Shown: positions 1 through 32,355 of the stretch, one piece after another | How the letters are laid out: each line of letters opens with the position of its first letter | Position numbering within the stretch: the first letter of the stretch is position 1 | Assembly: GCA_024687165.1 (NCBI GenBank) | Contig: JAILEY010000029.1 | Span: 1-32,355, forward strand | Direction of reading: 5' to 3' | Source: Treponema sp. | GTDB taxonomy: Bacteria; Spirochaetota; Spirochaetia; Treponematales; Treponemataceae | DNA length: 32,355 bases | Notes under the pieces: model-generated | What the model was told of the DNA's origin: nothing | The model's database searches: none | The model's input: the letters and a program-made list of their open reading frames with translations, nothing else | Position numbers and translations under genes: made by a program

Positions 1-357
1 AAATTTTTCCAGATTGAATGGTATTATGATTCAAAAGGAATCAGCCAGCCTTATGATTATTACGAATCCTGTGATTTAATCCAGAAACGTAAATTTTTGA
101 TGCTTTGTCAGAGAATGGGCGATTTTGGAAAAATCAATGACATCACTAAATTCAGGAACGAAGGAGATGGCATTTATGCCTTCAAGCCTCAGCCTGATAG
201 ATATCTTGCTTTCTTCAAAAAAGGCAACAAAATTATCGTAACAAATGCTTACAGAAAATCTGGCGATAAAATGCCTAAAAGTGAAAAGAATCTTGCCGTG
301 AAAAACATGGAAGATTATCTATCCCGTAATCCAGACATAGAGGAGGAATCAAAATGA
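1..357 (+). CDS. RelE/HigB-like toxin (Gp49 family), 5' end cut by window
   Basis: The frame is open from the first base, so the gene starts to the left of the window and at least 118 codons are visible. The pattern fits the phage Gp49/HigB branch of the RelE/ParE toxins: a central region with MGDFGKINDITKFRNEGDGIYAFK, followed by YLAFFKKGNKIIVTNAYRKSG and a C-terminal helix rich in K, A and Y. These family members are usually ribosome-dependent mRNA interferases. A TTG at 97 could be taken as a start, but the protein clearly continues upstream and that would cut the fold. The stop overlaps the start of the next gene by 4 bases (ATGA), the usual toxin-first arrangement of HigBA-type pairs. 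Family assignment is by motif reading only, and toxicity is inferred. Confidence 0.75.
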   Translation, partial: KFFQIEWYYDSKGISQPYDYYESCDLIQKRKFLMLCQRMGDFGKINDITKFRNEGDGIYAFKPQPDRYLAFFKKGNKIIVTNAYRKSGDKMPKSEKNLAVKNMEDYLSRNPDIEEESK

Positions 358-635
358 CCACTTTTGAAAAGTTTTTTGCTGAAAACCCGGAGCAGAAAGA
401 AATCTATGATAAAGAATACAGTGATTTTCTCCTTTCGGAGTTCATGCTTGAACAGATGGAAGCGCAGCATATTTCCGTGCGCGAGCTTGCAAAGAAGGCT
501 GATGTCTCTCCGACCGTAATCCAGAAGCTCCGCTCAAAAGACTCTCAGAAAGTGAACCTTACGACTTTTACTTCTGTTCTTCGCTGTCTTGGCTATCAGA
601 TTAAGCTTGAAAAAATGCCTGTTGTAAGAACATAA
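354..635 (+). CDS. XRE-family HTH antitoxin of the toxin-antitoxin pair
   Basis: This 93-residue protein has a helix-turn-helix at about residues 39-62 (ISVRELAKKADVSPTVIQKL), followed by a segment (TFTSVLRCLGYQIKLEK) typical of HigA/XRE antitoxins. Its ATG overlaps the stop of the upstream toxin-like gene, so the two are translationally coupled. GAGGAATCAAA just upstream supplies the ribosome binding site. Antitoxins of this class neutralise the partner toxin and usually repress the shared promoter, which here lies outside the window. The N-terminal 30 residues are acidic and may contact the toxin. The HTH call is firm; pairing with the toxin rests on overlap and family logic. Confidence 0.8.
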   Translation: MTTFEKFFAENPEQKEIYDKEYSDFLLSEFMLEQMEAQHISVRELAKKADVSPTVIQKLRSKDSQKVNLTTFTSVLRCLGYQIKLEKMPVVRT

Positions 636-649
636 AAGGGCTGAAAAAC

Positions 650-677
650 TCCCCGATTAGATTTCTCTGACCGGGGA
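650..677 (+). terminator. Weak inverted repeat after the antitoxin gene
   Basis: A 6-bp inverted repeat, TCCCCG at 650-655 and CGGGGA at 672-677, with a 16-nt loop, lies 14 bases after the antitoxin stop. No T tract follows, so it is at best a weak terminator or mRNA-stabilising hairpin. Confidence 0.25.
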
Positions 678-756
678 TGAATTTGAAAATTTTATCGACT
701 CATCAACTTTACAATTTCTAAAAACTAAAGTGAAAATAAAATCAGGGCGACTTTGC

Positions 757-969
757 TTACTCATTGCATTTTTCCCATTCTGATTTCGTGATTTGATTTT
801 TGTTGCCGTCATTGTCTACAACATAATATTCATCATTCACAATTTCGCTTCCTTCATTCAGAATGTTCCCGCCGATTTTATTTGAATACATAACAAAATA
901 AGGAATTGAAAAGAAAGATGCAAAAATTAAAATTGCGCACAAAATATTGATTTTAATTTCCAGTTTCAT
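757..969 (-). CDS. Small single-pass membrane protein, unknown function
   Basis: The 70-residue product has a basic N-terminus and one hydrophobic segment (about residues 8-29, INILCAILIFASFFSIPYFV), then a polar acidic tail containing DEYYVVDNDGNK. The segment could be a signal anchor. The upstream sequence CTACAGGTAAAATATG gives a modest ribosome binding site. The gene is last in a minus-strand run after the SH3-like and DUF4846 genes, 35 bases after the latter, so it is probably co-transcribed with them. I do not recognise a family. A short envelope protein encoded beside two exported proteins is plausible. Confidence 0.5.
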   Translation of the reverse strand: MKLEIKINILCAILIFASFFSIPYFVMYSNKIGGNILNEGSEIVNDEYYVVDNDGNKNQITKSEWEKCNE

Positions 970-1004
970 ATTTTACCTGTAGAGATGTTTTAAGAAATAC
1001 AAAA

Positions 1005-1801
1005 TTAAAATTCCATCAGGCTGCCTTTGTCAAAGGTCCATTCAGGAGTTTCCAGAATTTTATCTTCAACATAGTACCAGGGATTTATATTTTCATAACT
1101 TTTTAAAATATGAAATTCCTGTGACGGCATATAACTTTGTCCGAGCAGCATTATTTTTTTCCCTGTTTTTTTATCAATTGCAACATCAAGTACAAGCACT
1201 ACATGACCTGGAGTTCCGCCGTAAATAAAAAAATCTCCAGGCATAATTTTTTCTATTGATTTTGCTTTTGATTCTTTTGAAAGGGAATAAGTTCCCGCAT
1301 AGCAGTAAATGAATTTTAAATATTCATCAAATACATCTCGTGAGGACCCTTGTTTATATCCTGATTTCCATGTCACGTTATTTCCTGAAATAAGTACTCT
1401 TTCTCCGTTTATGTAACGTTCAAAAGGAATAAGCGTGCCGTTTGTAATGTGAAATTTTATCTGTGAATATTTTTTGTTTTGATATAAATACTCTGCGCGC
1501 AGTTTTATTACAGCATCAGCGCATTGAATCAAATCTGATTTTAAAAGTGGAAAATCAAAAACTGAAATATGCACTTTGTTTATTTTTTTTTTCCGTTATA
1601 CAACAAAACAGGTGTTCCGAATTTTTTTAGCGGATGATTTCTCAAATACTCTGCAAAAGAATTTTCTTCTGTATAAATTCTTTCGTACCCATCAGGAAGC
1701 GTAAATCTTTCAACTATAGATTTTCCCTCTTTGTTGATGGTTTGAGCATTTAAATATGCTGTGAAAGTAATTGCTGTTATAAATACTATCAGTTTTTTCA
1801 T
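1005..1801 (-). pseudogene. DUF4846 exported protein, split by a frameshift in a 10-A tract
   Basis: Two reading frames together make one DUF4846 protein. The first part (1580-1801, 73 aa) carries a signal peptide (MKKLIVFITAITFTAYLNA) and the family's N-terminal pattern FTLPDGYERI...NSFAEYLRNHPLK...VLLYNGKK. It stops in a run of ten A (coding strand; T at 1583-1592). The second part (1005-1574, 189 aa) continues with the family's remaining blocks: DLIQCADAVIKLRAEYLY, GDFFIYGGTPGHVVLVLDVA, LLGQSYMPSQEFHIL and PWYYVE...TPEWTF. An eleventh A would read GKKK-INKVHISVFDF and join both halves exactly. The start overlaps the SH3-like gene by 4 bases. It may be a real pseudogene, a slippage-controlled gene or a read error. 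The molecular role of DUF4846 is unknown. Confidence 0.8.
1583..1592. repeat. Ten-base T/A homopolymer at the DUF4846 frameshift
   Basis: T(10) on the plus strand encodes AAA codons on the minus strand and ends directly in TAA. The length is one base short of joining the two halves of the DUF4846 gene, so slippage of a single unit would switch the reading frame. Confidence 0.85.
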
Positions 1802-2652
1802 TTTGTTTCATCATTATTATTAAATTGATAAAATTTCAATCCTGTGGTTTCAAGTGATTTTTTTAATTCCTGTAAATCTTCTTGAATTGTATTTTCAGGA
1901 TATTCTTTTACATAACCGCCGAAAATCCAGACGTAATGAATATCTCCTTCATTTCTGTCTAAAGGATCATGCTCCTGCTGCTGAATGTAATACCATGGTG
2001 CGGTGATTCCTTCGATTGTTTCTGTGCTGACTGTTTTTGCAACAGGAGTTACAGTCATTCCTTTAAAAACAATTTTTCTTTTATCTTCAACCCAGCCGCC
2101 GCATTTAAAATCGCATCCTTTGATTTCTACGACTTTAGATTTTAGTGAAGGTTTGTCACGCATCTTTAAATTTTCTGTTACGTACAGTTCGCCTGTAATT
2201 TTGTAAACATTTGTTCCGTTGATTTGTGTAATCATGTTTGCAGGAATTTTTCTTACAGTATAAAAATAAGATTTGTCTTCAAGATTAAATAAACAGCCGA
2301 TGTATGTTCCGTTATTTTTATCCGGCAGAAATTTATATTTTGAATTGAAGTTTAACGAGCCGTTGTTATCTGTAACGATTAAATTATCTGCCCATTCGCT
2401 GCCAGTTACGTTTGAAAAAGTTATGACTCCATTTTGAATTTTAAACCTTCCTTCAATATGATAACCATCACCGCCGCGTGTCCTGAATTCTGAAACAAAT
2501 GTGTTATCGTTATTGCATTTTAAATATTCGCCGAAAGCATTTTGTTTTACCAGAATGTCTTTTATTTTTTTATCAGAAAAGTTATAGGATTGTGAAAAAG
2601 CATTTGAAAGAATCAACAATGCAAATAAAATATAAAAAAGTTTTTTCATCAT
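1798..2652 (-). CDS. Secreted protein with bacterial SH3-like segment
   Basis: The 284-residue product begins with a Sec signal peptide (MMKKLFYILFALLILSNAFSQS). Residues ~155-175 (GELYVTENLKMRDKPSLKSK) carry the start pattern of an SH3b domain, a fold often used in cell-wall or periplasmic binding. A C-terminal part follows with paired cysteines (GCDFKCGG) and a PWYYIQQQE...YVWIFGGYV stretch typical of SH3b proteins in treponemes. Two ATGs are adjacent; GGAG lies better for the second (2649), so the true start may be one codon later. The stop overlaps the DUF4846 start, giving a tight operon of exported proteins. Ligand and function are unknown. Confidence 0.65.
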   Translation of the reverse strand: MMKKLFYILFALLILSNAFSQSYNFSDKKIKDILVKQNAFGEYLKCNNDNTFVSEFRTRGGDGYHIEGRFKIQNGVITFSNVTGSEWADNLIVTDNNGSLNFNSKYKFLPDKNNGTYIGCLFNLEDKSYFYTVRKIPANMITQINGTNVYKITGELYVTENLKMRDKPSLKSKVVEIKGCDFKCGGWVEDKRKIVFKGMTVTPVAKTVSTETIEGITAPWYYIQQQEHDPLDRNEGDIHYVWIFGGYVKEYPENTIQEDLQELKKSLETTGLKFYQFNNNDETK

Positions 2653-2850
2653 CTTTCTCCAGAAGTTCTAGCGTTCAACTTATGCTTTTATAATGGAAGA
2701 TTATATAAAAAGTTACTTAAAAAATCAGTAGGGCAGAAAATATGTTTTTCTGAATGTTCCGCCACTTGGAGTTGATTTTTGTATGTCTAACTTTAAAACT
2801 TATGGTTATAAACTATAAAAAAAAGAATTAATTTTTTTTATGAAAACATA

Positions 2851-2879
2851 TTTACATAATCGATAATATATTTTATAAA
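2851..2879 (+). promoter_or_regulatory. Sigma70-type promoter of the decarboxylase gene
   Basis: TTTACA at 2851-2856 and TATAAA at 2874-2879 are separated by 17 bases, the ideal spacing. Transcription should start near 2886, leaving a leader of about 90 nt before the ATG at 2976. Confidence 0.6.
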
Positions 2880-2885
2880 AGAACT

Positions 2886-2975
2886 TACCGTGTATGAACC
2901 AGCCCTGATGGGACGATGTCGCTGCGTGGGCAGTCTCCGTATGGAATGCTGCATTAATTTCCGTTGGTGTCGTAT
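2886..2975 (+). promoter_or_regulatory. GC-rich structured leader of the decarboxylase mRNA (candidate cis-regulator)
   Basis: This leader is clearly richer in G and C than the AT-rich DNA on either side. It holds several possible short stems: CCC-TGAT-GGG (2903-2912), GAC-GAT-GTC (2912-2920), CTGC-GTGG-GCAG (2922-2933), GGGAC with GTCTC (2910-2914 with 2933-2937) and AATG-CTG-CATT (2945-2955). ACCA (2898-2901) could also pair with TGGT (2965-2968) just upstream of the start, covering the only Shine-Dalgarno-like bases. Several of these are mutually exclusive, which would suit a switch. I could not match it to a known riboswitch class by eye. Confidence 0.4.
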
Positions 2976-4142
2976 ATGTTCAATCGCGAAGATTATGTGT
3001 CAGACAAAGACTGGCAGAAATTTCTTTCATTTTCTAAAGATCTTGAAACTCCAAACATCGTTGTAAATCTTCACACAATCAAACAGAATTTTATCCGTTT
3101 GAAGGATTCGTTTCCTTATGCACGAATTTATTATGCAATCAAGGCAAATCCTGGAGATCCTGTTCTTAAGATGCTTGCAGAAATGGGCAGCTGTTTTGAT
3201 ATTGCAAGCCGTTATGAGCTGGATAAAATTTTAAAATTCGATGTAAGTCCTGACAGACTTTCTTATGGAAACACAATCAAAAAGGCAAAGGACATTGCAT
3301 ACTTTTATGAAAAAGGCGTGCGAATGTTTGCAACAGACAGCAAGGAAGATCTGAAAAATATTGCAAAGTATGCACCTGGCAGTCGTGTTTATGTCCGTAT
3401 TCTTATTGAAACTTCCGCAACTGCAGACTGGCCTTTGAGCAGAAAATTCGGATGTCACCCGGATATGGCTTATGATCTTATTGTTATGGCAAAGGATCTT
3501 GGACTTACACCTTTTGGAATCAGCTTTCATGTTGGAAGTCAGCAGCGTGATATTGGTGTATGGAATGATGCAATTGCAAAGACAAAATATCTTTTTAATT
3601 CTCTTGAAGAAGAAGAGGGTATTCGCCTCAGCATGATTGATATGGGCGGAGGTTTCCCTGCAAGTTACATGGAGCCTACAAATAATCTTTCTGAATATGC
3701 TCATGAAATTACCCGTTACCTTGAAGAAGACTTTGGTGAGGATATGCCGGAGATCATTCTTGAACCGGGCCGTTCTCTTGTTGGAGACAGCGGAATCCTT
3801 ACTTCAGAAGTAGTTCTGATCAGCCGTAAAAATAATACTGCTCTTGCACGCTGGGTTTATCAGGATGCGGGAAAATTTAACGGGCTTGTAGAAACTCTTG
3901 ATGAAGCAATTAAATATCCGGTTATTACAGAAAAAGACGGCGGTAAAGAAACTGAAGTAATTCTTGCAGGTCCTACTTGTGACAGTATGGATATTATGTA
4001 CGAAAATATAAAATACAAACTTCCGGTTGATTTGAAAATCGGTGACAAAATCTACTGGCTTTCAACAGGCGCCTACACATCAACCTACGCTAGCGTAGAA
4101 TTCAACGGCTTCCCTCCGATTAAAACATACTACATGGAATAA
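2976..4142 (+). CDS. PLP-dependent ornithine decarboxylase-like enzyme (fold type III)
   Basis: The 388-residue protein matches the alanine-racemase-fold amino acid decarboxylases. Visible signatures are the PLP lysine in YYAIKANP (K56), HVGSQ (H185), the phosphate-binding GGGFP (224-228), EPGR (263-266) and GPTCDSMD with the inter-subunit cysteine C335. A C-terminal GAYTSTYASVEFNGFPP resembles eukaryotic-type ODC. The expected reaction is decarboxylation of ornithine to putrescine, feeding polyamine synthesis; lysine or another basic substrate cannot be excluded. The ATG at 2976 was preferred over TTG 2964 and GTG 2967 because the protein family starts near there. No strong ribosome binding site exists, only GGTG. 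It has its own promoter and is closed by a strong terminator, so it is monocistronic. Confidence 0.85.
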   Translation: MFNREDYVSDKDWQKFLSFSKDLETPNIVVNLHTIKQNFIRLKDSFPYARIYYAIKANPGDPVLKMLAEMGSCFDIASRYELDKILKFDVSPDRLSYGNTIKKAKDIAYFYEKGVRMFATDSKEDLKNIAKYAPGSRVYVRILIETSATADWPLSRKFGCHPDMAYDLIVMAKDLGLTPFGISFHVGSQQRDIGVWNDAIAKTKYLFNSLEEEEGIRLSMIDMGGGFPASYMEPTNNLSEYAHEITRYLEEDFGEDMPEIILEPGRSLVGDSGILTSEVVLISRKNNTALARWVYQDAGKFNGLVETLDEAIKYPVITEKDGGKETEVILAGPTCDSMDIMYENIKYKLPVDLKIGDKIYWLSTGAYTSTYASVEFNGFPPIKTYYME

Positions 4143-4162
4143 GCATAAAGGCCGCACCCATG

Positions 4163-4194
4163 CGCCGGTTCACAGGAACTGGCGTTTTTTTTTA
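4163..4194 (+). terminator. Strong intrinsic terminator of the decarboxylase gene
   Basis: CGCCGGTTC (4164-4172), loop ACAG, GAACTGGCG (4177-4185) form a 9-bp stem with one G-U pair, followed by nine T. It lies 21 bases after the stop codon. Confidence 0.92.
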
Positions 4195-4207
4195 TTTAAA
4201 AATCCTG

Positions 4208-4213
4208 TATACT
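4208..4213 (+). promoter_or_regulatory. Possible -10 box just before the first channel gene
   Basis: TATACT at 4208-4213 sits only 9 bases before the ATG at 4223, and the strong terminator lies directly upstream, so a promoter must be close. No convincing -35 is visible. If used, the mRNA leader would be about 3 nt. Confidence 0.35.
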
Positions 4214-4222
4214 GTTTGCAGA

Positions 4223-5332
4223 ATGAAAAGAAATAACAAAATCGGTTTTTGGAAAAAGTTTTCAAAAAGATTAAAGCTTACTCTTAAAAATCCATTCACA
4301 TATTTTTTCCTGCTGATTGTAATTCTTCTTGTTGCAGCAACCTTTGTTGTAAGAAATACGGAACCCTATCATCCGGAAGGGGAAGTAACTAACTGGAAGG
4401 ACGCAATCTGGCATTCTATTGTCGCTGTTGTTGCGGCTTACTACGATTATTACATGAAGACAGTTCCAGGACGACTTGCTTCTCTTGGTCTTCTTCTTCT
4501 TGGTATGGCTTTCTGGACGATTGTTATGGGTAAAATTACTGAAAGCATCATGTCTGTTCAGACAAAAAAAAATAAGGGGTTAAAAAAACTTAAGCGTATG
4601 AAAGGTCATTTTATTCTTTGCGGATGGCGTGAAGATTTTGAAGAAATTCTTGATTCAGTAATTAATTCAAATTTCGATATTACGCCTGATATGATTGTTC
4701 TTGTAAACAATGCTCCTGTTGAAGAAATGCGGCAGCTTATGGCGGACATAAGATTTAAAGAAGTTAAATACATCAACGGTGATTTTTCTGATGCAGAAGT
4801 TTTACAGCGAGCCCACATTCAGACTGCAAACCGTGTTCTTGTAATTTCAGATTATACAGGCGGTGCAACAGAAATGGAAATTGACAGCCGCACCGTTCTT
4901 TCAGTACTGACGATGAAAAATCTTAATCCAAAGATTTATGTTGCGGCAGAACTTCTCAGTGCAAAATTTCAGAATCAGCTTAAGATGGCAAATTGTGATG
5001 AAGTAATTCTTACGCAGGAATATCAGTACAGCCTTCTTGCAACAGCCTCAAGTGGTCAGGGCTACAGCAACGTAATTAAAGCTTTGATCAGCGATGATTC
5101 AGACAGTGGAATTATTATTGAAGACATTCCGAATAAATTTGGCGGAAATAAATATGAAGTTTTGTGCAAAGCATATGAGGCGGCAGAAAGATGCGGCGAC
5201 ATTCTTGTTGGGCTTTTGATTAAAATTGAAGAATCTGCTCAGCCTCTTTTAACTCCGCCTGCTGATTTTATAATTCCAAAGAAAGCTAAAGCAATTGTAA
5301 TTCGTGCAAAGGATGAAGCAGACGATGAGTAA
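4223..5332 (+). CDS. RCK/TrkA-N ion channel, paralogue 1, non-canonical pore
   Basis: This 369-residue membrane protein has TM1 at about residues 25-43, a pore helix and loop at 57-84, TM2 at 85-105, and cytosolic RCK (TrkA-N-like) sequence from ~127 (KGHFILCGWREDFEEIL) to the end. The layout is that of two-TM potassium channels, but the usual TVGYGD filter is absent. The loop reads VVAAYYDYYMKTVPGR, aligned by the flanking DAIW and PGR. The CGW motif and long RCK region recall the CASTOR/POLLUX-type channel group. The ATG at 4223 was chosen because an upstream in-frame start would lie inside the preceding terminator. No ribosome binding site is present. It overlaps the second channel gene by 8 bases. 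Ion selectivity is unknown. Confidence 0.8.
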   Translation: MKRNNKIGFWKKFSKRLKLTLKNPFTYFFLLIVILLVAATFVVRNTEPYHPEGEVTNWKDAIWHSIVAVVAAYYDYYMKTVPGRLASLGLLLLGMAFWTIVMGKITESIMSVQTKKNKGLKKLKRMKGHFILCGWREDFEEILDSVINSNFDITPDMIVLVNNAPVEEMRQLMADIRFKEVKYINGDFSDAEVLQRAHIQTANRVLVISDYTGGATEMEIDSRTVLSVLTMKNLNPKIYVAAELLSAKFQNQLKMANCDEVILTQEYQYSLLATASSGQGYSNVIKALISDDSDSGIIIEDIPNKFGGNKYEVLCKAYEAAERCGDILVGLLIKIEESAQPLLTPPADFIIPKKAKAIVIRAKDEADDE

Positions 5333-6512
5333 AATCAACAGAAAAAAACGAAGAAATAAATCAAGATTCGTTAAATATGCAAGATACGTTTTAAGAAATC
5401 CTGTAACAATCGGATATATTGCTCTTGCTTTTTTTATTTATGCGGCTCTTGCTGTTGTTTATATGTTTGAGACAAAAACTGGAAGCGGAATTACAACAAA
5501 GTTCGATACGTTCTGGTTTATGTGTGTTGCAGTCTGTGCCGGATATTTTGAGTTCGTCTGTGAATCAATTCCAGGTCGTGCTGCGGCAATATCTTTGCTT
5601 ATAGTTGGAACAATGGTGTTTGGTTACATACGTGGTCAGGTTGCATCGATGTTTGTAGATCTTGCGGAAAAAAGAAATAAAGGATTAGGTAAATTGAAAA
5701 ACATGAAAGGTCATTTTGTTATTTGCGGATGGAGAAGGGGCTTTGAAAAAATTCTGGATGCTGTTCTTGTTTCAAATCCTGATATTACGCCGGATATGGT
5801 TGTTCTTGTTAATGAGGCTCCAGATCAGGTTGAAGCCTTAAGAATGGATGACAGATTTAAGGAAGTAAATTATGTTGCCGGAGATTTTACTGATGAATCT
5901 ACTTTGAAAAGGGCTCATATTCAGTCTGCTTCCCGTGCACTTGTAATCTGTGACCGTTCCAAAAAATATTCAAAGCTGGAAATTGACTCAAGAACAGTTC
6001 TTGCGGTTTTTACAATGGCAAATATCTGCCGCGGACTTTATATTGTTGCTGAACTTTTGAGCGGAAAATTTGAAAAACACCTTCGAATGGCACATTGTGA
6101 TGAAATCATTCTTACCCAGGATTATGAGCGCAGTCTTCTTGCAACGGCTTCAAATGGTGTTGGTTATTCAAGTGTTATCAGTTCCCTTATCAGTGATGAT
6201 TCTGACAGTGGTATTTTAATTTTTAATATTGAAAAAGATTTTTCAGGTAAGACTTTTGGTGATTTGAAAAAGTATGAAAGTGAGCATCATAAAGAAAAAG
6301 GTATTCTTGTTGGTGTTCTCTTAAATTCAGGAAACTTCCATAAAAGAAGGTCTGAAGCTTTAAGTGAAGCTCAGAAAAATCCTGATCTGTCAAAGGTTAT
6401 TGCAAATCTTCAGAAGGTAAAATTTCTTAAGAGCAATGAGCCTGTTCTTGCTCCAGACAGCAGCTTTGTGCTTCCTCCTCATTCAAAAGCAATTTTTGTA
6501 AGAGGAAAATAA
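5325..6512 (+). CDS. RCK/TrkA-N ion channel, paralogue 2, non-canonical pore
   Basis: The 395-residue product is a clear paralogue of the gene before it. TM1 is at 28-47, pore loop at 59-84 (CVAVCAGYFEFVCESIPGR), TM2 at 86-105, and RCK sequence from ~128 (KGHFVICGWRRGFEKIL). Shared blocks include the SNPDITPDMVVLVNEAP segment, LEIDSRTVLAV and SLISDDSDSGI. The start overlaps the previous gene by 8 bases and follows AAGGA, so translation is coupled. In-frame ATGs at 5304 and 5313 are less likely. An extra segment near residues 330-365 (HKRRSEALSEAQKNPD) is missing from paralogue 1. Equal order and coupling suggest a heteromeric channel. Like its partner it lacks the canonical potassium filter and has an acidic residue in the loop (E76). 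Confidence 0.8.
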   Translation: MSKINRKKRRNKSRFVKYARYVLRNPVTIGYIALAFFIYAALAVVYMFETKTGSGITTKFDTFWFMCVAVCAGYFEFVCESIPGRAAAISLLIVGTMVFGYIRGQVASMFVDLAEKRNKGLGKLKNMKGHFVICGWRRGFEKILDAVLVSNPDITPDMVVLVNEAPDQVEALRMDDRFKEVNYVAGDFTDESTLKRAHIQSASRALVICDRSKKYSKLEIDSRTVLAVFTMANICRGLYIVAELLSGKFEKHLRMAHCDEIILTQDYERSLLATASNGVGYSSVISSLISDDSDSGILIFNIEKDFSGKTFGDLKKYESEHHKEKGILVGVLLNSGNFHKRRSEALSEAQKNPDLSKVIANLQKVKFLKSNEPVLAPDSSFVLPPHSKAIFVRGK

Positions 6513-6517
6513 AAAAT

Positions 6518-6535
6518 TAAAATCTTTTGATTTTA
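6518..6535. terminator. AT-rich hairpin between convergent genes
   Basis: TAAAATC (6518-6524), loop TTTT, GATTTTA (6529-6535) form a perfect 7-bp stem between the convergent channel and pseudouridine synthase genes, overlapping the stop codon of the latter. It is AT-rich with a weak U tract, so termination is only plausible. Confidence 0.4.
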
Positions 6536-7453
6536 CAGAAACTGTGCGCTCAGAGGAGACTCTATTTTCATACGCTCACCGCTTACCGGGTGTGTAAATT
6601 CAAGTGTGTGCGCATGAAGCATGATTCTGCCTTTTACTGTTGAACCGTAAAGTTCATCCCCGCAGATCGGCAGTCCTTTTGAAGAGAGGTGAACTCTTAT
6701 CTGATGTGTTCTGCCTGTAAACAAAATGCATTCTACAAAAACTTTTTTTTCGTCTTCCTTTACGATTTTAAATTTTGTTTTTGCATTCTGACCTTTTGTT
6801 TCATCTTTTGTAATTCCCATTTTGCATGCTGAACTTTTTGAAGAGATTCTTGTAAGAAAATTTTCTACTGTGAATTCTTTCTGCTGCGGTTTTATTTTTA
6901 CTTCGCATACTGCACGGTAAATTTTATTTATTGTGTGTTGAGAAAATTGTTCGCTGAGGCTTTTGTTTGCTTCACGTTTTTTTGTAAAGAGAAGAACTCC
7001 GCTTGTTTCTTTGTCCAGACGGTGCATTATTCCTGCATACGGCGGATTTCTTAAAGAACGGTTTTTGTTCCACAGATATTCAACAACACATGAATGCATT
7101 GATTTTCTTTCTTTTACAAAAGTATCTTCTGTAGGAAGGTAAGCGGGTTTGTTTACAACGATTATGTATTCATCTTCAAAGAGTACATCTTTTTGAGTAA
7201 GCGTAAAGTCAATGTCGTCTGCAGACTTTTCAAAAAAAAGTTTTTCTTCCTGAATATCTGCAGAAACTGTAGAGCCGACTTTTAAATCGTAAGCAGGAAT
7301 GCGGCATTGTTTTGAATTAACGCTGACGCATCCTGCAAGAATAAGGCGCCTGATTTTTCCATTGGAAATTTCTTTTTCAACAACAAGAGGAATTTCTCTT
7401 CTTAAAAATGAGTCAAGTCTTTCCTGCTGCTGAACTTTCCACTGTTTAATCAT
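6533..7453 (-). CDS. RluA-family 23S rRNA pseudouridine synthase
   Basis: The 306-residue enzyme isomerises uridine to pseudouridine in structured RNA. An S4 RNA-binding domain spans about residues 10-70 (ERLDSFLRR...LILAGCVSVNSK). The catalytic domain begins near 90 with FEDEYIIVVNKPAYLPT and carries the signature HRLDKETSG with the catalytic aspartate D147. Later it has LFTGRTHQIRVHL and LHAHTLEFTHP, both family hallmarks. Length is normal for S4-containing RluA/RluD proteins. The exact target uridine (RluC- or RluD-like) cannot be read from the sequence. It begins 9 bases after ribH with no good ribosome binding site, so it is probably translated by coupling at the end of the riboflavin operon. 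Confidence 0.88.
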   Translation of the reverse strand: MIKQWKVQQQERLDSFLRREIPLVVEKEISNGKIRRLILAGCVSVNSKQCRIPAYDLKVGSTVSADIQEEKLFFEKSADDIDFTLTQKDVLFEDEYIIVVNKPAYLPTEDTFVKERKSMHSCVVEYLWNKNRSLRNPPYAGIMHRLDKETSGVLLFTKKREANKSLSEQFSQHTINKIYRAVCEVKIKPQQKEFTVENFLTRISSKSSACKMGITKDETKGQNAKTKFKIVKEDEKKVFVECILFTGRTHQIRVHLSSKGLPICGDELYGSTVKGRIMLHAHTLEFTHPVSGERMKIESPLSAQFL

Positions 7454-7462
7454 GGCGTTTAA

Positions 7463-7933
7463 TTATTTTATTTCCTTCATCAGGTTGATCATTTCAAGTG
7501 CACCAAGAGCACAGTCATAACCTTTGTTTCCTGCTTTTGTTCCTGCTCTTTCCATTGCCTGCTGGATTGTATCTGTTGTAAGAATACCAAACATAACAGG
7601 AAGTCCAGTCTGCAGAGAAACTGTTGCGATTCCTTTTGAAACTTCTGCACATACATAATCGTAGTGGCTTGTTGCACCGCGAATTACAGCACCTACACAG
7701 ATAATTGCATCATACTTTCCGCTTTCTGCAAGTTTTTTTGCAGCTACAGGAATTTCAAATGCTCCAGGAACCCATGCAAGAGTGATGTCATCTTCACAAA
7801 CGTCGTGTCGCAAAAGTCCGTCACGTGCTCCTTCAATCAGCTTTGATACGATGAATTCATTGAAACGTGATGCAACGATTGCAACTTTTACGTTTCCCTT
7901 TGCGGCTGTAAGTTTTCCTTCAATAATTTTCAT
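7463..7933 (-). CDS. ribH: 6,7-dimethyl-8-ribityllumazine synthase
   Basis: The 156-residue protein condenses 5-amino-6-ribitylaminouracil with 3,4-dihydroxy-2-butanone 4-phosphate, the penultimate riboflavin step. Family blocks are all present: [16 protein letters not shown] near the N-terminus, [29 protein letters not shown] with the catalytic histidine H90, and [15 protein letters not shown] ending in [15 protein letters not shown]. The length is typical for the icosahedral-type enzyme. AGGAG lies 7 bases before the ATG. It follows ribBA by 43 bases in the same direction. Confidence 0.96.
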
Positions 7934-7976
7934 TTTTATCTCCTATGAATTGTATAATCTGTTTGCTTATTATTGC

Positions 7977-9182
7977 CTATAATAAATGTCCCATTCTGAT
8001 TTTTTTTGTAGTCAGATAGAACTCGTCGTATTTCTGGGGCTGAATTGAAACTGGTACTCTTTCTGTAACTTCAATTCCGCTGCCTTCAAAATTCAGTGCT
8101 TCAATTTTTTTTGGATTGTTTGTCATGAGTTTAACTTTTTTTACACCGAGGTCTTTTAAAATCTGAATACCGCAAGTGTAATCCCTCATGTCTTCCGGGA
8201 ATCCAAGAGCGAGGTTTGCTTCAATTGTGTCCATGCCTTTTTCCTGAAGAGAGTAGGCCTTTATCTTGTTTAAGATTCCGATTCCTCTTCCTTCCTGTGT
8301 AAGGTAGACAAGAACTCCGCTTTTATTTTCTGCAATCTTTTTCATCGCAAGATCGAACTGCTGACCGCAGTCGCACTTAAGTGAGCCGAAAGTATCTCCT
8401 GTAAGACATTCGCTGTGGATTCTGCAGAGAACGCTCTCTTCCTTTTTGAGGTTTCCGTAAACAAGCGCTTCGTGATTCTGCCCTGTGATTTTATCCTGAT
8501 AGCCGTAGAGTGTGAAAGTTCCGTATTTTGTCGGGAGCTTTGCCTTTGCAACACATTCAACAGTTTTTTCTGTCATCTTTCTGTAATCAATCAGATCCTT
8601 TATCTCAAGAAGAGTAAGTCCCCATTTTTTTGCTTTCTGTTTTAATTCTCCAAGTCTTGCCATTGTTCCGTCATCGCTCATGATTTCACAGCAAAGTCCT
8701 GCTTCTTCAAGTCCTGCAAGACGGCAGAAGTCTACAGTTGCTTCCGTGTGTCCGTTGCGTTCAAGTACTCCGCCTTTTTTTGCAACAAGAGGGAACATGT
8801 GTCCTGGTCTGCGGAAATCTTCGCTCTTTGTTTTTTTGTTTACAATTGCCATTGCTGTTGCGCTTCTGTCAAAGGCACTGATTCCTGTTGTTGTTGAAAC
8901 GTGGTCAATGCTTACTGTAAATGCAGTTTCGTGATTATCTGTATTTGCAAACGTCATTGGAACGAGTGAAAATTTTTCTGCATATTTTTTTGCAATCGGA
9001 ATGCAGATAAGGCCTCGTGCGTGTGTTGCCATGAAGTTGATGTTCTCTGGAGTTGCAAACTGTGCGGCACAAATCAAATCACCTTCATTTTCACGGCTTT
9101 CATCATCAGTAACCATGATGAGTTTTCCTTCTCTTAAATCCTTAAATGCTTTTTCTACAAGTTCAATTTTTTCTTTTGTCAT
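7977..9182 (-). CDS. ribBA: Bifunctional DHBP synthase / GTP cyclohydrolase II
   Basis: The 401-residue fusion supplies both riboflavin precursors. The N-terminal half (about 1-205) is DHBP synthase with DDESRENEGDLICAA, HARGLICI, DHVSTTTGISAFDRS and RPGHMFPL; it converts ribulose 5-phosphate. The C-terminal half (about 206-401) is GTP cyclohydrolase II with the zinc cysteines in CLTGDTFGSLKCDC, followed by YLTQEGRGIGILNKI. Both active sites look complete, so the protein should be truly bifunctional. AAAGGAAG lies 5 bases before the ATG. It sits between ribE and ribH in a tight operon. Confidence 0.96.
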   Translation of the reverse strand: MTKEKIELVEKAFKDLREGKLIMVTDDESRENEGDLICAAQFATPENINFMATHARGLICIPIAKKYAEKFSLVPMTFANTDNHETAFTVSIDHVSTTTGISAFDRSATAMAIVNKKTKSEDFRRPGHMFPLVAKKGGVLERNGHTEATVDFCRLAGLEEAGLCCEIMSDDGTMARLGELKQKAKKWGLTLLEIKDLIDYRKMTEKTVECVAKAKLPTKYGTFTLYGYQDKITGQNHEALVYGNLKKEESVLCRIHSECLTGDTFGSLKCDCGQQFDLAMKKIAENKSGVLVYLTQEGRGIGILNKIKAYSLQEKGMDTIEANLALGFPEDMRDYTCGIQILKDLGVKKVKLMTNNPKKIEALNFEGSGIEVTERVPVSIQPQKYDEFYLTTKKIRMGHLL

Positions 9183-9203
9183 ATATCTTCCTTTAATATA
9201 TTT

Positions 9204-9851
9204 TTAATTGTGAAAGTTCGGAAAGTTCATCTGCATAAGATCTGCATTTTTATCTTTAGGACCCTGCGTGAACTGCCGCACGTATTTTGCAATCATATCG
9301 ATTTCTATATTTACTTTTTTACCTGCTGTCTTTTCGCTTAAAATCGTGTTGCTCCAGGTATGTGGAATTACTGCGAGAGTAAATATGCAGTCTCCAGAAG
9401 ACCATTTTAAATCCGCGATTGTAAGGCTTATTCCGTCAACAGCAACAGACCCTTTTTCAATCAGATATTCTCCAAGTGATTTTTCAACAGCTACCTGAAC
9501 ATTAACAGCGTTTTCGTCTTTTGTGAAAGCAACAAGTCTTCCTGTTCCGTCAATGTGTCCGCTTACAATGTGACCGCCGAATCTTCCGTCTGCTTTCATT
9601 GCACGCTCAAGATTTACATGGCTTCCTGAATGAAGGTCTGAGAGAGAAGTGCGGCTGTAAGTTTCCGGAGTAACGTCTGCTGTAAAAGAGTTTCCTTCAA
9701 TTGAACATACAGTAAGACAGACTCCGTTGACTGCAATGCTTTCTCCCATAACAAGCTTTTCAAAATCAGTTTCAATCTGAATGGAAAAAGCTTTTGTCAT
9801 CCGCGAGATATTTTTTACTGTTCCAAGTGTTTCTATAATTCCTGTAAACAT
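9204..9851 (-). CDS. ribE: Riboflavin synthase (alpha chain)
   Basis: This 215-residue enzyme dismutates two molecules of 6,7-dimethyl-8-ribityllumazine to riboflavin and the ribitylamino-uracil. It shows the internal duplication of lumazine-binding domains: repeat 1 starts MFTGIIETLGTV with SIAVNGVCLTV, and repeat 2 starts VSGHIDGTGRL with GSVAVDGISLTI. Length is normal. The C-terminal tail (KDKNADLMQMNFPNFHN) is slightly extended and unremarkable. AAGGA lies 6 bases before the ATG. The gene is second in the operon, 22 bases after ribD. The symbol follows the ribDEAH convention; the same gene is called ribC in E. coli. Confidence 0.95.
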   Translation of the reverse strand: MFTGIIETLGTVKNISRMTKAFSIQIETDFEKLVMGESIAVNGVCLTVCSIEGNSFTADVTPETYSRTSLSDLHSGSHVNLERAMKADGRFGGHIVSGHIDGTGRLVAFTKDENAVNVQVAVEKSLGEYLIEKGSVAVDGISLTIADLKWSSGDCIFTLAVIPHTWSNTILSEKTAGKKVNIEIDMIAKYVRQFTQGPKDKNADLMQMNFPNFHN

Positions 9852-9873
9852 TTTTATCCTTGTGCAGTTAAAA

Positions 9874-11001
9874 TCAGCAGGTTTTGAATTTTAACAGTAC
9901 ATCGTCTCCCAAAACTTTTGTTTCAATGAGTTTCATTTTTACACAGTCGCTTAGGCTTTTACATTCTTTCCCCTGAACCGGTGAATGAATCTCATTTTCT
10001 TTTCCGCCTGTAATTTTTGAAGCAACGTAACAGTGCACTTCGTTTACAAGGCATTTTTCTTCTGCAAAAAAAAGCGATGCATTCAGCATTCCGCCGCTTT
10101 CAACAAGAACGCTGTCAATCTGTTTTTCTCCAAGAGTTTTTAAAACGTCTTCAAGATCCAGATGGCCTTCTTTTGCCTTTGCTTCGATTATTTCAATTCC
10201 GCATTTTTCAAGTTCTGCTTTTTTTGAAGCATCTTCTTTGGCGCAAAAAAGTATTGTCTTGTATTCGCGGGCAGTTTGTGCAATTCTGCTTTTTATACTC
10301 AGCTTAAGTTCTCTGTCTAAAATTACACGTACCGGCTGTTTGTACTGTTCACCTTCAACTCTGCAGTTTAAAAGCGGGTCGTCAGCAAGCACTGTATTTA
10401 TTCCGCACATGATTGCAGCTGTTGTTCCGCGTGTTTTGTGAACGTCTTCTCTTGCTTCTTCTCCGGTAATCCATTTGCTTTCCCCGGTGCTGAGGCTTGT
10501 TTTTCCGTCAGCAGTCATTGCGTATTTTGCAATCACATACGGCATTTTTGTTTTTATATAATGAAAGAAAATACTGTTGATTTTATCACATTCTTCTTTT
10601 TCAAAATCACGGATTACTTCGATTCCTGCTTCTTCCAGCTGCTTTACGCCTTTGCCGTCAACAAGCGGATTCGGGTCGCGGCTTCCAATGAAAACACGCT
10701 TAATTTTGCTTTCAATTATTGCCTGTGTACACGGCGGCTGTTTTCCTGTGTGACAGCAGGGTTCAAGAGTAACATACATGTCACAGCCTGCAACATCTAT
10801 GTTTTTTTCTTTTGCATTTTTTAAGGCATCACGTTCCGCGTGTAAATCTCCGCATTTGTGGTGATAGCCTTCTGCAAGAATCAGTCCGTCTTTAACAATT
10901 ACAGCTCCAACGCATGGATTAGGATGAACATGTCCACCGCCAAGAAGAGCAAGTTCAATTGCACGAGTCATATAATTGTTTGATTTCGAACTAATTTGCA
11001 T
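9874..11001 (-). CDS. ribD: Bifunctional diaminohydroxyphosphoribosylaminopyrimidine deaminase / reductase
   Basis: The 375-residue fusion performs the deamination and ribose reduction that follow GTP cyclohydrolase II. The N-terminal cytidine-deaminase-type domain carries HAERDAL (H54, E56) and TLEPCCHTGKQPPC with zinc ligands C82 and C91. The C-terminal reductase begins near residue 150 (MPYVIAKYAMTADGK, WITGEEAREDVHKTRG) and holds VESGGMLNASLF near its end. It is first in the operon. No ribosome binding site precedes the ATG, and a good promoter ends only six bases upstream, suggesting a leaderless message. No FMN-riboswitch-like sequence is visible in the 82 bases between it and the next gene. 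Confidence 0.95.
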   Translation of the reverse strand: MQISSKSNNYMTRAIELALLGGGHVHPNPCVGAVIVKDGLILAEGYHHKCGDLHAERDALKNAKEKNIDVAGCDMYVTLEPCCHTGKQPPCTQAIIESKIKRVFIGSRDPNPLVDGKGVKQLEEAGIEVIRDFEKEECDKINSIFFHYIKTKMPYVIAKYAMTADGKTSLSTGESKWITGEEAREDVHKTRGTTAAIMCGINTVLADDPLLNCRVEGEQYKQPVRVILDRELKLSIKSRIAQTAREYKTILFCAKEDASKKAELEKCGIEIIEAKAKEGHLDLEDVLKTLGEKQIDSVLVESGGMLNASLFFAEEKCLVNEVHCYVASKITGGKENEIHSPVQGKECKSLSDCVKMKLIETKVLGDDVLLKFKTC

Positions 11002-11007
11002 AAACGT

Positions 11008-11037
11008 ATTTTAGTACAGACTGATGATTTTTTTCAA
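11008..11037 (-). promoter_or_regulatory. Promoter of the riboflavin operon
   Basis: On the minus strand TTGAAA (11032-11037) and TAAAAT (11008-11013) are 18 bases apart. The -10 ends six bases before the ribD ATG, which places the expected transcription start at or next to the start codon. Confidence 0.55.
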
Positions 11038-11083
11038 GTGGGTTGTGAAAATTAAAGATATTTAAAAGATTTTGTTCTGTTTT

Positions 11084-12742
11084 TTACAGTTTTTTCTCAA
11101 AGTCTTCTTCAGGCATCGGTCTGTCAAAGTAGTAGCCTTGGGCAAGGTAACAGTCGCTTTCTTTAAGGAGTCTTACGTCTTCTCTTGTTTCAACGCCTTC
11201 AACAATACAGGTGAGGTCAATATTTTTTGCCATAGAGATTATAGATTTGAACATTATCTGCTCACGGCTGCCTTCTTTCTGGCTCCCTTTTAAAAGGCTT
11301 TTGTCAATTTTAAGAACATCCCACGGAAGATCATGAATTATAGAAAGTGAAGAAAAGCCCGTTCCAAAATCATCGATTGCAGTGCTGATTCCAGCTTCGT
11401 GCAGTCCAGTGATGATATGCTTCAGGGCAATATCATTTGCACCGGATGCTGATTCTGTAAGTTCAATCTGAATCAGAGTGTGAGGAATTCTGTATGAATC
11501 GATTGTGTCAAAAATCATGTTAAGAAGATTCGGTACATGCAGAGTTGCGCGGCTTAAGTTTACAGAAACAGGAACGACTTTTTTTCCTTCATTAATCCAT
11601 CTTTTTAAGCTTGCACAAACATGATTGAGCATGTAGAGGTCAAGATTTTTAATTGATCCGTTGTTTTCAATAATCGGAATGAATTCGTCCGGAAAGATTT
11701 TTTCATCGGCTCTGATCCATCTTACAAGAGCTTCTGCACCGCACAGTGAATAATTGTGAAGATTAACCTTCGGCTGATAGAATACCTTAAACTCTTCGTT
11801 TCTAAGTGCCGCCTTAAAAATCTGCTCAATATGCTTTTTCTTTGCATTATGTTTTTTGATATCATCATCGTAGAAAATAATTTTTAAGCCGCTCTTTTGT
11901 TTTGAAAGCTGCACAAGCATATTTACAGAATCTATAAGCTCAGGAATAGAATTAAAATCATCCATGTCGGTTCTGATTCCGGCGTGAGATTTAAGTTCAA
12001 TTTTACCGTCAATTTCATCATCAATTTTAATTTCAACGCCTGCAAAAAATGCAACAAGAGTTTCAAGAAGCTCTTTCTTAAAAAGAATGATTCCGTTGTC
12101 CCCGCCAGTTGCACAGATAAAGCCCTTGTTTTTTATTATTGCTTCAATTTCCTGAAAATATTTTTTGATAATCAGTGTGCCTTTTTTTTCACCCATCTGA
12201 CGGTTGATTGTAGTAAGGCGGTGAATGTTAAAAGAGGCGAGTCCGTATTCATTGAGAGTTCCGTTGTCTATGTGTTTTTGAATCTGCTCAAAGGCGTAAG
12301 AAACATTGTGAACATGGAATCTTGTGTCGTAATTCTGGATGTTCTTAAAAAAATCAATCAGCTGGAACCAGCCTAAGTGAACAAAAATAATTTTCTGCAG
12401 TGAATGGATTCTCTCTCTTTCTCCATCATCCCAGTCTTCGCTGTCTTTTTTCTGGAAGAAGATAAAATCAATCTTTACTACATTTTCTGTTTTTTCAGTG
12501 AACACTAAGTATCTTGTATCATCGCAGTCGCCGCCGTCAAATAAAACCGTTTCAAGCTCACCGTGAAGTGACATGTCTGAATTAAGCGGTTCTTTTATAA
12601 CATTGATTTTTGCAATTCTGAGTATAGAACAGATCTTTTCGAGTAAAGGCGGAATCTTTTTTCTGTCGCCGTTTATTGATTGAAGTTTTGTAACAGCTTC
12701 TTCAAAAGCCTTTGTATATTCTTCGTAGTTGATTTCAGCCAA
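11084..12742 (-). CDS. Degenerate-GGDEF/EAL c-di-GMP phosphodiesterase
   Basis: The 552-residue cytosolic protein ends in an EAL domain (about 305-552) whose catalytic motifs look intact: EALVRW (337), SVNLSRATL, ELTES, DDFGTGFSS, LKIDKSLL, VEGVET and QGYYFDRP. It should hydrolyse cyclic di-GMP to pGpG. A GGDEF-like region precedes it, but the signature is GGDNG at 213-217, so diguanylate cyclase activity is unlikely. The first 140 residues form an unidentified, possibly GAF-like, domain. The start is TTG (12742), supported by GGAGG 9 bases upstream; it directly abuts the stop of the sensor gene. The two genes are thus one transcription unit, and the EAL protein is the likely output of that sensor. 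Confidence 0.88.
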   Translation of the reverse strand: MAEINYEEYTKAFEEAVTKLQSINGDRKKIPPLLEKICSILRIAKINVIKEPLNSDMSLHGELETVLFDGGDCDDTRYLVFTEKTENVVKIDFIFFQKKDSEDWDDGERERIHSLQKIIFVHLGWFQLIDFFKNIQNYDTRFHVHNVSYAFEQIQKHIDNGTLNEYGLASFNIHRLTTINRQMGEKKGTLIIKKYFQEIEAIIKNKGFICATGGDNGIILFKKELLETLVAFFAGVEIKIDDEIDGKIELKSHAGIRTDMDDFNSIPELIDSVNMLVQLSKQKSGLKIIFYDDDIKKHNAKKKHIEQIFKAALRNEEFKVFYQPKVNLHNYSLCGAEALVRWIRADEKIFPDEFIPIIENNGSIKNLDLYMLNHVCASLKRWINEGKKVVPVSVNLSRATLHVPNLLNMIFDTIDSYRIPHTLIQIELTESASGANDIALKHIITGLHEAGISTAIDDFGTGFSSLSIIHDLPWDVLKIDKSLLKGSQKEGSREQIMFKSIISMAKNIDLTCIVEGVETREDVRLLKESDCYLAQGYYFDRPMPEEDFEKKL

Positions 12743-14509
12743 TTAATTTTCCTCCATTTCCTTTACGTTGAGCTGAGGAATGGAAATCTTTATTTTGAAT
12801 TCTTCATCAGTTTCTATTTCGATATTTGCATCAATCTTAAAGGCAAGGTTAAAGGCACTTGTAATCTTCTGTTCAAAAGTTGTGAGATCTTCTATATATC
12901 CGTTTCCTTTTTTTGAAATCAGCTTCAGTCTGCTTATTTCATTTTCAGTAAATGCTTCTTTGTTTGTTGTAATTTCAAAGAAAAGCATTGTGGAATAATT
13001 GGAAGTTGTTGAAGATATTTTAAGTGAAAGAGGGTATTCGCTGTTTTTTGCATTTATTGAAATCAGAATTCTTTTTATAATTTTGATTATTGAATTCTTA
13101 TCTCCGAAAAGTGTTGAAGGAATTTTACCTGAAATAGAAAAATCAACGCTGTCATTATCTGAAAGTGAATCTGAAATTTTCTTCTGAAGTTCAAGTGAAA
13201 AATCTCTTGTGGAATAATCTTCTTCCTTCATGTCCGTGCTGAATTCCATAAACTTTGAATATTCAGAATTTTCATCAATGTAAGCAAGAATTTCTTTTGT
13301 TCTTGCAGTAAACATAAGCAGTTCAGTTTTAAAATTCTTTTTATCCGAAAAGTCATTTACTTCAAGTTCTGTTACCCACTGATGCATGTTTTTGGAAAAA
13401 TTTTCCATTGATTTTGTAAGATTTCTGATATTGTATTCTTCGTTTCTTTTCCAGATTTCATATTGTCTTGCGTTGTTATAGCTGTTTTCAACCATGTGGG
13501 AAGCTGTAAATGCAATCTGTCGCACTATGAGAGGCAGTTCGTGTCGCGGAGGAATGCAGCCTTCAAGCGGCGAAAGCTCGGCATAAGCAATAATTTTTCC
13601 CTTTACGATTATATTTCCTGTATAGATATTATCGTCATTGTTTTCTTCTGAAGGTTCTCCAACAATAATTTCGCCTTTTGTGTCACGGATGCAGAGGTTT
13701 GTTTTCATTGTATTTTTGTAGTTTCTGATCAGTGGATTAAGAGCTTCCAAATTAAGATGATGATTGATGATATTTCTGCTGTTAAAATCGTTACTGCCGC
13801 TTAAGGCTATGTTCATGCGGCTTACAATGCTGTGAATTGCGTTCGAAAGATATTTAACTTCTTCTATGTCATCAGTGTGTTTTATTTCAGATTTAAAATC
13901 TCCTTCTGCTGCTGACTGAAGTCTGTCCGCCATTTGTCTTACAGCAGTTGCAACACGTTTTGAGACTTTTCTTGAAAGTGAGTAGAAGAAAATTATGAAA
14001 AGGGTAGTGCTTACAATAAGAAAGAGTGTGTGCATATGTACTGAGTGGAATGCACCGTTTATTGAACTTACAAGTACTAAGGTCCAGCCTGGAGTATTGT
14101 TGATCGGGAAGTAGGAAATGCTTTTTATCTCATCGTCGCATTTATGAAGAACATGTTTTTCAGTTCCTCTTTTGTAATTCATAGTAATATGATTTACCTG
14201 TAAAGTTGAAGGATCTTTTTCTGTAGAACTGATTATTAATTTTCTGCTGTCCAGAATGTACATTTTTACATCATCCCTGTCTTCAAAATCAGAAAGAATA
14301 AGGGATTTCATGGATTTGTTTCTGGCAATCATGTTTAAAATAGGAACTGCTTTAGAAATTGCAGCATTCTTTGCGGTCTGTCTGATGCCAAAAATCTGCA
14401 TTGTTATGCTTGCAATAGAAATCAAAATATATACAGCTAGAACTGGAATAATGACTGATCTGGAGATTAAATTAGTTATTGATTTCTTTCTGTGAAAAAT
14501 CGTTCGCAT
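12743..14509 (-). CDS. Membrane Cache-HAMP sensor with degenerate histidine-kinase core
   Basis: This 588-residue protein has TM1 (about 17-40), an extracytoplasmic region of ~120 residues that ends in a Cache-like pattern (SYFPINNTPGWTLVLVSSI), TM2 (about 158-178) and a HAMP domain (to ~235). A GAF/PocR-like section follows (TNLCIRDTKGEIIVGEP...GNIIVKGKIIAYAEL). The C-terminal third resembles a histidine kinase: a helical NMHQWVTELE segment, LFGDKNSIIKIIKRIL in place of the N-box region, and a final KIKISIPQL. No DxGxG or GLGL glycine boxes are seen, so ATP binding is doubtful. It may act as a pseudokinase or dimeric sensor. It is transcribed with the EAL gene. There is no ribosome binding site, and a consensus promoter lies 12 bases upstream. 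Confidence 0.7.
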   Translation of the reverse strand: MRTIFHRKKSITNLISRSVIIPVLAVYILISIASITMQIFGIRQTAKNAAISKAVPILNMIARNKSMKSLILSDFEDRDDVKMYILDSRKLIISSTEKDPSTLQVNHITMNYKRGTEKHVLHKCDDEIKSISYFPINNTPGWTLVLVSSINGAFHSVHMHTLFLIVSTTLFIIFFYSLSRKVSKRVATAVRQMADRLQSAAEGDFKSEIKHTDDIEEVKYLSNAIHSIVSRMNIALSGSNDFNSRNIINHHLNLEALNPLIRNYKNTMKTNLCIRDTKGEIIVGEPSEENNDDNIYTGNIIVKGKIIAYAELSPLEGCIPPRHELPLIVRQIAFTASHMVENSYNNARQYEIWKRNEEYNIRNLTKSMENFSKNMHQWVTELEVNDFSDKKNFKTELLMFTARTKEILAYIDENSEYSKFMEFSTDMKEEDYSTRDFSLELQKKISDSLSDNDSVDFSISGKIPSTLFGDKNSIIKIIKRILISINAKNSEYPLSLKISSTTSNYSTMLFFEITTNKEAFTENEISRLKLISKKGNGYIEDLTTFEQKITSAFNLAFKIDANIEIETDEEFKIKISIPQLNVKEMEEN

Positions 14510-14521
14510 ATTACAGTAAAT

Positions 14522-14550
14522 ATTATAATCTCACATTCGAAAGATTTCAA
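14522..14550 (-). promoter_or_regulatory. Consensus promoter of the sensor-EAL operon
   Basis: On the minus strand TTGAAA (14545-14550), a 17-base spacer and a perfect TATAAT (14522-14527) are seen. The -10 ends 12 bases before the ATG at 14509, predicting a leader of about six nucleotides with no room for a ribosome binding site. Confidence 0.75.
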
Positions 14551-14576
14551 AATTTTTTATAAATTGCAATAAAATA

Positions 14577-14678
14577 AAAAAAATCGGCTCTCAGCGAAAT
14601 ACGCCATGAAAAACGGCTTCCTCCTTTCAGTCGTGCAGAATGTTTTTCATGTCGTCTTTCGCTTACGCCGATTTTTTT
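14577..14678. repeat. Hairpin element E1 (about 102 bp)
   Basis: A long interrupted stem: AAAAAAATCGGC (14577-14588) pairs with GCCGATTTTTTT (14667-14678), AGCGAAA (14593-14599) with TTTCGCT (14657-14663), and ATGAAAAAC (14606-14614) with GTTTTTCAT (14642-14650). The A-rich left and T-rich right ends would terminate transcription from either side, but it lies between divergent genes where no terminator is expected. It shares end and core words with element E5. Confidence 0.75.
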
Positions 14679-14704
14679 AGTGTCTATAAGAAATCATAAA
14701 TAAA

Positions 14705-14764
14705 TAAAATGTAACGCTATATAGCGCGGTTTCGCTCCCCTCAATACTCCTTCGCGGCATTTTA
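14705..14764. repeat. Hairpin element E2 (about 60 bp)
   Basis: TAAAATG (14705-14711) pairs with CATTTTA (14758-14764). Inside are the perfect palindrome CGCTATATAGCG (14715-14726) and the word CTCAATACTCCTTCGCG (14740-14756), which recurs exactly in element E4 at 15995-16011. Confidence 0.6.
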
Positions 14765-14826
14765 ATCAGATTTGTAATATTTAAAATTAATTTGAACATT
14801 ATTTGAAATATAAATAAAATCTGATT
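14764..14826. repeat. AT-rich inverted repeat
   Basis: AATCAGATTT (14764-14773) and AAATCTGATT (14817-14826) form a perfect 10-bp inverted repeat around 43 AT-rich bases, directly abutting element E2. Confidence 0.5.
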
Positions 14827-14839
14827 TATGAAATTAAAT

Positions 14840-14992
14840 ATATATAAAATGCAGTGGCGGGAAGAAAAGCAGAACGGCTGTGGAGCGCTTGCAAGGTTCG
14901 CAAGGACGCGAAGTGTCCGCAGTCGAATTCCTATTACCTTGCACCGTGCGAAACAGCCGTGTCTTTTCTGGTAGCAACTGCATTTTATATAT
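14840..14992. repeat. Hairpin element E3 (about 153 bp)
   Basis: ATATATAAAATGCAGT (14840-14855) is a perfect 16-bp inverted repeat of 14977-14992. Inner arms continue with AGAAAAG...ACGGCTGT against ACAGCCGT...CTTTTCT. The centre is GC-rich and includes repeated GCAAGG words. It ends 54 bases before the tpiA promoter. With E1, E2 and the AT-rich repeat it fills almost all of 14576-14992; no convincing gene is present there. Confidence 0.7.
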
Positions 14993-15045
14993 TCTTGCAT
15001 CCGCAAATCAGAGTGTGTTATTAGAGTTTATTAGAGTTTGTTTTA

Positions 15046-15074
15046 TTGAAATATACTCATTTTTATTATAAAAT
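15046..15074 (+). promoter_or_regulatory. tpiA promoter
   Basis: TTGAAA (15046-15051), a 17-base spacer and TAAAAT (15069-15074) give a good sigma70-type promoter with an expected start near 15081 and a leader of about 28 nt. A tandem ten-base repeat TTATTAGAGT lies just upstream (15018-15037). Confidence 0.65.
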
Positions 15075-15108
15075 TATTCAAATCATTCATATTAAAGAGG
15101 TTTTTTAT

Positions 15109-15858
15109 ATGGCACGTACACATTATATCGCCGGTAACTGGAAGATGAACACTTCAAAGGCTGAAGCAGTTGCTTTGGCAAAAGATTTGGTTGCTCAGCT
15201 TAAAGACAAAAAGAACAAGTTCATGATTGGTGTTCCATTTGTATACCTTGATGCAGTTGCTCAGGTTGTAAAGGGATCAAACATCATCCTTGCAGCTCAG
15301 GACTGTGCAGCTACAGACAACGGTGCTCACACAGGTGAAGTTTCATGCGCAATGCTCAAGGATATCGGATGCCAGTGCGTAATCCTCGGACACTCAGAAC
15401 GCCGCCACGAAATCGGTGAATCTGATGAACTTATCAACAAGAAAGTTCGCAAGGCTCTTGCTTCAGGACTTGAAGTAGACCTTTGTATTGGTGAACTTCT
15501 TGCAGAACGTGAAGCAGGAGAAGCAGAACAGGTTTGTGCATTCCAGCTTTCAGCAGGTCTTGCAGGCGTTACAGCAGAACAGATGAAGAATGTAACAATC
15601 GCTTACGAACCTGTTTGGGCAATCGGAACTGGTAAAACAGCTACTCCAGAAGATGCTCAGGCAATCCACAAGTTTATCCGCAACTACATTGCAAAGCTTT
15701 ATGATCAGAAGGTTGCTGATGAAGTAATCATCCAGTACGGCGGATCAATGAAAGCATCAAACGCTCCAGAACTCCTTGCTCAGCCAGACATCGACGGTGG
15801 CCTCATCGGTGGCGCATCTCTTAAAGCTGAAACATTCGTACCAATTTGTGACTGCTAA
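15109..15858 (+). CDS. tpiA: Triosephosphate isomerase
   Basis: The 249-residue glycolytic enzyme interconverts dihydroxyacetone phosphate and glyceraldehyde 3-phosphate. The catalytic set is complete: GNWKMN with K12, GHSERR with H95, and AYEPVWAIGTG with the general base E167, followed by the flexible-loop sequence and the phosphate-binding QYGGSMK and DGGLIGGASL. Length is typical. The ATG at 15109 was chosen because AAAGAGG lies 8 bases upstream; the longer frame upstream is promoter and untranslated sequence. Codon use is visibly enriched for C-ending codons such as ATC and AAC compared with neighbours, as expected for a highly expressed gene. It stands alone, between hairpin elements. 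Confidence 0.97.
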   Translation: MARTHYIAGNWKMNTSKAEAVALAKDLVAQLKDKKNKFMIGVPFVYLDAVAQVVKGSNIILAAQDCAATDNGAHTGEVSCAMLKDIGCQCVILGHSERRHEIGESDELINKKVRKALASGLEVDLCIGELLAEREAGEAEQVCAFQLSAGLAGVTAEQMKNVTIAYEPVWAIGTGKTATPEDAQAIHKFIRNYIAKLYDQKVADEVIIQYGGSMKASNAPELLAQPDIDGGLIGGASLKAETFVPICDC

Positions 15859-15864
15859 TTAGCT

Positions 15865-16023
15865 AAAAAAAATTGGCTCCCAGTCGTCTTGCGCAGAACG
15901 AAACCGATGCTATCGCATCTACATGCTGTTTGTTGTAAAGGAACTATTTAGTTTGTCGCTTTGCGACAACAACAAACAGAATGTTTTCGTCCCGCTCAAT
16001 ACTCCTTCGCGCCAATTTTTTTT
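15865..16023. repeat. Multi-arm hairpin element E4 (159 bp), also a probable tpiA terminator
   Basis: AAAAAAAATTGGC (15865-15877) is a perfect 13-bp inverted repeat of 16011-16023. Inside are CTGTTTGTTGT with ACAACAAACAG, a GATGC-TATC-GCATC hairpin and a GTCGC-TTT-GCGAC hairpin, so the RNA would fold into a branched structure. The closing U tract six bases after tpiA makes it a likely terminator on the plus strand. It shares CTCAATACTCCTTCGCG with E2, and CAGAATGTTTT near its right arm with E1. Confidence 0.75.
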
Positions 16024-16075
16024 ATTCATAAACTTGAGAAGTTGGCTAATCATTTTTAACATAATGGAATAATGT

Positions 16076-16219
16076 TAAGTTTTTAGAAGAAATTCAGAAA
16101 TTAACGTAAGCGGTGGTTCCAGTACGAAAAAAAATCTGCACTACCGAAGGTAGTCAGCCTTTTTTCGGACTGGGTTCCCGCTGAGAGTTAATTTCTGAAT
16201 ATATTTTTATTAAAACTTA
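16076..16219. repeat. Hairpin element E5 (about 144 bp)
   Basis: Outer arms TAAGTTTT (16076-16083) and AAAACTTA (16212-16219) enclose a perfect 14-bp inverted repeat ATTCAGAAATTAAC (16092-16105 with 16187-16200). Read on the minus strand, the inside begins CTCTCAGCG, contains GTGCAGATTTTTTTTCG and ends CGCTTACG, the same order of words as E1 on the plus strand. Confidence 0.7.
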
Positions 16220-16234
16220 GAAATATTTGGCAAC

Positions 16235-16274
16235 AGGGCTGTCTTTGAAAAAATCAAGGTCAGCCCTTTTTTTT
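16235..16274 (+). terminator. Intrinsic terminator before the OmpA-family gene
   Basis: AGGGCTG (16235-16241) pairs with CAGCCCT (16261-16267), with inner CTTTG/CAAGG pairing, followed by eight T. It insulates the surface-protein genes from tpiA read-through. Confidence 0.85.
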
Positions 16275-16330
16275 AAGGTGCATCTGTTAATCTGCCGATA
16301 AACAGAACGGAGAACTGCATCTTTTTAATA

Positions 16331-17827
16331 ATGAAGAGAGTCTTTTTGCTTTTAACATTGCTTGTTTCCTCAGTGATTTCTGCATTTTCAGAAGCAGATA
16401 ACGGAAAATTTCTGCCGAAAGGTGAATCTTTTTCCAAAAGGAATTTTTACGCAGAAGCAAAAGGATCTTTGATATTTCCTTCTATATATAATGCAACAGG
16501 CAAGTATCAGGTTGCAGAAAGCGGTTATGGTGCGGACTTTGGAATCGGCTACAACTGGGGCGGCTGGAAAATAGGGCTTGAAGCAACAAAAGAATTCTGG
16601 AATGACTGTTCCCGCGGTGACCTGGATCTTCTTAAAAAACTCAGCGTAAATGCACTTTCATTAAAAATAGACAGAATCATTTCAAAAAACACAATTAAAT
16701 TTCTTCCTTCCTGGCTGAATGTTGTTCCGGGAATTTCAACCGGTATTGTATTTTTAAATGGTGAATATTACACCTCTTTCCGCGCAAGAGACGACGGCAT
16801 CCTTAAAACAGTAGATTTTTCCCTTGATGCACCACATGCCTTCTTCCTCCGCGGCTCTTTTGAACTTGCCTTTAATTTTGGGAACGATTTTTTTATTCCA
16901 TATATAGGCGGTGAATACAGCATGTTCCGCGACAACGGAATGAACGGCGGCTTTTACATGTACCCTGCAGCTTATGTCGGAATCCGCACTTATCCGTTTG
17001 CAAGCAGAAAAGTCCGCCCTAAAGTTAAGATTAAGCACAAGGTTCCTAAAGCAAACACATCAAACTTCCGCCTTGGTGGAGAAAAACTCAGGATCTTTGT
17101 TGACCTCCCTGAAGGCTTCACTCCAGACGGTGACGGCGTAAATGATGAAATTGGAATCTATCCGCTTTATGTAAATGCATCTCAGGAATTTGACGAATGG
17201 AAAATCAGCGTATGTGACAAGAAAAATGTTGCAGTTTCAACCTGGACAGGAAAAGGCGTTCTTCCAAAGAAAATCACCTGGGACGGCACAACATTCAACA
17301 ACGAAAATCTTTATGCCTTTGAAACTTACAGCGTAAAAATAGAAGTTTCCCTCAATAATCCTGAAAGCATCCTGGGTTATGACATGCTTGTAAGCGAGCA
17401 GAACTTCAAGACAGGTCTTATAGTTCAGTCTGCAAACGGTTCAACAACAAACTGGAAGCTCACAGTAAATGAACTTTATTTTGACAATGATGACTCAACC
17501 TTTGACAGAGTTTCTGAAGCAAAGAAAAAGCAGAATAAAAACACACTGGACTTTATTGCAGAACAGATTGACTGTGTAAATTACAAGCGGGTATACATCA
17601 ACGCATATGCAAATAATTATTCTGGAACTGCGGAAGAAAACACAATGCAGCTTATTCCGCTTACACAGAAAAGAGCTGATGTAATTTTAAAAGAACTTTC
17701 AAAACGAGGAATTGATCCACAGAGAATGATTCCTGTTGGCAAAGGCGGCAGTGACCCGATAGCCCCATACACCGACAGACAAAACTGGTGGAAGAATATA
17801 AGAATAGAGTTTATAATAGAAAACTAG
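16331..17827 (+). CDS. OmpA-family outer membrane protein with beta-barrel N-terminus
   Basis: The 498-residue product has a Sec signal peptide (about 20 residues, ending VISAFS-EA). The next ~200 residues alternate aromatic and glycine-rich strands (GADFGIGYNWGGWKIGLE, PYIGGEYSMF), as in an outer membrane barrel. Residues ~264 on carry FTPDGDGVNDEIGIYP, a motif that starts gliding/secretion-type C-terminal modules. An OmpA peptidoglycan-binding domain follows from ~382 (LYFDNDDSTF...LTQKRADVILKELSKRGI...NIRIEF). It probably links the outer membrane to the wall. The ATG at 16331 fits the signal peptide, but no ribosome binding site is close; GGAG is 18 bases away. The next lipoprotein gene is 168 bases downstream and may be co-transcribed. 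Confidence 0.82.
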   Translation: MKRVFLLLTLLVSSVISAFSEADNGKFLPKGESFSKRNFYAEAKGSLIFPSIYNATGKYQVAESGYGADFGIGYNWGGWKIGLEATKEFWNDCSRGDLDLLKKLSVNALSLKIDRIISKNTIKFLPSWLNVVPGISTGIVFLNGEYYTSFRARDDGILKTVDFSLDAPHAFFLRGSFELAFNFGNDFFIPYIGGEYSMFRDNGMNGGFYMYPAAYVGIRTYPFASRKVRPKVKIKHKVPKANTSNFRLGGEKLRIFVDLPEGFTPDGDGVNDEIGIYPLYVNASQEFDEWKISVCDKKNVAVSTWTGKGVLPKKITWDGTTFNNENLYAFETYSVKIEVSLNNPESILGYDMLVSEQNFKTGLIVQSANGSTTNWKLTVNELYFDNDDSTFDRVSEAKKKQNKNTLDFIAEQIDCVNYKRVYINAYANNYSGTAEENTMQLIPLTQKRADVILKELSKRGIDPQRMIPVGKGGSDPIAPYTDRQNWWKNIRIEFIIEN

Positions 17828-17968
17828 AGGAAATGGAGATAAACAGGAGCAACAGGACGTTGCGTCCGAAGATTATACGGATAGAGCGTGCGAGTTTTAC
17901 GAAGTGAAACTCGGGTTTTGAAAATTACAGGAGGTAATTTTCAAATACTTTATAATAGAAAACTAGAG
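17810..17968 (+). repeat. 20-bp direct repeat flanking a hairpin-rich insert
   Basis: TTTATAATAGAAAACTAGAG occurs at 17810-17829, overlapping the end of the OmpA-family gene, and again at 17949-17968 before the lipoprotein. Similarity continues after both copies into AAACAGGAG. The interval contains three hairpins (17855-17943), so the spacer looks like an insertion or tandem duplication with added sequence. Confidence 0.75.
17855..17943 (+). promoter_or_regulatory. Three tandem hairpins in the spacer before the large lipoprotein
   Basis: GGACG-TTG-CGTCC (17855-17867), CGAGTTT with AAACTCG (17891-17913), and TGAAAATTAC-AGGAG-GTAATTTTCA (17919-17943). The last has a perfect 10-bp stem with a Shine-Dalgarno core AGGAG as its entire loop, a few dozen bases before the real ribosome binding site. 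Confidence 0.6.
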
Positions 17969-17995
17969 ATATTTGAGATTAAACAGGAGGTAAAT

Positions 17996-20900
17996 ATGAT
18001 TAGAAATCTTTTTAAGACATTTATAGTTTTCTCAGCAGTATTTGCATTTGTTTCCTGTTCAAATTTTTTCTCTGATTTTACAAATGACGACGGCAGCCAG
18101 AAGACGGGAAGAGATGAAGTTACTTATTCTTCTTCTGCGGATACAATAGTTTATCCGGACTCTGGTGTTATCAGCGGTGAACTTTATAACACTGTAACAG
18201 ACAAAGGCTTTGTAATCATTAAAAATACGCTTCCGAACTACAACCTCATTGATTTTGATGATACAAGAAACGATTATATAATCGGTGAGGATACAGTAGA
18301 TTTCCCAAATCCAACAGCAGATTCAAAAGTTAATCTTGGAATTGCGGATAACCCTGTAAATTTTAAATGCTTCCCTGATGATAAAAATGCAACTATTAAA
18401 TGGTACATCACACAGACTGCAATAGCTCATCTTAACGGAACAACTGATACAATAGACGAAGCAAATCAAACTGAAAAAGAACTTGATTATTCTGGAACAG
18501 ACAGAGATTTTTTAACAAAGATTCCCTACGGCACCTGTATCGTAAAAGCTGTAGTTTATGCTGATGACCCGATGTACAACACTACATACACATTTAAAAT
18601 CAACAAGCCTGTTTCAAGTGATTTTACAGAAGTTGTTTGGATTGATCTGACAAAGAAAAATGACGGATCAAATGAAGACAGAGTTTTGACTACTGCGGAA
18701 TTTTCTCCTGATTCTGACTACAACAAATACACAATTACACAGGCTCTTCTTGGTGAACTTCCTGATTATATTAGACTTAAGGAAGCTGTTTATTATCCAA
18801 ACAGAGGAGAAGATGAAGAGCATATAAAACCTTTAACTGATTATGAAACAAATCCCGACTTGATAAAAATTCAAATTTCAGATCCTGTTGGAAAAAGTAT
18901 TGTGCTCAGTCAGGGTATTTCAACTCTTGCAATTACATACGAAGACACAACAGACGGATTTACAATCACTAAGCAGATTAACTTTAAGAAGCATAAGGTT
19001 GGTGATACAAAATTGATGAATCAGAGTTTTAGTGACCCTTCAGAGATTCTTCATATTTTCTCCGGTGTTTATGCTAATGGTTCAACTGTTGAAGAAGGAA
19101 AATATTTACGTGGTTTGAAAACTGATGTAGCAAAGTATTCAGATATTGAATTTTCAGGACACGATACACCGGGAACGACTCTTTCTGGTGTTCAAAATGA
19201 TGGTGATTATTTTGAATTATATGCAAGAGCGGATAGAGAAATTTATTTTAGAACAGATAGTAATTCATCAGCTTCTCAAACCGGTAATTTCATCTTTGAA
19301 TGTAAACCAGATAATGAATATGCATATATAAGTCTTTGTAATGAAAGTGAAAATTATTTAGCTTTGCCTGGTGAGTTAACTTATGGTGGAAGTTATTATG
19401 GATTAAGAACAGATAATGTTCCTGAAAACTTCACGATTAGATTACATGATGTTACGGATGTTGAAGAAGATGTTCGCATTGAAAACATCAGAATAAAAAC
19501 TCACCCTTATGCTCATTATGAAACTTCAACGGACACTGAGCTTAGATCTGATATTGCATACCACCGTGTTGCAATCCGTACGCCGGGTGAGGGTAATAAG
19601 CAGCTTCTTGCATATAAGTTCTATAATGAAGGTTCAACCGAAGTAAAAATTACACAAAATGCCGAATGGGATTCAACGAGTAATTCATGGCACCTTAATA
19701 CTGATGACGCTGATGATGTTGCTCTTTCTGATTCAAATTACAAAAAATACACGATGATTTCCGTATTTGCCGTAAACAAAGCTAATGATGAAAAAATAAA
19801 GGTAAGTGCAGAATGGAAAGAAGATGCTAGTGGAAATGCAAAAAACATTCCATTGAGCGTTGAAAAAAAGTCTAACGGTGAATTTTATATCATGGGATAT
19901 AAAGGTGAAACTCACGAAACAATCACTTATGATGACAGAAACGAATACATGCTTCCTCCTGGAAAAATTGATGTTTTCTTCTATCTTGATGCAGACGGCG
20001 ATGATGTTTGTGACACAGATGAAGACAAAAAAACTGTACACGTAACAAACACACCAAATAATGTTACAACTTACGAAGATTTCTCTTCTACTGATGGTAC
20101 CGGTGTAATTGGTGCAACAGGAACAGCAACTGCAGAAAATTCAGGCAAAACTTATTACATCATTCCGGACGCTCCTTTTGTTGAACTTAAAGTAAAAATG
20201 AAGAACAGCTGGCAGGTCCCAGAATTCTATGCTACAGACACAAACGGCACATTGGTTGCAGGAGAATATCCGAACCTTTGCAGAACTCCTGAACATGTTG
20301 AAGGTTCAAGAATATGGACTGTACAAGTTGGAAAGACTCAAGCTGGTGAAAACGCACTCCCTGGCACAAAAGACATAAAGATGACAGTTACCGCAAACAA
20401 CGGCACAACAAAATCTGCAGAGACTACAATAGCAAGCGTCATGCAGAATTCTACATATATTAATAATGATATAAGTACGGCTCCTGTAATTCCGGCTGAA
20501 GGTAATGATTCTTATAAAGAATTTACATTTGAAGCAAAACCTTACCAGAGTGTTGAAGTTTCCCTTAATGACGGAAATCCAGCTAAGTTAGAAGTTGAAC
20601 ATGATTCTGATTATAAGGAATACACAATTAAACTCGGTAATTCTGATGCAACTGCTGATGATGCAATTCCTCTTGGAAATACTACTATAAATGTAAAAAT
20701 TACATCGCTTAGTGGAGTTTCAAAGACTTATACTTATAATTATTACAGTACAGCCGATAGATATCTTGCACAGGCTCCACAGCTTGCAGGCGGAACTTCG
20801 CTTTCTACAAACCCGGAAGAGCCGACAGAGCTTCCTGATACTGATTGGGAAACATCATTCACTTTGATTACTGAAGATTCTACCTACGAGGTTACAGGTT

Positions 20901-21115
20901 CTGCAGTATCTGAAAATCAGCCAACTAAGCATATAACTGTTAACCCTGTAGAAACTTCGGAGGGGGAATGGACTGTTACAGTCGGTGATGACGGTATATT
21001 GTCTGCATGGAATGGACTTCCAAAGGGAAATACAACTGTTACAATTACAGTAAAAACTTCAGAAGGTGATGTAGTAAAAACTTATACATATTATATAAAT
21101 AACCCAAATTCGTAA
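17996..21115 (+). CDS. Large surface lipoprotein 1 (1039 aa), beta-sandwich-like repeats
   Basis: The start at 17996 follows a perfect AGGAGG by six bases and yields a lipoprotein signal peptide with lipobox FVSC (C21). The mature protein is acidic, rich in T, D, N and Y, and lacks hydrophobic segments, as expected for an exposed lipoprotein. Several stretches read like Ig-like or cadherin-like beta-sandwich modules, for example KFTVNFK-type strands early, and two related C-terminal modules ending TTINVKITSLSGVSKTYTY and TTVTITVKTSEGDVVKTYTY. I recognise no catalytic motif. It follows the OmpA-family gene and precedes the tandem repeat. A role in adhesion or substrate binding is possible but not shown. 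Confidence 0.78.
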   Translation: MIRNLFKTFIVFSAVFAFVSCSNFFSDFTNDDGSQKTGRDEVTYSSSADTIVYPDSGVISGELYNTVTDKGFVIIKNTLPNYNLIDFDDTRNDYIIGEDTVDFPNPTADSKVNLGIADNPVNFKCFPDDKNATIKWYITQTAIAHLNGTTDTIDEANQTEKELDYSGTDRDFLTKIPYGTCIVKAVVYADDPMYNTTYTFKINKPVSSDFTEVVWIDLTKKNDGSNEDRVLTTAEFSPDSDYNKYTITQALLGELPDYIRLKEAVYYPNRGEDEEHIKPLTDYETNPDLIKIQISDPVGKSIVLSQGISTLAITYEDTTDGFTITKQINFKKHKVGDTKLMNQSFSDPSEILHIFSGVYANGSTVEEGKYLRGLKTDVAKYSDIEFSGHDTPGTTLSGVQNDGDYFELYARADREIYFRTDSNSSASQTGNFIFECKPDNEYAYISLCNESENYLALPGELTYGGSYYGLRTDNVPENFTIRLHDVTDVEEDVRIENIRIKTHPYAHYETSTDTELRSDIAYHRVAIRTPGEGNKQLLAYKFYNEGSTEVKITQNAEWDSTSNSWHLNTDDADDVALSDSNYKKYTMISVFAVNKANDEKIKVSAEWKEDASGNAKNIPLSVEKKSNGEFYIMGYKGETHETITYDDRNEYMLPPGKIDVFFYLDADGDDVCDTDEDKKTVHVTNTPNNVTTYEDFSSTDGTGVIGATGTATAENSGKTYYIIPDAPFVELKVKMKNSWQVPEFYATDTNGTLVAGEYPNLCRTPEHVEGSRIWTVQVGKTQAGENALPGTKDIKMTVTANNGTTKSAETTIASVMQNSTYINNDISTAPVIPAEGNDSYKEFTFEAKPYQSVEVSLNDGNPAKLEVEHDSDYKEYTIKLGNSDATADDAIPLGNTTINVKITSLSGVSKTYTYNYYSTADRYLAQAPQLAGGTSLSTNPEEPTELPDTDWETSFTLITEDSTYEVTGSAVSENQPTKHITVNPVETSEGEWTVTVGDDGILSAWNGLPKGNTTVTITVKTSEGDVVKTYTYYINNPNS

Positions 21116-21144
21116 TATAAATGTAAAAAAAAGCAAAAATTCAT

Positions 21145-21172
21145 CAGCTTACACGCTACGAATTGTAAGCTG
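21145..21172 (+). terminator. Hairpin after lipoprotein 1
   Basis: CAGCTTACA (21145-21153) and TGTAAGCTG (21164-21172) form a perfect 9-bp stem 30 bases after the stop. No T tract follows, so it may stabilise the 3' end rather than terminate. The right arm is the start of the tandem repeat. Confidence 0.4.
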
Positions 21173-21405
21173 ACATGCCACGAAACGTAAGCTGACATGC
21201 CACGAAACGTAAGCCGACACTCCACAAAACGTCAGCAGTACTGTTTACGAAACGTAAGCCGACACTCCACAAAACGTCAGCAGTACTGTTTACGAAACGT
21301 CAGCTGTCACTACACAAAACGTCAGCTGTCACTAAACGAAACGTCAGCTGTCACTACACAAAACGTCAGCTGTCACTACACAAAATGTCAGCTGTAATTC
21401 TACAA
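21162..21405. repeat. Minisatellite: 11 tandem units of 22/23 bp
   Basis: Units follow one another without spacers, most beginning AACGT(A/C)AGC; the commonest is AACGTCAGCTGTCACTACAC plus AA. Units start at 21162, 21184, 21206, 21228, 21251, 21273, 21296, 21318, 21340, 21362 and 21384. Units 3-4 and 5-6 are an exact 45-bp duplication (22+23), showing recent expansion. The unit length is not a multiple of three and the frame shifts, so it is not a coding repeat. Confidence 0.9.
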
Positions 21406-21543
21406 ATCGTGTAAAGCCTCAAAAAATAAAAAAAAATCAATTTTTTCTATTTGAATTGTCATATTTTGAATTTTTCTCGCAAATATATATATGGAGAGAT
21501 ATTTATTATTTTTTTATATCACTTAAAAAGGAGAAAGAATTTT

Positions 21544-22440
21544 ATGAAACAAAATCGAGAAATTAGATCAGGAGTATTCGCGGACTTATTCGGAGATGAC
21601 GAGAAAGACGGAAAGAAAAATTTTCTTGCACTTTACAATGCAATTCACGACACGAATCTTAAGCTAGAAGAGATTGAAATTGAGCAGAAGAAGATTCCAC
21701 AGGCGATAATTAAGAGCTTTTACAACGATGTTAGTATGTTGGTTGGTGGAAAATTAATCGTACTTATTGAGCATCAGAGTACACCGAATAAAAACATGCC
21801 GCTTAGGTGCCTTGAATATTACGTTCATCTTCTTTATGGAATTGTTCCTGCAAAAGCACGATATAAGGAAAATCTTTATAAAATTCCAGCACCTGAATTT
21901 TATGTTTTTTACAATGGTAAAAAGTACGCTGAAATTGAATGTGTCATGAAGCTATCGGATGCATTTAAGGAAGAACAGAATGATCCGATGTGCGAAGTAA
22001 AAGTTCTTTTTAAAAATATCCGGGGCAAAAAAGGCGAAAACTTGCCGGTTGTTCAGAAGTGTGATATTCTGAAGCAGTACTGTGAGTTCATGGATATTGT
22101 CTTTAAATATCAGACAGAAATAATGGAACAGCCGACGAGTGAAGAAACGCATCGCTGTTATGAAAACGCAATCCGTGAGGCAATTTCCAAAAATATACTT
22201 TCAGATTATCTTACCCGTAAGGGCACGGAGGTTATAAATATGTTCATTGGAGAATACGATTACGATCTGGACATGCAGGTAAAAGCCGAAGAAGCCCGTG
22301 AGGAAGGTGCACAGCAGAAAGCTGTTGAAGCCGCGGTTACTATTGTAAAAAAATATAATGCAAAACCGAAAGATGCAGCCAGAGATATGAACGCTCCATT
22401 AGATAAAGTTCTTGAAGCACTTGCCGTCGAGTCCGTGTAA
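21544..22440 (+). CDS. Rpn-family recombination-promoting nuclease / putative transposase
   Basis: The 298-residue protein belongs to the Rpn/YhgA-like group of the PD-(D/E)xK superfamily. Diagnostic blocks are SGVFADLFGD at the start, FYNDVSMLVGGKLIVLIEHQS with the acidic residue and E-x-Q of the nuclease core, NMPLRCLEYYVHLLYG, and EFYVFYNGKK. The C-terminus is a helical, charged tail (KAEEAREEGAQQKAVEAA). Rpn proteins are DNA endonucleases linked to recombination, and many copies occur in treponemes. The ATG at 21544 follows AAGGAG by 10 bases; a longer frame upstream has no such site. The gene sits just after the minisatellite and converges on the SUMF1 lipoprotein. Confidence 0.85.
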   Translation: MKQNREIRSGVFADLFGDDEKDGKKNFLALYNAIHDTNLKLEEIEIEQKKIPQAIIKSFYNDVSMLVGGKLIVLIEHQSTPNKNMPLRCLEYYVHLLYGIVPAKARYKENLYKIPAPEFYVFYNGKKYAEIECVMKLSDAFKEEQNDPMCEVKVLFKNIRGKKGENLPVVQKCDILKQYCEFMDIVFKYQTEIMEQPTSEETHRCYENAIREAISKNILSDYLTRKGTEVINMFIGEYDYDLDMQVKAEEAREEGAQQKAVEAAVTIVKKYNAKPKDAARDMNAPLDKVLEALAVESV

Positions 22441-22525
22441 GCCTAATTTAATATAAAAAACGTTGAAACATATCTGTCGAGGAAGGGAAGTTATTGTTTT
22501 GTGTGGTCTCTTTCTTGTAAGGCAT

Positions 22526-22561
22526 AAAAAAACACTTCTGCATATGCAAAAGTGTTTTTTT
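22526..22561. terminator. Bidirectional terminator between convergent genes
   Basis: AAAAAAACACTT (22526-22537) is a perfect complement of 22550-22561, with the palindrome TGCATATGCA in the loop. A runs on the left and T runs on the right give U tracts for both directions, serving the Rpn gene and the SUMF1 lipoprotein gene. Confidence 0.9.
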
Positions 22562-22573
22562 ATTTAGGTAACG

Positions 22574-23468
22574 TTAGTCAGCTTTACGAACTACACGGAA
22601 GCCGGCACCAAGATCATGATAATGCGGAAAATCAAAATCCCTGTAAGTTACTGAACAGGTTTCAATATCGTAGCCACAACTACCACCTCGTTTTATGCGT
22701 CGAGTACCAGATGATGTCCCTTTATCGGAAGTATTTGATGATATATCACCATACCAGTCCCAGCACCATTCACTTGCATTACCGCTCATATCATAAAGTC
22801 CGAGTGCGTTTGCTGCCTTTTTCTTTACCTCATGTGCTTCTCCATGCCACGCAACATTTCCTATAGAATTACTTCCGCTATATGTTGTCTGAGGTCCAGT
22901 TAGGTTTCCGCCACGAGCACAGTATTCCCATTCAGCTTCTGTAGGAAGTCGGTAACCGTTGGCATTCCAGTTACAGGTTATTGAATCCCATGTCGGATCA
23001 CTTATTTCTGAAATATTCATAAAATCAATTGTCGGAATATCTTCAAATTCTAAATCTGAAAAGTTTATGCCACTTATTTCGTAGCATGGAGTTAAACCTT
23101 CTGCGATACTCTTTTTATTGCAGTATGCAATTGCCATATACCAGTTTACAGAATTTACTGGCTTATTAGCTGAAATAGACACTCCACTAGGGTTTACTCC
23201 CATTACTGTTTCAAATTCAGCCTGTGTTACTTCGTTCTCACAGACTAAAAGGTTTGGTATTGTTATGCTTCTGCCACTTATAAAGACGTCGGAACCAGTA
23301 ACAGCACTGTTTACTGTAGTTCCTTGTACGCTAATGAAACGAGAGATTATTACAGTTTCATTATTGTTTGAAGGATTGTTAGTCCCCCCCCCCCGCAGAA
23401 TTGCTGCAAGAGAGCATTGTGAATACACTGGCTACCATAAATGTAGTCATCCATTTTACTGTTTTCAT
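22574..23468 (-). CDS. SUMF1/FGE-domain lipoprotein, out of frame at a poly-G tract
   Basis: Translation from ATG 23468 (GGAGG ten bases upstream) gives a lipoprotein signal peptide MKTVKWMTTFMVASVFTMLS-C, then SNSA, then enters G(11) and stops at TAA. The next frame (readable to 22574) holds a formylglycine-generating-enzyme-like domain: SITIPNLLVCENEVTQAEFE, NWYMAIAYCNKKS, YRLPTEAEWEYCARGG, DMSGNASEWCWDW, RRIKRGGSC and LGAGFRVVRK. With 10 or 13 G the two parts fuse as C-SNSAGGGTNNP. The catalytic cysteine pair of true FGE is not clearly kept, so it is probably a structural, surface-exposed SUMF1-fold protein. The present sequence encodes the OFF state, if slippage is real. A shorter start at 23428 would lack any export signal. 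Confidence 0.85.
23384..23394. repeat. Poly-C/poly-G tract (11 bases) within the SUMF1 lipoprotein gene
   Basis: C(11) on the plus strand reads as G(11) in the gene, five codons after the lipobox cysteine. Such a tract is strongly prone to slippage. In-frame lengths are 10 and 13. Confidence 0.95.
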
Positions 23469-23614
23469 TTTTTCTTTTCCTCCATTTTTTTCTATTTTTA
23501 TCTTACCATATGTCATGAATTTTTCAAGAAAAAATATTTTCTATTAAAATCAATTTTTTTCAACATTTTCCTTTTTCGAAACGTAACATAAATGGTAAAA
23601 TAACTTCAGTGTCA

Positions 23615-23633
23615 TTCCGAACTTGTCGGAATC
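23615..23633. repeat. Short inverted repeat ATTCCGA-ACTTG-TCGGAAT
   Basis: A perfect 7-bp stem with 5-nt loop lies in the 231-bp spacer between the divergent SUMF1 and lipoprotein 2 genes. Its flanks (TGTC on the left, CC on the right) resemble dispersed intergenic repeats seen in many bacterial genomes. No U tract follows. Confidence 0.45.
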
Positions 23634-23699
23634 CGCTTCATTAGAGTTTTTGGACTTAACAAATACTTATAATTCTGTTACACTTGCTTTTTAGGGGCG

Positions 23700-26600
23700 G
23701 TGTTTAAAATTAAAAAGTATTATTTTTCTGGTATTTTAAGCTTTCTCTTATTCTTGTTTACAGGCTGCGATTTTTTCCATGAGCCTGTAAAAGCATTTTT
23801 TGTAGAATATACAGAAACTGCTGCAGTCATGAAGCACGAGTACACTGAAACCGTTGCCGTTGACAAATACGGTGTGGACTGTCTTTCTTCGGGGCAGGAC
23901 AAAGAGATTCTGCTTTACTTCAGAAACCCGCAGATGTATACTCTGCTTCTTGGAATAACCTCTGCCTCAGGTGAAGCAGGAAATACAACATTCAGCGTTG
24001 CTCAGACACCGGACAAATCAATTGCAAAAATCACTTTAAAAGAAGATTTTTTAACTTCACTTGAGTGCGGTGGAATTTTCTCTCCGACAGTTACTCTTGT
24101 TGAAAAAAAATCGATGCGCCGTTTTGCAGACTATTCCTTTAACCTTAAAATCAATTCAGTGCCTCCAGCTCCTCAGAGTGCCGTTGTTCTTGTAACTTCT
24201 GAAGAACCTAAAAAATACGTTCTGTGTTTTAATCTGCCGGACCATTCTGATGTAAGTGGCATTCACCGCGATATAAAAACTCTTACAGTTGAATCAAACG
24301 GTTCCGTAAAAAACAGAAAAATCTTCCTTAAACCAGCTTCAGGAAATGTTTCTGTTTATGCTGATGAAGAATTGCTCACACCTCTTACAGACGTAAAAAC
24401 TTCAGTTACCGCCGGTGAAATTACAGCAAATACTGATGTAGGGGCAGCCCAGCTTGACTTTACAGCGGGCGATAATCCTGTTTATATTTTTACAGGCGAC
24501 AATCTTGTTCCTATAACAAACAATATTTCTTACAAAATTACTCTTACAGACGAGTGCGGTCTTTCTGCGACTGCATCAACTTCTGTTTACTCACAAAAGC
24601 TTAATGCTCCGACTGCAACGGCTTTAAGTTATGCTGATAATGAAAGTGTTTCTCTTAATGACACAGCTTCAACAGAAATCATACAGAATGATGACGGGGC
24701 AGGTTACGTTAAGCTTATTCTTCCGACTCAATCTACTACAGGTCTTTCTGTTTCTTCTTGTACTGTTGATTATAAGATTTACGGCGGAACTTCGTTTGAC
24801 ACACTTCTTGGAGAAGGTTCTGTTTCTTCAAGCAAAGAAATCCCTGTTCCTCCTGTAGAATGCAAGATCAGGGCATATGCAAGAAACCCTGCATATGTAA
24901 GCAGTGATTACACCTGGTTCCATGTAAAGCCTTTGTGTACTAAGCTTTATGTTGATGCCGCCGGAAGTGAAAACGGATGGGGTACAAAGAACAAGCCTGT
25001 TAATAAGATCAAGACCGCCATTGATAAAGAAGTTTTTGCGGACAAGACAAATTCTGAAAATACGATTGTACTTTTGTCTGACGTTGAAGACGGCGGAATA
25101 AGTCTTAGCGGCTACAACCTTACACTGCTTTCTCAGAATTCTGATGGAAATGATGAAGTTCACACGATTACTCCTTCTGCTTCAGGCTCTAACTTCATGA
25201 GCCTTAAAGAGTCTTCAGATATTAACATTGAAAATATCTGTATCAGTGGATTTACAGGCAGCTCTAACGGCGGTGCATTTAATGTAGAAGTTGCAAACCT
25301 CACTTTGAATAATGTAGAACTTAGCGGTAACAGTGGAATAAATGGTGGCGCTTTGTATCTTTCAAGTGAGCATTCGTTTGTAGCACTTACTGGAAAATCT
25401 GTAGTAAAATCAAATACTGCTTCTTCTGGAAGCGGTGCTTATGTTGGAAATAAGGATGCAATTCTTGTTATAAGTGAAGATTCATATTTTGCATTGAGTG
25501 ATGAGATTTATCTTTGTAAAAATTCAATGCTTCGTGTAAGCGGTTTGTGTACTGCTTCTAAGGTTGCATGCATTAAACCTTTTGAATATCCTGAAGATCC
25601 TGTTGCAGCTGCAGTTAAGCTTTTAAAAGCAAGTGATGATGAAGAACTTAACAGTGAGTTCTGTAATACGAAACTTGAAGTTGCCCGTAATAGTGATAAA
25701 CCTGATCTTGAATATTATGTTGTTTATTCAGATATTTACAAGTGCGGCATTCTTTCTGCCGGTACAAGTGCATATGTAAAAACTTCAATTCCTGATGAGG
25801 TTAATTTCCATCAGTTCTATATGCCTGGACTTCTTCTTAAATTCTATGCAACTGATGGACTTGGTAATGTAATTACTCCTCAAAGTTCATCCATAAAACT
25901 TAAACTCAGAAGTGATATTCTTGAAGAAGAATCTGCAACAAATGGATACCCTGAAATTACAAAGACAAAACTGGATAAATATACTATTAAAGAAGACGGA
26001 ACACTTGATGACGGAATACCTGAGATTGAAGATGAAAAGGTTTTTGTTGAACTTTCAATCCGTGTTTCAGGGCTTGTTTACACTGACAGACAGGAGCTTT
26101 CTCCGGAAGCAAAAATAGCAGATTCTGGTACGTATGCAACAGTTGTAAATCTTATTAATAATATGTCTGATACTTCTGGTATTACACTTGAGCTTGCAGG
26201 TAACTTTACTGTAGATGATAGTACACCGCTTCTTGGATATGACGGTGATCATAAATTTAACGGAATTTTTGATGGAAACGGACACACAATTACAATAAAG
26301 AAAACAAGGTCAAGCGGAGATATTAAAAAAGCTGCAGTTGCAGATTATGTAGGTCCGAAAGGTGTAATTAAGAATGTTGTTGTTGACGGAACATATAATT
26401 ATGGCTCATTAAATGGTGGATATCTTGCTGGCATAGCACTTACAAATGAAGGCCTTATAATAAACTGTGTTAATTATCTTAACAGTAATATAAATGTATG
26501 TCGTAATACTGGCGGAATTGTTGTAACTAACAGGGGAAAAATTATTAACTGTGCAAACTTTGGAAACATTAAGAATAGTGATTCAATCGGATGGGCAATG

Positions 26601-27170
26601 GTAAATGGAATACTTGGCGGAATCTGTGGTTCTAACAGTGGTGGTAGAATAGAAAACTGTTTTAATTATGGAACAATAGAAGGAACTATAAATAGTGCTC
26701 TTTCATACTGCCCGAATTCACTGCCGGGAGCTATTGTCGGCGAACAGAATTCTAACGGAACCGGTTACAACTGTTATTGGAGAGAAGGTTGTGTAAAAAA
26801 ATCATGTAGTAGCAAAGGTAAAGCATATAATTCTTACGCATTTAAAAATTCTGAAGCCAGCTTCTTCTGGAGTTATGGTTGTGTACCTGGTGATTCTGAT
26901 TGTCATATTGATTTTTCAAGCAAGAATAGTGAAACATTCATTTATTCATGCGGAACTTTTGCAAGTGCTTCTTCTGACATTGTTGCCGGTAATGAACAGA
27001 ACTCAGAACGTGCTCAGACACTTCAATATACAGGTAATCTGCTTAAAGTAATGAATAACTATGTTAACGGCAAGTCAAAGAAATACAGCTTCAACGGTGA
27101 GAATATAGACCTCCTTGAATGGGAAGCGGATCCTTATCATGAAGATTACCCTAAGCTTAAGTTTGAGTAG
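23700..27170 (+). CDS. Large surface lipoprotein 2 (1156 aa) with beta-helix and GLUG-like repeats
   Basis: The start is GTG at 23700, the only reasonable start after the upstream stop, preceded closely by AGGGG. The lipobox is LFTGC (C23). The first ~410 residues resemble beta-sandwich modules, with the repeated peptide EYTETAAV/EYTETVAV near the N-terminus. Around residue 416 a beta-helix header appears (LYVDAAGSENGWGTKNKP), then polymorphic-membrane-protein-type turns (SSNGGAFN, GINGGALYLSS). Residues ~905-1000 carry GLUG-like repeats (LAGIALTNEGLIINCVNY, GGICGSNSGGRIENCFNYG). No autotransporter barrel is present, so it is probably anchored only by lipid. The next lipoprotein begins 9 bases later with its ribosome binding site overlapping this stop codon, so the pair is one operon. 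Confidence 0.8.
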   Translation: MFKIKKYYFSGILSFLLFLFTGCDFFHEPVKAFFVEYTETAAVMKHEYTETVAVDKYGVDCLSSGQDKEILLYFRNPQMYTLLLGITSASGEAGNTTFSVAQTPDKSIAKITLKEDFLTSLECGGIFSPTVTLVEKKSMRRFADYSFNLKINSVPPAPQSAVVLVTSEEPKKYVLCFNLPDHSDVSGIHRDIKTLTVESNGSVKNRKIFLKPASGNVSVYADEELLTPLTDVKTSVTAGEITANTDVGAAQLDFTAGDNPVYIFTGDNLVPITNNISYKITLTDECGLSATASTSVYSQKLNAPTATALSYADNESVSLNDTASTEIIQNDDGAGYVKLILPTQSTTGLSVSSCTVDYKIYGGTSFDTLLGEGSVSSSKEIPVPPVECKIRAYARNPAYVSSDYTWFHVKPLCTKLYVDAAGSENGWGTKNKPVNKIKTAIDKEVFADKTNSENTIVLLSDVEDGGISLSGYNLTLLSQNSDGNDEVHTITPSASGSNFMSLKESSDINIENICISGFTGSSNGGAFNVEVANLTLNNVELSGNSGINGGALYLSSEHSFVALTGKSVVKSNTASSGSGAYVGNKDAILVISEDSYFALSDEIYLCKNSMLRVSGLCTASKVACIKPFEYPEDPVAAAVKLLKASDDEELNSEFCNTKLEVARNSDKPDLEYYVVYSDIYKCGILSAGTSAYVKTSIPDEVNFHQFYMPGLLLKFYATDGLGNVITPQSSSIKLKLRSDILEEESATNGYPEITKTKLDKYTIKEDGTLDDGIPEIEDEKVFVELSIRVSGLVYTDRQELSPEAKIADSGTYATVVNLINNMSDTSGITLELAGNFTVDDSTPLLGYDGDHKFNGIFDGNGHTITIKKTRSSGDIKKAAVADYVGPKGVIKNVVVDGTYNYGSLNGGYLAGIALTNEGLIINCVNYLNSNINVCRNTGGIVVTNRGKIINCANFGNIKNSDSIGWAMVNGILGGICGSNSGGRIENCFNYGTIEGTINSALSYCPNSLPGAIVGEQNSNGTGYNCYWREGCVKKSCSSKGKAYNSYAFKNSEASFFWSYGCVPGDSDCHIDFSSKNSETFIYSCGTFASASSDIVAGNEQNSERAQTLQYTGNLLKVMNNYVNGKSKKYSFNGENIDLLEWEADPYHEDYPKLKFE

Positions 27171-27179
27171 GAGTGTAGA

Positions 27180-30100
27180 ATGAAAGGATTTGTAAAGAAA
27201 AGTTTTGTTTTTGTCCTCAGTCTTCTTGCGCTTTCATGCAGCAATATGCTCACTCCTTCCTGTGACGAAAAAGAAGAAAGTTCTCTGCCGGACGGCTATA
27301 TTGAATTTAAGGTGGACACAAAAAATGATTTTTCGCGCATGGCACTCCCGCAGGCATTTGCAGACGGAGTCTACTACCGCCTGAAGATTTATAAGTCAGG
27401 TGATGAAACTAATTGCGTCGTTTATTCAAAATATCAGACGACACTTTCCTTTACGATTCCCGCTCCCGACTGGACAGGCGCATCTGTAGCAAAATTAGAC
27501 ATGTACTGTCCGACTGCAGACCAGATCAACACAGATTCAGACGGTAATACTGTATTGCAAAAATCAACTTCAGATGATTCAGCCCTTGACCCTTGTATGA
27601 CAGGCACTCAGGACTTTAACCTTAAGGCAAATACCCGCGTATTTAATCATACAATTAATCTTGCTTTTGCAGGTACAGAAGTAGGTGGTACCATAAAGCT
27701 TCCCGTAACAGTCGGAGGCACCGGCATAAAATCCTGCATCATTGTTCCTGATTCTGCCGGAAGTGATGCTTCTAAATATATTAAGGCTGAAGTTACAGAT
27801 GCAGGTGAAATTTTTGTTCTTTCTACAGCTCCTTTCAGCGACCACGTTGTGTTTTATTTTTTTAAGGATTCTGTAAGTGAATACTTATCGGATCTGAATG
27901 AACAGATTAAAAAGGCAGCCTTGATTTATTCAGACTCAATTACGGTTTTTGCAAGAACAACAACTGAATGCTGGCTTGGCATAGACGGAACTGAGAAGAC
28001 TGTTGACCTGGAACAGCTTCAGAACAATACAAATTATGTTTCTTCTGATGGAAACGACACATACGGCGGTTCAAGATTTAAGCCGCTTAAAACAGTTGCC
28101 CAGGCACTTGCAAGATGTCAGGGAGACGGAACAGTTTATATTCTGAGTCAGCCGGGGGATGCTGAATCGTCAACACTTACAATTGACAAAAACATAACCA
28201 TTGAAAGCTTAAGCTCTTCAAAAATTACGCTTCCTACAAACATAGAAATTAAAGATGGTGTTGAAGTTACCATATCAGGACAATCAAAGGGTATTGCATT
28301 TTCAAAGAGTTCAGGAACGGCAACTACAGGAATTTCTGTCGGGGAAAACAGCAGACTTGTGCTTGATAAAGTTGAAGTTTCCGGCTGGCAGAACGGACTT
28401 GTTGCGGATAAGGCATGTACTGTTGATCTGAAAAATTCTTCCGCAGTAAAAGGCACGGAATACGGAATAAAGCTTGAGCATGCGGACGGCGTTCTTAAGC
28501 TTGGCGGCACGGAGGTTGGCGCTGACCAGGCATTGACTTCTGATTTTGACAATGCAAGCCTGTTCTATAAAAAGGCAAAGATCATCCGCCTTCTTACTGC
28601 TCCTTCTGATTCATCAACTCATGATGATGTTTTAAATGGTTTAATTTCTTCAATTGTAAGTTTTGGTGACGGAGCACAGCTTGTTTTCGGAAAGAGTACA
28701 TCTTCTGGAGGCTCTGTTACATGGAATCTTAAAAAAGGAATTGAATTTCCTTCTGTTACTAGTGGTACTTACACAATAAAGCCTGCATATTCTAGCGGAA
28801 CAATAAAATTGTGCAGAAGTTCTACTGCAGCTACAACTGACCTGTTTCCTCTTGTAAAATATAATTCATCTTACGGTGAATGGAATATAAATAGCGTTAC
28901 ATTTGAAGGCGGAACAAATACAGTTGATGATGTAGATGTAACTGATGACGGACAGGGTGGGGCATTTTATTTAAATAGTTCTCATGGAACAATTAATTTT
29001 AATAAATGTATTTTCCAAAAGAATAGTGCCGTTTATGGCGGTGCCGTTTATGTTGGTGCCGGAACAGTAAATCTTACAGGCTGTACAATAGGAGCTACTT
29101 CGTATGTAAACAGCGCATCAAACGACGGCGGTGCAATTTACCTTGCAGGAGCATCGGCTTCGCTTACTATGAACAGCGGAACAATTTCAAGTAATACCGC
29201 AAAAAATGGAGGTGCTATTTTTGTTGCTCATTATGCAACAGCTGAAATCAGTGGCGGTCTTATATCGTCTAATACTGCAACAGAATCGGGCGGGGCAGTT
29301 TACCAGGGGGGTAACTTTAAAGTAAGTGGTTATACTTATATTACTCCTGTAAATTCTGTTAATTCAAATGATGTCTATCTTGCTTCGTCAAATAAATATA
29401 TTGAGGTTACAGGCGCTCTTTCTCCAAAATCAAACGGAGCTGCTACAGGATCAGCTGCCACTTACACAGCGGCAATAACTCCTTCTACATGGAAAAGAGG
29501 CGCTCAGGTTTTGACTGGAACTTTAGCAAAAGACTATGCTGATAAGTTTAAGGGTAGTGAAACTGACTGGCTTACAATAAAAGACACTAATGACAGCGAT
29601 AAAGTAAAGCTTTATACAAGCTATGAAATTTACGTTGCTGGAACAGGTAAGGCTTCTGGAATCGGAACTGGAAAAACATCTGCCAATGGCGGTCTTGGAA
29701 CTAAAGCAAAACCTTATGCTTCTATAAGAGAAGCGGTTGAGCAGTGCTGGGATTCAAGTAATAACGGTAATTTCACAATTTATTTGTCCGGAAGCCTTAC
29801 AAGCAAAACAGACGATGATGATGAAGATGATGATGCACAGATTATTCCGGCTAAAAATACAACAGCTAAGACAGGACTTGCAAAATCTATAACGCTTACA
29901 GGTTATACGGGAAACAATAAAGATATTATAAACAGAAATCTTACTGCAGTACCATCCAGCGGAAGTGGAACAGCTCTCACAATAAATAACACAGCCCCTG
30001 TTACAATCAAAAAAATTAAAATTACCGGCGGATATACATCTGCCAACGGCGGTGGAATCAATATAGGAAGCGGCTGTACCGTAAAACTTGCGGACGATGT

Positions 30101-31949
30101 TTTAGTTTCTGGAAATACAGCAAAACTCGGTGGCGGTGTATATAATGCGGGAACTTTATTTATGTACAAGAATGCCATTGTAGGTTATGCCGCAAGTTCA
30201 ATACCGTCTGATTATAATATAAGCAAGGCTCTGACTGCAGGTGGAAATATAGCAACAGGTACTGATTGTCGTGCCGGAGGAATATATAATGATCTCGGAA
30301 GTTGTATTTACCTTGGTTATACAGAATTAAGCGGAACAACCCCTGTCGCTGCAGCAGGTGAAAATGCTTTTACTGGCGGTATTATGGGAAATTATGCATC
30401 GAGCCAGGGCGGTGGCATTTATATGTCTGGCGGTAAACTTTATATGAATAAGGGAAATATAAGCTATAACAAAACAGTCCAATTTGGGGGTGGAGTTAGA
30501 GTTTCAGATTATGCTTCAATGACAATGGATGATGGAAGTATAAAGGGAAATGAAGCTGTCCAATTTGGAGGTGGCATTTATGTTGGTGGATACGAGGCTT
30601 TTACTATGACTGGAGGTGTAATTGAAGCCAATAAAGCCGGTTATGACGGAGGTGCAATTTATAAAACAGGAAATGTAACTTTAAAAAATTCAGCATATAT
30701 ACCTTATGGAGTGGGAGCCTCAACAGGGGAAGGAATGAATGATGTGTATGGAGATAATTTTAGTATAGCAGACCTTACTCCTCCTGCGGTCTGTACAGAC
30801 GGAACAGTGGCTACGGTTACTCCAAGCAGCTACGCAGATACTGTGAAGATAATATCTAACTCTGCCGGCTACACATATGCGCCTGCAATTTCCGTAATTC
30901 CTGAAAGTAGTTCACAAACATGGAGTGTTTCAACGTCTACAGGAAAACTGATAAAGACAACAGTGATGACAAGTTCAAACATTTCAAGCTTTACTCCAAC
31001 AAGCGGACAAAAATATAACTTTGTGATGGATTCAACTGTTACAGCTAATGACATGAAGACCTTCCTGGAAAAACTATGTAATAGTGAGGTCAATACAAGC
31101 TCTATAAAAATAAGTGAATCTTCAACTTTGGATTTGTCAAAAACAAATTTGACTAGTTTTGGAAATATGACTTTTGGAGATTCTTCTGATAATAAGCTTG
31201 TTGAACAGACTTTTTCTCAAGTTATTTTACCTGTAACAAATTGCGCTTCTGGCCTAGCAGACTGGCGTGTTAGAGAATGTTTGTCCGGGGCTAAAGAATT
31301 TATTGTTCCACCGGGTTCATCCTATATGTACTCTGAGAACGGAGTTGTATACAATAAAAACAAAGATAAGATAATTTATTACCCGGCTTCAAGTACAAAA
31401 ACTTCGTATACATGGCCTGACACTGTTATAGAGGTTGGTGATTACGCATTTGCGCTTACAAAAAATCTTTCAGTAATGGAAATTCCTAATACTGTAACAA
31501 CAATTGGCTCAGGAGCATTTAGGAATTCCAAAATTACAAGCCTGACTATTCCTGCTTCCGTTACAACGATTAAGCGAACAGTATTCTTTGGTTGTGAAGA
31601 ATTGACTACAGCAACTGTTGATAATGCATTTACATCTCACATGCAGTTTAAATGGTGTAGAAACCTTTCAACCATTACATTTGGTTCAAATTTTACAATA
31701 ATTGGAACAGAATGTTTTGATGGAGCAGGACTTACAAGTGTCACAATTCCTTCTGGCGTAACAGAGATAGGTGGCTGGGCCTTTAAGGATTGTACATCTA
31801 TGACAACACTTACATTCGAGAATACTTCCAACTGGAAGTCTTATGTGTATACTTCTGGAGAACTTGTAGGAGATGTAACACCTGCTCAATTAAATGCTAC
31901 TAATTATTTATCTACATTGTACCAATACACTCTTAAACGAGGTAATTGA
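27180..31949 (+). CDS. Giant surface lipoprotein 3 (1589 aa): two beta-helix domains plus BspA-like leucine-rich repeats
   Basis: The signal peptide MKGFVKKSFVFVLSLLALS-C gives C20 as lipid site; TAGGAG lies six bases before the ATG. A beta-sandwich-like N-terminal part leads to a beta-helix header near residue 285 (NYVSSDGNDTYGGSRFKP). That domain has many GGA(I/V/F)Y turns with FxxN- or SSNTA-type repeats. A second header near 816 (IYVAGTGKASG...GTKAKPYASIREAV) starts another, with GGGIYMSGG and GGGIYVGG turns. Between header and helix is an acidic run DDDDEDDD. The C-terminus from ~1384 is LRR_5/BspA-type (GDYAFALTKNLSVMEIPNTV, SLTIPASVTTI, SVTIPSGVTEIGGWAF). BspA-type repeats often mediate host binding. 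Function here is inferred. Confidence 0.85.
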   Translation: MKGFVKKSFVFVLSLLALSCSNMLTPSCDEKEESSLPDGYIEFKVDTKNDFSRMALPQAFADGVYYRLKIYKSGDETNCVVYSKYQTTLSFTIPAPDWTGASVAKLDMYCPTADQINTDSDGNTVLQKSTSDDSALDPCMTGTQDFNLKANTRVFNHTINLAFAGTEVGGTIKLPVTVGGTGIKSCIIVPDSAGSDASKYIKAEVTDAGEIFVLSTAPFSDHVVFYFFKDSVSEYLSDLNEQIKKAALIYSDSITVFARTTTECWLGIDGTEKTVDLEQLQNNTNYVSSDGNDTYGGSRFKPLKTVAQALARCQGDGTVYILSQPGDAESSTLTIDKNITIESLSSSKITLPTNIEIKDGVEVTISGQSKGIAFSKSSGTATTGISVGENSRLVLDKVEVSGWQNGLVADKACTVDLKNSSAVKGTEYGIKLEHADGVLKLGGTEVGADQALTSDFDNASLFYKKAKIIRLLTAPSDSSTHDDVLNGLISSIVSFGDGAQLVFGKSTSSGGSVTWNLKKGIEFPSVTSGTYTIKPAYSSGTIKLCRSSTAATTDLFPLVKYNSSYGEWNINSVTFEGGTNTVDDVDVTDDGQGGAFYLNSSHGTINFNKCIFQKNSAVYGGAVYVGAGTVNLTGCTIGATSYVNSASNDGGAIYLAGASASLTMNSGTISSNTAKNGGAIFVAHYATAEISGGLISSNTATESGGAVYQGGNFKVSGYTYITPVNSVNSNDVYLASSNKYIEVTGALSPKSNGAATGSAATYTAAITPSTWKRGAQVLTGTLAKDYADKFKGSETDWLTIKDTNDSDKVKLYTSYEIYVAGTGKASGIGTGKTSANGGLGTKAKPYASIREAVEQCWDSSNNGNFTIYLSGSLTSKTDDDDEDDDAQIIPAKNTTAKTGLAKSITLTGYTGNNKDIINRNLTAVPSSGSGTALTINNTAPVTIKKIKITGGYTSANGGGINIGSGCTVKLADDVLVSGNTAKLGGGVYNAGTLFMYKNAIVGYAASSIPSDYNISKALTAGGNIATGTDCRAGGIYNDLGSCIYLGYTELSGTTPVAAAGENAFTGGIMGNYASSQGGGIYMSGGKLYMNKGNISYNKTVQFGGGVRVSDYASMTMDDGSIKGNEAVQFGGGIYVGGYEAFTMTGGVIEANKAGYDGGAIYKTGNVTLKNSAYIPYGVGASTGEGMNDVYGDNFSIADLTPPAVCTDGTVATVTPSSYADTVKIISNSAGYTYAPAISVIPESSSQTWSVSTSTGKLIKTTVMTSSNISSFTPTSGQKYNFVMDSTVTANDMKTFLEKLCNSEVNTSSIKISESSTLDLSKTNLTSFGNMTFGDSSDNKLVEQTFSQVILPVTNCASGLADWRVRECLSGAKEFIVPPGSSYMYSENGVVYNKNKDKIIYYPASSTKTSYTWPDTVIEVGDYAFALTKNLSVMEIPNTVTTIGSGAFRNSKITSLTIPASVTTIKRTVFFGCEELTTATVDNAFTSHMQFKWCRNLSTITFGSNFTIIGTECFDGAGLTSVTIPSGVTEIGGWAFKDCTSMTTLTFENTSNWKSYVYTSGELVGDVTPAQLNATNYLSTLYQYTLKRGN

Positions 31950-32042
31950 TCTTGACTGGCACTATCGCAAAAGTCTCAATTATATTTTATGAGACTATAG
32001 TAGCAACCGACTTTTTCATAATTTCGAGAGCCTCGTTTTTTT
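31935..32042 (+). terminator. Terminator region after lipoprotein 3, with long-range pairing
   Basis: AGTCTCA (31972-31978) pairs with TGAGACT (31990-31996), and further on CGAG-AGC-CTCG (32025-32035) is followed by seven T. AAACGAGG (31935-31942), in the last codons of the gene, can also pair with CCTCGTTT (32031-32038), closing a ~100-nt structure of the same style as the elements around tpiA. Confidence 0.55.
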
Positions 32043-32268
32043 GTCCGTCTTCAATTTACTAAATCTGGGGATTTTTTGTTTTGTTGCGCCATTTTGTAAA
32101 CGAATTCCATCTGTTACACTGCTTGCATTATTTGTGTTACTACCGGTATCATTCCAGATAGTATTACCTGAAACATTAGATCCCGAAGCCGAATGTGAGC
32201 AGGCAATAAAACCGAATGAACGGTTATCATAAAAGTACAGTCGAAAAATACCCGAAAATAAAGAGGGT
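32043..32268 (-). other. Intergenic stretch with a possible lipoprotein-gene remnant
   Basis: A minus-strand frame is open across this spacer and reads RSFGFIACSHSASGSN near 32195-32230, which looks like the end of a lipobox signal peptide followed by a serine-rich linker. Its expected N-terminal start would fall where the transposase unit begins, so it may be a lipoprotein fragment cut by the mobile element. The rest has no recognisable domain. Evidence is thin. Confidence 0.2.
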
Positions 32269-32274
32269 ATGAAA

Positions 32275-32355
32275 ATGAGGTACAGTAAAGAATTCAAAGA
32301 ACAGGCAATAAAATTGTCTGACGAAATCGGGATTAAACAAGCCTGTGCACAGCTT
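32275..32355 (+). CDS. IS3-type transposase orfA (N-terminus, cut by window)
   Basis: Twenty-seven codons are visible, beginning MRYSKEFKEQAIKLSDEIG and continuing IKQACAQL. This is the start pattern of the helix-turn-helix OrfA protein of IS3-family elements (transposase_8-like), which binds the element ends. AGAGGG lies 7 bases upstream of the ATG at 32275; an ATG at 32269 is too close to that site. The catalytic OrfB would lie beyond the window. I could not identify the left inverted repeat with confidence; it should lie between about 32200 and 32260. Confidence 0.7.
   Translation, partial: MRYSKEFKEQAIKLSDEIGIKQACAQL

Follow-up and report, generated by a model that had tools for sequence, protein, structure and literature searches.

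The window analysed here, a 32,355-nucleotide stretch of contig JAILEY010000029.1 from a Treponema sp. assembly (GCA_024687165.1), carries two tandem genes, A and B, whose products share the layout TM1, pore loop, TM2 and one RCK domain, and are 43% identical to each other (Table 1). The open frame of B begins at GTG 5304 (402 aa from this codon); ATG 5325, with AAAGGA upstream, is the better start, and it overlaps the stop of A (ATGAGTAA), giving an A/B overlap of 8 nt. The RCK domains matched Slo-like_RCK (A, 1.3e-13; B, 5.1e-12) and TrkA_N (A, 2.4e-9; B, 1.5e-8), and the C-terminal RCK is present, with PF22614 and PF02254 exceeding the cut-off in both proteins. Two TM helices surround the pore loop, as the alignment with MthK covers TM1-P-TM2-RCK, and a low-confidence AlphaFold model places helices at 24-46 and 81-115. 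The earlier note had described A and B as paralogous RCK channels related to two-TM K+ channels, a description borne out here. In single-protein scans, Ion_trans_2 scored 18.5 bits in A and 13.3 bits in B (cut-off 22.5), compared to 59-64 bits in canonical Treponema relatives; the pore domain of both is eroded but still recognisable. A genome search with PF07885 (2TM pore family) found A alone, just above the cut-off, B being below its reach. The genome further encodes a separate TrkA-like protein (487 aa, two TrkA_N domains), and Trk-type K+ uptake is probably present separately from A and B.

Table 1. Coordinates of the features discussed. Positions refer to the window unless a locus is named.
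Feature	Position	Strand	Details
Intrinsic-terminator-like hairpin with T run	4162..4185	+	Between the decarboxylase gene and A; pattern match only
Gene A, 2TM + RCK channel subunit	4223..5332	+	369 aa; ATG 4223, stop 5332
Remodelled filter loop of A	4424..4450	+	AVVAAYYDY, replaces TMTTVGYGDI, one residue shorter; alignment
Lys79 of A, outer mouth	4457..4459	+	K in 33/34 A
RCK N-lobe of A (Slo-like_RCK / TrkA_N)	4598..5011	+	Domain scan
Gene B, 2TM + RCK channel subunit	5325..6512	+	395 aa from ATG 5325
Remodelled filter loop of B	5529..5555	+	AVCAGYFEF; alignment, conservation
Glu87 of B (GTG numbering)	5562..5564	+	Same column as K79 of A; E in 34/34 B
RCK N-lobe of B (Slo-like_RCK / TrkA_N)	5700..6113	+	Domain scan
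Gap after B where relatives have the CNBD partner gene	6513..6532	.	20 nt
Convergent RluD-like gene directly after the gap	6533-7453	-	Open reading frames
C-type loci	L114 2800-4020 and 1128-2294; L190, L191, L192, L193, L194, L113		

Upstream of A lies a type III PLP-dependent decarboxylase gene (ornithine/lysine-like; 2964-4142, + strand), followed by the terminator-like hairpin; because this hairpin separates the decarboxylase gene from A, the channel pair is probably its own transcription unit. Apart from the window species, only its close relative G526 and a single canonical locus (L199) have a decarboxylase gene beside the channels, and a functional link between the two (for example, a polyamine channel) was rejected in view of the intervening hairpin and the rarely shared neighbour. 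An MthK-style internal start producing a soluble RCK was likewise discarded, the Met being kept in A (34/34) with a Shine-Dalgarno-like site in only 1/34.

The TVGYG signature filter is missing from both A and B, as the earlier note had stated for TVGYGD, and the loops that take its place are one residue shorter than in relatives. Relatives were collected across Spirochaetota at 1e-25 (a match in 105 of 393 genomes) and within the same family at 1e-20 (149 of 274 genomes), and every Spirochaetota relative with a readable loop outside one Treponema clade carried T-x-GYG or an S/T-TGYG variant. Intermediates with their flanks kept, VTIIAGYYEYSPVSLPGR (L187) versus VTMTTVGYGDIYPSTIPGR (L166), anchor the loop alignment, according to which TVGYG has lost its V, A stands for the preceding T, Y or F stands for the second G, and the acid is kept as D or E. 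We tallied loop residues in 34 distinct A, 34 distinct B and 26 single-gene sequences; the common pattern proposed earlier, AV-x-A-(A/G)-Y-(Y/F)-(D/E)-(Y/F) with its conserved acid, proved exact and not a product of chance, as it held in all A and all B (34/34 each), bar N at the A/G position in nine B. A71 and Y73 were invariant in the A, B and single-gene sets, while the loop acid was D in all A and E in 33/34 B, every single-gene sequence having one or the other. Both GYG glycines are gone in A and the second one is gone in B; the acid, the GR motif and the TM2 hinge glycine are kept. The loop is conserved in pairs from about 34 species, which is where the earlier note had proposed to look.

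In a tree built with the loop columns excluded, the non-canonical genes formed one clade nested among canonical ones (support 100/97), inside which A (100/100) and B (100/99) were reciprocally monophyletic, with one window gene falling in each. Genes of this clade occur singly or as an ancient A-B tandem, and since single-gene species also carry the altered loop, the loop change predates the A/B duplication. With canonical filters in the other relatives, A and B represent a derived remodelling inside a spirochaete K+ channel family. The earlier note had held that orthologues with TVGYGD at the same position would refute its reading; such filters are found at the level of the family (other Treponema, wider spirochaetes). 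Gene order was A then B on the same strand in 65/65 loci (some fetched twice; about 34 distinct), and the only lone genes were two of B, both cut by contig ends.

The family also holds loci with other pore arrangements. At L209:4072-5271 (+), the pore clusters among canonical ones, whereas the RCK and the pair-type CNBD partner cluster with the clade; at L169:6421-8010 (-), a 6TM voltage-gated-type pore (Ion_trans, 2.8e-32) is fused to an RCK of the clade, and the CNBD partner gene comes next. Both look like replacements of the pore module by a canonical pore. A C-type paralogue, detected in seven Treponema genomes, has the loop TGVVRF or TGVFKF, in which a basic residue replaces the acid; this gene lies directly upstream of a canonical TVGYGD channel, and a CNBD gene of its own follows each channel. 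The C genes of G350 and G463 look broken.

Mean column entropy of the loop was 0.29 bits in A and 0.27 bits in B, compared to 0.91 and 0.71 bits in the respective RCK N-lobes and 0.33 bits in the filter of canonical Treponema channels; the loop of the singles was more varied (0.99 bits). A parallel picture was obtained from dN/dS ratios taken on unsaturated pairs, with values of 0.006 (A), 0.007 (B) and 0.022 (singles) for the loop relative to 0.116, 0.090 and 0.078 for the whole genes, and the loop was the slowest-evolving part of the protein in A and B. The low entropy and dN/dS indicate that the new loop is as constrained as a working filter and under very strong purifying selection, not decaying.

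In relatives, the channel gene (or gene pair) is directly followed by a co-directional, stand-alone CNBD gene (~175 codons; PF00027, 3e-21) that overlaps or abuts it. This arrangement was found in 149 of 151 distinct Spirochaetota loci with room downstream, comprising 146 counted by script and three (L105, L106 and L111) added on inspection, where the CNBD lies inside a longer open frame; in the order-level relatives L105 and L106, this frame is 448 aa and overlaps the channel gene. Only L115, which is a channel remnant, and the window lack the gene. Nearly all aligned CNBD sequences retain the phosphate-binding cassette FFGE-x-AL...R-x-A-x-V, and the solved structures closest to them are CNBDs from PKA/PKG regulatory domains, ahead of the Crp family and SthK. 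The CNBD tree separates the same types as the channel tree with few exceptions, and this agreement, together with the near-universal downstream gene, marks channel plus CNBD as the ancestral unit. The conserved neighbour shows co-inheritance rather than binding, and cyclic-nucleotide regulation of the channel in trans is an inference.

Within the window, B is followed by a short gap and the convergent RluD-like gene, no CNBD gene was found anywhere in the stretch, and the domain scan gave no PF00027 match in the A or B polypeptide; although A and B fall in the channel tree, their locus has no same-strand downstream CNBD gene and has lost its adjacent partner. An orphan CNBD gene is present elsewhere in the genome (L225:4207-4734 (-), equivalent to G000:C78, about 9206-9733, minus strand), and in the tree it falls among the partners of canonical channels, although no such channel was found in this genome; the orphan may or may not replace the lost partner. 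Seven class III cyclase matches above the cut-off were detected in the same genome.

A comparison of the 42 columns charged in both A and B revealed the same sign in 40 and opposite signs in two, namely K79 (A)/E87 (B) at the outer mouth and acidic A251/basic B258 in the RCK, the window's own A having N, not E/D, at the A251 site. Single-gene relatives mostly have K at both sites, so the change of sign took place only in B at the mouth and only in A in the RCK. Such opposite charges are what alternating subunits could produce, and at two of 42 charged columns they are a weak sign of A-B contact. The 'obligate heteromer' suggested by the earlier note is a candidate arrangement that fits the genetics.

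The closest solved proteins to A and B are MthK and BK/Slo. MthK, an archaeal Ca2+-gated K+ channel of the same 2TM + RCK architecture, ranked first among PDB sequence matches of A (2.7e-13) and among Foldseek matches of the weak B model, and its TM2 hinge glycine is kept in A and B; however, MthK has TVGYGD and a soluble RCK from an internal start, whereas A and B have neither TVGYG nor a Shine-Dalgarno-like site at the internal Met, and they are two paralogues whose relatives have a CNBD partner. The N-lobe of A and B fits the Slo-like model (PF22614), as in the first RCK of BK/Slo, better than TrkA_N, but A and B differ from BK/Slo in having no voltage sensor, one RCK and no canonical filter. 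The plant nuclear Ca2+ channels CASTOR/POLLUX/DMI1 are likewise RCK channels without TVGYG and with an acid in the filter, share a distant RCK similarity (7e-08), and include two cooperating paralogues in Lotus. In CASTOR, the filter reads AD-S/A-GNHA, its acid preceding the G, and the protein has four predicted TM and a long soluble domain (PMC6697748). No Castor_Poll_mid (PF06241) match was obtained in A or B at E up to 1, and one canonical relative gave a sub-threshold match (18 bits versus a cut-off of 26.7). With no such domain, a single RCK, a filter unlike ADSGNHA and canonical K+ channels as relatives, A and B find no support as members of CASTOR/POLLUX, to which the earlier note had likened them. 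NaK, NaKTs and CNG channels are fairer functional analogues, as K+-channel-fold pores with altered filters (TVGDG, LPMGNGPLSP, TIGET) and poor K+ selectivity, although their filter sequences differ from those of A and B, NaK and NaKTs have no RCK, and CNG channels carry the CNBD in-chain. In NaKTs, an altered filter in a 2TM bacterial channel yields a non-selective cation channel (PMC5052707). SthK, the CNG channel of Spirochaeta thermophila, is also a spirochaete channel under cyclic-nucleotide control, but it is 6TM with the CNBD in cis, whereas relatives of A and B combine a separate CNBD protein with an RCK channel.

The explanation we favour, and hold at about even confidence, is that A and B derive from an RCK channel of spirochaetes under the control of cyclic nucleotides in trans, of which a Treponema branch probably lost K+ selectivity and then duplicated, leaving a heteromeric cation pore. 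The ancestor would have been a spirochaete K+ channel encoded by an RCK channel gene and then a stand-alone CNBD gene, and A and B would build a tetrameric cation channel in the inner membrane, gated by a ring of RCK domains. The shortened, bulky, glycine-poor loop presumably cannot build four carbonyl K+ sites, and the cation pore would probably be poorly selective or divalent-permeable, four acids forming a ring at its outer end. Both subunits would contribute to the same pore, where K79 (A) and E87 (B) would face each other at the mouth; RCK ligands would open the channel as the RCK ring gates TM2, and in relatives the cyclic-nucleotide-loaded CNBD protein would act on that ring, modulating it in trans. 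Since the loop is without K+-site residues, the channel has likely lost its K+ selectivity, as the parallels of NaKTs and CASTOR suggest, and a non-selective or divalent-permeable cation pore seems the most likely outcome given the conserved acids. A stronger formulation, in which phylum-wide RCK channels are gated in trans by a CNBD protein and a one-residue filter deletion in Treponema led to an obligate heteromer whose acidic filter and selectivity are both new, is advanced only tentatively and with less confidence.

AlphaFold models of A and B, built on shallow alignments (15-16 sequences, drawn from the window and related loci), reached mean pLDDT of 60 and 62 and drew the loop at low confidence as a continuous helix, not as an extended filter, such that a pore-lining loop was not displayed. 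This drawing, the loss of both GYG glycines in A and of the second in B, and the eroded Ion_trans_2 similarity would agree with a loop that is now a helix in non-conducting, membrane-anchored RCK sensors or regulatory subunits, and the C-type paralogues, with basic for acid beside a canonical channel, could be silent subunits of this kind. We consider such a role unlikely, because the loop has the lowest dN/dS in the protein (~0.006), the acid, GR motif and hinge glycine are retained, the locus of single-gene species holds no canonical channel, and two lineages seem to have swapped the whole pore module for a canonical pore on the same RCK, which suggests a working pore. The same apparent exchange in L209 and L169, as well as the K+ channel descent, could instead speak for a pore that is still K+-selective through an unorthodox filter, and with no further Ion_trans_2 protein in the genome the pair could be its only K+ channel; the absence of TVGYG, with one residue missing and T and the second G replaced, and the probably separate Trk-type uptake by the double-TrkA_N protein make this reading less probable still. 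Relic or pseudogenising channels, or a sequencing or assembly artefact, would accord with the lost CNBD partner gene and with stop codons or fragments in a few relatives (the G350 and G463 C-type genes, the G293 remnant), but both frames are intact, conserved in about 34 species and low in dN/dS, which largely refutes this idea for A and B and leaves it highly improbable.

Whichever pore reading applies, A and B could form two separate homotetramers, the tandem being merely co-expressed paralogues; this is compatible with either, its confidence overlapping with theirs, and we regard it as doubtful, although somewhat less so than a non-conducting role. In its favour, relatives that have this loop but only one gene must assemble as homomers, whereas A and B are never apart, keep a fixed order and differ reciprocally at fixed positions (A72 in A versus G/N in B, D versus E, K79 versus E87), all of which argue against separate homotetramers.

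To our knowledge, the TVGYG filter is one of the most conserved motifs in biology. In the open-licence literature, we found nothing on point for Treponema K+ channels, CNBD-RCK pairs or heteromeric prokaryotic RCK channels, and no report of two-component cyclic-nucleotide control of ion channels, a mode of control that the pairing of an RCK-channel gene with a stand-alone CNBD gene suggests. Collectively, this one family offers a graded series, running from canonical filters through single-gene loops minus one residue, the A/B heteromer candidate and the basic C-type to apparent pore restorations, which makes the steps by which a K+ channel may lose its selectivity testable.
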